This document shows positions 1 to 51,778 of a DNA stretch of 51,778 nt, piece after piece (position 1 is the first letter of the stretch; every line of letters starts with the position of its first letter). This stretch comes from a bacterium (lineage in GTDB: Bacteria; Patescibacteriota; Patescibacteriia; S139-126). A program made the position numbers and the translations under genes. The stretch covers positions 1-51,778 of the forward strand of contig DAOUWZ010000006.1 in the NCBI GenBank assembly GCA_030666865.1, written 5' to 3'. The notes under the pieces were generated by a model that was given only the letters and a program-made list of their open reading frames with translations, was not told the origin of the DNA and ran no database searches.

Positions 1-7
1 ATTATTA

Positions 8-778
8 TTATTTATTATTAGCGATTAACTTATTGTTTATTTCTTCAACTACTTTCCATAATTTAGAATCCACGCCTAATTCTTCAGCAATTTGAATCAA
101 AGATCTGACATCTTTGGGAAAGCACTTGCCGCCATAACCGCGGAAACCTTCATAAAAAATATCTAAATGCGAGGAACCAATACGCTCATCAGCGGCAGCA
201 GCTTCACGAACAGTGTCATAATCTACTTTTAATTTTTGCGCTAAATCATAAATTTGATTGGCAAACACTACTTTAGTAGCCAAAAAAGTGTTACAAAAAT
301 ATTTCACCAGTTCAGCTTCAGTAGACGGCATTACTTTTTGATAAGGCGCCCTTGGCAATATTGCTAAAATACTTTCTGCTAAATCTTGACTCGCCTTAGT
401 ATAACCAATAATCTGCCGATCAGGATTATTAAAATCTTCTTGAGCAGTTTTTTCTACCAAAAACTCTGGATTGAATAAAAATTTATGCTGAGAATACTCA
501 ACTTGCAACTTATCCGTGGTCTCTGGTAAAACCGTTGATTTGATAATAATTATTTTTTCTCCTTTGATATTCTCTATCGCTTCTCTGACAAAAGATAAAT
601 CATGACCAGTGTCATTATGCGGGGTTGGCACGCAAATAAAAATAATATCTGCTTCAGATATTTTCTGCTTATTATCAGGATATTTTACAATATCGTAAGG
701 AATGGCATCAGATAAATAGTTGTAGAGCGCTCCTCCTACCATACCAACTCCAACAATACCAATCTTCTTTTTATTCAT
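8..778 (-). CDS. Short UDP-glucose/GDP-mannose dehydrogenase-family protein
   Basis: 256 residues. It probably oxidises a nucleotide sugar (UDP-glucose 6-dehydrogenase family) in the cytoplasm for surface polysaccharide synthesis. The N-terminal NAD-binding Rossmann motif GIVGVGMVGG is at residues 7-16. The family lysine lies in NTFLATKVVFAN (Lys169) and the catalytic cysteine in GYGGKCFPKD (Cys219). The protein ends just after the central dimerisation domain, whereas usual members are about 400-450 residues and carry a C-terminal UDP-binding Rossmann domain. That domain is absent. The stop codon is clean and the catalytic residues are intact, so this is either a short natural variant or a gene that lost its 3' part. 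A GT4 glycosyltransferase lies divergently upstream, which fits glycan synthesis. The exact sugar substrate cannot be read from the sequence. Confidence 0.8.
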   Translation of the reverse strand: MNKKKIGIVGVGMVGGALYNYLSDAIPYDIVKYPDNKQKISEADIIFICVPTPHNDTGHDLSFVREAIENIKGEKIIIIKSTVLPETTDKLQVEYSQHKFLFNPEFLVEKTAQEDFNNPDRQIIGYTKASQDLAESILAILPRAPYQKVMPSTEAELVKYFCNTFLATKVVFANQIYDLAQKLKVDYDTVREAAAADERIGSSHLDIFYEGFRGYGGKCFPKDVRSLIQIAEELGVDSKLWKVVEEINNKLIANNK

Positions 779-802
779 TATTTTTAGACTAATTATTAAT
801 TT

Positions 803-920
803 CTTTAAATTACAAAACTACCAACCCCCTTCAATTCCCCCTTATTCCCGTTGACTAACTGGGAATAAGGGGGATTAGGGGGTTTCTAATATCAATAAAT
901 AGTAGTTTTGTAATTTAAAG
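803..920. repeat. MITE-like inverted-repeat element (118 nt)
   Basis: The ends are perfect 19-bp inverted repeats (803-821 and 902-920, CTTTAAATTACAAAACTAC). Inside are a second inverted pair rich in C runs (AACCCCC and TTCCCCCTTATTCCC against GGGAATAAGGGGG and TTAGGGGGTT). The whole 118-nt unit can fold into one long hairpin in the intergenic space between two divergent genes. A partial copy of its right half is present near 15965-16010, which supports a dispersed element rather than a local regulatory hairpin. Confidence 0.75.
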
Positions 921-1025
921 TTATTTGCTTTTATACTGACTATGATTTATTATGAAATTATTAGAGAGTAAAGTCAAGCGGAATATCTATATAGGTGATA
1001 GGTTTTAGGTTCTAGTTATTAGAAA

Positions 1026-2192
1026 GTGATTAACATGACAACAAAACAAAAAATTTTATATCTGATCACCTTACCTGAACACGGTGGCGCGCAAGTTTAT
1101 GTCAATCAACTGGCTCAAAACTTATCAGCTGATTATGAAATTGTAATTGCTAGTAGTGGCAATGATAATGACTGGCTGCCCAGTCAATTAAAAAAATCCG
1201 AAATCAAGTGGATTAAACTTAAAAATGTGCAAAGAAAAATTAATCTGCTATCAGACTTGCATGCTTTTTTTGAAATCAGGGAATTAATCAAAAAAGAAAA
1301 ACCAGACATAATCCACCTAAACAGCTCTAAAATCAGCATTTTAGGCACTTGGGCGTCCTTGGGGATAAATGTCAAAGTTGTTTATACAGTTCATGGCTGG
1401 GTATGGCTGGAACCACTGCCAACTTGGCTAAAAACTTTTTACAAAACTGCAGAAAAATATACAGCTATGATGAAAGACAAAATAATCTGTGTATCTGAAT
1501 ATGACAAAAAAGCTGGCAGCAAAAATGGGATTGATGCCAAAAAAATGATTACTATTCACAATGGCATAGACACCAAGCAAATTTCTTTTTTGACTGAAGC
1601 GGAAGCTAAAACAAAATTAGCTAATAACTACAACCTAAACCCCCTGCCTGCCGGTCAGGCAGGTAACAACTATCTAGTAGGTACTATTGCCAATCTTTAT
1701 CAAACTAAAAACATTTCGGCGTTGATAAAATCTGCTAATATGCTATTGCGAGAACATCCTGATTGGCAATTTGTGGTAATTGGCTCTGGTCCAGAAAAAA
1801 ACGCTCTGAAAAAAATAATAGCCGAAGGCCGTTTAGAAAATAATTTTTATTTATTAGGATCAATAAACAATGCCAGTGAATTATTACCAGCTTTCGATTT
1901 ATTTGTCCTGCCATCTGTGAAAGAAGGTTTGCCTTATACTATTTTGGAAGCCATGACAGCGGGTCTTCCAATTGTCGCCTCCCGAGTCGGCGGCATCCCG
2001 GAAATACTGGATAAATATCCAGAAAAACAATATCAATTGATTGATCCTCATACCCCAGATGAATTGACTACCGCGATTGAAAATATGCAAAATAAACCCA
2101 ACCTATCATCTGAGGAATTAAATATAGTTAGACAGCAAATAGATATTTCTAAAATGATTGATAAGGTTAAACAAGTTTACTCTGAGTTGTAA
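1026..2192 (+). CDS. GT4-family glycosyltransferase with in-frame palindrome insert
   Basis: 388 residues if read from GTG at 1026. An ATG at 1035 (MTTKQKILYLITL) is the more likely start. It is a GT-B fold retaining glycosyltransferase. The N-terminal acceptor-side loop LPEHGGAQVYVNQLA is present. The donor-site signature EGLPYTILEAMTAGLPIVAS near residues 298-318 carries the E-x7-E pattern of family GT4. It likely adds a sugar to a lipid-linked or surface glycan at the inner membrane face. An odd insert PLPAGQAG near residue 207, just before the conserved VGTIANLYQTKN strand, is encoded by the GC-rich palindrome at 1643-1663. The same palindrome is found in intergenic DNA of this window. 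The insert sits in a loop and leaves the frame intact. Donor and acceptor are unknown. Confidence 0.88.
   Translation: MINMTTKQKILYLITLPEHGGAQVYVNQLAQNLSADYEIVIASSGNDNDWLPSQLKKSEIKWIKLKNVQRKINLLSDLHAFFEIRELIKKEKPDIIHLNSSKISILGTWASLGINVKVVYTVHGWVWLEPLPTWLKTFYKTAEKYTAMMKDKIICVSEYDKKAGSKNGIDAKKMITIHNGIDTKQISFLTEAEAKTKLANNYNLNPLPAGQAGNNYLVGTIANLYQTKNISALIKSANMLLREHPDWQFVVIGSGPEKNALKKIIAEGRLENNFYLLGSINNASELLPAFDLFVLPSVKEGLPYTILEAMTAGLPIVASRVGGIPEILDKYPEKQYQLIDPHTPDELTTAIENMQNKPNLSSEELNIVRQQIDISKMIDKVKQVYSEL
1643..1663. repeat. GC-rich palindrome inside the GT4 coding sequence
   Basis: A 21-nt palindrome (core CCTGCCTGCCGGTC followed by AGGCAGG) adds seven codons to the glycosyltransferase. It is the uninterrupted form of palindromes at 5939-5998 and 15712-15771, which carry an additional 39 nt at the same internal position. 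The surrounding gene is AT-rich, so the base composition of this stretch stands out. Confidence 0.8.
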
Positions 2193-2208
2193 TTTTTAGT
2201 TTCTATTC

Positions 2209-2448
2209 CTATGCCTCTACTTTCCAATCTCTTTTCCATTTCTTTAATCTTTTTTCACGAAGCAGGGCTTCATTAATATCTGAAGTAATTTCAAAATACA
2301 CTAAATTATGTACTTGATATTTCTCCGTAAAACTGGGAATTAAATTATTTTTATGTTCAAAAACTCTTTTTACTAAATTTGATGTTACACCTATATAAAT
2401 AGTGCCATTCTTTCTACTTGTTAATATGTAAACAAAATATTGTTTCAT
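2209..2448 (-). CDS. Small GIY-YIG nuclease-domain protein
   Basis: 79 residues, essentially a single GIY-YIG domain. The signature strands are YFVYIL and GTIYIGVTSNL (residues 4-9 and 15-25), followed by a conserved arginine in KRVFEHK and a glutamate in ALLREKRLKKWKR. The size is typical of the UPF0213/YhbQ-like group. A role in DNA cleavage or repair is known for the fold, but the function of these small stand-alone members is not established. A truncated duplicate of this gene and its 5' flank lies at 8358-8483. It is convergent with the upstream GT4 gene (16-nt gap). Confidence 0.85.
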   Translation of the reverse strand: MKQYFVYILTSRKNGTIYIGVTSNLVKRVFEHKNNLIPSFTEKYQVHNLVYFEITSDINEALLREKRLKKWKRDWKVEA

Positions 2449-2462
2449 TTTATTTTTCTAGA

Positions 2463-2590
2463 CCCCTGCCTTCGCAGGGGTGACAATGTTAGGTTAAACA
2501 GGGGTGACACTATATTTCTTTTGTCATTCCTGCCCGCCTAGACTCCTGTTTGGCGAGGCTAGCGCAGGCAGGAATCCCTGTCTACCGGCA
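2463..2590. repeat. Composite of short palindromes, including an empty insertion site
   Basis: At 2463-2480 is a perfect hairpin CCCCTGC-CTTC-GCAGGGG. The same flanking sequence at 8499-8563 and 9601-9710 carries inserts in this four-base loop, so this copy is the empty site. At 2526-2575 a hairpin ATTCCTGC...GCAGGAAT has a 34-nt central segment, compared with the simple four-base loop in the copy at 21632-21651. A further palindrome (CTGTCTACCGGCAGGCAGACAG-like) is at about 2579-2600. No gene is visible here. Confidence 0.7.
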
Positions 2591-2635
2591 GGCAGACAGA
2601 AATAAATAATTATTAATATATATTAAAACTACTCA

Positions 2636-2690
2636 TTCCCCACCTGTTTTAATAATTAAAATCAAACAAGTGGGGAATTTTTTATTTGAG
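2636..2690 (+). terminator. Hairpin with T-run, possible terminator
   Basis: The stem TTCCCCAC / GTGGGGAA (about 2636-2643 and 2672-2679) is followed on the plus strand by TTTTTT. It is flanked by outer matching bases CTACTCA / TGAGTAG. It could terminate plus-strand transcription from the GT4 gene. The outer repeats suggest it may instead be another mobile hairpin. Confidence 0.4.
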
Positions 2691-2735
2691 TAGCCTCTCC
2701 TCCTTTATTATATTTTTTATGCAACCAGATAATTT

Positions 2736-3080
2736 CTAAAAAATGGCTTTCAATACCAAATTAAAAAATACTAGCCATACTAAAGTAGAAATAATTATAA
2801 GATTAATCAACCAAACTAACTCCCATTTTTTATCAAACTTTAAATATCCTGCAAGTCCAACCAAAAAAGAAAAGAAAATGACATTTAATAAAATCTTAAA
2901 AAACTGATCATGGCTATCTAGCCAAAAATTTGCTCTAATTAAATAAGACGATCCTGTAATTATAAATAAACCTACAGATAAATATACAAAAATAAAATAT
3001 AAAATTACCATTATAAGAATTATCTCAACTGTATAGATTAAAATAGCAATAAGCTTATTCAAAATACTACTAGAAAGCAT
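2736..3080 (-). CDS. Hypothetical membrane protein
   Basis: 114 residues, almost entirely hydrophobic, with about three to four predicted membrane segments (residues 8-45, 62-80 and 88-112). I do not recognise a family. It is spaced 8 nt from the next membrane protein (start 3511) and 6 nt further from the esterase gene, so the three minus-strand genes probably form one transcript. Its function is unknown; it may be an accessory of the esterase or simply a small lineage-specific membrane protein. Confidence 0.6.
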   Translation of the reverse strand: MLSSSILNKLIAILIYTVEIILIMVILYFIFVYLSVGLFIITGSSYLIRANFWLDSHDQFFKILLNVIFFSFLVGLAGYLKFDKKWELVWLINLIIISTLVWLVFFNLVLKAIF

Positions 3081-3088
3081 TATTTTTA

Positions 3089-3511
3089 TTATTTTCTATT
3101 TACTTTAACTTTATTTAAGGCTTTTCTTAACCAAACCGCAAAATAACCTAATACTAGACCTATTAATATAAATGAGAATGTTAGAAAAATTAATTTTATA
3201 TCAGTTAGCCAAAAAGTATATAGTAATACTGGGATGTAACAAATTATTATTTTTAATAAAGGTTGCTGCTTGTAAAATACAGAAAATAAAATAAAAGCAA
3301 GAAAAAAACAATAAGCAATAATAAAACCATTAAGAAAAACAAATGGAAGAAAAAAATAAGAATAAATATAATCAATCCCTACCAAATCAGGATAAAATAT
3401 TCCAAAAATATTTTTAAATAATGGAGATAAAAAGATTGACAAAATAATAATAACAATATAACTAATAATAAATTTTACAAAAATTTGTGTAAATTTAAAT
3501 TGTTGATTCAT
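3089..3511 (-). CDS. Hypothetical membrane protein
   Basis: 140 residues with about four hydrophobic segments (roughly 12-32, 48-76, 84-100 and 104-130) and a basic C-terminal tail RKALNKVKVNRK, probably cytoplasmic. No family was recognised. It lies between the LCAT-like esterase gene (6 nt upstream) and another small membrane protein gene (8 nt downstream), suggesting a short operon. Both small proteins have Ile/Phe-rich composition typical of AT-rich genomes. Confidence 0.6.
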   Translation of the reverse strand: MNQQFKFTQIFVKFIISYIVIIILSIFLSPLFKNIFGIFYPDLVGIDYIYSYFFLPFVFLNGFIIAYCFFLAFILFSVFYKQQPLLKIIICYIPVLLYTFWLTDIKLIFLTFSFILIGLVLGYFAVWLRKALNKVKVNRK

Positions 3512-3517
3512 ATATTT

Positions 3518-5842
3518 TTATAAATTATTAATTATATACTTAGTTTGTTCAAATAGCATTTCACGCGCTTTTTCAGTAATCAAACCGCTTTTTTGCAAAA
3601 CCCATAAATATTTATTATTAAAACGATCCAGCCATTTGGTTCTGATTTTATCAACCAATTTTTGTTTAGCTAAAAATTTATTTCTTTGCTCCAATTTCTT
3701 GATTTTATTGTACCATTTTTCCAAAATACTCACTTGTCTTAACAACATTTTCTTGATGCGATGATTTTTTATATCTCCTTCATCATATAGTCTATTGATA
3801 TCTGATCTTAAACTGTCAAAACTAGCAATAATCTCAAAATTCACTATTTCTTCCGCCTTATTTCCCACTCTATCATCTGCTGATATTTTAAACTCATAAT
3901 TACCAAGGTGATATTCAAATAAATCAATAGTTGATGGACTATATTCATTATTATTGAAATAAACTAAGACAGAATGAATCCCTGATTCATTATCTTCAAC
4001 TTCATAATCAATATTTATTATATCTGAATGTAAATAAGTCGTAGGGGCGGGAATGGTGATACTAATTTCCGGCGGAGTTTGATCTTGAGACGCAAACTCT
4101 TCCAAACCAATATCTGATAATATAGCTGAATAAGAAACTGATAAGCCAGGGATTGTATAACCATGCGCAGATTTTGTTTTTATTTGTTCATCGCCCACTA
4201 AACTAAAATCAATTTTATATTCTCCTTCACCTGTGCCTTGGGTAATAATTTCATACTCACCCTGTTCTGGATCAGGAATTGTTATAAATTCAATCTCTGT
4301 ATCAAATCCTGTGTAAAAAGCGTTATTAATCTCATTTATTTCGCTATTATTAACAAAATCTTTGCCAACTATTTTACCACTGGGTGAAACTATCTGTAAA
4401 TCAACAGGTGAAAATACCTGAATAATAATATAATCATTTGGTTCATCAATCACGTTTATTTCTATATACTGCCCAGTTAAAATATCTATAACATCCCTGC
4501 TGGCTCTATCTACAATACCGGCGTGATTATAATTATAATATTTTATTTCATAATCACTGTTCAGATATGAAGCGCTAGCTGTAGGGACTGTTTCATCACC
4601 ATAACCCAAATTAACCCCTTCATTTCTGCTCCACTTAGTAAAACCATTGACATATCCATGTTCCCAAAGCGGAATTTGATCAAAAGTTGGTTCAATAACA
4701 TCATAAGAAGAAATAGTACTATCTGAAATATCAGAATAAATTTCAGTAATCTCAACACCTGAACTATACAGCTTATTCAAATTTTCCGGTTGATTAAAAA
4801 ATTCAAGCCTTTCATTGCGCGGATAATTATCAGGATACAACCTCAACACATTCCCAGGCAGATCAAACAAATAACCATATGTTGGCAATAAATCCTGCAC
4901 TGAACCCAAAGGCTCTTCTCTTACATATTCAAACACTGAATCATAACCATTAACTTCAGCTATTTGCAGTATTGCTTTTTCTTTAATTATATCCTTCAAT
5001 CCTATGCCCATAAAACCAGCTTCCCAGGTTAAATAAGATTTTGGCGCTCCTAAATGAGGGGTGGCTATAAATATCACTTGATCAACATCATTTTCATATA
5101 ACTCGCTTTCTATATAAAATCTGGATACTAAACCGCCCATTGAGTGAGCTATCAGGTCAACTTTTTCCGCCCCAGTAATACTTTTTACCTCATCAATTTT
5201 GTCTTTAAGATAAGCGGCGGTAATAACATTATTATTTCGCCAATCATAAGGAAAAGTAAACAATGTTTCTCCTTGCGCATATCCACCATAATCAATCAAA
5301 TTTTGCTTTAATTGATCATAAACATGAAAAATTGGATCAAGAACCCAATTATCCGATGGCATTCCTGCCAAAGCTTGAGTATTCCAACTCCCCATAATCC
5401 CCGGAATAATAATCACCGGATCAATTCCGTCTGATTCAAGCAAAATAATATCATACTCTGAAGTCGCCCAGCAAGGAAAGCTGACTTTCTCTAAATACTT
5501 TTCATATCCATCAACCTCAATGCTAATAACATTATTATCAGTACATTGCATGCCAGTAAAAGAATACCGGCCTTGCGAATTTGTGTGAGCTGTATAAGTG
5601 TTATAGACCATATATTCTAGACAACGCTCAGCGCCGAATGCGCAATTACCCACATCAAACAAATCAACTCTAACATCTGGTAAAACTGCACCTTGTTCAT
5701 TGCTCACCACTCCAGTCACAGAAAAAGTGGGTATTTGCATAGCAGCCAATGCAGTTTGCCACCAACCAAATAATAAAATCGGCAAAAATAAAAACCAAAA
5801 GAATACAAAAATCCTTTTGATTGGTTTGATACTCTCCTCCAT
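3518..5842 (-). CDS. LCAT-like alpha/beta hydrolase with carboxypeptidase-like and Ig-like domains
   Basis: 774 residues, with a signal or anchor segment at about residues 10-33. Residues 40-135 resemble a carboxypeptidase-regulatory (CarboxypepD_reg) beta sandwich. The catalytic domain follows. VIIIPGIMGSW at 143-153 is the lid/oxyanion region and PYDWR is at 198-202. The nucleophile elbow is AHSMGG with Ser234. The acid is in GYGDETVP (Asp416) and the histidine in NYNHAG (His440). This arrangement is that of the lecithin:cholesterol acyltransferase/phospholipase family. A bacterial Ig-like domain is near 600-685 and the C-terminal 80 residues are helical and highly charged. It is probably exported and acts on lipids or esters outside the cell, perhaps host-derived lipid, although the substrate is not shown. 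All triad residues are present, so activity is expected. Confidence 0.82.
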   Translation of the reverse strand: MEESIKPIKRIFVFFWFLFLPILLFGWWQTALAAMQIPTFSVTGVVSNEQGAVLPDVRVDLFDVGNCAFGAERCLEYMVYNTYTAHTNSQGRYSFTGMQCTDNNVISIEVDGYEKYLEKVSFPCWATSEYDIILLESDGIDPVIIIPGIMGSWNTQALAGMPSDNWVLDPIFHVYDQLKQNLIDYGGYAQGETLFTFPYDWRNNNVITAAYLKDKIDEVKSITGAEKVDLIAHSMGGLVSRFYIESELYENDVDQVIFIATPHLGAPKSYLTWEAGFMGIGLKDIIKEKAILQIAEVNGYDSVFEYVREEPLGSVQDLLPTYGYLFDLPGNVLRLYPDNYPRNERLEFFNQPENLNKLYSSGVEITEIYSDISDSTISSYDVIEPTFDQIPLWEHGYVNGFTKWSRNEGVNLGYGDETVPTASASYLNSDYEIKYYNYNHAGIVDRASRDVIDILTGQYIEINVIDEPNDYIIIQVFSPVDLQIVSPSGKIVGKDFVNNSEINEINNAFYTGFDTEIEFITIPDPEQGEYEIITQGTGEGEYKIDFSLVGDEQIKTKSAHGYTIPGLSVSYSAILSDIGLEEFASQDQTPPEISITIPAPTTYLHSDIINIDYEVEDNESGIHSVLVYFNNNEYSPSTIDLFEYHLGNYEFKISADDRVGNKAEEIVNFEIIASFDSLRSDINRLYDEGDIKNHRIKKMLLRQVSILEKWYNKIKKLEQRNKFLAKQKLVDKIRTKWLDRFNNKYLWVLQKSGLITEKAREMLFEQTKYIINNL

Positions 5843-5867
5843 GTTAAATTTTAAATTATTATATATT

Positions 5868-5891
5868 AAGATGATTATATATAATCATCTT
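5868..5891. promoter_or_regulatory. Perfect 24-nt palindrome upstream of the esterase gene
   Basis: AAGATGATTATA followed by its exact reverse complement, 26 nt before the start codon of the LCAT-like gene. It could be an operator for a dimeric regulator or a hairpin in the leader. No other copy was seen in the window. Confidence 0.4.
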
Positions 5892-5938
5892 GTTTATAGT
5901 TTAACAAAAATATATGATTTTGACAAAAAATACCCACC

Positions 5939-6030
5939 CCTGCCTGCCGGTCATCGCTCTAAGGTGAGCCTCGTGCTCAGACTTGAGGAGCAGGCAGGCC
6001 TTAATCCCCTCCAAGGAGGGGGATTTTTGC
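5939..6030. repeat. Palindrome with 39-nt internal insert
   Basis: The outer arms CCTGCCTGCCGGTC and AGGCAGG are the same as the 21-nt palindrome at 1643-1663. Between them lie 39 nt (5953-5991) that are also present at 15726-15764 with a few substitutions. The downstream part (CCCCTCCAAGGAGGGG) forms another small hairpin. This fills the gap between the esterase and O-antigen ligase genes; no gene is visible there. Confidence 0.7.
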
Positions 6031-6123
6031 TATTAACATTTTAATAGTTAAAACATAATTAACGCATTCTCCTCTTAGGATAGACATTTTGTTACTTGTC
6101 TCTAAATTTTTACATCTTACCAC

Positions 6124-8346
6124 TTACTTAATATCTTCTCCAGCTTTAGCATCTCTTTCTGCTTCCAACTGATCAATATAAGAATGAATCTTTTCCGCCC
6201 AATCTGGATGACTGACTAATACCTGCTTCAGCATATCAATCGCCCCATCATAATCATTCAAAGCAATATAAACAGATGACAGAGCCGCGTAGTTTTGTAA
6301 ATTATCCGGCTGAGCTGGTATTACTTCATTAGCCAACAATTCTCCAGACTCTTGATAAAACCCAACAACGAAATAAAATTCAGCCAATTGCCGCAACCTA
6401 TTTGCATCTAATTCAAATTTTTCATAATATTCCCGACCGAGTTTCAAAACTTCTGCTTGCTGACCAGTCCTTGAATATAAATTCAAAATATTAACATAAA
6501 CGCCTGGGTGCTTAGTGGTAATAGAAAAAGCATGCTCCAACAATTCTGTTGCCTTAGCAGTATCATTTAACATCAAATATCCTTGCGCTACCACATAATA
6601 AAGCTCTAAACGACGCGGAGAATCTTTGATATGCGGTTCAAGCAGTTTGATGGATTTTTCTACATACGAAGAATCAATACTGGCATAATTCTGATACAAA
6701 CTGGCCAGCATCAGCCGAAATTGAATATCTTCCGAACTATATTCCAAAATACTTAACATTTGCTGGCGAGTATAATCAAATAATTTCTTTTTAAAATCAA
6801 CTGGAGCTTGCTTATTTTTGATTATTTGCGAACTGAAATTACTGAGTTGCATCATAATTTCCCGATTGCCATAAGTATTCATATCCAAAGCCTCGCTAAA
6901 GTATTCCAAGGCTTTTTCTGGATTTTTTACAGTACGAGTATAAGCTTTGATAGCCAAAAGATTAGCTTTAGCCGGCTTGATAAACGAATTATTAGCGCTT
7001 ATCCATACTATCAGAACTAAAACCCCAACAATAAAATATTTACCAACTTTGAAAATATTTACCACCTGCCAATCATCAGCTTCTTCCTCATCTTTAAAAT
7101 TAAGCCAAGCGGCAAATGACAGCAGTAAAATAAATGGCAAATAAGAATTCAGAGTGTCAAATACAAATAAATTTTGAATAAAATAAGCGGTTAATAAGCC
7201 AATCCCCAGCACGCTCAATAAATAATCTTTTTTCCGAGCTTGCCAAAAATAATAAAGCGTGGCTAATAAAACCATCAAATACGCCAGTAATCCAGGAGCA
7301 CCGCCAATATTCAGATAATCCAAAATAACATTATGCGCCCGATCAAACCATTGTTCATGAATATTTGGATTGTAATATTTATTAAATCCATAACGATAAT
7401 TTTCCGGACCATATCCAAGGATAGGCCTGTCTAAAAAACTTTGCCAAGAAGTCTGCCAAGTCAAAAATCTGTCATAAGTAGTAGCGTCAGTTAGAGAAAT
7501 ATTGGCGATACGATCAAAAGCATGATACTTTTTTATCCATTCAGAGTCTCTAGCTGAATACAAAAATAACCCGCTGAAAATAATCACTAATAACACAGCG
7601 CTAATAATTCCTTTTTGTTTATTATTTGATTTAAACCAATAAAGTCCTCCCATTACAAATAAACTGACAATCAAACCAACAATCGGTCCTCTGGTACCTG
7701 AATAGTAAATCATTATTAGATAAAACAATCCCAAACCTGCATATAAAATACGACGCCAGTTGATTTTATCTAAATAAACAAGGATGCCGGCAAAAAATAA
7801 ATTAAACATCAAATAAGAGGCAAAAAATGCCGCATTACCTATTGTAGCCGAAATACGGATATTACTACCGCCTGTTACCCACTTATTATCTACTCCGTTT
7901 ATCTGCATCACTCCATTGATAGCTACTAAAAATGCAGCTGCCAGTGATGCCCGCAAGAGCCACAACCACTCAGCCTTGGTAGTAAAAACCTGCATAATTA
8001 CCCAAAAATATAAAATCAAAAAACCAATAGTAATCATACCGTCCATACGTTCATAATTACTCCACCAGCTATTATATGGATTGATGCCAAAAATCGTGGC
8101 TAAAATAAAAACCAAATACAAAGTTCCCAATGAATACAAAATATAATTCTTTTTGCCTTTGATTGAACCTTGCTCTATCACATACCAAACTCCCACTACT
8201 ATCAAAACTGAAATAATAAGCCGAAAACTCATATTCTTCAAATGAATATAAGGGAAAAGATATTCAGAGCTGATTAAAGTAGGCGCGAATAAGATCAAAG
8301 CGCTGCCCGCTTGGAGAATTCTTTTTAATATATTTTTTGTATTCAT
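6124..8346 (-). CDS. O-antigen ligase (Wzy_C)-like polytopic protein with C-terminal TPRs
   Basis: 740 residues. Residues 1-430 hold about 11-12 membrane segments. The ligase/polymerase loop has GYGPENYRYGFNKYY and then RAHNVILDYLNIGGAPG, the conserved H-N-x-x-L-x-x-x-x-x-G signature of the WaaL/Wzy_C superfamily. Residues 450-735 are helical tetratricopeptide-like repeats (for example ALSSVYIALNDYDGAIDML). The protein most likely transfers or polymerises lipid-linked glycans, or glycosylates surface proteins (PglL-type activity), on the outer face of the membrane. The ligase-plus-TPR fusion is common in bacteria with unusual envelopes. It lies next to a TPR protein and downstream of a truncated GIY-YIG copy. 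Ligase versus polymerase cannot be decided from the sequence. Confidence 0.85.
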   Translation of the reverse strand: MNTKNILKRILQAGSALILFAPTLISSEYLFPYIHLKNMSFRLIISVLIVVGVWYVIEQGSIKGKKNYILYSLGTLYLVFILATIFGINPYNSWWSNYERMDGMITIGFLILYFWVIMQVFTTKAEWLWLLRASLAAAFLVAINGVMQINGVDNKWVTGGSNIRISATIGNAAFFASYLMFNLFFAGILVYLDKINWRRILYAGLGLFYLIMIYYSGTRGPIVGLIVSLFVMGGLYWFKSNNKQKGIISAVLLVIIFSGLFLYSARDSEWIKKYHAFDRIANISLTDATTYDRFLTWQTSWQSFLDRPILGYGPENYRYGFNKYYNPNIHEQWFDRAHNVILDYLNIGGAPGLLAYLMVLLATLYYFWQARKKDYLLSVLGIGLLTAYFIQNLFVFDTLNSYLPFILLLSFAAWLNFKDEEEADDWQVVNIFKVGKYFIVGVLVLIVWISANNSFIKPAKANLLAIKAYTRTVKNPEKALEYFSEALDMNTYGNREIMMQLSNFSSQIIKNKQAPVDFKKKLFDYTRQQMLSILEYSSEDIQFRLMLASLYQNYASIDSSYVEKSIKLLEPHIKDSPRRLELYYVVAQGYLMLNDTAKATELLEHAFSITTKHPGVYVNILNLYSRTGQQAEVLKLGREYYEKFELDANRLRQLAEFYFVVGFYQESGELLANEVIPAQPDNLQNYAALSSVYIALNDYDGAIDMLKQVLVSHPDWAEKIHSYIDQLEAERDAKAGEDIK

Positions 8347-8357
8347 GCGATTAGTTT

Positions 8358-8483
8358 TTAGTTGATAGTTGTTAGGTGATAGTTTTTATACTCAAATATT
8401 CTTTTAACTAAATTTGACGTCACGCCTATATAAATAGTACCGTTCTTTTCACTTGCTAGTATGTAAACAAAATATTGTTTCAT
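8358..8483 (-). pseudogene. Truncated duplicate of the GIY-YIG gene
   Basis: The frame from ATG at 8483 reads MKQYFVYILASEKNGTIYIG and continues to FEYKN. It matches the first 34 residues of the intact GIY-YIG protein (2209-2448) with five substitutions, then diverges into seven unrelated codons and a stop. The 5' flank (through TTTTTCTAGACCCCTGCCT and the GGGGTGACAATGTTAGGTT segment) is also shared with the intact copy. The duplication therefore included intergenic DNA. The region needed for catalysis after the GIY-YIG motif is missing, so it is not functional as a nuclease. Confidence 0.85.
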
Positions 8484-8506
8484 TTTATTTTTCTAGACCC
8501 CTGCCT

Positions 8507-8549
8507 CCCGCCTGCCATTGCCTGACGGCTTCAGCCTATGGCGGGCAGG
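8507..8549. repeat. 43-nt palindromic insert in hairpin loop
   Basis: Relative to the empty site at 2463-2480, this copy has an extra 43 nt (starting CCCGCCTGCCATTGCC, ending ATGGCGGGCAGG) placed between the second and third loop bases. The insert is itself an imperfect palindrome. Related copies are at 9609-9696 (interrupted), 16201-16242 (42 nt, diverged) and, inverted and in frame within a gene, at 47620-47661. Confidence 0.85.
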
Positions 8550-8640
8550 TCGCAGGGGTGACAATGTTAGGTTAAACAGGGGTGACAAGGTGGGTAATTT
8601 ATTATTTTTTAATTTGATATTCCTGCCTATCGGCAGAGAT

Positions 8641-9417
8641 TTATAATTCATTTTTAAGCTCTGCAATTCTATCTTCAACTGCCTCGTTGTCTGGATCCTG
8701 CTTCAATACTTCTTCCCAATACAAAATTGCTTCATTATTATTATGCAGTATATCTTCCAAATAAACAGCAAAAAACTTCAAAACATTAATATTATTATTC
8801 GTGCCCGTTAAGGCCTTCAAATAAACTTCTTTGGCTTTTTCCGGATGCTCGGAAAATTTAACATACAAATCAGCAAGCTTTAGATAAGCAATTGTTTCAA
8901 CTGGCTTAATAGCTATTGACTTAGTATAATCATGAGCTGCATCCAAATATTGATGCATATCTTCATGCATTACCCCTAAATTGTGCCAAATCAAAAAATC
9001 ATCTGGGTATTTTTCAGCTACCTTTTTATACTCAATCTCAGCCTGCGCGTAATCACCCATGGTCCGATAAGTATTAGCTACTCCCAAATATCCTGAATAT
9101 GGATTCCCACCATCTAAAGCTTCCTCAGTAATTATTTCTTGCTGAAGTTTTGCCAATTGCTCATCAAGTCTTGCTTTATAATCCTCAGGCGGCATTACGT
9201 CAGGAGTTAATTTCTTTTCTTGATTGGCAAAATAAACAGCCAATTCGTCAACTGGCGCAGTTTTAACTGGAGCTTGAGCTACATCTTTATTAAGATAATA
9301 AAAAACAAAAGATATTACTGCAAGTAATACGACAATTCCAACTAAACGCCATATTTTAGTATTTTGTTTTTTATCATTATGTTCTACTTGTTCCTCCAAG
9401 TTTTTATTTTCTTCCAT
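8641..9417 (-). CDS. Membrane-anchored TPR protein
   Basis: 258 residues. A charged N-terminus (MEENKNLEEQVEHNDKKQ) is followed by one membrane segment at about residues 22-42. A long exposed region follows, with tetratricopeptide repeats from about 105 to 250 (for example ANTYRTMGDYAQAEIEYKKV and NLGVMHEDMHQYLDAAHDYT). It is likely anchored with the TPRs outside, acting as a scaffold for partners. It lies upstream of the O-antigen ligase/TPR gene in the same orientation, but the two are separated by about 290 nt holding repeats and the GIY-YIG remnant. They may therefore share function without sharing a transcript. The partner is unknown. Confidence 0.75.
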   Translation of the reverse strand: MEENKNLEEQVEHNDKKQNTKIWRLVGIVVLLAVISFVFYYLNKDVAQAPVKTAPVDELAVYFANQEKKLTPDVMPPEDYKARLDEQLAKLQQEIITEEALDGGNPYSGYLGVANTYRTMGDYAQAEIEYKKVAEKYPDDFLIWHNLGVMHEDMHQYLDAAHDYTKSIAIKPVETIAYLKLADLYVKFSEHPEKAKEVYLKALTGTNNNINVLKFFAVYLEDILHNNNEAILYWEEVLKQDPDNEAVEDRIAELKNEL

Positions 9418-9736
9418 ATATTTTTATTAATAATTGTATAAATTTTAACAAAAATATGACCTTTTGGCAAAAAATAAATACAAGTAACAAGAGACAAGAA
9501 TACCTGCCGGCAGGCAGACCTCGCCTACGCAAGAATAAAAATAATAATTCACCTATCCCGCGTAGCTGAGGCATTCAGCCTCAGCATAAAAATTACCCAC
9601 CCCTGCCTCCCGCCTGCCATTGCCTGCCCGTCCGCCATTCGGCTTGAGCCGTCAGGCGATTGCCGGGCGGGACGGCTTCAGCCTATGGCGGGCAGGTCGC
9701 AGGGGTGACAAAATGGGTTATAAACTAATAAAAAAA
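9418..9736. repeat. Repeat-filled intergenic region with doubly nested hairpin
   Basis: No gene is visible between 9418 and 9824. Small palindromes are at about 9500-9512 (CTGCCGGCAGGCAG) and 9560-9590 (GCTGAGGCATTCAGCCTCAGC). The segment 9601-9710 repeats the flank seen at 8499-8563. Its 43-nt insert is itself interrupted by 45 additional nt at 9627-9671 (starting CCCGTCCGCCATTCGG, ending TGCCGGGCGGG). This gives an inserted element inside an inserted element inside a hairpin loop. Confidence 0.85.
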
Positions 9737-9768
9737 CAGCCCCGCCCTATAAAAGAGCGGGGTGTTTT
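9730..9768 (-). terminator. Intrinsic terminator of the S-layer-like gene
   Basis: On the minus strand an A-run precedes the stem CACCCCGC / GCGGGGCTG with a loop of about 11 nt, followed by seven T residues. It lies 57 nt past the stop codon of the 1177-residue protein gene, the expected place for its rho-independent terminator. The flanking A-run could also allow it to work from the other strand. Confidence 0.8.
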
Positions 9769-9824
9769 TATCTTAATTAACCAAAGTTAATCAAGAATTA
9801 CTACCTTCTAAATCGTCAAATCAC

Positions 9825-12800
9825 TTACGGTCTTAATAGTGTTTGAGAATTAGATGGCAAAGTCTTAACAAATTCAGAGTTACACCAGTCACTTGAAGTT
9901 TGACTGTGTGGTGTAGCTGAATTATCAGACCAAATAATGTTTACATTTCCTGCTTGTTCAAGAGCAGATGCTGTGCCAGTAGTAGTAGTGCCGTACGGAG
10001 TTGCAAGATTAGTTGCAACAGAATCACCACTTGTACCAGAATTAGCAATAGTTGCTTTCAAGTAGAAAGTTTTACTAGAACCAGCAGAAATTACTTCTTC
10101 AGTAGTGAAAGAAATAGTAATTACTGAACCAGTAATGGTAGTACTACTTGCAGTTATTGCTTGATCATCTGATCCGTCATATAAAACCGGAGCAGTAACC
10201 TCTAAACCAGATGTAGAAACATCCCATTCAAGTTGATACAGGGATACATCTTCAGAACCCTCAGCAGCTACAGTGAACTTACTGATAACATTGCTGTTAC
10301 CATCAGCTGGTGCAGAAGCTGGCAAACTGACATTGGTAAATGTTGGTCTGGTCTTTCTGAGAACCATATTACTACCTTCAACATCAGTGGCCGCGACATT
10401 AGTACCAGTGGTTTCAGTAGTACCAGAACCAAGTCCAATGTGTTTGTATGTCGCATTAACATCAAAGTCTAAACTGAATTCATCACCACTGTCAGCACCT
10501 GCTGAAATAGTAGTAACATCAGAATAAATCTTTAATACTGCGCTGTTATCACGGGCGATGTAGAAATTTATACCAGTGAATGTGATTGATCCACTTGCTA
10601 AATATCCTTCAGCTGTGCCAGTACCAGTCTTGGTTGGGTATTCAAGATAAATCTTGCCCAAGTTGTCAGGATCATTGGTTGTATCATCAACAACAACAGT
10701 TAACTCTTGAACTTCAAAATCCTCATAAAGAGCTGAGAATTTAATAGCATTCATAAACTGCTTGGTTGTACCAGCTAAAATAATGTCAGAGCTTGGCTGT
10801 GAAGCATCAGTAGTAGCTGACAGGGAACCAGTACCAAGGGTTATGGTCTGCAAATCAGTTGCTGAACCACTAATTGAATTACTAGTTATTAATCCACTGC
10901 CTTCAGCAGCAAGATTTGCTGTATATTCACCGGCATTAGCGCTAGAAGTAAAAGATGTATAAACTTCAACAATCTTACTTCCAGATGCTGGAATGTCAAA
11001 ATTAACTGAGAAAATGTTGGATGAACCAGGAGCTACTCTAGTTACTCCAAGTTGATTGCCTTGATCATCCTTCAACAATAGATCTGAAGAAGTAGATGAA
11101 TTGTATTCAGTAGCATCCAAAGCCACAGTCAAAGATGTAATATTTACACCTTCAGCAGAGCCAGAGGTCAATACTGCGCTAGCAACTTTTGCTTCTACAG
11201 TACCAGCCACCATAGTTTGGTCGCCATAACCGGCATATTCAGTAATAGCCAAAGAACCAGTTTGAACACTTAAAGAATTAGCAGCTTTATCAGTTGATGG
11301 ATAAGAACCATAGGCCAATGAGCTCATCTTTTGAACATTTGTTGAACCTGTGCCAATAGAAGCTACTATAGTGTTACCTGACGCAGCAGCTAAAGCTGCA
11401 GAAGTAGCAGTCTTCATATCAGCTTTTACCTCTAAAGATCCAGTAGTACCAGCAGGTACAATCAAACTAGAACCAAAAGTAAAGTTTACATCAGTAGCTT
11501 CAGTCAAATCTTTGGTAGATCCAACTTGAACACCATTGTAAAATACTTTACCATTGTCAAGTCCGCCTTCACTATTTAGGGTAGTAGCAACATTTACGTC
11601 AAAATTCTTTACTTTCATATCTTCACCAGTGGCTTTCAAATCCCACATACCAATGCTTACATTTGTAGCATCTTTGGAAACATTTCCACTTGGAGAATCA
11701 GTTGCTTTAACTACAGACAGGGAACCTGCGTTAATTTCAACTGAACCACCTTCAACTACAGCCCATGTACCAACGGTAGTTGGATATGGCATTACATAAA
11801 CATCGTAATTAGTATCTTTGACTACTACATCAGTAGCTTCCTGCAGGGTGAAGTTGTAAGTTCTGGTTGAACCTTTATCAACATCAGCAAAAACCTTTAA
11901 AGTTTTTGTTTGTCCAGTAGTAAAGTTAATTGGAGCTCCAGCTAAATCAAAGATAAGTTCTCTGTCAGAGTTCATAGCAGCAGTTGTTGCTACTAATGTA
12001 CCGCCATTATAAAGTTTGAAATTTGATAAATCATCAACTAGAACACTGCCCAAATTGGTGAATTTCAAATATTCAAGACTCATTTTTTGGTTAGCTGAAA
12101 CAAAGTTAGCCTGGAAAACTCTGACATCAGTTGTATCCGGATCTTGAGTGCCTGATACAGCTGATACTGTAACTTGCATCTTACCCAAATCTGTTACAGT
12201 AGCAATGGTCATCATATTACCAGTTGCTGGGAAACTGCCGTTTACAGCAGCGCCATCAGTAGTAACATCACTAGCGGAAACTAATTCAAATCCGATAGTT
12301 TGACCTGAAGAAAGTGATAAAGCTAAATCACCTTTTACAGTAATTGATTTGGTTGTGCCAGCAGGAACTGTAAATAATCCGCTAGCATTGTTGAAAGTAA
12401 CATAAGCAGAAGACAAAGAACCGCCATCAGTCAACTTAGTAGAACCATCATAAAGATAAAGGTTCTCCAAAGAAGAATCTGTGGAAATTCCAGTTCTTTT
12501 AAACAGCAAAGTGTTTACTGTGACATCACCATCGGAAGCGGCAGTGAAGTTTACAGTTGTAAATGGAACGAGTGCTTGAGAACCAGCAGAAGTGCCGCTA
12601 TCAGCAATAATACTGGTAGAAGCTGGAGTTGCTGGTGATAAAGCGACAGTTAAACCAGAACCAACTGGAGTGGTAGCGCCCGAACCAATTCCTGCTGGTA
12701 ATGATAAAGCTTGTTCATATCCAGCGACTAAAGCGCCATCTGGATAAGTTTCTGTGTCTGGGATTGTGATCACATCACCCCAAGCATATCTATTACCTTC

Positions 12801-13358
12801 GTAAGTAGCAGCTGAATCAAATGCTCTTTTTGTACCGCCGTCAATCAAATAAACAGCTGGTGAAGAAGCATATTTTACAAGCTGACCATCTGGATGTTCT
12901 GTTGAAGTATCAACATCACTGCCAGTGGTGTAATCTGCTAAGAAAGCATCAGATAACCAGGTAACTTTATCCCAGTCATAACCAAGAGCTAAGAAGACCA
13001 CATCTGAAACGATAGGTCTTTTCATACTGTTATATACAAGATAAACAGCAGCGCCGTCTCCTTTTACCAAGGAAGCGTCTCTGAATTCGACGTTATTTCC
13101 TACAGTGTAGCTGGAGAGGTCTTTTGTCATGACAGTACTAAAATCTGCCGGATATCCCCATGAAGAATAAACATTTGAATGAGGAGTGGACATGATAGTA
13201 ACACCATCTGCACCTACTACATAGACTGTACTTGATGAAGCAGATTTGACTAAATCACCAACAGCTGCGGAAGCTTCTGGTACTGTCACAAAAAGTGAAA
13301 GTCCCATTGCCCACATCAGAGTGAAAACAGTCAAACCGCCGATCAAAAACTTTTTCAT
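9825..13358 (-). CDS. Large secreted S-layer-like surface protein
   Basis: 1177 residues with a clear signal peptide (residues 1-32, ending PEASA before AVGDLV). The first 210 residues contain three degenerate units of the kind VKSASSSTVYVV, LVKGDGAAVYLVYNSMKRPI and LVKYASSPAVYLIDGGTKRA. This VY-x-GxKR motif recurs in surface proteins of uncultured bacteria. The remainder is Ser/Thr/Ala/Gly-rich predicted beta-sandwich repeats with many TVxVKG/TKTLKVFADV-like strands. Cysteine is almost absent (one near the C-terminus). No SLH domain, LPXTG motif or C-terminal membrane anchor is seen. Length, composition, signal peptide, strong terminator and long structured leader together suggest an abundant cell-surface protein, probably the S-layer or a major adhesin. 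An ECF sigma factor and its probable anti-sigma lie just upstream. Confidence 0.72.
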   Translation of the reverse strand: MKKFLIGGLTVFTLMWAMGLSLFVTVPEASAAVGDLVKSASSSTVYVVGADGVTIMSTPHSNVYSSWGYPADFSTVMTKDLSSYTVGNNVEFRDASLVKGDGAAVYLVYNSMKRPIVSDVVFLALGYDWDKVTWLSDAFLADYTTGSDVDTSTEHPDGQLVKYASSPAVYLIDGGTKRAFDSAATYEGNRYAWGDVITIPDTETYPDGALVAGYEQALSLPAGIGSGATTPVGSGLTVALSPATPASTSIIADSGTSAGSQALVPFTTVNFTAASDGDVTVNTLLFKRTGISTDSSLENLYLYDGSTKLTDGGSLSSAYVTFNNASGLFTVPAGTTKSITVKGDLALSLSSGQTIGFELVSASDVTTDGAAVNGSFPATGNMMTIATVTDLGKMQVTVSAVSGTQDPDTTDVRVFQANFVSANQKMSLEYLKFTNLGSVLVDDLSNFKLYNGGTLVATTAAMNSDRELIFDLAGAPINFTTGQTKTLKVFADVDKGSTRTYNFTLQEATDVVVKDTNYDVYVMPYPTTVGTWAVVEGGSVEINAGSLSVVKATDSPSGNVSKDATNVSIGMWDLKATGEDMKVKNFDVNVATTLNSEGGLDNGKVFYNGVQVGSTKDLTEATDVNFTFGSSLIVPAGTTGSLEVKADMKTATSAALAAASGNTIVASIGTGSTNVQKMSSLAYGSYPSTDKAANSLSVQTGSLAITEYAGYGDQTMVAGTVEAKVASAVLTSGSAEGVNITSLTVALDATEYNSSTSSDLLLKDDQGNQLGVTRVAPGSSNIFSVNFDIPASGSKIVEVYTSFTSSANAGEYTANLAAEGSGLITSNSISGSATDLQTITLGTGSLSATTDASQPSSDIILAGTTKQFMNAIKFSALYEDFEVQELTVVVDDTTNDPDNLGKIYLEYPTKTGTGTAEGYLASGSITFTGINFYIARDNSAVLKIYSDVTTISAGADSGDEFSLDFDVNATYKHIGLGSGTTETTGTNVAATDVEGSNMVLRKTRPTFTNVSLPASAPADGNSNVISKFTVAAEGSEDVSLYQLEWDVSTSGLEVTAPVLYDGSDDQAITASSTTITGSVITISFTTEEVISAGSSKTFYLKATIANSGTSGDSVATNLATPYGTTTTGTASALEQAGNVNIIWSDNSATPHSQTSSDWCNSEFVKTLPSNSQTLLRP

Positions 13359-13384
13359 ACAATAATTTCTTTTAATATTTAGGT

Positions 13385-13795
13385 CTTATTAGAACTCATT
13401 GCAACGAATAGACAATCATCTTATATAGCATGCTCACCAAACGCCAGTCCGACCTTTGACAACTTCCTCAAGGAACCTCTGATAAAGATTCTAGTTCAGA
13501 GGTTCTTTAAAATGAATAAGGAAGTAATCTCTCCCCCACTGTAGTCTAGAACAAGCAGGGGTTTAAAAACTGCTTATTCATCAGAGAGAAGTAGTCACTA
13601 TACGCAAATGCGCACACCAAGATAAATTATCCAAAGTTCTAATAAAGATCTAGACCACTTTTGTGGTCAGTTGCCACCAAAGTGGCTTGTTAATTTTGAG
13701 GTTTGATGCTCAAAATTAACACAGACTTATTACAGTCTGAAAATTATCAGTGAAAATCATTGACAATTTTCAGACTACAACGCTTTAAATACTAA
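13385..13795 (-). ncRNA. Hairpin-rich 5' leader of the S-layer-like gene
   Basis: There is no ORF between 13359 and 13931. Instead there is a run of stem-loops: 13472-13506 (AACCTCTGA/TCAGAGGTT), 13512-13581 (ATGAATAAG/CTTATTCAT closing a multi-branched region), 13653-13668 (GACCAC-TTTT-GTGGTC), 13673-13686 (GCCAC-CAAA-GTGGC), 13689-13720 (perfect 12-bp stem), 13722-13739 (CAGACT/AGTCTG) and 13734-13776 (perfect 12-bp stem). The last two share the AGTCTG strand and cannot form together. This looks like a long untranslated leader that stabilises the mRNA or regulates translation, or a separate structured RNA. No known riboswitch class was recognised. Confidence 0.55.
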
Positions 13796-13801
13796 ACTAT
13801 T

Positions 13802-13834
13802 ATTATAATCCAAATTAGAAAGCTTAAATGTCAA
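13802..13834 (-). promoter_or_regulatory. Possible promoter for the leader and S-layer-like gene
   Basis: Minus-strand TTGACA (13829-13834) and TATAAT (13802-13807) are both perfect consensus hexamers but are separated by 21 nt, longer than the usual 17. The predicted start would fall just before the first leader hairpin, which fits the layout. The wrong spacing keeps this tentative; the gene may instead be read by the neighbouring ECF sigma factor. Confidence 0.3.
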
Positions 13835-13931
13835 TTCAAATCCAAATGACTTAATTAAAGAAAAGTGTATTATTGCATTTAGATTTTGAGCTTGATTTGA
13901 CATTTGGATTTTGTTATTTAGATTTAATATT

Positions 13932-14912
13932 TTATTCTTCAACCACCGATGTTGATGTTTCTGTACTGCTTGATATGTCTATTTCAAGTTCATCAGATAT
14001 TTCACTTATTCCCAGCACTTGTCCTTCTTCTAAAACCGGATTGTTTATTTCCTCCAAATATACAGCAAAATTATTTATGAATTCCACAACAGCAACGAAT
14101 TCATCGGCATCAAGCAATTCCTGCATAGCTGAAAGTTTTTCCAGAGCTTCTGCCTGCACCCCTTCTTCTAATTGGCTGATATATTCACCAAATGAAATAA
14201 TTCTTTCTTCAAGCTGTTCAACCAGCATTTCTTTGGAAATATCCTGATCATGCTGATTGTACTTAGCTACCATAACTTCCAATGACTGATATTTTATGGC
14301 TGACACTTCTTTTTCAATTACTGACCGGACTGTAATTGGCATATCTTCATAATGACCTACCAAAACATTCTCAAAATCCTGCGTCTTTTCATTAACCAGC
14401 TTAGCAACATCCAGGGCAGTATCTCCATCCTTAGCTAAACTTGTTTTTACTTCCTTAAGAGAACTGTTGAAATATTTCACTACTTGAGCTACTTTCTCCT
14501 GTTTTTCAACTGGTGATAAATTATCATTAATATCTACCAGTTCAGCCAATCTTCTGTCAGCAAACTCAATTTGTTTTTTGGTCTTAGTTGCTTCATCAGC
14601 TGCTAGTGATACTTGCATCCGTTCAAATGAAATTTTAACTGGATAAAATATATTACCAGGAATTGATTTGGAAGCAGCCGACATAGTATAAGCAGAACCA
14701 GCAATCAATAAAACAAATACAGCCGCTACATAAGAAAATGATTTCATCATATATGGATGACTGATAAAACTAACCAAAGTTGACCATGATGAATTTGACA
14801 CTTTATGGCTTTGTATCTGTGACATCAAAAAATCCTTCTGATTTGTTATTTGTTCAGAAGTCATTTTGATTTCTCTCAACTTAGCTAAATTGTTTTTGAG
14901 ATCTTTACTCAT
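13932..14912 (-). CDS. DUF5667 membrane protein, candidate anti-sigma factor
   Basis: 326 residues. The N-terminal 50 residues are cytoplasmic in character, and one membrane segment (SYVAAVFVLLIAGSAYTMSA) is near residues 56-77. Directly after it comes SKSIPGNIFYPVKISFERMQ and then KKQIEFADRRLAELVDIND. This is the IPG-x-x-x-YPVK ... FAxRRLxEL pattern of DUF5667. The rest is helical and Glu-rich. Its start overlaps the end of the ECF sigma gene by 8 nt. That arrangement and topology are typical of a sigma/anti-sigma pair, so I infer that the N-terminus holds the sigma factor at the membrane and the outer part senses an envelope signal. No zinc-binding anti-sigma motif is visible, so the anti-sigma role is inferred from context. 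Confidence 0.7.
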   Translation of the reverse strand: MSKDLKNNLAKLREIKMTSEQITNQKDFLMSQIQSHKVSNSSWSTLVSFISHPYMMKSFSYVAAVFVLLIAGSAYTMSAASKSIPGNIFYPVKISFERMQVSLAADEATKTKKQIEFADRRLAELVDINDNLSPVEKQEKVAQVVKYFNSSLKEVKTSLAKDGDTALDVAKLVNEKTQDFENVLVGHYEDMPITVRSVIEKEVSAIKYQSLEVMVAKYNQHDQDISKEMLVEQLEERIISFGEYISQLEEGVQAEALEKLSAMQELLDADEFVAVVEFINNFAVYLEEINNPVLEEGQVLGISEISDELEIDISSSTETSTSVVEE

Positions 14913-15456
14913 CTTCAGTAATTTTTTTTAATGCTTTAATAGCCCGATGCAAAGTTACCCTGATATTATTTTCAGTCTTTCCAATCATCTTGGAAATTTC
15001 TTTGACTGAATATTGTTCTATATAATACAAAGTGATTATGTCATTATAATCATCTGATAAATTGGAAACCGCTTCTATCAATTTGTTTATCTCCTGATCT
15101 ATCTCAATCCGATTAACAATTTTGTCTGATATTTCATCCACGATTTGCTTTGCCTGATCAATTTCCAATGATTCTTTGCGCTGCCTGTAATAATCTACGA
15201 TTAAATTATGAGCAATACTATATAAAAACGCTTGCAAATTATCAACTTGTTTCTCACTTTTGCCAATATATTCCCAAAATTTTAAAAAAGTACTACCAGT
15301 CAAATCCTCTGCTATTTGCTCACTTGGAACTTTGAAATAGATATACCGATATATTTTCTGGCTATATTCATCATAAACTTCAGAAAATGCATTGGCATCG
15401 CCTTTTTTTATGCGTTCCAAAATTAGGGAATCTCTGATTTTTTTAAATGCTTTCAT
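14905..15456 (-). CDS. ECF-type RNA polymerase sigma factor
   Basis: 183 residues. Region 2 spans about residues 18-85 (FSEVYDEYSQKIYRYIYFKV, then AEDLTGSTFLKFWEYI, then LYSIAHNLIVDYYRQRK, the -10 recognition helix). Region 4 spans about 125-180 (YNDIITLYYIEQYSVKEISK, GKTENNIRVTLHRAIKAL, the -35 HTH). Regions 1 and 3 are absent, as in the ECF group (sigma-70 family type 4). It is followed with overlap by a DUF5667 transmembrane protein and then, after a gap, by the S-layer-like gene. It probably directs transcription of envelope genes, perhaps that gene and itself. Targets cannot be proven from the window. Confidence 0.9.
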   Translation of the reverse strand: MKAFKKIRDSLILERIKKGDANAFSEVYDEYSQKIYRYIYFKVPSEQIAEDLTGSTFLKFWEYIGKSEKQVDNLQAFLYSIAHNLIVDYYRQRKESLEIDQAKQIVDEISDKIVNRIEIDQEINKLIEAVSNLSDDYNDIITLYYIEQYSVKEISKMIGKTENNIRVTLHRAIKALKKITEDE

Positions 15457-15483
15457 ATTATATGACGAAAAAAATGAATATTT

Positions 15484-15512
15484 ATTACAGTATATTTAAT
15501 AAATATATCCAA
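15484..15512 (-). promoter_or_regulatory. Promoter candidate for the sigma/DUF5667 operon
   Basis: Minus-strand TTGGAT (15507-15512) and TGTAAT (15484-15489) are separated by exactly 17 nt and resemble housekeeping -35/-10 boxes (4 of 6 and 5 of 6 matches). They lie 28 nt upstream of the sigma factor start codon. No Shine-Dalgarno sequence precedes the ATG. Confidence 0.45.
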
Positions 15513-15699
15513 ATTTTTTAGGAATTATTGCCAATAAAAAAAACTAATTAACCCTACAGACAATTTAAATACATAGTAATTCTGCGATTTTTCGCTAAAT
15601 TTAGGTTTAATTAGCACATAAAAACATTCTACCTAACTTATAAAAAAATAGCAAGCTAGTCAAGGAGATATAATTACCATTCAATTTATTTCATATATT

Positions 15700-16342
15700 A
15701 CCCACCCCTTTCCTGCCTGCCAGTCATCGCTCTAAGGTGAGCCTCGTGCTCAGACTCGAGGAGTAGGCAGGAATTCCCCTCCCTAGAGGGGATTTTTGCT
15801 ATTAATGTTTCTACTGTTAAAATATGATTAGCGCATTCCCCTTTTGAGAGACCTGCCTGCCGGTAGGCAGGGGCGGGGTGTGTTATATTCTCCTAAAAAC
15901 ACAATAAATATGGGGAAATATCTACTATATATGACGCTTTAATATTTATATTATTACTTTGAATTATAAAACTACTATTATTGATATTAAAAACCCCCTA
16001 AATCCCCTCTTCGACCATGAGCTCCCGTTCAGGGTCTGAGGACCTATCAGGGTCTCGAACGACAGAGCCGAATGGCCTTGTCAGGGGGATTTACCTGCTA
16101 AAATTTGACTTATTATATAAACATTCTATAATAAAGTGTAGAGTGTTCTACACTTTATTATATTCGTTTAATAATATTCAAATAGTGTAGCGGAAACCTT
16201 CCCGCCTACTAACGCCTGATGCCGTAGACTATGGCGAGCAGGTAGGTTCCCATTGTTATATATTTGTCTAATAATTATTTTTTAAATGGAAGGCTAAAGC
16301 CTTCCGCTACATTCTATAAACTAATAACTATAACCTAATCCA
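15700..16342. repeat. Dense repeat region with no gene
   Basis: The stretch between the sigma factor and the HTH gene holds stacked repeats. At 15712-15771 is a palindrome with the 39-nt insert also seen at 5953-5991. At 15852-15871 is the uninterrupted 20-nt palindrome CCTGCCTGCCGGTAGGCAGG. About 15965-16010 is a half copy of the MITE-like element at 803-920. At 16010-16090 is a unit with a 39-nt insert (16025-16063). At 16127-16162 is a perfect 16-bp stem with a GTGT loop. At 16201-16242 is a diverged 42-nt palindrome. At 16288-16305 is GGAAGGCT-AA-AGCCTTCC. No coding sequence is supported. Confidence 0.7.
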
Positions 16343-16630
16343 ATGTCTATTCCCCCAATTCGTGTCTCTGTCTCCGAAGCCGCTAAGCTTCTAGGAGTCA
16401 CGCCAAAAACCATCCGTCAAGCCATCAAAGCTCAAGCAGTAAAATATATCGTGGTTCGCGGCCGGTATAAAATAAATTTTGCTTCGCTAGTAGAGTGGTC
16501 GCAAAAATCAACCCGTCGTAAAACTCAATTTTACAATCAAGGTATTGGTCAGTATGCTACCAACTGGCAAATCAATAATCGCAAATATTCCCCTTCGGAA
16601 AAATTGATAAAAAAAGAAAGCGCCGATTAG
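16343..16630 (+). CDS. Small helix-turn-helix (excisionase/MerR-like) DNA-binding protein
   Basis: 95 residues. The N-terminal HTH SEAAKLLGVTPKTIRQAI (residues 10-27) is followed by a wing with YIVVRGRYKINFASLVEWSQ. This is the helix_turn_helix_17/excisionase-family arrangement. The C-terminal 40 residues are basic and polar and match nothing I recognise. It stands alone on the plus strand inside a repeat-dense region, with no recombinase gene next to it. It may be a transcription regulator or a relic of an integrated element. No Shine-Dalgarno site precedes the ATG. The weak stem at its stop codon (GCGCCGA/TCGACGC then TTTT, about 16619-16645) may terminate it. Confidence 0.65.
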   Translation: MSIPPIRVSVSEAAKLLGVTPKTIRQAIKAQAVKYIVVRGRYKINFASLVEWSQKSTRRKTQFYNQGIGQYATNWQINNRKYSPSEKLIKKESAD

Positions 16631-17002
16631 CTCGACGCCTTTTGAAATATTGAATATTATCAAAAAATAAATGCGTGACCCATACATAATATATTTTTTC
16701 ATATTTTCGTGTTACGTAGCATGTTACGTAACAGTAGAAATAATTAAAATCGCCTGTCTGTTAGCAGACACGGACGCGAGATCAGTATCTCGCTTAAATA
16801 GATCCTGAAATAAATTCAGGATGACATACATAAAAAAGGACAAGTCACACTGTGTGCCGAACTTACCTGTTGACGAGGCTAAATACCTCGCCTACGCAAA
16901 AATAGACCAATCTATATGAAAATACCTCGCAAAAAGGACAGAGCAGTGCTCTGTCCCTACAATATTCATATTTTCTATAACCTAAACCCTATAACCTAAA
17001 AT
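16631..17002. repeat. Intergenic palindromes, no gene
   Basis: Short hairpins are visible: TGTTACGTA/TTACGTAACA near 16710-16733, GTCTG/CAGAC near 16757-16770, GCGAGAT/ATCTCGC near 16777-16795, ATCCTGAA/TTCAGGAT near 16802-16823, and GACAGAGCA/TGCTCTGTC at 16935-16958. The last belongs to a family with further copies at 21047 and 21184. AACCTA-type short repeats precede the HtrA-like gene end at 16976-17002. No ORF is supported. Confidence 0.6.
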
Positions 17003-18289
17003 CTACTCTCCCACCAACACCGCTTCAACCTCTCTTTCATTACCCTGAAATATTACTACAAGCTTCAACACATCCCCTATTTGATATTGCTGAACAAGTT
17101 CAGTTAAAGAATGCTTAGCATCAACCGGCTCATTATTAACTTTGATAATAATATCACCGGGCTTCAATCCAGCTTTAGCAGCCGGTGAACCAGGTATTAC
17201 TGCTGAGACACTTTCTTTTTCTCCATAAAGCACGGCTCCTTGGCTCCTGCCTTCAGAAATTTTTTCTGGAAGCCCAAGAGTATGCGCTAAATCCAAATAA
17301 TTTACTCCCAAAATTGGTCTTGAAATCTCCTGAGTAGCAAGTAATGATTTTATAATTGGTGAAAAATAATCTGCAGGCAAAACTGAATCCAATCTATCAG
17401 AAGCATGAACTAAACCAATAATTTCACCTTTAGCGTTTATTACTGGACTGCCAGAAAATATTGATTCTATTTCATCAGTCAATAATATCTGTTTTTTATA
17501 AACTTCTGAAGATCTTAATAAGTCTTGCGGTTTAGTGATTTCTTGATAATTCAATTTCTCCAAATTAGTTACAATTGTTTCGTATCCGCCGTTAGCAAAT
17601 GAATTAGCTAGTACTAAAAGCTGCTCGCCTGGCATCCAAGCATCTCGCCTGCCAAATTTTACTACTTTCAAATCATTAGCTTCGATTTTCAAAAAAACAG
17701 ATCCGGACATTTCATCAGCCACAACATCTGTTACTGCAAATATTTTCTTATCAGCCAGCACTACTGAAAATTTTTGCTTGACATCACTAATTACTCGTTT
17801 AGTAGTTACAATCCATCCATCAGAAGTCAAAATCATGCCATTGCCCAATTGATCTTCGGGTAAATACAAATTATCCCACATTACATCTACATCGGCCGTG
17901 TCTTTGGCAGAAAATATTCCAACCACGCTAGCGCCAGCCGCCTCAATTAAGGTTGATAATTCATTTTCAGTCTTATTCACTTCTGACGATTTCAAAATTA
18001 TTACTTGCTTTTCTACGCCAGCTTCACTGCTATTGCCCCAAATAGAAGTCAATTCCAAGCCTTGGGAGGAAAAATAATTATTTACATAAAGTTCCCCGAG
18101 CACTCCTCCGATAAATCCAATAATCAAAGCGACAACAAAATAATACACTCTGACACCGCTTCTGGATACTATAATCGGCTTTTTAACAACTGAAAAATTA
18201 TCAGTATATATTTCATCCAAACCTTCTGTATCAGTTTGTCCTTTTTTGATCCCGCGGTCGCGGAATTCTTTTTTTTGTTTCTTTGGCAT
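17003..18289 (-). CDS. HtrA-like PDZ protein with degenerate protease triad
   Basis: 428 residues. The N-terminus is cytoplasmic, with one membrane segment at about residues 48-68. A trypsin-like domain follows (about 110-305) and a PDZ domain (about 325-425; PAAKAGLKPGDIIIKVNNEP). The fold landmarks of DegP/HtrA are present: NGMILTSDGWIVTTKRV, FGRRDAWMPGEQLLVLANSF and SPVINAKGEIIGLVHASD. The catalytic histidine, normally in TNxHV, is replaced by Arg165 in TTKRV. The aspartate site normally followed by LALLKI reads GSVFLKI. Ser279 remains, but in FSGSPV rather than GNSGGP. It is therefore probably not a serine protease but may be a membrane-bound scaffold or chaperone that binds peptides through the PDZ domain. 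It is followed by two membrane-protein genes in the same direction. Confidence 0.82.
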   Translation of the reverse strand: MPKKQKKEFRDRGIKKGQTDTEGLDEIYTDNFSVVKKPIIVSRSGVRVYYFVVALIIGFIGGVLGELYVNNYFSSQGLELTSIWGNSSEAGVEKQVIILKSSEVNKTENELSTLIEAAGASVVGIFSAKDTADVDVMWDNLYLPEDQLGNGMILTSDGWIVTTKRVISDVKQKFSVVLADKKIFAVTDVVADEMSGSVFLKIEANDLKVVKFGRRDAWMPGEQLLVLANSFANGGYETIVTNLEKLNYQEITKPQDLLRSSEVYKKQILLTDEIESIFSGSPVINAKGEIIGLVHASDRLDSVLPADYFSPIIKSLLATQEISRPILGVNYLDLAHTLGLPEKISEGRSQGAVLYGEKESVSAVIPGSPAAKAGLKPGDIIIKVNNEPVDAKHSLTELVQQYQIGDVLKLVVIFQGNEREVEAVLVGE

Positions 18290-18311
18290 AATCTATATTA
18301 TTATTATTAAT

Positions 18312-19079
18312 TTAAAACCATCTAGTAGTAACTGTCAGTAAAACTGAAATGATTAAAACAATTATACTTTGCTTTATGATTTTTTTGAAAACTAAATCTC
18401 CTTTAGCAATCTTGATAAATATTTTTGATATTATATACCAAACACCTGTCCACCAAAAAGCTAATAAATAAAAATTAAAAGGCAATACTTGCAGGGAAAA
18501 AAATATTTCCAAAGCTATCAAAATACTCAGACTTTCAAAAAAAATTATTTTTTTTACCTCAAGCTTTTCTATCCACCAAATTTGATAAAAAATTAAAGCA
18601 GAAAAAATAATAATGCAAATAAAAGCTAAATACAATTTGAAATTTACAAAAGTAATAAGTCCAAAAATACCGCTAATAACAAAAAAGCTACTCAATAAAT
18701 TCAGATACCAAGAAAAATTTTCCAAAGTAAAAGCTTGGTATTTAACAGGCTTATGATAATAAAGCCAAATATGATACAAAAATACTGTAATAATAATAGC
18801 AACCACCAGCCAAAAAAATCTTTGGATAATTTCGTTGTTTAAAAATAAATAAAACAAAAAACTAGAAATCAAAAATACTGTCGGACTAATAATCAATGAC
18901 CAAAAATATATTTTTTTTATTGATAAAGAACTGATATATTTTATTATCAACAATAGCAATAAAATCAAAATACTGGCGCTTATTACATATTGATTGATCA
19001 AATATGAAATAAACCATCCAAAAAGAAAAATAATTACTCCATATACAATAATGCTTAGTAACTGAAATATTTTATTCAT
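18312..19079 (-). CDS. Hypothetical polytopic membrane protein
   Basis: 255 residues, nearly all hydrophobic, with about seven to eight predicted membrane segments. No recognised motif; Trp/Tyr-rich loops such as YHIWLYYHKPVKYQ are visible. Its start overlaps the end of the upstream gene (19072) by 8 nt, and its stop is 23 nt before the HtrA-like gene. It is probably co-transcribed with both and may form a membrane complex with them, which is inference only. Confidence 0.6.
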   Translation of the reverse strand: MNKIFQLLSIIVYGVIIFLFGWFISYLINQYVISASILILLLLLIIKYISSLSIKKIYFWSLIISPTVFLISSFLFYLFLNNEIIQRFFWLVVAIIITVFLYHIWLYYHKPVKYQAFTLENFSWYLNLLSSFFVISGIFGLITFVNFKLYLAFICIIIFSALIFYQIWWIEKLEVKKIIFFESLSILIALEIFFSLQVLPFNFYLLAFWWTGVWYIISKIFIKIAKGDLVFKKIIKQSIIVLIISVLLTVTTRWF

Positions 19080-19608
19080 AATTTTGCGCTATTATCTTTC
19101 TTTGACTAGCAACAAAATTATTCAGCTCTTGTTTTTGTTTTAATAAAATTTTGGTTGTTTCACGTGAATACTTTTCACCAGCATCTTTGAACTCTGAAAT
19201 ATTTTGATCAAGTAATAGAACTAAACGTAAATGAAAATTTTGATATTCCCCAGGCACCCTCATAGCTAAAATCTTGCTTCTAATATTCTGATATACTGTG
19301 GGATCAAGCTCTTCACTTAATAAAATCTGATCAATGATTTTGACAGCATCTTTTTGATAATTTAAAACTATTTCATCACGGCTAATGATCGACTCTGACT
19401 CAATACTTATCAAGGACGGTAATTCTTTTTCAGCAACATTTTTTGCTTTAATAAATTTTGAATTATAATTCCAATAAGCCAGTAAAACAACCTCTCCAAT
19501 TATAAACAAAATTAAAATTGACGATAAGGTTAAAGCCAAAAACTGAAATACTTCACGCACTTCTATTTTGTGATATTGCTTTCTTTTCATGAATAAATTA
19601 TACCACAT
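19072..19608 (-). CDS. Hypothetical single-pass membrane protein
   Basis: 178 residues. One membrane segment is at about residues 22-46 (FLALTLSSILILFIIGEVVL). The outer region is Glu/Lys-rich and helical, with a possible coiled coil in the last 60 residues. ATG at 19608 is used here, although an internal ATG (MKRKQYHKIEV, residue 7) is equally possible. It overlaps the next membrane protein gene by 8 nt, suggesting translational coupling. Family unknown. Confidence 0.6.
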   Translation of the reverse strand: MWYNLFMKRKQYHKIEVREVFQFLALTLSSILILFIIGEVVLLAYWNYNSKFIKAKNVAEKELPSLISIESESIISRDEIVLNYQKDAVKIIDQILLSEELDPTVYQNIRSKILAMRVPGEYQNFHLRLVLLLDQNISEFKDAGEKYSRETTKILLKQKQELNNFVASQRKIIAQNYE

Positions 19609-19732
19609 TTTGAGTATATAGTTAATTAGGTTATAGGTTACAGGTGTTAGTTATTAGGCTATAAGTATAGGAATTTAAATCTACCTACAACCCCTGCCTG
19701 TCGGCATACAGGTATAAACTAACAACTACAAC

Positions 19733-20911
19733 CTAATCACTATCCACTATCTTATAAACCTCATCCTTACCCCGGACTACGAAATCACATGGAAATGTAA
19801 CTTGATTATTTTCATGTTCTTTAATTTCCTTAACAACAACTCTGGCTACTCCTGTTGTTTTACCCTGAATCTGCAGAGTATCTCCTAAATTTATTTTTCC
19901 TGATAAAACTTTTATATCTGCAATTTTTGTTTTTTTGAAATAATTAACTACCCCGCCAACCAAAACTTTTTTCTCCGTGGCTTGACTATCTCGCGTCCGA
20001 GACCAACCCTCTTCAGCTGGACGACCAAACAAAAATCCAGTGGAAAATCCGCGATTATAAACTTTTCTCAATTCAGCCAGTAATTCTGTTTTTAATTCAT
20101 CGGTATACTTATTTTTGGCAATAGCATCCAAAGCCTGACGATAAGCACCAGTTACAATTTTGATATATTCAGGCGATCTGCCCCTGCCTTCAATCTTTAA
20201 ATAATCTACCCCCGTATCAATAATTTTATCTAAAATTTCTATTGTACACAGATCTTTGGGGCTCATAACAAAACCATTGCTAACATCAAGTTCGTGTCCA
20301 GATTCTTTGTCGTGAATAGTATATTCCCGACGGCAAGGCTGAAAACATTCTCCCCGATTAGCTGATTTGCATTCCAAAAAATTGGACAAAAAACACCTGC
20401 CTGAAATTGAAACGCACATTGCTCCGTGGCAAAATACTTCAATCTTGGCCTTTTTTATATTATTTTTTATTTCTTTGATCTGATCTAGCGTACACTCACG
20501 GGCAAGAACCAAACATTTAGCTCCTAAATTTTCATAATACTTAGCTGCCATAGTATTTGAAATACTAGCTTGAGTAGAAATATGAAATGGAATATTTAAT
20601 TCCTGACATTTTTGAATTACTGCCAAATCCCAACAAATAACCGCATCAGCCTCGGCTTCTTTTACTTTTAATAATATTTTTTCCAATTTTTCAAGCTCAT
20701 AATCATAAACTATTACATTTAAAGTAATAAAGACTTGAACATTTCGTTTATGCGCCAATTCAACTATTCGTGGCAATTCATCCAATTCGATTCCTTTGGA
20801 ACTTATTCTCATATTAAGTTCACCGATGCCAAAATAAACTGCATCCGCTCCAGCATCAATTGCGGCCTTTAGTGATATTTCATCTCTGACTGGCGCTAAT
20901 ATTTTTGGCAT
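19733..20911 (-). CDS. U32 peptidase-family protein (YegQ/TrhP-like)
   Basis: 392 residues. The N-terminal TIM-barrel part has MPKILAPVRDEISLKAAIDA and GADAVYFGIGELNMR. The U32 cysteine signature lies in two pieces: FCHGAMCVSISGRCFLSN and GECFQPCRREY. The conserved cysteines of the second half of the signature match those that bind an iron-sulfur cluster in TrhP/UbiU-type proteins. A C-terminal beta-barrel follows (about 310-390; VLVGGVVNYFKKTKIADIKV). The nearest characterised relatives hydroxylate tRNA U34 (TrhP) or 23S rRNA (RlhA); others were called collagenase-like. The tRNA-modification role is the more likely, but the subgroup cannot be fixed by eye. It is separated from its neighbours by repeat-containing gaps. 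Confidence 0.85.
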   Translation of the reverse strand: MPKILAPVRDEISLKAAIDAGADAVYFGIGELNMRISSKGIELDELPRIVELAHKRNVQVFITLNVIVYDYELEKLEKILLKVKEAEADAVICWDLAVIQKCQELNIPFHISTQASISNTMAAKYYENLGAKCLVLARECTLDQIKEIKNNIKKAKIEVFCHGAMCVSISGRCFLSNFLECKSANRGECFQPCRREYTIHDKESGHELDVSNGFVMSPKDLCTIEILDKIIDTGVDYLKIEGRGRSPEYIKIVTGAYRQALDAIAKNKYTDELKTELLAELRKVYNRGFSTGFLFGRPAEEGWSRTRDSQATEKKVLVGGVVNYFKKTKIADIKVLSGKINLGDTLQIQGKTTGVARVVVKEIKEHENNQVTFPCDFVVRGKDEVYKIVDSD

Positions 20912-21265
20912 ATAATTAATTAGGTTTTAAATAATAGTTATTTTGACAACTTACGAATAAATCTTACTATATAGCTTGTTGAACACCTACACCCTCCCCC
21001 TTTCAGGTACCTCCCTCAAGGGAGGATTGTGCTATTTACATATTATGTAGTGACAGAGCAGTGTTCTGTCACTACGCTATGAATATATTAATTATTACAC
21101 ACTCACGTGATAAATCACGTGAGTATATTATTTATATATATTGTAGCAATATTAATAAATAAGGCAAATTATTACAAAAAACATAGTGGCAGAGCAGTGC
21201 TCTGTCACTACAATTAATAAATATTATTTATAAAAATATAAAAATTAGAAAAAATATTCCAAAAC
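20912..21265. repeat. Intergenic palindromes, no gene
   Basis: Holds CCTCCCTCAAGGGAGG near 21010-21026, a 29-nt hairpin GTAGTGACAGAGCA/TGTTCTGTCACTAC at 21047-21075, ACTCACGTGA-TAAA-TCACGTGAGT at 21101-21124, and AGTGGCAGAGCA/TGCTCTGTCACT at about 21185-21209. The first and last of the GACAGAGCA group match 16935-16958. No ORF is supported. Confidence 0.65.
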
Positions 21266-21294
21266 TTGACATTTATATGATTTTATGCTATTAT
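21266..21294 (+). promoter_or_regulatory. Consensus sigma-70 type promoter
   Basis: TTGACA (21266-21271), a 17-nt spacer and TATTAT (21289-21294), preceded by TGC as in an extended -10. The start codon of the 73-residue protein is 47 nt downstream, with a Shine-Dalgarno-like AAGGA at 21329-21333. Confidence 0.8.
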
Positions 21295-21340
21295 ACATAA
21301 TTAGTAGTTAATTTAAAATTCATTAAAAAAAGGAAATATC

Positions 21341-21562
21341 ATGAAGAAGAAAAATTTACTTCTAATATTAATATTAGGAATAATATTTAAATTGTGGGAT
21401 CTGGCAATTAATGCCAAGTTGGACCTTTTAAACAATATTGAGGAAGGATATATTGTCTCCTTCTACGATCGTTTATTTGGGTCTGAATTCCTTTTTTTGA
21501 ATATTATGGTGGTAATTGGACTATTCTCCACCTGTTTATTCTTCAAAAAAGATAATCAATAA
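21341..21562 (+). CDS. Small membrane protein with own promoter and terminator
   Basis: 73 residues with two hydrophobic segments (about 4-18 and 50-66), a charged loop NNIEEGYIVSFYDRLFGSE between them and a basic end FFKKDNQ. It probably forms a helical hairpin in the membrane. Family not recognised. The gene is a complete unit: consensus promoter at 21266-21294, AAGGA ribosome site 8 nt before ATG, and a strong terminator at 21586-21612. It is one of only two genes here with a good Shine-Dalgarno site. This suggests independent and possibly strong expression. Confidence 0.75.
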   Translation: MKKKNLLLILILGIIFKLWDLAINAKLDLLNNIEEGYIVSFYDRLFGSEFLFLNIMVVIGLFSTCLFFKKDNQ

Positions 21563-21585
21563 AAAGACGATCAATGATTTTAATA

Positions 21586-21619
21586 CCCTCAGCTTCGGCT
21601 GGGGGTTTTTTCTTTTTTT
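21586..21619 (+). terminator. Intrinsic terminator
   Basis: Stem CCCTCAGC-TTCG-GCTGGGGG with a stable UUCG loop, followed by TTTTTTCTTTTTTTT on the plus strand. It lies 24 nt after the stop codon of the 73-residue membrane protein. Confidence 0.9.
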
Positions 21620-21631
21620 TATTTTTTCTGG

Positions 21632-22060
21632 ATTCCTGCCTCCGCAGGAATGACAAAAGTGGTGCAGGAATGACAAAAGTGGTGTAGGAATGACAGTGGG
21701 AGTAGAATCAACCTTTTATGAAGCGAAGATAAAAAATGAAAAGCTTCAACCTTCCACCATGATCATGAACATACCATGGTATGTTCATTGGTATGTTCAT
21801 TAATAATTTTTATAATTAACCCAAAATCCCCTAATTCCCTCTTCGACCATTAGCTCAGAGCCGAATAGCCTTGTCAGGGGGACTTTCTGTAATTAATGTT
21901 ACTCTATATCTCTCTCATTTCTCCAAAGACGGACAGACAGAGGGACTTTTAATTTATTAACAATAAATTAAAACTTATAATGATTTCTAAAACCTATAAC
22001 CTAACCCCCCCTGCCTGCTCCGACAGGAGTCGCGAGCCATCGGACCGGCAGGCAGGTAAA
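21632..22060. repeat. Repeat block: hairpin, 20-nt tandem repeat and palindromes
   Basis: Hairpin ATTCCTGC-CTCC-GCAGGAAT at 21632-21651 runs into three 20-nt tandem units (21644-21663, 21664-21683, 21684-21703). The first two are identical (GCAGGAATGACAAAAGTGGT). A perfect 24-nt palindrome ATGAACATACCA and its complement is at 21765-21788, with a further half unit after it. At about 21836-21890 is the uninterrupted version of the unit that carries a 39-nt insert at 16025. At 22010-22056 is a CCTGCCTGC...CGGCAGGCAGG palindrome with 27 extra internal nt. No gene is seen in 21620-22066. Confidence 0.75.
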
Positions 22061-22066
22061 ACCTAA

Positions 22067-23455
22067 TCACAGACTAACAACTTGTTCGAATTCTGGAACT
22101 GTAACCTGATACTTCGGATTTATTTCTATCAATTTATCTCGCAAAGCCTGGGATTGATTTTCTTCACCATGCACAATAAAAATATTTTTTAACCGATCCC
22201 CCACTTGTTCAATATAGTTTACCAAATCAACTGCATCAGCATGAGCAGAAAATGCATTCATCACTACTACTTGCGCGCGGAGATGATACATGTTGTCAAA
22301 AATCTTAATCATCTTTTCCTGTTCAACTATTTTTCTACCCAAAGTATTCCGAGCCATAAATCCAGTCACCATCACCATATTATTGGGATTTTCAATACTA
22401 GTTTTCAAATGATGTCTAATCCTGCCTCCCTCGCACATTCCGGCAGCTGAAATTATCATCAATGGTCCTTTTTTTCTATTCAAACTTCTTGATTCATCAG
22501 TACTCTGAATATAATCCAAATTTTTAAACCCAAATGGATCAGCTTTGCCAAAATCCTCATAAGTCTCTTGGTCATAACACTCGGGATGATCAGCAAAAAC
22601 ATCAGTCACATTCATAGCCAATGGCGAATCAACATAAATTGGAAACTTTGGTATTTGTTTTTCCTGAATTAATTGATGAAGAATATATACTAATTCTTGA
22701 GTTCTGCCCAATGCAAAAGAAGGAACAATAATTCTCGCATTCCTTTTCACGGCTTCCAAAGTATATTTTTTTAAAACTCTTTTAGCTTGATCAAAACTGT
22801 CATGCAACCTGTCGCCATAAGTAGATTCGCAAATAATTGCATCAAGGTCGCGCATAAATTGCGGATCTTTAAGTACGGGCATCTTTGTTCGACCTAAATC
22901 TCCGGTAAAACCAAGGCGTATTTTCTTAAAAGCACCAGTTTTTATCGTTAATTCAATCACAGCTGAACCTAAAATATGCCCAGCGTCTTGGAACATACCT
23001 GTTAATTCCGGAAATATTTTAAACTCTTGATGGTAAGGAACTTGTTCAAAAAGACCAAGTACCCCTTCCACTTCTGTTTCCGTATAAATAGGCGGTTCTG
23101 GTTCTGTTTGTTGTTTGATGCCGGCAATATGCCTATTATCTGACCTTTGCACATGAGCGCTATCCATCATAATAAGTTCAGCCACATCTCGGGTCGCCGG
23201 AGTAGCAAAAACTACCCCCCGAAAACCTTGAGCATACATAGTTGGCAAACTACCACAATGATCAAGATGAGCATGGGACAGTATTACTGCATCAATTTCT
23301 TTTGCGTCAAACGGCAAATGACGATTTTTTTCTTCTGCCTCACGGCGACGCCCTTGAAACATTCCACAATCAAGTAAAACTTTCTTTTTATTGATTTCCA
23401 ATAAATGTTTTGATCCTGTGACCTCCCTGGTGGCTCCTAGAAATTTTATTTGCAT
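22067..23455 (-). CDS. Beta-CASP metallo-beta-lactamase-fold RNase-like hydrolase
   Basis: 462 residues. The metal-binding motif HAHLDH is at residues 61-66. Further metal ligands are expected in the AGHILGSA segment and in GFTGDLGR. The beta-CASP domain has ESTYGDR, IVPSFALGRTQELVYIL, DSPLAMNVTDVF and SAAGMCEGGRIRHHL. The C-terminal FSAHADAVDL supplies the last histidine. This set defines the CPSF73/YsH1-like beta-CASP family of Zn-dependent RNA endonucleases or exonucleases. It probably acts in mRNA turnover in the cytoplasm. It is not RNase J, because it lacks that protein's long C-terminal domain. All metal ligands look intact. It stands alone on the minus strand. Confidence 0.9.
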   Translation of the reverse strand: MQIKFLGATREVTGSKHLLEINKKKVLLDCGMFQGRRREAEEKNRHLPFDAKEIDAVILSHAHLDHCGSLPTMYAQGFRGVVFATPATRDVAELIMMDSAHVQRSDNRHIAGIKQQTEPEPPIYTETEVEGVLGLFEQVPYHQEFKIFPELTGMFQDAGHILGSAVIELTIKTGAFKKIRLGFTGDLGRTKMPVLKDPQFMRDLDAIICESTYGDRLHDSFDQAKRVLKKYTLEAVKRNARIIVPSFALGRTQELVYILHQLIQEKQIPKFPIYVDSPLAMNVTDVFADHPECYDQETYEDFGKADPFGFKNLDYIQSTDESRSLNRKKGPLMIISAAGMCEGGRIRHHLKTSIENPNNMVMVTGFMARNTLGRKIVEQEKMIKIFDNMYHLRAQVVVMNAFSAHADAVDLVNYIEQVGDRLKNIFIVHGEENQSQALRDKLIEINPKYQVTVPEFEQVVSL

Positions 23456-23560
23456 AATATATTGATAATTTTATAATTTTTAAATAAATCCAAATTTTTA
23501 AACTAGAATATAGTTTAATGTCAATTATAATTGATTTCTATATTATTCATAAATCGTAAA

Positions 23561-24724
23561 TCAGCTATTAGTCACTTTCAAATACCGAAAAGCGAAGGTA
23601 ATACCTATCAATATTATTATACCATTTATCATAAAAATCATCTGCAAACCAAAAATCTTCACCAGCCAGGCGCTTAATAAAAAACTAAATAATGACCCAA
23701 CTTTTGCTATAGAAAAATAACTGGTTAATATTTGCGCCTCAATTTTTTCTTTTTCACCAATATTCGACATCAAACTCCAAGCTGACACATTCCACATTGA
23801 AGAACCTACCCCTTGAATAAACATAAATATTAATAAAATCCAATAACTAGAAATAAAACTAATTCCTATCAAAGTTATTGCTACAATCCCTGTGCCAAAT
23901 AATACAAATTTCCAATGTCCAAATCTATCACCATATTTGCCAAATACTCCTTGCAGCATATGCGTGAGGCCATAAACAAAAAATGCTATACCAATTGAAG
24001 AATACGACAGGCCCATATAAGACACTATCAAAATCGGCAAGAATACTTTCATAGCTGGATTGGTAGCATGCATAACCATGCCCATTATTCCCATGCCTTT
24101 TAATCTACTATGAGCTAAAAATAATTTTATTTCATCAAGCCATGATAAATCACTAAGTTTAATTTTAATGTTTTGAATACTGCCAAACCCGCCAACCAAA
24201 AGATAACCTGACAAAATAAACAAAATTACTCCGGCTACCACAAACGGCAACTCAATAAAAAAATAATCTGCCAAAAATGCTCCGACTACTGGACCTATCA
24301 ACTGACCAATATACGCTAAGCTTAAACTATTACCGGTTTTTTTGCCTCTTGATTTTGATAAAATTGAATCTTCTATCTTTGCCAAAACAATCAAAGCTAC
24401 CAATGAAGCAGCAATAGCATCAAAAAATCTACCAGCAACAATGAATGACCAATGAAAATCAATCAAATAAAATACTAAGGCTAATATCTCAAGTACTATG
24501 CCAAATAAAATTACTATCCGTCTATTAAGCATATCAGCTATCTTGCCGAAAATTGGCAGAAAAAGAATGTTCACCAAAGGAAATATAGTAAACATCAAAG
24601 ATATTTGCCATTCGGAAAAACCACGACTTTTTATATATGGCGCTAAAATTGCGCCAAACAAAGCCAAACTAAAAGCAAAAATAAGATTTATTTCAGTAAA
24701 TTTTCTATATCCGGCTGATTTCAT
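23561..24724 (-). CDS. MFS-family transporter
   Basis: 387 residues with about 12 predicted membrane helices. The loop between helices 2 and 3 reads GKIADMLNRRIVILFG, the MFS signature (G-x-x-x-D-x-x-x-R-R). A related sequence, GKYGDRFGHWKFVLFG, appears at the same place in the second half, showing the usual internal duplication. The family moves small solutes or drugs by symport or antiport. The substrate cannot be assigned, and the closest look is to the multidrug/sugar exporter type. No associated regulator is adjacent. Confidence 0.85.
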   Translation of the reverse strand: MKSAGYRKFTEINLIFAFSLALFGAILAPYIKSRGFSEWQISLMFTIFPLVNILFLPIFGKIADMLNRRIVILFGIVLEILALVFYLIDFHWSFIVAGRFFDAIAASLVALIVLAKIEDSILSKSRGKKTGNSLSLAYIGQLIGPVVGAFLADYFFIELPFVVAGVILFILSGYLLVGGFGSIQNIKIKLSDLSWLDEIKLFLAHSRLKGMGIMGMVMHATNPAMKVFLPILIVSYMGLSYSSIGIAFFVYGLTHMLQGVFGKYGDRFGHWKFVLFGTGIVAITLIGISFISSYWILLIFMFIQGVGSSMWNVSAWSLMSNIGEKEKIEAQILTSYFSIAKVGSLFSFLLSAWLVKIFGLQMIFMINGIIILIGITFAFRYLKVTNS

Positions 24725-24734
24725 CTAGCTTGTA

Positions 24735-24763
24735 TTGACAAATGATAATTATTTTTATATATT
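24735..24763 (+). promoter_or_regulatory. Consensus sigma-70 type promoter
   Basis: TTGACA (24735-24740), a 17-nt spacer and TATATT (24758-24763). It starts 10 nt upstream of the divergent MFS gene and 54 nt before the ATG of the small plus-strand gene. Confidence 0.8.
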
Positions 24764-24816
24764 ATATTCACCTTAACAATTTAATTAATAATCTTAAATC
24801 CAATCGGAGGATTTCC

Positions 24817-24981
24817 ATGTTAAAATTTTTTTCAACTTTTTCAAAAGTTTTTTCAGGACAAAAAAATATTCAAACCGGTAATTTTTTAAAAAAAATTAAT
24901 CTAAATTGCCGAAATTATACGGGTGGCTCACGCAAAAACCATAAACCAATATTAAGATCCTCTGAGAAAAACCGCTTTTAG
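24817..24981 (+). CDS. 54-residue basic protein with strong RBS and terminator
   Basis: The start is set at ATG 24817 because CGGAGG (24804-24809) sits 7 nt before it. An upstream in-frame ATG at 24742 lies inside the promoter spacer and has no such site. The peptide begins MLKFFSTFSKVFSGQKNIQT and ends GGSRKNHKPILRSSEKNRF. It is strongly basic with an amphipathic N-terminus and is not a membrane protein. No family was recognised. The stop codon TAG is inside the terminator stem, so the gene is very compact. It could be a small nucleic-acid-binding or secreted peptide. The alternative is a regulatory RNA with an incidental ORF, but the ribosome site argues for translation. Confidence 0.6.
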   Translation: MLKFFSTFSKVFSGQKNIQTGNFLKKINLNCRNYTGGSRKNHKPILRSSEKNRF

Positions 24982-24992
24982 CGGTTTTTTTA
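24963..24992 (+). terminator. Intrinsic terminator overlapping the stop codon
   Basis: Stem AAAACCGC-TTTTA-GCGGTTTT followed by further T residues. The TAG stop of the 54-residue ORF forms part of the loop and stem. Confidence 0.85.
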
Positions 24993-25052
24993 CATAAATA
25001 TTAATACCAACTATCAAAATTTACTATTCAAAATATAATAAATCATAATACT

Positions 25053-25910
25053 CTAAATATATGATTGAAAATCCGGCTTTAAATTAACTGGTAATTTCTT
25101 CTTGATTAATGTCTCTTTGGTCAATTGAGGCAGTTGTTCATGAAAAACTGGTTCAGATTCATTTTGAAAAAATATACCAAGAGGAATTTTGTCTTCTCTG
25201 TCCCACTCTCTAGCCAATTTCTGAGCCTTATCAAAATCACTTGTATCATTCCCTGCCAGCTTATAGACTCGTTCTCGGAAATATTGATGAGTATTATGTT
25301 TATTGAAAGTAAAACAAGGCTGCAAGATATCGACAAATCCAAAACCTTTATGCTTGATTGCCGCTTTCATTAATTTGGCTAAATGAGGAATATCTCCAGT
25401 AAACCCACGAGCTACAAATGTTGCTCCCAAAGACAGGGCTAAAGCAATTGGATTAACCGGACGATCAATCGCGCCTAAAGGATTGGATTTTGATTTTATT
25501 CCTTTGGCAGAAGTTGGTGATGTCTGCCCAGTAGTTAAACCATAAATTTGATTGTCATGAACAAAATAAGCTATATCATGATTTGCCCGGCAAGCATGCA
25601 TAAAATGATTTCCGCCCTCACCAAATCCATCCCCATCTCCGCCTAAAGCAATAACAGTTAAGTCATGATTTGCCATCTTTACTCCTTCAGCTACTGGAAG
25701 AGGTCGGCCATGCAATCCATGAAATACATTTATTTTGGTAAAATTTGCGCCATTACTGGAACAGCCAATACCATAAGAACCAAAAATTTTATGCCGAGGA
25801 ATATCAAGCTCAGCCAAAGCTTGCTTAAAAGCACCCCATAGACCAAAATTACCACAACCCGGGCACCAAGTTGGTTCGTGTGTTGTATTAAAATCGTTTG
25901 GTTTTTTCAT
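25053..25910 (-). CDS. korB: 2-oxoacid:ferredoxin oxidoreductase, beta subunit
   Basis: 285 residues. The thiamine pyrophosphate-binding subunit has WCPGCGNFGLWGAFKQAL near the N-terminus. The TPP/Mg motif is GGDGDGFGEGGNHFMHA, then RANHDIAYFVHDNQIYGLTT and GQTSPTS. Together with the alpha subunit gene upstream it forms a heterodimeric (KorAB-type) enzyme. This decarboxylates a 2-oxoacid, most likely 2-oxoglutarate or pyruvate, to the acyl-CoA while reducing ferredoxin. The beta subunit lacks an attached ferredoxin domain, as usual for the KorAB type. The substrate cannot be distinguished by eye, so the symbol is provisional. A transposase remnant separates it from the alpha gene. Confidence 0.85.
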   Translation of the reverse strand: MKKPNDFNTTHEPTWCPGCGNFGLWGAFKQALAELDIPRHKIFGSYGIGCSSNGANFTKINVFHGLHGRPLPVAEGVKMANHDLTVIALGGDGDGFGEGGNHFMHACRANHDIAYFVHDNQIYGLTTGQTSPTSAKGIKSKSNPLGAIDRPVNPIALALSLGATFVARGFTGDIPHLAKLMKAAIKHKGFGFVDILQPCFTFNKHNTHQYFRERVYKLAGNDTSDFDKAQKLAREWDREDKIPLGIFFQNESEPVFHEQLPQLTKETLIKKKLPVNLKPDFQSYI

Positions 25911-25921
25911 AATTATATATG

Positions 25922-26283
25922 TTAATTTATTTTATCTAATTTAATTAATCTATTATTTAATAAATTATAATTCTGATAAGAATTATATGAATATTTTTCA
26001 AGACTATCAGTTATTTTATGCTTTAATGGATTGTTATGTATATAATTTAATTTCTCATAAAAATCATTTTCATTACGTATAACATGATCATAAAAAGATT
26101 TTTGCCAGATAGGTTTTTTCATTGTTACCCATACAAACTATATCCATATTTATTTCTAGTCTCAATTAAAACTTGAATAAATAAATTTTTTACTAAATTT
26201 TGTTTAAATAATGGAAATTTTTGATAGATATTAAATGTTATAAAATAAATATTATGACTAAACTGATCCCCCCTCAAATTCAT
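25922..26283 (-). pseudogene. Decayed REP-associated (Y1/HUH) transposase
   Basis: Two frames together reconstruct a transposase with its middle missing. From ATG at 26283 the frame reads NIYFITFNIYQKFPLFKQN and ends ETRNKYGYSLYG with a stop at 26125. This is the N-terminal part of a Y1_Tnp domain up to the strand before the HUH motif. From 26122 the second frame reads KKPIWQKSFYDHVIRNENDF and then YIHNNPLKHKI, the typical C-terminal part. The M-P-N-H-x-H core and the catalytic tyrosine region are deleted. It lies between the kor alpha and beta genes, which are usually adjacent. It is a relative of the intact transposase at 46746-47378. Confidence 0.85.
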
Positions 26284-26285
26284 AT

Positions 26286-28022
26286 TTATATCTTATTTAT
26301 TTCTTTAACTAATTCTGATTGATAAAATGGGCGACCGTCAAATCTCAAAATCTTATGATCAACTTCGATTCCGGTTCCAGCCCGCAAAACATCGGCAAAT
26401 TGAGCCTGAGAATTTGTTTCAATCAAAACAATCTTTTTTGATTTTGCTAAAATATTTTTGGTATTAGCTGGTAGTGGTGCTACCATAGGAAAATGCACAT
26501 AATTTACTTTCTTTTTCAGATCTTGATTCTGCATAGCGTCCAAAATCGGACCTTTAACACTTCCCCAACCAACTAAAGTAATCTTAGCTGTTTTGTCTCC
26601 ATAAAGTTTAGCAGGTGGCAACAACTTCCCTGCTGCTTTTATTTTTTTGGCTCTTTTGGCTACTTGATCCAGCCGATTTTGAATTGACTCCTCACTATAC
26701 CCCATTTCATCATGCTCATCAGAATTTAAAAATATTCTTACTCCCTCTTGTCCAGGCAGAGCCCTTGGAGAAATACCATCCTTGGTCAATTGATATCTTT
26801 TATATTTATCACCCAATTTCTTTGCTTCTGTTTCTGTCAATATTTTTCCTCGATCAATACCGATTTTTTTGGTATCAAAAAACGGAATAGACAAATGACT
26901 TTCAGAAATATATTTATCAGATAATACGATCACTGGCGACTGGATAATTTCAGTAATATTGAATGCTAATTCAGTTAAATAAAAAGCTTCCTCTTGGTCT
27001 CCTGGCGCAAATATTACCCGATCAAATTCACCATGCCCAGCACCCAATACAAATTTCAAATCACCCTGATCAGTCCAAGTTGGCAATCCAGTTGCGGGGC
27101 CTGAGCGCATCACTTCCACAACCACCAAAGCTGTTTCAGTAATTCCAGCCAATGAAAACCCTTCCATCATCAAAGCAAAACCCCCGCCAGAAGTAGCCAC
27201 CATGCTTCTTACTCCAGCAGTTGAAGCTCCTTGCGCCATATTGATAACAGAAATTTCATCTTCAGCGTGCCTAACCACCATACCATGTTTTGGTCCCCGG
27301 GCTGCCAAAGTATGCAAAATTGAAGAGGCTGGTGTCATTGGGTAGGCTGCGTAAAATTTACAACCAGCATTCAAAGCCCCAAGAGCAATTGTATCGTTTG
27401 CTGTTACTACCATTTGTGGCTTATTATTTTGCGCTTGCAAGAAAAAATCAAAAGAATCAATATTGTAATTTTCTTTGATAAAATCAAACCCAGCTCGTGC
27501 AGCTTTGATGTTTTGACTGGCAATACTTTTATCTTTGTCAGAAAATTGATCATTTATTATTTTCTCTAAATATTTAAAATCATGCTTAGTTAATGCCATG
27601 GTCGCCCCTAAGGTAACTGTATTTCTCATTATTTCATCACCACCCACTTCTTTGGCAATTTTATTAAATGGCACATCAAATAACATTATCCCTTTTTTCT
27701 TTAAGCTTTTTTTATCAAATAATACCTTGGCTGAATCACATATTACCCCTGAACCTTTAACCAATTCATCTAAATGCTCAATAATAGATTGTTCATTTAA
27801 AGCAACGAGTAAATCTACAATTTTTCTTTGACTATGGACCTGCTTTTCAGATACATAGACTTGATAAGTATTATGCCCGCCACGAATCAAAGAAGGATAT
27901 TCAGAATAATCATGAATAAAAAGACCAGCTCTTGAGCAGGCTTTAGCAAACATTAAACCAGATGACATAACTCCAAATCCGGCTGGTCCGCCTATTTTCC
28001 AATTAAAATTATTTATTTTCAT
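26286..28022 (-). CDS. korA: 2-oxoacid:ferredoxin oxidoreductase, alpha subunit (gamma-alpha fusion)
   Basis: 578 residues. Residues 8-190 are the gamma (POR) domain, with IGGPAGFGVMSSGLMFAKA and YSEYPSLIRGGHNTYQV. Residues 210-400 are the pyrimidine-binding domain, with TANDTIALGALNAGCKFYAA and YPMTPASSILHTLA. The C-terminal transketolase-like domain (about 475-578) has LVGWGSVKGPILDAM. This fused architecture matches the KorA type. It pairs with the beta subunit downstream. The enzyme works in the cytoplasm and links 2-oxoacid oxidation to ferredoxin, implying an anaerobic or fermentative lifestyle. The gap to korB (375 nt) is occupied by a transposase remnant, so co-transcription may be affected. 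Substrate specificity is not determined. Confidence 0.87.
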   Translation of the reverse strand: MKINNFNWKIGGPAGFGVMSSGLMFAKACSRAGLFIHDYSEYPSLIRGGHNTYQVYVSEKQVHSQRKIVDLLVALNEQSIIEHLDELVKGSGVICDSAKVLFDKKSLKKKGIMLFDVPFNKIAKEVGGDEIMRNTVTLGATMALTKHDFKYLEKIINDQFSDKDKSIASQNIKAARAGFDFIKENYNIDSFDFFLQAQNNKPQMVVTANDTIALGALNAGCKFYAAYPMTPASSILHTLAARGPKHGMVVRHAEDEISVINMAQGASTAGVRSMVATSGGGFALMMEGFSLAGITETALVVVEVMRSGPATGLPTWTDQGDLKFVLGAGHGEFDRVIFAPGDQEEAFYLTELAFNITEIIQSPVIVLSDKYISESHLSIPFFDTKKIGIDRGKILTETEAKKLGDKYKRYQLTKDGISPRALPGQEGVRIFLNSDEHDEMGYSEESIQNRLDQVAKRAKKIKAAGKLLPPAKLYGDKTAKITLVGWGSVKGPILDAMQNQDLKKKVNYVHFPMVAPLPANTKNILAKSKKIVLIETNSQAQFADVLRAGTGIEVDHKILRFDGRPFYQSELVKEINKI

Positions 28023-28209
28023 AAGCTAGGTGATTAATATTGTTATACTGTTATTTTACCATATTTATACTAATAAAAAAATCCATTTTGTGTCTACAAG
28101 ACGAGTTTTACAACTATTTTTATTTTATTTTATGATATTTAGACTCACCATTTAAAACAATAATTTTTCTCAGTCTTGACTTCGCTCTTTTAAAAAAATC
28201 CAATATTTA

Positions 28210-29901
28210 TTATTTATTATTACACAAATCCTTTACATCTTTTAATTCCTTTTTTATATAACCTTCCACAACGTCTAAATCAATTTTCAATTTATACAAT
28301 TTTTGTTCTTCATTTTGGGTTATCTGTTCACGTCTTTTTTTAGCAGTCAACTCATCCAACTCTGTTAAAATATCTTGCCTTAAAGTAGCAAACCCAAAAT
28401 CAATACTTTGCTGCAACTCTTCCATCTCCTGATTTATTTTTCTATCATCATCTTCATCTCTTCTCCGAAACCATAAAATAAATAAAAATAACAGCAACAA
28501 TAAAGTCAACAATGTTCCGCCAATTAAAACATAATTCAAATACATTTTACTAAAAAATAAATAATCCATCCTCCTTATTTCCAAGCTAATCGGTTCTGAT
28601 ACTTTACTAAAATTGCCATTATTATCAAAAGCTTGAGCGGTTATCTTATATTTTCCGACTGGCATTTTGTTTTGATAGATATAAATAAAATTACCAAGAT
28701 TATCAGATTGAACAATGTCATCAAAAAAATTCTTGCCAGCTGTTTCTATAAAAATTTTTACCTTAACTTCTTTGTCTGCTTCGCCGTTTACATAAAATTG
28801 TTCATCTTTATTAAACAATATTTCATACTCTTTAATTATTGGTGTTTTAAGACTGGTAATACTAATATTTTTTGTGGCTTGAAATTTATTACCGGCCTTA
28901 TCTACTGCTATTACTTTTATTTTATAATTTCCCGGCACCATTTCTATAAATTGATATTTACCTTCTTTGACAATAATCGGTTCATCTAATCCTTTAACAA
29001 TTTCATAATAATCAATACCAGATAAATTATCCGTTGTTTGATATGCTATCGTTGGACTAGTCAATTTTTCATAGTCTGGAACAATAACTATCTCAAAAGG
29101 GTCTGGGGGCGTGATATCAATATTTGCTTTAAAATGAGCGACATCACCATAGCCACTTTGATTTTTGAAACGTAAATGAAAATACCAAACACCGTCAGCT
29201 AAATCATAATATTTCTGTTTAGCAATAACTTCTGTATCAATTTTAGGAATAGTAAAATTAACCTCATTAAATTCATAATTTAAACTATTTACCCCGCTAG
29301 GCACTAACCACTCAAGCCTTAGATCGTTATTTTGATACCAAATATTACTATATGGATGAGTCGTGGATTTTACTACTGGTTTAGACGGCTTATCTATTAA
29401 TCTCGGATCTGGACTAATTGCCTTAGCAAGCAGAATATATGTTCCGCCAATCATATTATTCAAAATATTAGTCCCAGCCCCGTCATTAGCATGCATTGAT
29501 CCGGAAATAAAATTCACTTTGGCAGTACCAGATTTTTTTACTCGAAACGTCAATGTAATCATTCGACCAGAATCTCCGCTAAAACCAGGATCTGGTAATC
29601 CGCCAGTAAAAGCCACCCTATTTCCATTTTGCGCTGGTTCATTCGGCCATAAACTAAAAATGGAACCAGCCGTAGATACTGATTCTAAACTTAAATATTC
29701 ATCAGGATAATGAAGTGAGGCTGCTGCTGCATTAATAATTTCAGGGGTAAGCAAATCAACAGATACTGAAAATATCTGACCAACTGCAAAATTGCCATTA
29801 GCCGGATTTAAATAAAAATTTGCTTCCGCCGCATATGCATTTGTTGGGGAAACTATTATTAATAGTAAAAATAAAAATAATAATTTACTAAGAACGCGCA
29901 T
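28210..29901 (-). CDS. Membrane-anchored cohesin-domain surface protein
   Basis: 563 residues with a signal peptide (1-24, ending AYAA). A cohesin-like beta sandwich spans about 26-155. It has FAVGQIFSVSVDLLTPEIIN, LHYPDEYLSLESV and GRMITLTFRVKKSGTAKVNF, matching the cohesin pattern of a secreted early strand, a y-P-x-x-L strand and the I-x-F-x-v-k strand. Ig-like domains follow. One membrane segment is at about 457-478, then a charged, probably cytoplasmic coiled coil (479-563). It is thus an outward-facing cohesin with an inside tail. It overlaps the next cohesin-like gene by 14 nt. A dockerin protein gene lies one gene upstream, so it is the obvious candidate receptor. Cohesin identity is by pattern only. 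Confidence 0.75.
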   Translation of the reverse strand: MRVLSKLLFLFLLLIIVSPTNAYAAEANFYLNPANGNFAVGQIFSVSVDLLTPEIINAAAASLHYPDEYLSLESVSTAGSIFSLWPNEPAQNGNRVAFTGGLPDPGFSGDSGRMITLTFRVKKSGTAKVNFISGSMHANDGAGTNILNNMIGGTYILLAKAISPDPRLIDKPSKPVVKSTTHPYSNIWYQNNDLRLEWLVPSGVNSLNYEFNEVNFTIPKIDTEVIAKQKYYDLADGVWYFHLRFKNQSGYGDVAHFKANIDITPPDPFEIVIVPDYEKLTSPTIAYQTTDNLSGIDYYEIVKGLDEPIIVKEGKYQFIEMVPGNYKIKVIAVDKAGNKFQATKNISITSLKTPIIKEYEILFNKDEQFYVNGEADKEVKVKIFIETAGKNFFDDIVQSDNLGNFIYIYQNKMPVGKYKITAQAFDNNGNFSKVSEPISLEIRRMDYLFFSKMYLNYVLIGGTLLTLLLLLFLFILWFRRRDEDDDRKINQEMEELQQSIDFGFATLRQDILTELDELTAKKRREQITQNEEQKLYKLKIDLDVVEGYIKKELKDVKDLCNNK

Positions 29902-30994
29902 GCCGTCTTCTAAATATTAAATAAAGTATTAAAATTATTATTAAAATAAATACAAATACGATTAGCAAAACCAATTGCCAATTGAATGCACCGGGCAACT
30001 CTATACTTTTATCCAAAAAATTACCTGCCTTATCAAAAACTCTTATAATCACTTCCTGCTTACACTGTTTTTTGTTTATCTTATAAGGACTGGTTATTAT
30101 CTCCCATGATTTATCTGAATATTTTATTTGGAAATTATCAATTCCTGAATTTTTATCATAGGCAGTAAAAATCAATGAATTACCAAGGCCAAAATATTTA
30201 TCATGGCCAGTAATCGCTACTTCAAAATGCTCTGGTCTGGTTGAATCAATCATTGCCCGCCGAGTAACCTTGGAGAGCCAATTGTCGTTTTTATCTCTAG
30301 CGCGCAAATGGAAATAATACAATCCGTCATCCAAATTCTCATATTTTATATCATACAAAACTTCTTCTGGATCCTCATCAGGAATAACTGATTGATCACG
30401 GCTTAATAAATAGCTATAACTATATTCAGAATTTTTCTGCCAATGAACATCAAAAATCTTATTACTATACCATTTATTTTCATCAGGCTGATTTTTTGAA
30501 GTTATTATCGGCATATACCAAAAACCTTCAACTAAACCATAATTAGCTGGCATCAAATTTACTTTCACTTCTGTACCTTGTCCATCCGCTTTTAAAATTT
30601 TTGTTTGTTCGTCTAAAACAATATCAAAATTTCCAGACCTATCCTTAGTTCTAAAAAAAATATCAGCTACTTTATTATTTTTCCCTACAAATCCTTTGGT
30701 AGCGCCAGCAATTATTTTTATTTTTCCTGTTTGTTCTATAATTGGCTTAGTTACCCATAAATCAAATACTGAACCGCCATTATTGATATTCTCTAAAATC
30801 AATTTATCTGTTGGCCATATTATTTCTGTTTCAATAGCATTTATTTTTTCTTTACTATCTATAAAAATTTCTACTACAAAACTTTGCCCTGTATAAACAT
30901 CCAAATTTTGCGGCATTATAAAAAGATCTGCAGCCCATGACTGCAATGGACTAAATAGTATTATTACGAAAATCAATAATCCAATTTTTTTCAT
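29888..30994 (-). CDS. Membrane-anchored cohesin-like surface protein
   Basis: 368 residues with a signal peptide (about 1-21, ending SWAA). The cohesin-like domain spans about 22-150, with VYTGQSFVVEIFIDSKEKIN, IIWPTDKLILENI and KVADIFFRTKDRSG. The Ig-like or fibronectin-like region has YYFHLRARDKNDNWLSK and ITGHDKYFGLGNSLIFTAYD. A C-terminal membrane segment spans about 336-361, followed by RRRHARS. It is shorter than its downstream paralogue, whose start it overlaps by 14 nt, and the two share the same domain order without the cytoplasmic coiled coil. Probably they are produced together and both present cohesins at the surface. The dockerin protein is encoded immediately upstream (27 nt). 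Confidence 0.72.
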   Translation of the reverse strand: MKKIGLLIFVIILFSPLQSWAADLFIMPQNLDVYTGQSFVVEIFIDSKEKINAIETEIIWPTDKLILENINNGGSVFDLWVTKPIIEQTGKIKIIAGATKGFVGKNNKVADIFFRTKDRSGNFDIVLDEQTKILKADGQGTEVKVNLMPANYGLVEGFWYMPIITSKNQPDENKWYSNKIFDVHWQKNSEYSYSYLLSRDQSVIPDEDPEEVLYDIKYENLDDGLYYFHLRARDKNDNWLSKVTRRAMIDSTRPEHFEVAITGHDKYFGLGNSLIFTAYDKNSGIDNFQIKYSDKSWEIITSPYKINKKQCKQEVIIRVFDKAGNFLDKSIELPGAFNWQLVLLIVFVFILIIILILYLIFRRRHARS

Positions 30995-31020
30995 ACAAAT
31001 ATATCAGATTAAATACTAAA

Positions 31021-32121
31021 TTATAATGGTTTACTCCACCAACTTAGCATTATAGAAAAATCTACTATATTAACTATAGCATCACGATTGATATCTGCAC
31101 AAATATTTACTGGATCGGTTTGTTGCCAAAACGCTAATAATATTGAAAAATCGTAAATGTCAACCAACCCATCAATATTCAAATCAGGACCTGCACAAAC
31201 ACCTGGCAAGGGGCTAGGATGTACTTCAAAATACAAACTTTCAGAATAATTACTGAACAATCCATCACTACTCTCTGAATTTGCTTTAACAGAAAACGAA
31301 CCAACATCTAAATATGATGTAGTTATATTTGTTTCCCAATAACCATCATGACTTGCTGTGGTAGAAAAATTAACCGAGTTGTCTGGTAAATACAAGCTGA
31401 CATTAGAATTAGGATATGTTTCTCCGAAAACAGACAATAATTGTCCTCTAATTACTTCATCTCTAGCAATAGATATGGTTGGCGGTAAAAAAATATTTTC
31501 AATTCTTGTTATAGTTCTCTCTACTAAAGATATAGAAAAATTTATTGTCAAAGTGTTTCTCCTATATCGATCTTCACCATAAAGGCTAAATTTATGAACT
31601 CCTGTACTTAAACTTGATAACCTGAAATCAAACAATCCGTTTTCATCTGCCTGTGTTGTGCCGGCAATATTACCACCATCTTTAAGAGTGACAAATGCAT
31701 ATGGTGATGTTCTACCAAAAAAATCAGCAATTGATTGATCCTCGTCTGGATCCCATGTCCTGCCACCGGGATTTATTATTTCAATATTACACTGATCATC
31801 ACAACCATCGCCATTAATTAAATTTCCATCATCACATTCTTCCCCTGCCTCTATAATACCATTACCGCATTCTGGAACTTCTATAAAACACTGATCATCA
31901 CAACCATCGCCATTAATTAAATTTCCATCATCACATTCTTCTGGTGGCTGTAAGATGTTATCACCGCATACTTGAGGTCCAAGCACAAAAACGGTAACCA
32001 AAATATTATTGGTGCTTGTTACTGTTGTTTGAGCACGAGTGTAGCTAAAAAATGGAACTGCCACCAGTCCCATTGTTAAAATCAAATATATAATTCTAGA
32101 AAATATCTTTTTCTTCATCAA
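31021..32121 (-). CDS. Secreted dockerin protein with Cys-rich (DUF4215) repeats
   Basis: 366 residues with a signal peptide (about 1-30). Two DUF4215-type repeats follow at about 52-113 (CGNGIIEAGEECDDGNLING, then DGCDDQC). An Ig-like or Big-type region follows (about 115-305). A complete type I dockerin ends the protein (about 308-366). Its two calcium-binding F-hand loops are DLNIDGLVDIYDFSILL and DINRDAIVNIVDFSIML. The second has Ala in place of the usual Gly. The dockerin predicts calcium-dependent binding to a cohesin, and two cohesin-like membrane proteins follow directly in the same transcript direction. The second Cys-rich repeat shares a 54-nt stretch of identical DNA with the first, a sign of recent duplication. 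There is no catalytic domain, so it is a structural or adhesive subunit rather than a cellulase. Confidence 0.82.
   Translation of the reverse strand: MMKKKIFSRIIYLILTMGLVAVPFFSYTRAQTTVTSTNNILVTVFVLGPQVCGDNILQPPEECDDGNLINGDGCDDQCFIEVPECGNGIIEAGEECDDGNLINGDGCDDQCNIEIINPGGRTWDPDEDQSIADFFGRTSPYAFVTLKDGGNIAGTTQADENGLFDFRLSSLSTGVHKFSLYGEDRYRRNTLTINFSISLVERTITRIENIFLPPTISIARDEVIRGQLLSVFGETYPNSNVSLYLPDNSVNFSTTASHDGYWETNITTSYLDVGSFSVKANSESSDGLFSNYSESLYFEVHPSPLPGVCAGPDLNIDGLVDIYDFSILLAFWQQTDPVNICADINRDAIVNIVDFSIMLSWWSKPL
31789..31941. repeat. Direct repeat of 54 nt inside the dockerin gene
   Basis: 31789-31842 and 31888-31941 are identical and 99 nt apart, encoding the CDDGNLINGDGCDDQC part of two Cys-rich repeats. 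Identity at third codon positions shows recent duplication or gene conversion. Confidence 0.9.
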
Positions 32122-32131
32122 AAATTATAAA

Positions 32132-32227
32132 TGGAAGGCTGAAGCCTTCCGCCTGCCGGCAGGCAGGCTACATTATTCCTACTATTTAAACGGTGTAGCG
32201 GTCCCGCAAGTGCGGGATAGGTTTCCA
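32132..32227. repeat. Hairpin with 16-nt palindromic insert, plus second hairpin
   Basis: ATGGAAGGCTGAAGCCTTCC matches the hairpin at 16286-16305 with one change. At 32152-32167 an extra CCTGCCGGCAGGCAGG is placed where the other copy continues CTACATT. A second unit at 32190-32227 (TGTAGCGG, then CCCGCA-AGT-TGCGGG-like stem, then AGGTTTCCAT) is a relative of the segment at 16189-16252, which carries the 42-nt element. Confidence 0.75.
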
Positions 32228-32245
32228 TAATTATTTACTATTCAA

Positions 32246-33205
32246 TTATTCCTTATTAATAGTCCTATCTCCTTTTAATAAAACTTTAAATGCCAAACGC
32301 AATCGCTTTCTTGATCTTACTAAAATAATTATCACCACAATAAGTATCACTAATATAACTAAAGCCATTTTCCATGGAAAAACCCAAAAACTAGTCACCG
32401 CTGATAATGGAGAATTTGTTACACCGTAATTTGCTACCAAAGTTGCGGTATATTTTCCAATCGCCAGTGGCGGATCCCATCTAACATCTATTTTTCTAAT
32501 TGAATTTGGTAAAACATTTTTTTGCGCAAAAGCAATATCAATCTCTTTTTTACCAAGCATATTGGTAATAGATATAAAACCTCTTGGTCTGGCATGCACT
32601 GATCCTAAATTCTCAAAACGTAATAAAAAATCAACTGGTGTTTTTTCATAAAATTTTCCAGCATCAAACTCTTTGACAATTAATTTTTCATTCACTTCAC
32701 CAGCTACTGATAAAAGCACCAAAGCGCCTACTTTCTGAGCAATCCCACTTCCTCCAGATACTTCTGGCGGAGAAACTGAAGCTAAGATTGACCCATAATG
32801 ACCGCCCGGCTCTCCATCGGCTGGTATATTAATAGTAAAATCAACAATCTTTCTTTCATTTGGCGATAGAGTAAATTCCGTCGGACTTAAATTGACCCAA
32901 CGAGCTAATGAATATGTCTCATCATCACTTTCCTGTACAACAACACTGCCTGTCTCCCCAACAGCGGTAAAATCTTCAACTTCCATATTAATAAAAACAG
33001 GCTGATTACTTGGATTGTAAATTTTTATCTTGTTTTTTACAGTTTCACCAGGATTAGCTGTCAGTTCAAAAGTTAATGGAGAAATTGATATAGCGCTGAT
33101 ATCAAGATTTAAACTATCTTGAGCCAAAACTGTATTTCCGCCAAAAATTATTACTAATAAAACAAAAGTAAATATTATAAAACTATTTTTTATTTCTCTA
33201 ATCAC
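32246..33205 (-). CDS. DUF916-like membrane-anchored surface protein
   Basis: 319 residues with a signal peptide (about 1-28). A DUF916-like (WxL-protein peptidoglycan-binding type) beta sandwich spans about 35-155, with SISPLTFELTANPGETVKNK, RWVNLSPTEFTLSPNERKIV and NIPADGEPGGHYGSIL. A second Ig-like domain spans about 165-275. One C-terminal membrane segment (about 282-303) is followed by a basic tail. In Gram-positive csc clusters such proteins hold WxL-domain proteins at the wall. Here the gene follows a WxL-like protein gene by 29 nt, repeating the pattern of the second pair at 34396-36666. Family assignment is by motif and topology. Confidence 0.72.
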   Translation of the reverse strand: MIREIKNSFIIFTFVLLVIIFGGNTVLAQDSLNLDISAISISPLTFELTANPGETVKNKIKIYNPSNQPVFINMEVEDFTAVGETGSVVVQESDDETYSLARWVNLSPTEFTLSPNERKIVDFTINIPADGEPGGHYGSILASVSPPEVSGGSGIAQKVGALVLLSVAGEVNEKLIVKEFDAGKFYEKTPVDFLLRFENLGSVHARPRGFISITNMLGKKEIDIAFAQKNVLPNSIRKIDVRWDPPLAIGKYTATLVANYGVTNSPLSAVTSFWVFPWKMALVILVILIVVIIILVRSRKRLRLAFKVLLKGDRTINKE

Positions 33206-33234
33206 GAGGAAATATTTAAAAATGTAAGAATGTA

Positions 33235-34362
33235 TTAATCAAACTGAGCAGTTGTTATATAAACTACAGTATTGCTATAATCACCTGATTCTTGAGATCC
33301 AGATACTGACAATTGATATAATATTGTAGTTGAAGCATTGGATACTGGCGTAGAAGATGATTGCATAGTCTGAACTGTTTCTGAATCCGCAATTGAAGCG
33401 AATTGACGATAATTTGTTCCTGAAGAATAAGCTGCCACACAATCACCGCCAAAACAAGTATGTCCAAAACCATTGTTTGTCGCAGTTGCCCAACCACCTC
33501 CAGTAGTTTCACTACAAGATCCGGTATCACAAGTTGTATCAGGGATAGTATCTGATCCAGCATTAGTAAGTTGATCAGTTTCCTGAGAAGTCATTGTGTA
33601 ACCATCACCAGCATTGGTAGAAACGCTGAATGCCTGACAACCTTTTTTGAAAGTATTTGAACTCACATCTCCAAACGGAACTGCGGTAGCAGTAGTATCT
33701 ACTGCTGTTACTGAATTACCATAGCCACAAGTTGTAGAAGCCATTGAAGAAATTGTAAAAGTTAACGATTCGTCAACTGTAGCAGTAACGGTAACACCGG
33801 CAATAATCGCAACTTTAGTAGAACCGGTTTCACTGCTATCACCAGCCGCAGTAATATCAATATCATAAGTACCAGCTGTTGGATTGTCAATTTGATTTAC
33901 ACCAGCTACACCATAGGTTGCATTGCTGCCAATTTCTACGGTAATTGTCTCTCCTCCACCCAAATAAGTCGCAGCATTTGAAGGAGCGGTAAAAGTAACC
34001 ACCTGCCCAGAAACTGCAGCACCCCAAGCGCTAGCACCCGCAGAAGAAGCCAAAGTTTGATCACCTGAAGAACTGCCAGATAAATCCATATCAGAAAAAA
34101 GAACACCGGTCAAAGTAAACCCCGTGCCAAAAGTAATAGTAATAGTATCATTCTCTTTTACGTCATTTGCTGCTGACAATACAAAAATGATTGTATGATT
34201 AGCTGCTGTAGATGGCCTTGAATCTGATAATGTATCTTTTACATTGGTTAAATCCGCTCTCACTGGAAGTGTCCAAGCTGAAAACGCAAGCAAAAATGCC
34301 AGTAAAAGAATAAACCTTTTTCTGCATTTTAATCTGGTTGACGTGTTAATATTAAATTTCAT
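33235..34362 (-). CDS. Secreted WxL-like surface protein
   Basis: 375 residues with an extended signal peptide (about 1-36, ending LPVRA). The N-terminal half is a Thr/Ser-rich beta domain (NDTITITFGTGFTLTGVLFS). The C-terminal half contains VSTNAGDGYTMTSQETDQL, four cysteines in CDTGSC...CFGGDC, and the ending SQESGDYSNTVVYITTAQF. The shared VSTNA-x-x-GY and G-x-Y-S-x-T-x-x-Y-I-T-A endings link it to 35545-36666 and resemble the end of WxL domains (GxYxGTLTWTL). The literal WxL motif is missing, so the family is suggested, not proven. It pairs with the DUF916-like gene downstream. Confidence 0.55.
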   Translation of the reverse strand: MKFNINTSTRLKCRKRFILLLAFLLAFSAWTLPVRADLTNVKDTLSDSRPSTAANHTIIFVLSAANDVKENDTITITFGTGFTLTGVLFSDMDLSGSSSGDQTLASSAGASAWGAAVSGQVVTFTAPSNAATYLGGGETITVEIGSNATYGVAGVNQIDNPTAGTYDIDITAAGDSSETGSTKVAIIAGVTVTATVDESLTFTISSMASTTCGYGNSVTAVDTTATAVPFGDVSSNTFKKGCQAFSVSTNAGDGYTMTSQETDQLTNAGSDTIPDTTCDTGSCSETTGGGWATATNNGFGHTCFGGDCVAAYSSGTNYRQFASIADSETVQTMQSSSTPVSNASTTILYQLSVSGSQESGDYSNTVVYITTAQFD

Positions 34363-34395
34363 AAGATTTAAATTATTTTTTAAAATTTTTATTTT

Positions 34396-35457
34396 TTATT
34401 TTTTAGTAAATAATACTTTTAAAAATGCTATTATTCTACCTCTGTAGTGTAACATAAAATAAAACAAAAGTAAAGAACCCATAAATGTGGAAAAAACCAG
34501 CTTCCAAGGCAACACCCAAAAATCAATAATTTCATTTGATATTTCTCCATCAATTTCCAGATCTAAAACCGCCTTATATTTTCCGATCATAAAAGCATTA
34601 TCATACCAATTGATCTGCAATGGTATTTGTCTAGCCCTCCCGGGCAGAATTGTAGTCATTGGCACCCGTGACTCTGAAATCAGATTGTTAAAAATATTAT
34701 ATACCTTAATACTCCCAGTGGGCTTAATATGAAATATATTGATATTTTTCAACCTCAACATTATTTCTTTAGGAGCTTTGGTGTAAACAATTGGTTCACT
34801 GCCAGCAAAAGCAGGGGTTGTTTTAAAAATTGCTAAAATATTATTAATAGAATTCAAAAAAAATCTCATTGGCAATTTATCATCCAACAAAAAATGAAAA
34901 TCGGTTATTTGCATATTTTTTTCATACAAAAGCGCTTCAATATTTATTTTTTGCACATTAAAAAGTATCAACGAACCTATTATTGGTATAACTTTGGTTG
35001 ACTGGTCTTGATAATAAAAAGATGGTAGTTTGGGTTCAAATAAAACTGTGGTATAATGCCCTCCGGGAATTGCATCGTGAGGAATAGAAATAGTCAAATT
35101 AATAGTTTTTAACTGATTCGGCTCAACAATAAAATCTACAATCTTTGGTTTTATCCACTGCCGAGCAGAAAATAAAAACGAATCATTAATATTTTCCAAA
35201 AAACGTATTCCCCCTCTTTCATCAGCAGCATCAAAATCAACTACTCTTACTTTTATTGGCAAGGCTACGCTTGAATTATTAAAAAATTTTATTTGTCTTT
35301 GGAATTTCTCTCCACCAATTACGTCAAATTCAAAAGTACTGGGGCTAACAGCTATTTCGGGATTAGCGGCAACCTGTGCCTGACTTCTCAATGGCAAAAT
35401 AATAAATACAAAAACAGCAAATACCATTAAGATTAATTGTATAACTTTTTTATTCAT
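34396..35457 (-). CDS. DUF916-like membrane-anchored surface protein (second copy)
   Basis: 353 residues with a signal peptide (about 1-30, ending SQAQVAA). The DUF916-like domain has VSPSTFEFDVIGGEKFQRQI, RQWIKPKIVDFIVEPNQLKT and SIPHDAIPGGHYTTVLFEP. A second domain follows with KEIMLRLKNINIFHIKPTG. The C-terminal membrane segment is at about 318-337 and is followed by a basic tail. It is a diverged paralogue of 32246-33205. Its ATG overlaps the stop of a short remnant ORF (TTATGA at 35454-35459) derived from a four-helix-bundle gene. Translation may therefore be coupled to this relic. The upstream WxL-like gene is its probable partner. Confidence 0.7.
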   Translation of the reverse strand: MNKKVIQLILMVFAVFVFIILPLRSQAQVAANPEIAVSPSTFEFDVIGGEKFQRQIKFFNNSSVALPIKVRVVDFDAADERGGIRFLENINDSFLFSARQWIKPKIVDFIVEPNQLKTINLTISIPHDAIPGGHYTTVLFEPKLPSFYYQDQSTKVIPIIGSLILFNVQKINIEALLYEKNMQITDFHFLLDDKLPMRFFLNSINNILAIFKTTPAFAGSEPIVYTKAPKEIMLRLKNINIFHIKPTGSIKVYNIFNNLISESRVPMTTILPGRARQIPLQINWYDNAFMIGKYKAVLDLEIDGEISNEIIDFWVLPWKLVFSTFMGSLLLFYFMLHYRGRIIAFLKVLFTKK

Positions 35458-35548
35458 AACAGTAGAGAAGCTATTAAATCTATAAATAATCTTATCTTAT
35501 TATCTTTCATATTTAATACTTTATACTTAATACCTGATACTAAACTAA
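35454..35548 (-). pseudogene. N-terminal remnant of a four-helix-bundle gene with its 5' repeat
   Basis: From ATG at 35510 the frame reads MKDNKIRLFIDLIASLLL and stops at 35454. The first 14 codons match the intact four-helix-bundle protein at 36690-37073 (MKDNKIKSFTDLVAW). The upstream 35 nt (AATACTTTATACTTAATACC and beyond on the plus strand) match the 5' flank of the intact gene. It is therefore a truncated copy of the same insertion unit, placed immediately before a DUF916-like gene. Confidence 0.75.
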
Positions 35549-36666
35549 TACTCTGCGGTAGCAATGTATATTATAGTAGTTGAATAAGTACCAGCAGCTT
35601 GAGTAGCATTCGTAGAAATCTTATAAGAAATTACCACTTCATCACTAGATAATTCTCCAGTTGAACCATCTATCTTGTCAGTATGATCAGCTACTGGGTC
35701 TCCTTCTCCAGTTTGAGTAAAACCGGCATAATTTGGACCGCCGTTGGTAAATCTATCAGCAGTCCCTCCGGACAATGTGTTGTCATTTGTAGTATAGCCA
35801 AATCCGCACTCACTATTGCTTGTGCAATTACCAATCCAAGTAGAAGGTGCGGCATTGGTTCCAGTCCAGTCCGCTATAATAAAAAAACTATTGCCTTGAT
35901 GAGTCATTGGCGCTGTTTCCCAAGCAGTAATAATATAACCATTATAAGCATTGGTTGTTACGGTGGTGGTGGTATAAGCTGTATCGGTATAAGAATTAGC
36001 CGGATTTAAATTGTTGAACTGCACTGAAAAAGAACTCAAAGAAAAAGATAAAGTTTCTATCACTTGCACTCCGTCAGAATCAACCGCATCAGATGCTATA
36101 TCAAGATTATTATATGCTTTGACTGATACATAATATGTATAAGACGTTCTTAAATAAAGAGGGTTAATGTTAATTGAGGTAGTAGTAGTCGCTGTCCATG
36201 ATTCACCTGATTGCCAACTTGTTGTGCCGCTATTCCAATAATAACCATCAATCAATCTACGAATAGCAAAATTATAAGTATCAGTATCCCGAAGGCCTGA
36301 TTCTGGGTCAGAAAAACCTGACCAATTAGCCTGAATAGTATTAAGTGAAGATTGTTCATCAATGTCAGCCCCTAAACCATCATTGACAACAGCCCCCGAA
36401 ACATCAGGGCCAGTATCGTCATAATACTGAAAACCAGATTTAACTATAAAATTGGTACTAGACGACTCGCCAATTGCTTCTACCCCGCCAACTGTTGATC
36501 TAAGCTGAAAATTGGTTGAAGTAGCATGATGCACGCCCCCTTCACCAATAGCCGGATCACGGATAATAAATGTGGTTGACGCGTAATCAGTAGCAATAAC
36601 AGGAAATACATACCACACCAAGGTAACAACTATAACCATAATTAATTGTATATATCTTTGAAACAT
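35545..36666 (-). CDS. Secreted WxL-like surface protein (second copy)
   Basis: 373 residues with a signal peptide (about 1-25). The N-terminal part has TNFQLRSTVGGVEAIGESSS, a motif common in secreted proteins of uncultured bacteria, followed by a fibronectin-like domain (about 95-205; YYVSVKAYNNLDIASDAVDS). The C-terminal domain (about 208-373) has TTNAYNGYIITAWETAPMT, CTSNSECGFGY and the end GTYSTTIIYIATAEY. It parallels the C-terminus of the 375-residue protein at 33235-34362. The domain probably binds a DUF916-like partner or the wall. It is flanked on both sides by four-helix-bundle gene copies, one intact and one truncated. Confidence 0.6.
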   Translation of the reverse strand: MFQRYIQLIMVIVVTLVWYVFPVIATDYASTTFIIRDPAIGEGGVHHATSTNFQLRSTVGGVEAIGESSSTNFIVKSGFQYYDDTGPDVSGAVVNDGLGADIDEQSSLNTIQANWSGFSDPESGLRDTDTYNFAIRRLIDGYYWNSGTTSWQSGESWTATTTTSININPLYLRTSYTYYVSVKAYNNLDIASDAVDSDGVQVIETLSFSLSSFSVQFNNLNPANSYTDTAYTTTTVTTNAYNGYIITAWETAPMTHQGNSFFIIADWTGTNAAPSTWIGNCTSNSECGFGYTTNDNTLSGGTADRFTNGGPNYAGFTQTGEGDPVADHTDKIDGSTGELSSDEVVISYKISTNATQAAGTYSTTIIYIATAEY

Positions 36667-36689
36667 CTCTTAGTATCAAGTATAAAGTA

Positions 36690-37073
36690 TTAAGTATTAA
36701 GCTTATTTAATTTACATGACTTAATCAATCCGTTTACTAGCTTATGAACTTTTACACTTTGATTAGCAATATTTTGAAATTGATCTTTATTGATATATTT
36801 TATATCTTTAGCTATTAATAATTGATTTTGAACTTCTGTTAGAGAACCAAGGGTATTGTGATAAAACTGGATTTTTTCTTTATTTGATCTTCTGGAAAAT
36901 CCTTCTGCAATATTAGAAGTGATAGAAACAACCGCTCTACTAATTTGACTAATTAATCCAAATTTTTCTTTAGTTGGAAATTGTTTAATAATTTCATAAA
37001 CCATTAAGACTAACTTATGACCTTCTTGCCAAGCGACAAGATCAGTAAATGATTTTATTTTATTATCTTTCAT
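36690..37073 (-). CDS. Four-helix-bundle protein (23S rRNA intervening-sequence family)
   Basis: 127 residues. FTDLVAWQEGHKLVLMVYEI, then RAVVSITSNIAEGFSRRSNK and FYHNTLGSLTEVQNQLLIAK are the hallmark segments of the S23/IVP family (SNIAEG motif). These proteins are often encoded inside rRNA or intergenic insertion units; their function is unknown and a nucleic-acid-binding role is only suspected. The gene is bounded by short AGTATTAAGTAT-type inverted repeats (36671-36700 and 37078-37099), and its stop codon lies inside one of them. It breaks the surface gene series, and a truncated sibling with the same 5' flank is at 35454-35548, which suggests a mobile unit. Confidence 0.88.
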   Translation of the reverse strand: MKDNKIKSFTDLVAWQEGHKLVLMVYEIIKQFPTKEKFGLISQISRAVVSITSNIAEGFSRRSNKEKIQFYHNTLGSLTEVQNQLLIAKDIKYINKDQFQNIANQSVKVHKLVNGLIKSCKLNKLNT

Positions 37074-37096
37074 ATTTGATACTTAATACCTAATAC

Positions 37097-39958
37097 TTAC
37101 TTAAGTCTCCCTCCCTGCATCCGACCACCTTGTAATCTAACCCCTTGTCCCTGATTTGCCATAGTAAAATTGTTTACTGAAGAAGTAGCGGAAATAACAC
37201 CATCATGATCCCAGTACCATGTTCGCCAATAATAAACTGTATTATTCAAAGACAATGCGCTTCCAGAATAAGATATATCTTGACAACGATCACCTTGATC
37301 ACAAGTACTCCCAGAAAGCGGATCAGAGTGTGATATTGACATATCAATGTTATCAATATAAGCGTCATCACTAAATCCAGAAACATCATCTATTGTGCAA
37401 CGCACACCAAAATCTATATCTTCTACTATTGTTTCTGTTAAACTAACCCCCCATATATCAGTATTACCACCCATAGTCTGTGTAACATCACTGCCACTGT
37501 CAGTAGAAATGCTCTTAGTTGTACCAGTTGCATTTCCATTATTATCTAGTAATTGACAATCAGCTTTCTTGGGACCGAATTCCGATTGCCACTCTATTCT
37601 TACTTCCACGCCATTAATATCATCTCCAGAGGGTATGCTGAAACCAAAAGTATCAACATCAATAATTTGATTATCTGAACATGTTGCTCTGGTATCATTT
37701 GAAGTATAAACATTAGCAGGATTTGTACAAGTTGAACCAGTTCCATTGCTTGACGGATCAGTAAAATCAATGATTGTCATAAAACTGTTACCAGTATTAC
37801 AATTATCACCATCACTAGTCCACATATCAGTTCCAGTAAAATCAGAAGCAGCGTTGACCTCCACACACCACTTAGTAGCATAATCATCTAAATTTGGATC
37901 TTGAAAAACTGATGAAAATTCTGGAGTAATATCTGCCATATTAACCGGATTAAGCATATTTTCTGCCAGTAAATCTGCTGGCGCAGTCGGATCTTTATCT
38001 TCTACTGTAAATGTCCCTGATGAAGAAGAGGAACAAGCATCCTCGTCGTCACAAACAAAAGCATAATAATCTTTGGCAGTCCCAGAAGCCTCGCTAAGAC
38101 TAGTGGTGTAAGAACAAGTCTCTGGGTCACGATTGGTAAATACTGGTGAATCACACCAACTTCCTCCAGTACAGCTGGCAGATGATATAGCATTAGTTTT
38201 ACAAATATGCGCTTTAGCCATTTCTCCGCTGTCTGCATCATTCCAATCCACTGTAAAATAAGTGATATCGCCAGCTGCTACTGGATCAGGTGAATCTGAA
38301 ACTGAAGTTACTGTTGGTGCGTTATTAGAACTAGCAGTATAAGTAATTTGTATATCAATATTATCCACCAGCAAACTTCTTGCTGGAGTTCCAGATGTTT
38401 TAACTGTTGTACACCTTACTCCAAAATCAGCATCTTCAATATCTGCTTCAGTAAGCGAAGTTCCCCACATATCAGACGTCCCTCCAATTGTATATGCCAC
38501 ATCACTGGTAGTAGTCCAATTTGAAGTATTTTTAGTATTACCAACTGGGCTTCCGGAAGCATCAAGTAATTGACAGCTAGCATAATATGTTGCCGGAACA
38601 TTATTAATAGCTGCTTCAACTCTAACTTCAATCCCGTCAATACTTGTACTGGTAATTGCAAAACCGAAATTATCAACATCAACCACGCCTTGACTAGCTG
38701 TTGGATTACAACCCGTATCAACATCATTTGAAGTATAAGCATTAGCCGGACTAGCACATGTACTACCAGTGCCATTGCTAGAAGGATCTGTGAAACCAGT
38801 AGCATCATCATTGGCTATTTGCCATTTTCTATTTTCCTGCCAAAATATTTCCCCATTATCACGATAACTCCTTATTCCCATAGTGAGAGGTCCAAGCAAA
38901 TAAAATTCTGGCGAGATATCTGGCGCGTCAAACTCATATAAAAATTCATAGGTTTCACCTGCCTTAAAATCAACTAGCCATGTAATTTCTGATAAAAACC
39001 CATCAACACTATGCACTTCCCCGCCGCTATTATAAACTTCAAAACTCTGTGGCAGGCGTTCATTTAAAAATCCCTGGTAATCTTCATTGGCCTTAATAAT
39101 AAATTTCATTTCATAAATAGCTTTTGGCCAAATACGAGTCGGACCAATCCGCTCTACTTCAAAAGGTAAATATTCTTTTACTTCTACAAAATCCTTAAGT
39201 GAACGCTCACCATTTTTGGTTCTAGCTGTTAATTCCAATTGATAAATTCCAGCTCCAGCTAAATCATAATAAGCGTAATAGTCAGGCGTATCAATCACAT
39301 TATTTGGTCCGCACTCTGAATTATTAATAATAACTTCAGCAGGAGCTGAGCTCCTGTGATAGGAGCTCAGCTCCTGCTGATTTAAAATCTTAACCTCACC
39401 ATCAGGTGAAGTTATTCTCAATTCTAACTCCGCATCACAAATTGTATTACCAAAATCATCCAATACGCCTATTTGTAAATAAGCCTGCTCGTTTAGCAAA
39501 TACATGGATTTATTGGTATTGATAGCTAACACTCCCCAATAAAAATCCTGACTTAAATCTCTTATTCCTTGTGATGTGGGTAAATAAGCTGTAACCGTAT
39601 ACTTACCTGGCCTGAATCTAGAACTAATTGGTGTGACATTCACATCAACCACACCTTGATCATTAGCTTTAAAATTAATATCAAAAAATTTTGAATTATC
39701 ATTCCCTTTTGCATCTACTAATTCAATTTTTCCCTGAGTACTTAAATTTTCATAATCAAACCCGCCTCGGGGAGGACTGACTGCGAATTGAGCTGGTCTT
39801 GAAGCTGCCAATACTTCTGGCACGCTTTTAATCAAATAATCTTTCAACACAATCTCGGTTTGTTCTTCTGCTGGACCAAGAAATACTATTAGAGCTGTCA
39901 CTACTGAGACTACTGAAATTAATGTTATAATTATTATCTTAGAAAATTTTAGTTTCAT
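37097..39958 (-). CDS. Large membrane-anchored surface protein with duplicated domain
   Basis: 953 residues. An N-terminal anchor or signal segment is at about 7-29. Residues 60-380 are Ig/macroglobulin-like strands (RFRPGKYTVTAYL, KSMYLLNEQAYLQIGVLDDF). Two copies of a 150-residue domain follow at about 385-540 and 728-877. Each begins FTDPSSNGTGSTC and contains VEVRI/VEVRV, CQLLD and the DFGVRCT strand, with a fibronectin-like region between. The C-terminus ends GVRLQGGRMQGGRLK. Near residues 193-208 the palindrome at 39336-39380 adds QELSSYHRSSAPAE, a stretch unlike the surrounding domain but almost the same as an insert in the RAYT transposase. Its role is probably adhesion. No family name is certain. 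Confidence 0.65.
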   Translation of the reverse strand: MKLKFSKIIIITLISVVSVVTALIVFLGPAEEQTEIVLKDYLIKSVPEVLAASRPAQFAVSPPRGGFDYENLSTQGKIELVDAKGNDNSKFFDINFKANDQGVVDVNVTPISSRFRPGKYTVTAYLPTSQGIRDLSQDFYWGVLAINTNKSMYLLNEQAYLQIGVLDDFGNTICDAELELRITSPDGEVKILNQQELSSYHRSSAPAEVIINNSECGPNNVIDTPDYYAYYDLAGAGIYQLELTARTKNGERSLKDFVEVKEYLPFEVERIGPTRIWPKAIYEMKFIIKANEDYQGFLNERLPQSFEVYNSGGEVHSVDGFLSEITWLVDFKAGETYEFLYEFDAPDISPEFYLLGPLTMGIRSYRDNGEIFWQENRKWQIANDDATGFTDPSSNGTGSTCASPANAYTSNDVDTGCNPTASQGVVDVDNFGFAITSTSIDGIEVRVEAAINNVPATYYASCQLLDASGSPVGNTKNTSNWTTTSDVAYTIGGTSDMWGTSLTEADIEDADFGVRCTTVKTSGTPARSLLVDNIDIQITYTASSNNAPTVTSVSDSPDPVAAGDITYFTVDWNDADSGEMAKAHICKTNAISSASCTGGSWCDSPVFTNRDPETCSYTTSLSEASGTAKDYYAFVCDDEDACSSSSSGTFTVEDKDPTAPADLLAENMLNPVNMADITPEFSSVFQDPNLDDYATKWCVEVNAASDFTGTDMWTSDGDNCNTGNSFMTIIDFTDPSSNGTGSTCTNPANVYTSNDTRATCSDNQIIDVDTFGFSIPSGDDINGVEVRIEWQSEFGPKKADCQLLDNNGNATGTTKSISTDSGSDVTQTMGGNTDIWGVSLTETIVEDIDFGVRCTIDDVSGFSDDAYIDNIDMSISHSDPLSGSTCDQGDRCQDISYSGSALSLNNTVYYWRTWYWDHDGVISATSSVNNFTMANQGQGVRLQGGRMQGGRLK
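39336..39380. repeat. Palindrome (family A) inside the 953-residue protein gene
   Basis: A 20-bp perfect stem (TCAGCAGGAGCTGAGCTCCT and its complement) with a 5-nt loop GTGAT. It is 45 nt in total, divisible by three, and reads through as QQELSSYHRSSAPAE. It shares arms with the 44-nt perfect palindrome at 47181-47224. Confidence 0.9.
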
Positions 39959-39974
39959 TTTTTTTATTTATACA

Positions 39975-40083
39975 TTTTGTCTTATAAGACTGGTAGGTTA
40001 CATTTGTCTTTATGACACAGCTTATAATCCTTATAAATCTTATAGAACTTATTAGTCATATCCGTCCTATTAGACCTATTTTC
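39975..40083. repeat. Degenerate short repeats between surface genes
   Basis: The 125-nt gap between two large surface genes holds loosely repeated ~10-nt words of the type CTTATAAGAC / CTTATAAATC / CCTATTAGAC. Similar words occur at 46450-46475. No promoter or gene was recognised. Confidence 0.35.
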
Positions 40084-43000
40084 TTACTTAAAATATGAAC
40101 TAAACCCACCATTATATTCCCGTATAATATCCTCTGGAGTCAAAGCGTAATTCCAAACTTTTACTTCATCAATCTGACCATTAAAAGGATAAATACTACC
40201 GCCTAACATGCCAATATATGAAATACCACTGCCAGTATCAATAGAATTAGCTGTAATATTAGAATAATTATCCTCTACACCATTTACATAAATACTCAAA
40301 CGACCATTATTGCTCTTACTATACGAGCCACATAAATGAGCCCAAGTATCTTTTAAATCCGTCAAAGTCTTAAGACTGCCTATAGTCTGTGTTCCGCTCA
40401 TATCAACTCTAAAATTATATTTAGTTGTATCAGCAAATAATAAATAACTAGTATTAACTGCACCACCAACAGTTTTCTCAAAAACACCAGCATTACCCGA
40501 AGTAATACTTGAGTACACCCAAGCACAAACAGTTAATTCATCAGTTATCTGTAAATCTGTATTATCATCTATATTAATTTCATCATCAGTATCATCAAAA
40601 TCCATACTACCATTAATTTTCCCGTTTGAGCCATTACTCCACATAGTTGAGGTGGAAGTATTTGTTCCACCAGTTCCAGGATAAATAGTCCCGTTATTAG
40701 AATTACCAGAATAATCATAAGCAGTCCCACCCTCGCCTTTATCAAATTTCCAATATCCTACAGGATCGCCACCTGAGTATTCTTGAGCTACTTGTCGCGG
40801 AGTCAATGCATAATCAAATATTTTTACTTCATCAATAAACCCAGCCCATTCTGTGTTATAAGAACCAGTATAACGAGCTCCTAAAACCAATCGGCTGTTG
40901 GAATATACAGGAATACCTGTCTGACTTTTGGAATTATCCAAAGATCCATCAATATATAATTTCATAGTGCTTCCGTCATAGGTTCCAACTACATGATTCC
41001 AACTACCTGGTATTAATGCCTGCTGAGCTGTTAATTCTGTAGTCGCGCCATTTATATACATTCCAAACTGCATTATGTCAGGAGTTGATTGAGCATATTC
41101 TATTCTAAATTGCAGAGAAGTTGAATCACCACCATTTTGATAAGCAATCGGAAAAGAAGCTGAATTACCTAAAGCTGGATTCATCCACATAGAAAATGAA
41201 AAATTATTTTTCAAATCTCCCAAAACGCCGTTATCGATATAATCACCATCACCATCAAACTCCAGACAAGATCCTACCTGGCAATCCGTTGCACTCTTCC
41301 AAGTAGCATTAGTAACAGTGCCAGAATTACCTCTGCCAGAATTATCATAAACTGTATCCCCGGTCTTCTCATCTATTTTCCAATGCGCAACTGGTGACGG
41401 ACCTTCTGTATAATCGCGCATTATTTGTTCTGATGTACGGGCGTAATTATAAATTTTTATGTCATCAATTTGTCCAGTGAAATCATCATAACTAGAACTT
41501 CCCTTATGCCTGCCAATCCAAAAATAATTATCATCCAAATCACCGCATTCTTTATTAAGTCCATTATCATAATAATATTCCTCACCATTTATATATAATC
41601 GAACTTCTCCTTTTGGATAATCCCATACCTCGGTAACAAAATACCAAGTATCTGAAGCAATAGTAAGATTTGGAATGGTGATTCCATTATTATAAGTTGT
41701 TTGACACCAACCACCAGCATCATTCCAAGAACTTCTGGCTATCATTAATTCATTACTTGAATTTATCCAAACTCCACCACGGTTATGAGTACTTAAATCA
41801 GGATTAGCGCCATCACCACTAACAGATGATAATACTGCATAAATATATTCTCTGGATGTTGGGCTAACTGAAGTAGGATTAAACCAATAACTTATAGTTT
41901 CTGTTCTTAAATTTAAACCTGTTTCCAAAGCAGCATTAATTTCAACATAATCTCCTGTACCATCAAATGTTCCGGCTCGGCCATATTTTGCTGTTGATGT
42001 CGTGCTAGCATCACCAGAACGAGATGCATGTTTTTCTCTTCCAGAATAATCCCTAATCTCATTACTAGCGCCACTCCACGAACTCTCATCCATTTTCCAG
42101 TGGCCAACCAAACCTTCAGCTGAATTCTGTACTTCTTCTTTTGATTTTGATAATACTATTTGTTTACCTTGATTATAATTTTGTCTTATTTCATCAAGAG
42201 TTAATGCGTAATTATACAACTTAAACTCATCTATAACTCCGTCAAAATAACCATAATCAGTTGGTCGGTCAAGCACACCAATTTTAGCGCTATCAATATT
42301 ACTTAAATCTCCGTAAGAACCATTATTCGTTCCGCTTGCCAAAGTAGTAATTTGTTCTTCTCCATCTAAATAAATACTAACTTCACTTCCGTTATAACGT
42401 ACTGTTATATAATGCCATTTATTATCAAATAAATTAGTACCCGTACTTTCTCTGGCAGCCAAATTGTATTGTGAAGATCCGCCCACATTCCTGACAGTGC
42501 CAATAACTTCATCAGACCAAGTACCAGTATAATTACCAATTATAACATATTGTTCATTTTGTCCCGATGTATCCTTGTCACCTAAGGAAAAAAGTATATT
42601 ACTGCCACTATTATCTCCATTCATCTTCACCCAAGCCCCTATCGTAGCTGGCGCGTCAAAATTAAAAGTTGTCGGATTAGCTAATTCTATATAATCATTA
42701 TTCCCGTCAAACTTTATTGCTCTTCCAGTTTTTCCAAATTCAGTCCAAGCAGTTGAAGTCCCCGAAGTAGACATATTAGTCAGAGTGCCGTCGTTTCCCG
42801 AACCGGTCGTTTGTTTTGTGACTCCACTATCATAAGTCGTAGTTCCCTGTCCTTCGTCAAAACTCCAATAACCAATCGGATTATTTTTTTTACCAGCGTT
42901 CATGTCTTCTAATATTTGTCTTGATGTGCGAGCGTAATTATAGATACGGACATCGTCAATTCTACCTTCATGTTCTTCGCTATCATAAGTGCTTTGCCCA

Positions 43001-46000
43001 ATTGTAAAAACTGGGTTAGCAGGAGATTGATTATATGTAGATGGAATATCAGTTGATAAATCCTTAATACCATCTATATAGATAAACCTATTAACACCAT
43101 CATAAACAAGTGCCAAATGATGCCAATTTCCGTCATTTACAACTCCAGTAGAGGATAAATAATCCCAATTCCCTGTCCCATCTCTATCAATATAAGTTCG
43201 TAAAGTACCGTCAGTATTTTGACCAATAAGAAAACCTCCATGATTTAATCCACTAGAACCATAATTTAGTATTCTCGTAACTCCATCTTGGCTAGTACCA
43301 TCAATCCAAACTTCTGCCGTAAAAGCCGAGGTATCAAAACCACTTGGTGAACTAATTTCTATACCACTCACACCAGAACCATCAAAATCTAACGCACTGC
43401 CAAATTTACCACAATTCCAAATTGGAGTACCATTCCATTGAGTAGAAGTATTATTATTTCCGCTTACATCATAAGCCGTAGTACCCATACTCTCATCAAA
43501 TTTCCAATGCGCCACCGGTCCTGGCGCCCATTCATATAGATGACGGACTTCATCAGGTAACAACGCGCGGTTGTAAAGCCTGGCATCATCTACCTCACCA
43601 TTAAAAAACATTAAAAAATCATTAGTGTTTATCTCAATTGCCTGATCTAAATTTCCCTGAGCAACTAATTCACCGTTTAAAAATAATTTCTGCTGGTTAT
43701 TTTTTTCATTCATATTATAGGTCATCATAATATGATTCCACTGACCAGAGGTCATATCAGCTTCAATACGCTCATCATTTATTACTCCGGAAAAACTATC
43801 ATCATCAAAGGAAAGACCGTAAGAATTAGGCCGACCGAATTCTGACTCAACTGAATTAATATTCAAATTCTTAATATAAATCTCCTGAGCTGTTGTGCCT
43901 GAATAATTTGCTAAAAACATAATAGTCGCATATTCAGTGCCAGTATGCCAAACAGCTCTATTGCTTGTTACATCTGACTCGCCCGTACGTATAGCGCCAG
44001 AAATTATATTATTTCTTCTAAAATACCAGGTATCTTCAATAAATGTGCCATAACTATCTACAAAATAATCATAGCTGCCAGGATGACCAGGTAACCAACT
44101 GCCATCTATGGTGGCATAAGAATGCGTTCCACCATACAAACCTTTACCTGCATTAGCTTTTGTTTTAACATCATATTGCACAAAATAACCTTTACTGGTA
44201 TCAATCGGAATCTTTTGAGTAGTATACATATTATAGTAACTCACTGCCTTAAGAGCGCTTTCAGTCGCATCCCAACCCAAACTAGTACCAGTGGTACTTT
44301 TTGTCCAGGAATTAGAATTAGTCCAGTCAATACCATATACATCTAATAAATTCACTGTGGTAGTACCATTGCCCTTCACCCACATTCCTATGCTAATTTC
44401 TTCAGAAATATCAAAATCATTACTATCAGCAAAAGTAAAATAATCATCTATTCCATCCATATAACCTGCATTTCCAAATCTAGCTGTGGAAGTAACTATC
44501 GCATTGGTTGAGGTGCCGTGATTGCCATTACCAGACGAATCAATCACTTCACCTATCGTACCATTCCAAACATTCTCATCCATCTTCCAATAACCCACAA
44601 GTCCATCATTCAAACTCGCATATTCATTCTGTCCCAACATTACAGCTTTGCCACGATTATAATCTTGTTTCATTTGATCAGCCGTACGGGCGTAAGGATA
44701 AATTTTTACTTCGTCAAAAAATCCTGGAAAATTATTTGTCCAACCTGACCCACCATCATCGGCAATCTCGGCTGTTGCTGCAAAACTAATTGATCCTGAA
44801 TAACTTCCGGTTGAAATTTGCTGACCATTATAATAAAAAATCCAAGTGCCGCTGTCATAACTAAAACTTATATGTTGCCATTCATTTAAAATAAGATTTT
44901 GATTTACATTAATTGCCCCAGAATCAGCAATACCAATATTAATAGCAGGAGTAGAATTAATACCTACATACAAACGATTACCACCATTTTGATGACCAAA
45001 TAACATACTATTTGATGGAATTGCTCCTGTCGGCTTCACCCATAAAGAGACTGTTCCTTTTGTAGAACCAAAATTATCTGTGCCTACAGATACAACATCA
45101 TCACTCCCATCAAAATACAAACATCTACCAAACTTGCACTCTGATTCTGGTTTCCAAGTAGCGCCTGTTATAGTCCCGTCATTATTGTTTGGCGTTTGAT
45201 CGTATGTTGTACTTCCATACCCCTCATCAAAATTCCAATAAGCAACCGGCCCTGGACCTTGTTCTTCTGAAGCTGGCGTCCCAGCAGACTGATCTGATTG
45301 ATTTAGCGTGATATTATCCTCCCTGACCCAAACATATATTTCCTGAAATTTCCAAGGTGTAAGCCCGAGTCCGCTCTCTTCAGGTGAAGTATTATTCATA
45401 GTACTATTATAATTTGAACCATTCCATTCTAACTGATTAATTCCATGTCCACCCAAACCACCTAAATACATATAAGAATCATGGTCCGTAGTATTGTATT
45501 CCCCGTTAATAATTTGCCGCCAGCTATTACCATAACCACGAAGCATTCTAGCTAAAGTCTGAAACTGTACATCTTGATTTCCATCTATGTCATGAAATTT
45601 CACATCAGGATTTGGTGAATCTGGCTCATCATGCACCCAATCAAAATACCAACTAAAAGTTTGTGACATTAAAGCTGTCTCAGTGGTCGTACCTGTTTCT
45701 GATAAATTCCAATTTTGCGCTTCAATTATCATATTATTAAAAGGAATATTATTAGATATTTCAACATTCGTACCTGTATTTCTAGTCACTGATGTAGCTG
45801 AAGTACATAAACCATCATAAACTTTTATCCAACCACCCAAATCTTTTGTCATATTGCAAGTAACCTCAAATTTATCAGCTTTATTACCTGTTGATGTAAT
45901 GTAATACTGTCCATCCCCACTACTATCACCATGTTCCAAAATACTGCGGCATGAAATGCTTGGGTATTCGGTCGTGCCAATATTTATTTCACCATTATCA

Positions 46001-46422
46001 GCTGAAGAATTTCCATAATAAAGATAAATTGTACTGCCTGAAGTCGGTATATTATCAACCATTACCCAAACTGCAGTATCAGAATCATTACAATCATATT
46101 CAGTATCGCCGTCAATAAAAAATGGCAAAAGATCTCCGTTTACATTAGTGATTCTTAAATCATCACAATCTGTTTGCATCTTATCTGCAGTTATCAAAGT
46201 AGCAGTATCAACTGCAACTTTTACATATTGATTGGTTACGTCTGTACTTGAGCTATTAGTAAGCGCTGAGCTTTGGCGATAATACCACGTTTCATCAAAC
46301 CATCCAGCCTCTACCTCTTGACCCTGATTTCTAAAAATAATAAAAGATGCTGCTAGAACAACTATAACTACTGCTAGTATTGCCAAAATAGAATTCTTCT
46401 TTTGTCTTAATAATTTATTCAT
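40084..46422 (-). CDS. Giant DUF2341 / LamG-repeat surface protein
   Basis: 2112 residues. N-terminal signal/anchor at about 13-31. A DUF2341 domain follows (about 40-150; WFDETWYYRQSSALTNSS, then TIYLYYGNSSA). Next is a fibrinogen-like N-terminal segment with CRSILEHGDSSGDGQYYI and CNMTKDLGGWIKVYDG (about 155-210). Then come seven LamG/concanavalin-like lectin domains. Each opens with a line such as GPVAHWKFDE, GLVGYWKMDE or DPVGYWKFDK. Each closes with a line such as IDEVKIYNYALT or IDDVRIYNYART. LamG domains bind glycans or proteins, so this is probably a cell-attachment protein reaching far from the cell. The last domain ends near the C-terminus with FSSYFK; no C-terminal anchor was seen. 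It is one of the largest genes in the window, and the repeats are diverged enough to be old. Confidence 0.88.
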   Translation of the reverse strand: MNKLLRQKKNSILAILAVVIVVLAASFIIFRNQGQEVEAGWFDETWYYRQSSALTNSSSTDVTNQYVKVAVDTATLITADKMQTDCDDLRITNVNGDLLPFFIDGDTEYDCNDSDTAVWVMVDNIPTSGSTIYLYYGNSSADNGEINIGTTEYPSISCRSILEHGDSSGDGQYYITSTGNKADKFEVTCNMTKDLGGWIKVYDGLCTSATSVTRNTGTNVEISNNIPFNNMIIEAQNWNLSETGTTTETALMSQTFSWYFDWVHDEPDSPNPDVKFHDIDGNQDVQFQTLARMLRGYGNSWRQIINGEYNTTDHDSYMYLGGLGGHGINQLEWNGSNYNSTMNNTSPEESGLGLTPWKFQEIYVWVREDNITLNQSDQSAGTPASEEQGPGPVAYWNFDEGYGSTTYDQTPNNNDGTITGATWKPESECKFGRCLYFDGSDDVVSVGTDNFGSTKGTVSLWVKPTGAIPSNSMLFGHQNGGNRLYVGINSTPAINIGIADSGAINVNQNLILNEWQHISFSYDSGTWIFYYNGQQISTGSYSGSISFAATAEIADDGGSGWTNNFPGFFDEVKIYPYARTADQMKQDYNRGKAVMLGQNEYASLNDGLVGYWKMDENVWNGTIGEVIDSSGNGNHGTSTNAIVTSTARFGNAGYMDGIDDYFTFADSNDFDISEEISIGMWVKGNGTTTVNLLDVYGIDWTNSNSWTKSTTGTSLGWDATESALKAVSYYNMYTTQKIPIDTSKGYFVQYDVKTKANAGKGLYGGTHSYATIDGSWLPGHPGSYDYFVDSYGTFIEDTWYFRRNNIISGAIRTGESDVTSNRAVWHTGTEYATIMFLANYSGTTAQEIYIKNLNINSVESEFGRPNSYGLSFDDDSFSGVINDERIEADMTSGQWNHIMMTYNMNEKNNQQKLFLNGELVAQGNLDQAIEINTNDFLMFFNGEVDDARLYNRALLPDEVRHLYEWAPGPVAHWKFDESMGTTAYDVSGNNNTSTQWNGTPIWNCGKFGSALDFDGSGVSGIEISSPSGFDTSAFTAEVWIDGTSQDGVTRILNYGSSGLNHGGFLIGQNTDGTLRTYIDRDGTGNWDYLSSTGVVNDGNWHHLALVYDGVNRFIYIDGIKDLSTDIPSTYNQSPANPVFTIGQSTYDSEEHEGRIDDVRIYNYARTSRQILEDMNAGKKNNPIGYWSFDEGQGTTTYDSGVTKQTTGSGNDGTLTNMSTSGTSTAWTEFGKTGRAIKFDGNNDYIELANPTTFNFDAPATIGAWVKMNGDNSGSNILFSLGDKDTSGQNEQYVIIGNYTGTWSDEVIGTVRNVGGSSQYNLAARESTGTNLFDNKWHYITVRYNGSEVSIYLDGEEQITTLASGTNNGSYGDLSNIDSAKIGVLDRPTDYGYFDGVIDEFKLYNYALTLDEIRQNYNQGKQIVLSKSKEEVQNSAEGLVGHWKMDESSWSGASNEIRDYSGREKHASRSGDASTTSTAKYGRAGTFDGTGDYVEINAALETGLNLRTETISYWFNPTSVSPTSREYIYAVLSSVSGDGANPDLSTHNRGGVWINSSNELMIARSSWNDAGGWCQTTYNNGITIPNLTIASDTWYFVTEVWDYPKGEVRLYINGEEYYYDNGLNKECGDLDDNYFWIGRHKGSSSYDDFTGQIDDIKIYNYARTSEQIMRDYTEGPSPVAHWKIDEKTGDTVYDNSGRGNSGTVTNATWKSATDCQVGSCLEFDGDGDYIDNGVLGDLKNNFSFSMWMNPALGNSASFPIAYQNGGDSTSLQFRIEYAQSTPDIMQFGMYINGATTELTAQQALIPGSWNHVVGTYDGSTMKLYIDGSLDNSKSQTGIPVYSNSRLVLGARYTGSYNTEWAGFIDEVKIFDYALTPRQVAQEYSGGDPVGYWKFDKGEGGTAYDYSGNSNNGTIYPGTGGTNTSTSTMWSNGSNGKINGSMDFDDTDDEINIDDNTDLQITDELTVCAWVYSSITSGNAGVFEKTVGGAVNTSYLLFADTTKYNFRVDMSGTQTIGSLKTLTDLKDTWAHLCGSYSKSNNGRLSIYVNGVEDNYSNITANSIDTGSGISYIGMLGGSIYPFNGQIDEVKVWNYALTPEDIIREYNGGFSSYFK

Positions 46423-46464
46423 CTTTATTTATATGTTTGATATGACATTTAAATCTTATCAGTC

Positions 46465-46740
46465 CTATTCCCTATCTAAAACTGACTCCACAATTTCTTC
46501 TACACCTAAAACACGTCCCTCAGGAACATCCTGCATATTCATATACCAACCAGTAATCAATACTCCTAACATCATAATAAATAATCCCATCGCAAGTATT
46601 GTCAGAATACTATAACTCTTTTTGTACTTACCCATAATAATTGGCTGGTATTTCCCAACTTTATGCAATGACAAAATAGACCGCGACTGATGCAATCTCG
46701 CCTTAGTTCTATTTTTATTTTTGATATTTTTACTAATCAT
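46465..46740 (-). CDS. Small single-pass membrane protein
   Basis: 91 residues. The N-terminus is strongly basic (SKNIKNKNRTKARLHQSR) and cytoplasmic. One membrane segment (about 46-66; SILTILAMGLFIMMLGVLIT) is followed by an acidic outer tail VPEGRVLGVEEIVESVLDRE. It sits 5 nt after the RAYT transposase gene and 43 nt before the LamG giant, in the same direction. It may help export or anchor a neighbouring surface protein. Family unknown. Confidence 0.65.
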   Translation of the reverse strand: MISKNIKNKNRTKARLHQSRSILSLHKVGKYQPIIMGKYKKSYSILTILAMGLFIMMLGVLITGWYMNMQDVPEGRVLGVEEIVESVLDRE

Positions 46741-46745
46741 CTAAA

Positions 46746-47378
46746 TTATTCCAAAATAAATTTTTGTATTTCTTTTTTTTCTTGCCAGACAGGGATTAAA
46801 TCTTGACAGTATTTTTTATAATCCTCTATTTTATTAAATTTATCTAAAACTATATTCTCCTTATTATTTAATTTTAAAAATTCTTGATAATTTGACCATG
46901 GATAATTTTCTACTTTCGCAATTTTATGAATTTCTGAGTTCATATGAATATATGCCGATAACCAAATAAGATATTCATCTGAATTTATATGTATAGCTTT
47001 AAATCGTCCTTGAAATAAACTGCCTGAACGCTTATTTCTAATATTAAAATAATTAGTATAACTAGTACTTAAACGATGCATGAATTTACTTATCCCTGCA
47101 TCTTCAAGCTGTTTAATAATAAAATGAAAATGATTAGGTAATAAATTATAAGCAAATATATCAATCAATTTTTGTGCAGGAGCAGGAGTTGAGCTCCTGT
47201 AATTACAGGAGCTCAACTCCTGCTTACGCAAACTACCAATAACATTTATATTATTAAATTCACGCAAACCTAACAAAAATCTTTCATAATCTTTTTTATC
47301 TATAAAAGTTTGGCGTCTATCTACTCCACGATTATAAATATGATAATAATTATTATTAACAAAATTTATTTTCCTCAC
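46746..47378 (-). CDS. REP-associated tyrosine transposase (RAYT, Y1/HUH) with in-frame palindrome
   Basis: 210 residues. The start is GTG at 47378, overlapping the TGA stop of the upstream gene as GTGA. The first residues RKINFVNNNYYHIYNRGVDR match the family N-terminus. The HUH motif NHFHFII is at residues 82-88 (His83, His85). The catalytic tyrosine is in the segment TSYTNYFNIRNKRSGSLFQG (Tyr107 or Tyr110). The C-terminal part has SAYIHMNSEIHKI. All key residues are present, so it may be active on REP-like palindromes by single-strand cut and paste. Unusually, residues 52-66 (KQELSSCNYRSSTPA) are encoded by a perfect 44-nt palindrome inserted between a beta strand and the HUH strand. The gene is embedded in a surface-protein gene series, not free-standing. 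Confidence 0.88.
   Translation of the reverse strand: MRKINFVNNNYYHIYNRGVDRRQTFIDKKDYERFLLGLREFNNINVIGSLRKQELSSCNYRSSTPAPAQKLIDIFAYNLLPNHFHFIIKQLEDAGISKFMHRLSTSYTNYFNIRNKRSGSLFQGRFKAIHINSDEYLIWLSAYIHMNSEIHKIAKVENYPWSNYQEFLKLNNKENIVLDKFNKIEDYKKYCQDLIPVWQEKKEIQKFILE
47181..47224. repeat. Perfect 44-nt palindrome (family A) inside the transposase gene
   Basis: The left arm AGCAGGAGTTGAGCTCCTGT with AA equals the reverse complement of the right arm, with no unpaired loop. The arms match those at 39336-39380 except for T/C changes that are compensated in both arms. The element reads through in the transposase frame. Confidence 0.92.
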
Positions 47379-50300
47379 ACGCCTTCCCCTCCCTGTAAAT
47401 CATTGCCGGTTGGTTGTAGAGTGTCTATATCAGTAACTTCTTCAGTATTTATTTCCGAGTTAGATATTTCTGTATCATTTACCCCGCCTTGCAAATCAAT
47501 TACTCCTTGATCATTAGATTGATCAGAATTAACTTCACTTGTGTCACCATCACCTTCTCCGAGATCATCTTGTTCTACTATTGCTTCCGTAGAGGTGCTA
47601 GTATCATCTTCAATAATAACCTGCCCGCCATAGACTGAGCCGTCAGGCGATGGCAGGCGGGCATCTGTTGTTGAAGTAGCGGTGGAAGTACCAATTTGAT
47701 CATCAATGTCAGCTTCGTTATTATCGTCATCTTCTACAACTGGGATATAAACATATTCTACTTGTGCTATTGGCTCTTCATCCTCTGGCTCTTCAATCAA
47801 AATTGTGGTTGTGGCAGTGGACGACGAAAATATATCGCTATAATCAACTGCTAAATATCCTTGTTGATTGATACTATAATTAAAACTCGGTTGGATCAAA
47901 AGTTCAGTGGTTGATTTGGCGATACCAATCACCTGAACATGCGCGCCATCTTCTTGAGCTTCCTGATAAGTAATCGTCCTTGATATTTTTACTATAGCTT
48001 CATCAGTAATTTCTTCTGCGCCTGCTACAGCTCCTTGCGATAAATCATCAGCCTGATCAATTAAATCATCAGTCTCACCAATCAAATCTGCTAATTCTTG
48101 GTCTTCCATGTTTTCCAATTCTTTAGCCCTGCTTATTTCGTCATTTAAACTTAAGAAATACCTGTTACCCGGAATCAAATTTTCATAACCCTTCACTACA
48201 CCACTAATTGCTACTTTAACCATTTTAAATTGCTCATAAAACTCATCATCATTTTCTATTGGAATAATTGCGTCACTTGAAGTTGGCGTACTAGTTGAAT
48301 TTAATCCGCTATTATCCGCTAATAATCTGTGTGAATCATATAAATCCTTCAAGGATTTAGGCATATTAGCAATATCTTCTTCACTTAACGATGTAAATGA
48401 CTTAATACCTACTGCAATACCAACTGCTGGCCTAAAATCATAATCATTAGCCCAAGTAGTCTGTACAGTATTGTCATCAACAACTGCTACTGCATCCCCT
48501 AATTCTAATCCGTGAAAATCTGTACCCAATCCGTGAGAATCAGTGCTTAACCAAAACCAACTAGTAATAGCGCCCGACAAATCAATATCTCCATCAATTA
48601 TAATATCTCCTTTAACCAATACCCGACCGGTAAATTCTGCATCAACCACTTGGATACTACCAGTAAATACTGCGGAACCCCGCACTTCAATATTTGCTAA
48701 TTCTTCATATTCTATCACTACAATTTGAGTATTGTTTGTATTATTTATCACAGTAATCTGCCCGTCGTCGTCTTCATCAATAACATCGTCAGTAGAAGTT
48801 GAGGTAGATGTACTAGTTTCCTGTTCATCTACTTCCAACTGAATATTATTATTTATATTAAGCAGAACCGATACATATCCAATCTCTTGATCACCAACAT
48901 AATCTTCCAACGCAATGCCCAAAGTACCAGCTGCTTCATCAACAGCTCTCATAGCGGCGCCTGGAATAGTAGCTGAAGTAGTTAACAATTCACCTCGCTT
49001 AATTTCCCCGTTTTCAGTAGTAACTTTTACCGGAGCTGTACCGGTTAAGACTACTGGCTGACCATGATCGCCAAATTGATCATATTTCAAAATGCCAGCC
49101 GGTGCAGTAGAGATTATGCCAAGAATCTGATTGGAATTACCTTCAAAGCTAAGCCTGGCCATAAATAATTTTTCTGATTCATTATCAGTATATTTACTAT
49201 TTACAACAACTACATCCCCAGGAGCGGCTTCAAATTCAAACACGCTCATTTCCTCAGCAAAGTCACCTTGTGTCCAAGCAGTGCCACCGGATAAATAAGC
49301 AACACCGTCAACTTCTATATCACCAGCAATATATACGTCTGAAGATGTAGAAATGGCAGATTGCCCTGGAGTACCATCGCCAAACTTAGTATAAGCAGCT
49401 GTTGAAGTAGTACCGACGGCGATAGAACCTTCAACTGCTAATTGCACCACTTCATCATTAGTTTGATTTTCAAACACTACTGTAGTAGTCGCAGTATTAT
49501 TAACATCAATAGTCAAATTAGTGCCAGTTGCCACTAAATTCCTGACTTTATAAGTAACACCAGAAACGCCTAAATCTATAGTATCACCATTTACACCCAT
49601 GGTTATGGTATTAGCTCCTTGCCCGGAAATTGTGGAAGATTCTTCAAATACCAAATTGGAAGCTGAGCCAACCGCGCCGATATAAACATCATTACCCGAA
49701 GTGCCTATTTCCACATTACCGGCATTTGTTGTAATAGCAGCATTAGATCCATTGTGAGCTAATTGCAAATAATCAGTGCCAGCTGAATCATATACTCGTA
49801 ATTGATTTGAATCATTAAATACAAATACCTCAGTACCATTATTTTCTAATACCAAAATATCACCAGTACTTTGTTGATTGATAGTCAGCGCATCTGAAGA
49901 CGAATTTGCAGTCAAGGTTGTTACGCCGGCATCAGCCACCTGAAATCTAACTGTACCAGCATCTTGAACTTGAAAATTACCAGTACCTTGAATATCTACT
50001 ACAAAATTATTGGTAGAAGTAAGGTCCCAAGAAACAGTGCCGTCATCTACCGTAATAGTACGCTCACCTGAATCAGTATTATAAGCCGTATCAAGCGATC
50101 CGCCGCCACCGCCAGCCGTCAAATCAGTTTCACTGCCAGAATCATCCATGAAATATAGTTTGGAATCAGATGACTTCACATAAATTTTACCGTAATTAGC
50201 ACTTTGAGTAGGCGCAGTTGTTTCCCGAAATGAAGTAACGCCCTCTATTGTAAGTAATTCATCAGGAGTGGTGGTACCAATACCAACATTACCTGAAGAA

Positions 50301-51778
50301 TTTACAATAAATCTATCACCATCATTCTGAGCTAATGAAGACACCATAAAATCACCAACTACCTCTAAATTAGCATCAGCATATAGATCTCCTATTCCTA
50401 CTTCTCCGCCATAACCAATGTTTAAAATATTTTGATTTACATAAGAAGAAAAATCATCATTCATACTACTAATACTCAAAACATTGGAATTTGAACGAAT
50501 ATCAAAAGATTGACGACCACTAGTTGCTCCAGAATCTCTTACTTGCAAAGCTCCATAATTTGAACCAGTGGCTCTAATCTCAGCATCTGCTTGATTTACT
50601 TCCAAAGAAGCGTCTGGCGTCATCGTGCCAATACCAACTCTATCATACTCATTTATATACAATACGCTAGCGCCAGTAGAAGAAGCGATATTGAGCATGG
50701 CAGTGCCAGCTGTACCTTGAAGAGCTAGAGTTTGTAGAGGGGAAGTAGTGGCAATACCAACATTACCGCCGGATGCTAAAGTCATAATATTAGAACCACC
50801 TACTGCCATGTTTAAATCCCCACTTCCAACATCAATATTACCATTAGTCTGATCGTGCCAAAATTTAAGATAATCTGAAGTTGAACCGGCATCAGCTGAT
50901 TGAATATAAAGAGTGGGATTGGTAGAAACGGCATGGCCAAAATTAGTGCCTCTGTCACTATCTTCAATAATAATAATATTGCCGCTTTGAGAACTGCTAC
51001 CCACATCTACGGTTAAAAGCAAGGCATTATTAGTCTGAGCGGTATTCCATGTAACACGCGCTGTTTCAGAACCTCCAAATATTACAGATTCACCAGAATA
51101 TACCTGCATATCAGTGTTAAGTTGAACGCCTGTGCCTGAACCGCTGAAAAGTGCCGGACCGTCCACTTCTAATTCATCCTCAACATACAAATCACCGTCT
51201 CCATCCATCCAATTCATTGTGCCTGCATTGCCTATTCTTGCTATTCCTCCTTGAACATCTAAAGTATAGCTGGGACTCGCCGTCCCAATCCCCACCCTAT
51301 CATTAAAACTATCTACAAACAAAGTATTAGTATCAACAACTAAATCAGTGGCTAGGGTAGTAGTAGCATCTACAAACATAGTAGAACTAGCATATAAATC
51401 ATCTTTGACCCAGACAGCTAATGTTGTTGATGGAGTAATTACTGACTCGCCATAAGTAGTATCATAAGTCCAATTAGAACCTGAACCTCCAATAACATTC
51501 AAAGTATTGCTGCTCCATGAAAGACCAGTGCCAGCAGTGATTCTGTTTGAAGGAGTATCATAGAAAGTGTTCCAATTGGTAGAGGAAGCAGTCAATACCA
51601 TGGAATAGTCAGTGGCTGGTTGAATGTTATCACCTGATATAGTAAGACCATTTGATGCAGTAGCATTGGTGTAAGTGCCAAAGTCTATGGCAGTGCCACT
51701 CCAAGTAGCATTAGTAATATCTCCTGCAGTAGATATATCTATTCCTGAAGATTGCAGAGAGAAAGTGCCTGAACCTGC
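47375..51778 (-). CDS. Fibre-like surface protein, 5' end beyond the window
   Basis: The frame is open from the window end. At least 1467 residues are visible and the true start is outside. The first 1000 residues carry phage tail-fibre/S74-like repeats with the marker VGIGTxxP (VGIGTASPSYTLDVQG, VGIGTMTPDASLEV, VGIGTTTPDELLTIEG) mixed with Thr/Ser/Gly-rich strands. A domain with EMSVFEFEAAPGDVVVV, ILGIISTAPAGILK and GELLTTSATIPGAAM follows, a type frequent in large surface proteins of uncultured bacteria. The last 200 residues are acidic (Asp/Glu/Ser/Thr). In this tail residues ARLPSPDGSVYGGQ come from the 42-nt palindrome at 47620-47661. No chaperone-type intramolecular protease ending was seen. 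It likely forms an extended adhesin. Its stop overlaps the start of the transposase gene. Confidence 0.75.
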   Translation of the reverse strand, partial: AGSGTFSLQSSGIDISTAGDITNATWSGTAIDFGTYTNATASNGLTISGDNIQPATDYSMVLTASSTNWNTFYDTPSNRITAGTGLSWSSNTLNVIGGSGSNWTYDTTYGESVITPSTTLAVWVKDDLYASSTMFVDATTTLATDLVVDTNTLFVDSFNDRVGIGTASPSYTLDVQGGIARIGNAGTMNWMDGDGDLYVEDELEVDGPALFSGSGTGVQLNTDMQVYSGESVIFGGSETARVTWNTAQTNNALLLTVDVGSSSQSGNIIIIEDSDRGTNFGHAVSTNPTLYIQSADAGSTSDYLKFWHDQTNGNIDVGSGDLNMAVGGSNIMTLASGGNVGIATTSPLQTLALQGTAGTAMLNIASSTGASVLYINEYDRVGIGTMTPDASLEVNQADAEIRATGSNYGALQVRDSGATSGRQSFDIRSNSNVLSISSMNDDFSSYVNQNILNIGYGGEVGIGDLYADANLEVVGDFMVSSLAQNDGDRFIVNSSGNVGIGTTTPDELLTIEGVTSFRETTAPTQSANYGKIYVKSSDSKLYFMDDSGSETDLTAGGGGGSLDTAYNTDSGERTITVDDGTVSWDLTSTNNFVVDIQGTGNFQVQDAGTVRFQVADAGVTTLTANSSSDALTINQQSTGDILVLENNGTEVFVFNDSNQLRVYDSAGTDYLQLAHNGSNAAITTNAGNVEIGTSGNDVYIGAVGSASNLVFEESSTISGQGANTITMGVNGDTIDLGVSGVTYKVRNLVATGTNLTIDVNNTATTTVVFENQTNDEVVQLAVEGSIAVGTTSTAAYTKFGDGTPGQSAISTSSDVYIAGDIEVDGVAYLSGGTAWTQGDFAEEMSVFEFEAAPGDVVVVNSKYTDNESEKLFMARLSFEGNSNQILGIISTAPAGILKYDQFGDHGQPVVLTGTAPVKVTTENGEIKRGELLTTSATIPGAAMRAVDEAAGTLGIALEDYVGDQEIGYVSVLLNINNNIQLEVDEQETSTSTSTSTDDVIDEDDDGQITVINNTNNTQIVVIEYEELANIEVRGSAVFTGSIQVVDAEFTGRVLVKGDIIIDGDIDLSGAITSWFWLSTDSHGLGTDFHGLELGDAVAVVDDNTVQTTWANDYDFRPAVGIAVGIKSFTSLSEEDIANMPKSLKDLYDSHRLLADNSGLNSTSTPTSSDAIIPIENDDEFYEQFKMVKVAISGVVKGYENLIPGNRYFLSLNDEISRAKELENMEDQELADLIGETDDLIDQADDLSQGAVAGAEEITDEAIVKISRTITYQEAQEDGAHVQVIGIAKSTTELLIQPSFNYSINQQGYLAVDYSDIFSSSTATTTILIEEPEDEEPIAQVEYVYIPVVEDDDNNEADIDDQIGTSTATSTTDARLPSPDGSVYGGQVIIEDDTSTSTEAIVEQDDLGEGDGDTSEVNSDQSNDQGVIDLQGGVNDTEISNSEINTEEVTDIDTLQPTGNDLQGGEGV
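47620..47661. repeat. 42-nt palindromic element in frame inside the fibre-like gene
   Basis: Aligned in reverse orientation with the 43-nt insert at 8507-8549, it keeps both ends (CCTGCCCGCCATAG and GGCAGGCGGG) and the middle GCCGTCAGGC, with one base fewer. The 42-nt length is divisible by three, and it encodes 14 residues within the acidic tail. Confidence 0.88.

Follow-up and report, generated by a model that had tools for sequence, protein, structure and literature searches.

Why does a transposase gene carry a long palindrome in its own coding sequence, and could this palindrome be a target of the encoded enzyme? The gene in question lies in the 51,778-nucleotide stretch of DNA analysed here (the window), which is contig C32 of a genome assembled into 55 contigs (1.09 Mb in total). 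It occupies positions 46749-47378 on the minus strand, encodes a RAYT-like Y1 HUH transposase of 210 aa and is tightly packed between two other genes, its GTG start overlapping the stop of the upstream one. Within it, at 47181-47224, a perfect 44-nt palindrome (AGCAGGAGTTGAGCTCCTGTAATTACAGGAGCTCAACTCCTGCT), built as a REPIN-like doublet of two small palindromes, is read in frame as codons 52-66 (peptide QELSSCNYRSSTPAP). As a single strand, it folds far more stably than its shuffled versions (z = -8.7), and the chance that the window contains a perfect 22-bp arm at any position is about 51,778 x 4^-22 = 3e-9. An imperfect inverted repeat (GCCCGCC ... GGCGGGC, ~26 nt apart) is also found at 47616-47662, in frame in the 1408-aa ORF directly upstream of the transposase gene; its core is single copy in the genome.

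The protein matches Pfam Y1_Tnp (PF01797) above cut-off (E=7.5e-9). Against NCBIfam REP_Tyr_transpos (NF047646), which has a cut-off of 80 bits, it scores 41.5; this is the score of a diverged relative, and we therefore call the enzyme RAYT-like. PHROGs gave no match. A profile search of PDB sequences gave none either, so that folds were compared instead: the best Foldseek match of the AlphaFold2 model, with a TM-score of 0.71 normalised by target length, was 4er8, a structure of the E. coli RAYT in complex with a REP hairpin, and the IS200/IS605 TnpA structures 2vjv and 2xo6 were among the structural matches. The HUH-motif region (residues 81-86, PNHFHF) is encoded at 47121-47138 on the minus strand. 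Ahead of the HUH strand, residues 48-64 (codons at 47187-47237, minus strand) are predicted to form a disordered surface loop, modelled with low confidence (pLDDT <50) beside a confident fold. The initial annotation had described a real, perfect and in-frame 44-nt palindrome at residues 52-66 of an enzyme retaining its catalytic motifs, and on both points it was right: H83 and H85 of the HUH motif and the candidate catalytic tyrosine, Y143, are invariant in 13 aligned members. Its placement of the palindrome 'just before' the HUH motif is to be taken loosely, since the palindrome-coded segment ends ~16 residues ahead of NHFH, which begins at residue 82.

Pattern searches of the source genome revealed three copies of this palindrome family (palindrome A), two of them in coding sequences. 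The second copy (20-bp arms, 5-nt spacer) is located at 39336-39380, ~8 kb from that of the transposase gene, within a 956-aa ORF that reads it in frame (peptide QELSSYHRSSAPAE); the third is intergenic, on another contig (C12:30937-30978). The 956-aa ORF (37100-39967) is one of three very large ORFs with repeated motifs around the transposase gene, the others being those of 2112 aa (40084-46422) and 1408 aa (47375-51601); all three are possibly surface proteins. The genome encodes a second RAYT, on contig C26, and this one carries a different palindrome, B, in the same pre-HUH loop. Palindrome B is present in seven copies, four in coding sequences: in addition to the second RAYT, it is found in frame in queA, queG and miaB. 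Compared with relatives lacking the palindrome, QueA is 15 aa and MiaB 14 aa longer, exactly at palindrome B. These palindromes thus resemble Rickettsia palindromic elements in their behaviour, and here the genome also encodes a candidate enzyme. The four coding copies of palindrome B, of 40-46 nt (G000 C27:10152, C2:18499, C21:2231 and C26:8444, or L213, L216, L217 and L212, for queA, queG, miaB and the RAYT, respectively), are always read as QTSDV..S..HRMS, and all three non-RAYT hosts are tRNA-modification genes.

Copies of this kind speak for passive insertion, in which mobile palindromes moved by the RAYT and compatible with protein coding would land everywhere, survive in two tolerant loops of the RAYT and be refreshed by exchange, with no function in the gene. 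We regard this as a serious possibility, though a minority one. Autoregulation, for its part, cannot be the reason for the presence of palindrome B in queA, queG and miaB.

The initial annotation had treated the palindrome within the gene as a single case and had proposed a comparison of homologues with and without the insert. Such a comparison was carried out on 207 loci, gathered by whole-genome searches, from GTDB contigs and by direct fetches, which included 169 RAYT ORFs with both main motifs, mostly from Patescibacteria, a large group of very small, uncultured bacteria. It reveals a recurrent architecture: 74 of the 138 long-loop RAYTs (54%) have a palindrome in the pre-HUH loop, against a background of 1.6% of 30-nt windows in neighbouring CDS and ~1% in other coding windows of RAYTs. 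A clear loop palindrome is absent from the other 46%, some of which keep degenerate ones. On the tree, the state of this main site changes at least 34 times under the detection threshold, a number which is partly noise. A second site, 210-240 nt after HUH and near the C-terminus, holds a palindrome in 19 of the 138 long-loop RAYTs, and the short-loop clade uses a third internal site. Accordingly, the metagene profile of palindromes peaks only at the 5' end, the pre-HUH loop, the +210..240 nt loop and the 3' end. Passive insertion gains from two of these features, namely the location of internal copies in variable loops and the third site of the short-loop clade.

The initial annotation would have been refuted by close homologues all sharing one unrelated natural loop of the same length and sequence. 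The opposite is seen: palindromes located at the same loop in homologues are unrelated in sequence. As for chance or an assembly artefact, the expectation of ~3e-9 already spoke against them, and they are refuted by the finding of this architecture in dozens of independent genomes that come from several projects, leaving this explanation with practically no probability. In one RAYT (L009, G012:C20), the pre-HUH segment is very long and contains an imperfect tandem duplication, with NHSESNSLGKVKMVKVNGNLQEGIGSL present twice, which looks as if loop inserts had multiplied. Outside Patescibacteria, a small sample was examined: the E. coli rayT plus seven RAYTs of Proteobacteria, Cyanobacteria and a Chloroflexota plasmid. 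None of these eight has an internal copy of the palindrome flanking the gene; where their palindromes are paired, they lie in the flanks.

Does the internal palindrome correspond to those flanking the same gene? Flanking palindromes are present at 119 of the 138 long-loop RAYTs; 70 of these 119 and 4 of the 19 others have an internal one, an association which loses significance on correction for relatedness, the corrected test having no power. A strong flanking palindrome is present at 114 RAYTs, and 61 of these (54%) match it within their own CDS at a score of at least 11; with palindromes exchanged between loci, matches drop to 2%. Raising the score to at least 16 gives 43% and 0 of 1,140, respectively. 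Copies in the gene, upstream and downstream occur together at 48 of the 114. The density of the own palindrome is 0.95/kb in the RAYT body, 0.24/kb in nearby non-ORF DNA and 0.02/kb in nearby ORFs. This fourfold excess over non-ORF DNA and 40-fold excess over ORFs counts against passive insertion; random insertion followed by purging of coding hits does not explain it.

Copy number in whole genomes also bears on this. One genome (G382, locus L070) contains exactly three copies, located 5' of, inside and 3' of the RAYT gene. G389 has related variants elsewhere, but the exact variant exists in three copies, all of them at the RAYT; both distributions speak against passive insertion. In three other genomes (G387, G392 and G393), the RAYT has three copies and the rest of the genome one or two, copies being assigned by conversion of locus coordinates to those of the contigs. 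G220 has 31 palindrome units, and its RAYT contains a single unit; on its contigs C2 and C3 palindromes are mostly direct doublets 52 bp apart, unlike the lone RAYT-internal unit.

The suggestion that the gene contains its own target is therefore supported at the level of the family, where the internal palindrome matches the gene's own flanks and tracks them. It does not carry over directly to the window gene: no further palindrome copy was found flanking it or nearby, although flanking by cognate palindromes is among the traits by which RAYTs are recognised, and the link between this enzyme and its palindrome thus rests on family analogy.

The way in which the inner copy evolves points in the same direction. 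Its identity is 86% with its own flank, 58% with the inner copy of the nearest relative and 53% for random pairs, and the own flank was the closer of the first two in 64 comparisons versus 7 (p = 6e-12). An inner copy so much nearer to its own flanks than to its counterpart in a relative indicates concerted evolution with the flanks. Position and palindromic form are preserved while the sequence turns over on both arms. In two Nomurabacteria with closely related RAYTs (L097 and L109), the central asymmetric bases of the upstream palindromes are reversed, TCCAA versus TTGGA, which suggests flipping or re-insertion.

Two further explanations would place the selected feature outside the DNA itself. 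In the first, which we consider very improbable, it would be the encoded peptide, acting as a DNA-contacting loop, with the palindromic DNA incidental. The loop does adjoin the HUH strand. However, encoded peptides differ between relatives, the inner sequence tracks flanking DNA and the palindrome centre is found in all codon phases (32, 19 and 5 cases in the three phases and 5 at half positions, n=61). In the second, improbable but less so, an mRNA hairpin would be sensed by the RAYT or the ribosome, giving translational autoregulation or mRNA stability. The hairpin is stable, and palindromes are close to both ends of the gene, with a median distance of 19 nt from an upstream palindrome to the start codon and of 3.5 nt from the stop to the beginning of a downstream one. 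The sense strand, however, has no excess of mismatches of the G:U type: GT and AC stem mismatches number 8 and 10 in the loop (site 1), 18 and 17 upstream and 18 and 15 downstream, so that pairing is kept equally on both strands. The mRNA-hairpin autoregulation proposed in the initial annotation is thus not favoured. With reading frames varying between loci and G:U mismatches not in excess, DNA appears to matter rather than the peptide or the mRNA fold; judged from sequence comparison, the conserved entity appears to be a DNA element.

REPtrons, TIRtrons (TIRYT genes with terminal inverted repeats) and REPs within other genes are described in PMC3733652, and Rickettsia palindromic elements in frame in conserved coding genes in PMC3733652 and PMC10969869. 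Like RAYT/TnpA_REP proteins with their REPs and REPINs, the Patescibacterial system comprises a Y1 HUH enzyme of RAYT fold, palindromes hugging the gene on both sides, doublets and a fast turnover of palindrome type. It differs in that known repeats lie outside the transposase gene, whereas the Patescibacterial copy occupies a fixed loop within the CDS. As with REPs and REPINs, which are often inverted doublets, the short palindromes are dispersed in multiple copies, with low copy numbers for A and B and a higher one in G220. REPs and REPINs are mainly extragenic and have a GTAG/CGTC tag; of the copies here, two of three for A and four of seven for B are coding. The in-frame insertion into conserved genes, here queA, queG, miaB and the 956-aa ORF, recalls the Rickettsia elements. 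These are longer (~150 bp, compared to 20-46 nt for Patescibacterial palindromes) and no enzyme moving them is named in the passages of the same papers considered here; in Patescibacteria, the same palindrome is present in the gene of a candidate enzyme.

IS200/IS605 TnpA share the HUH/Y1 chemistry and recognise the hairpins at the ends of the element in single-stranded form, as the RAYT-like enzymes may do. Their hairpins are subterminal, at the ends of the element, and we know of no hairpin copy in the transposase reading frame. In our literature search, which left subscription journals and preprints outside, no paper was found that describes a RAYT whose reading frame contains its own palindrome, nor one that links RAYTs to Parcubacteria.

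How might the inner copy work? Our preferred reading, held with modest confidence, is that the RAYT-type enzyme has a copy of its recognition element, the palindrome, in a loop of its own gene, and that this copy is a cis-target for self-limitation; the fold match to the hairpin-bound RAYT 4er8 speaks for it. The palindrome, a REPIN-like doublet in the clade of the window RAYT, would be carried in frame in the disordered surface loop. All copies would be substrates of the enzyme in the form of single-stranded DNA hairpins, and cutting, exchange or re-insertion would keep them alike. The RAYT may bind and cleave the palindrome, and self-cleavage and autoregulation may follow. The inner copy would then serve as a cis-acting site giving the enzyme a hold on the gene that encodes it. 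A layout of this kind exists in lacO2, an internal operator in lacZ, where a regulator binding site lies within the CDS and further sites are found upstream; the likeness is in layout only, Patescibacterial palindromes being mobile and fast evolving. Finally, the inner target would limit the expression or activity of the enzyme. This is the least certain step, about evenly balanced against passive maintenance. We lean towards a functional cis-site because copies are denser in the RAYT body than in the non-coding DNA around it, with passive maintenance close behind.

A wider proposal can be offered only tentatively, as it seems to us rather unlikely in its full extent. In Patescibacterial RAYTs, the internal target would match the current specificity and serve as an operator or self-target limiting the enzyme; enzyme, flanks and CDS palindrome would co-evolve as a three-site unit; and the family would be the mover of in-frame palindromes such as the Rickettsia ones.

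Two questions are open in the field: what moves in-frame palindromes, and why RAYTs persist in single copy without spreading. A RAYT that contains its own target in its reading frame, and in which this target is renewed together with the flanks, would tie these two questions together, and would mean that protein loops can be written by mobile palindromes. The family also makes available dozens of natural enzyme-palindrome pairs in which the target may be read directly from the gene, so that both specificity and self-control become testable.
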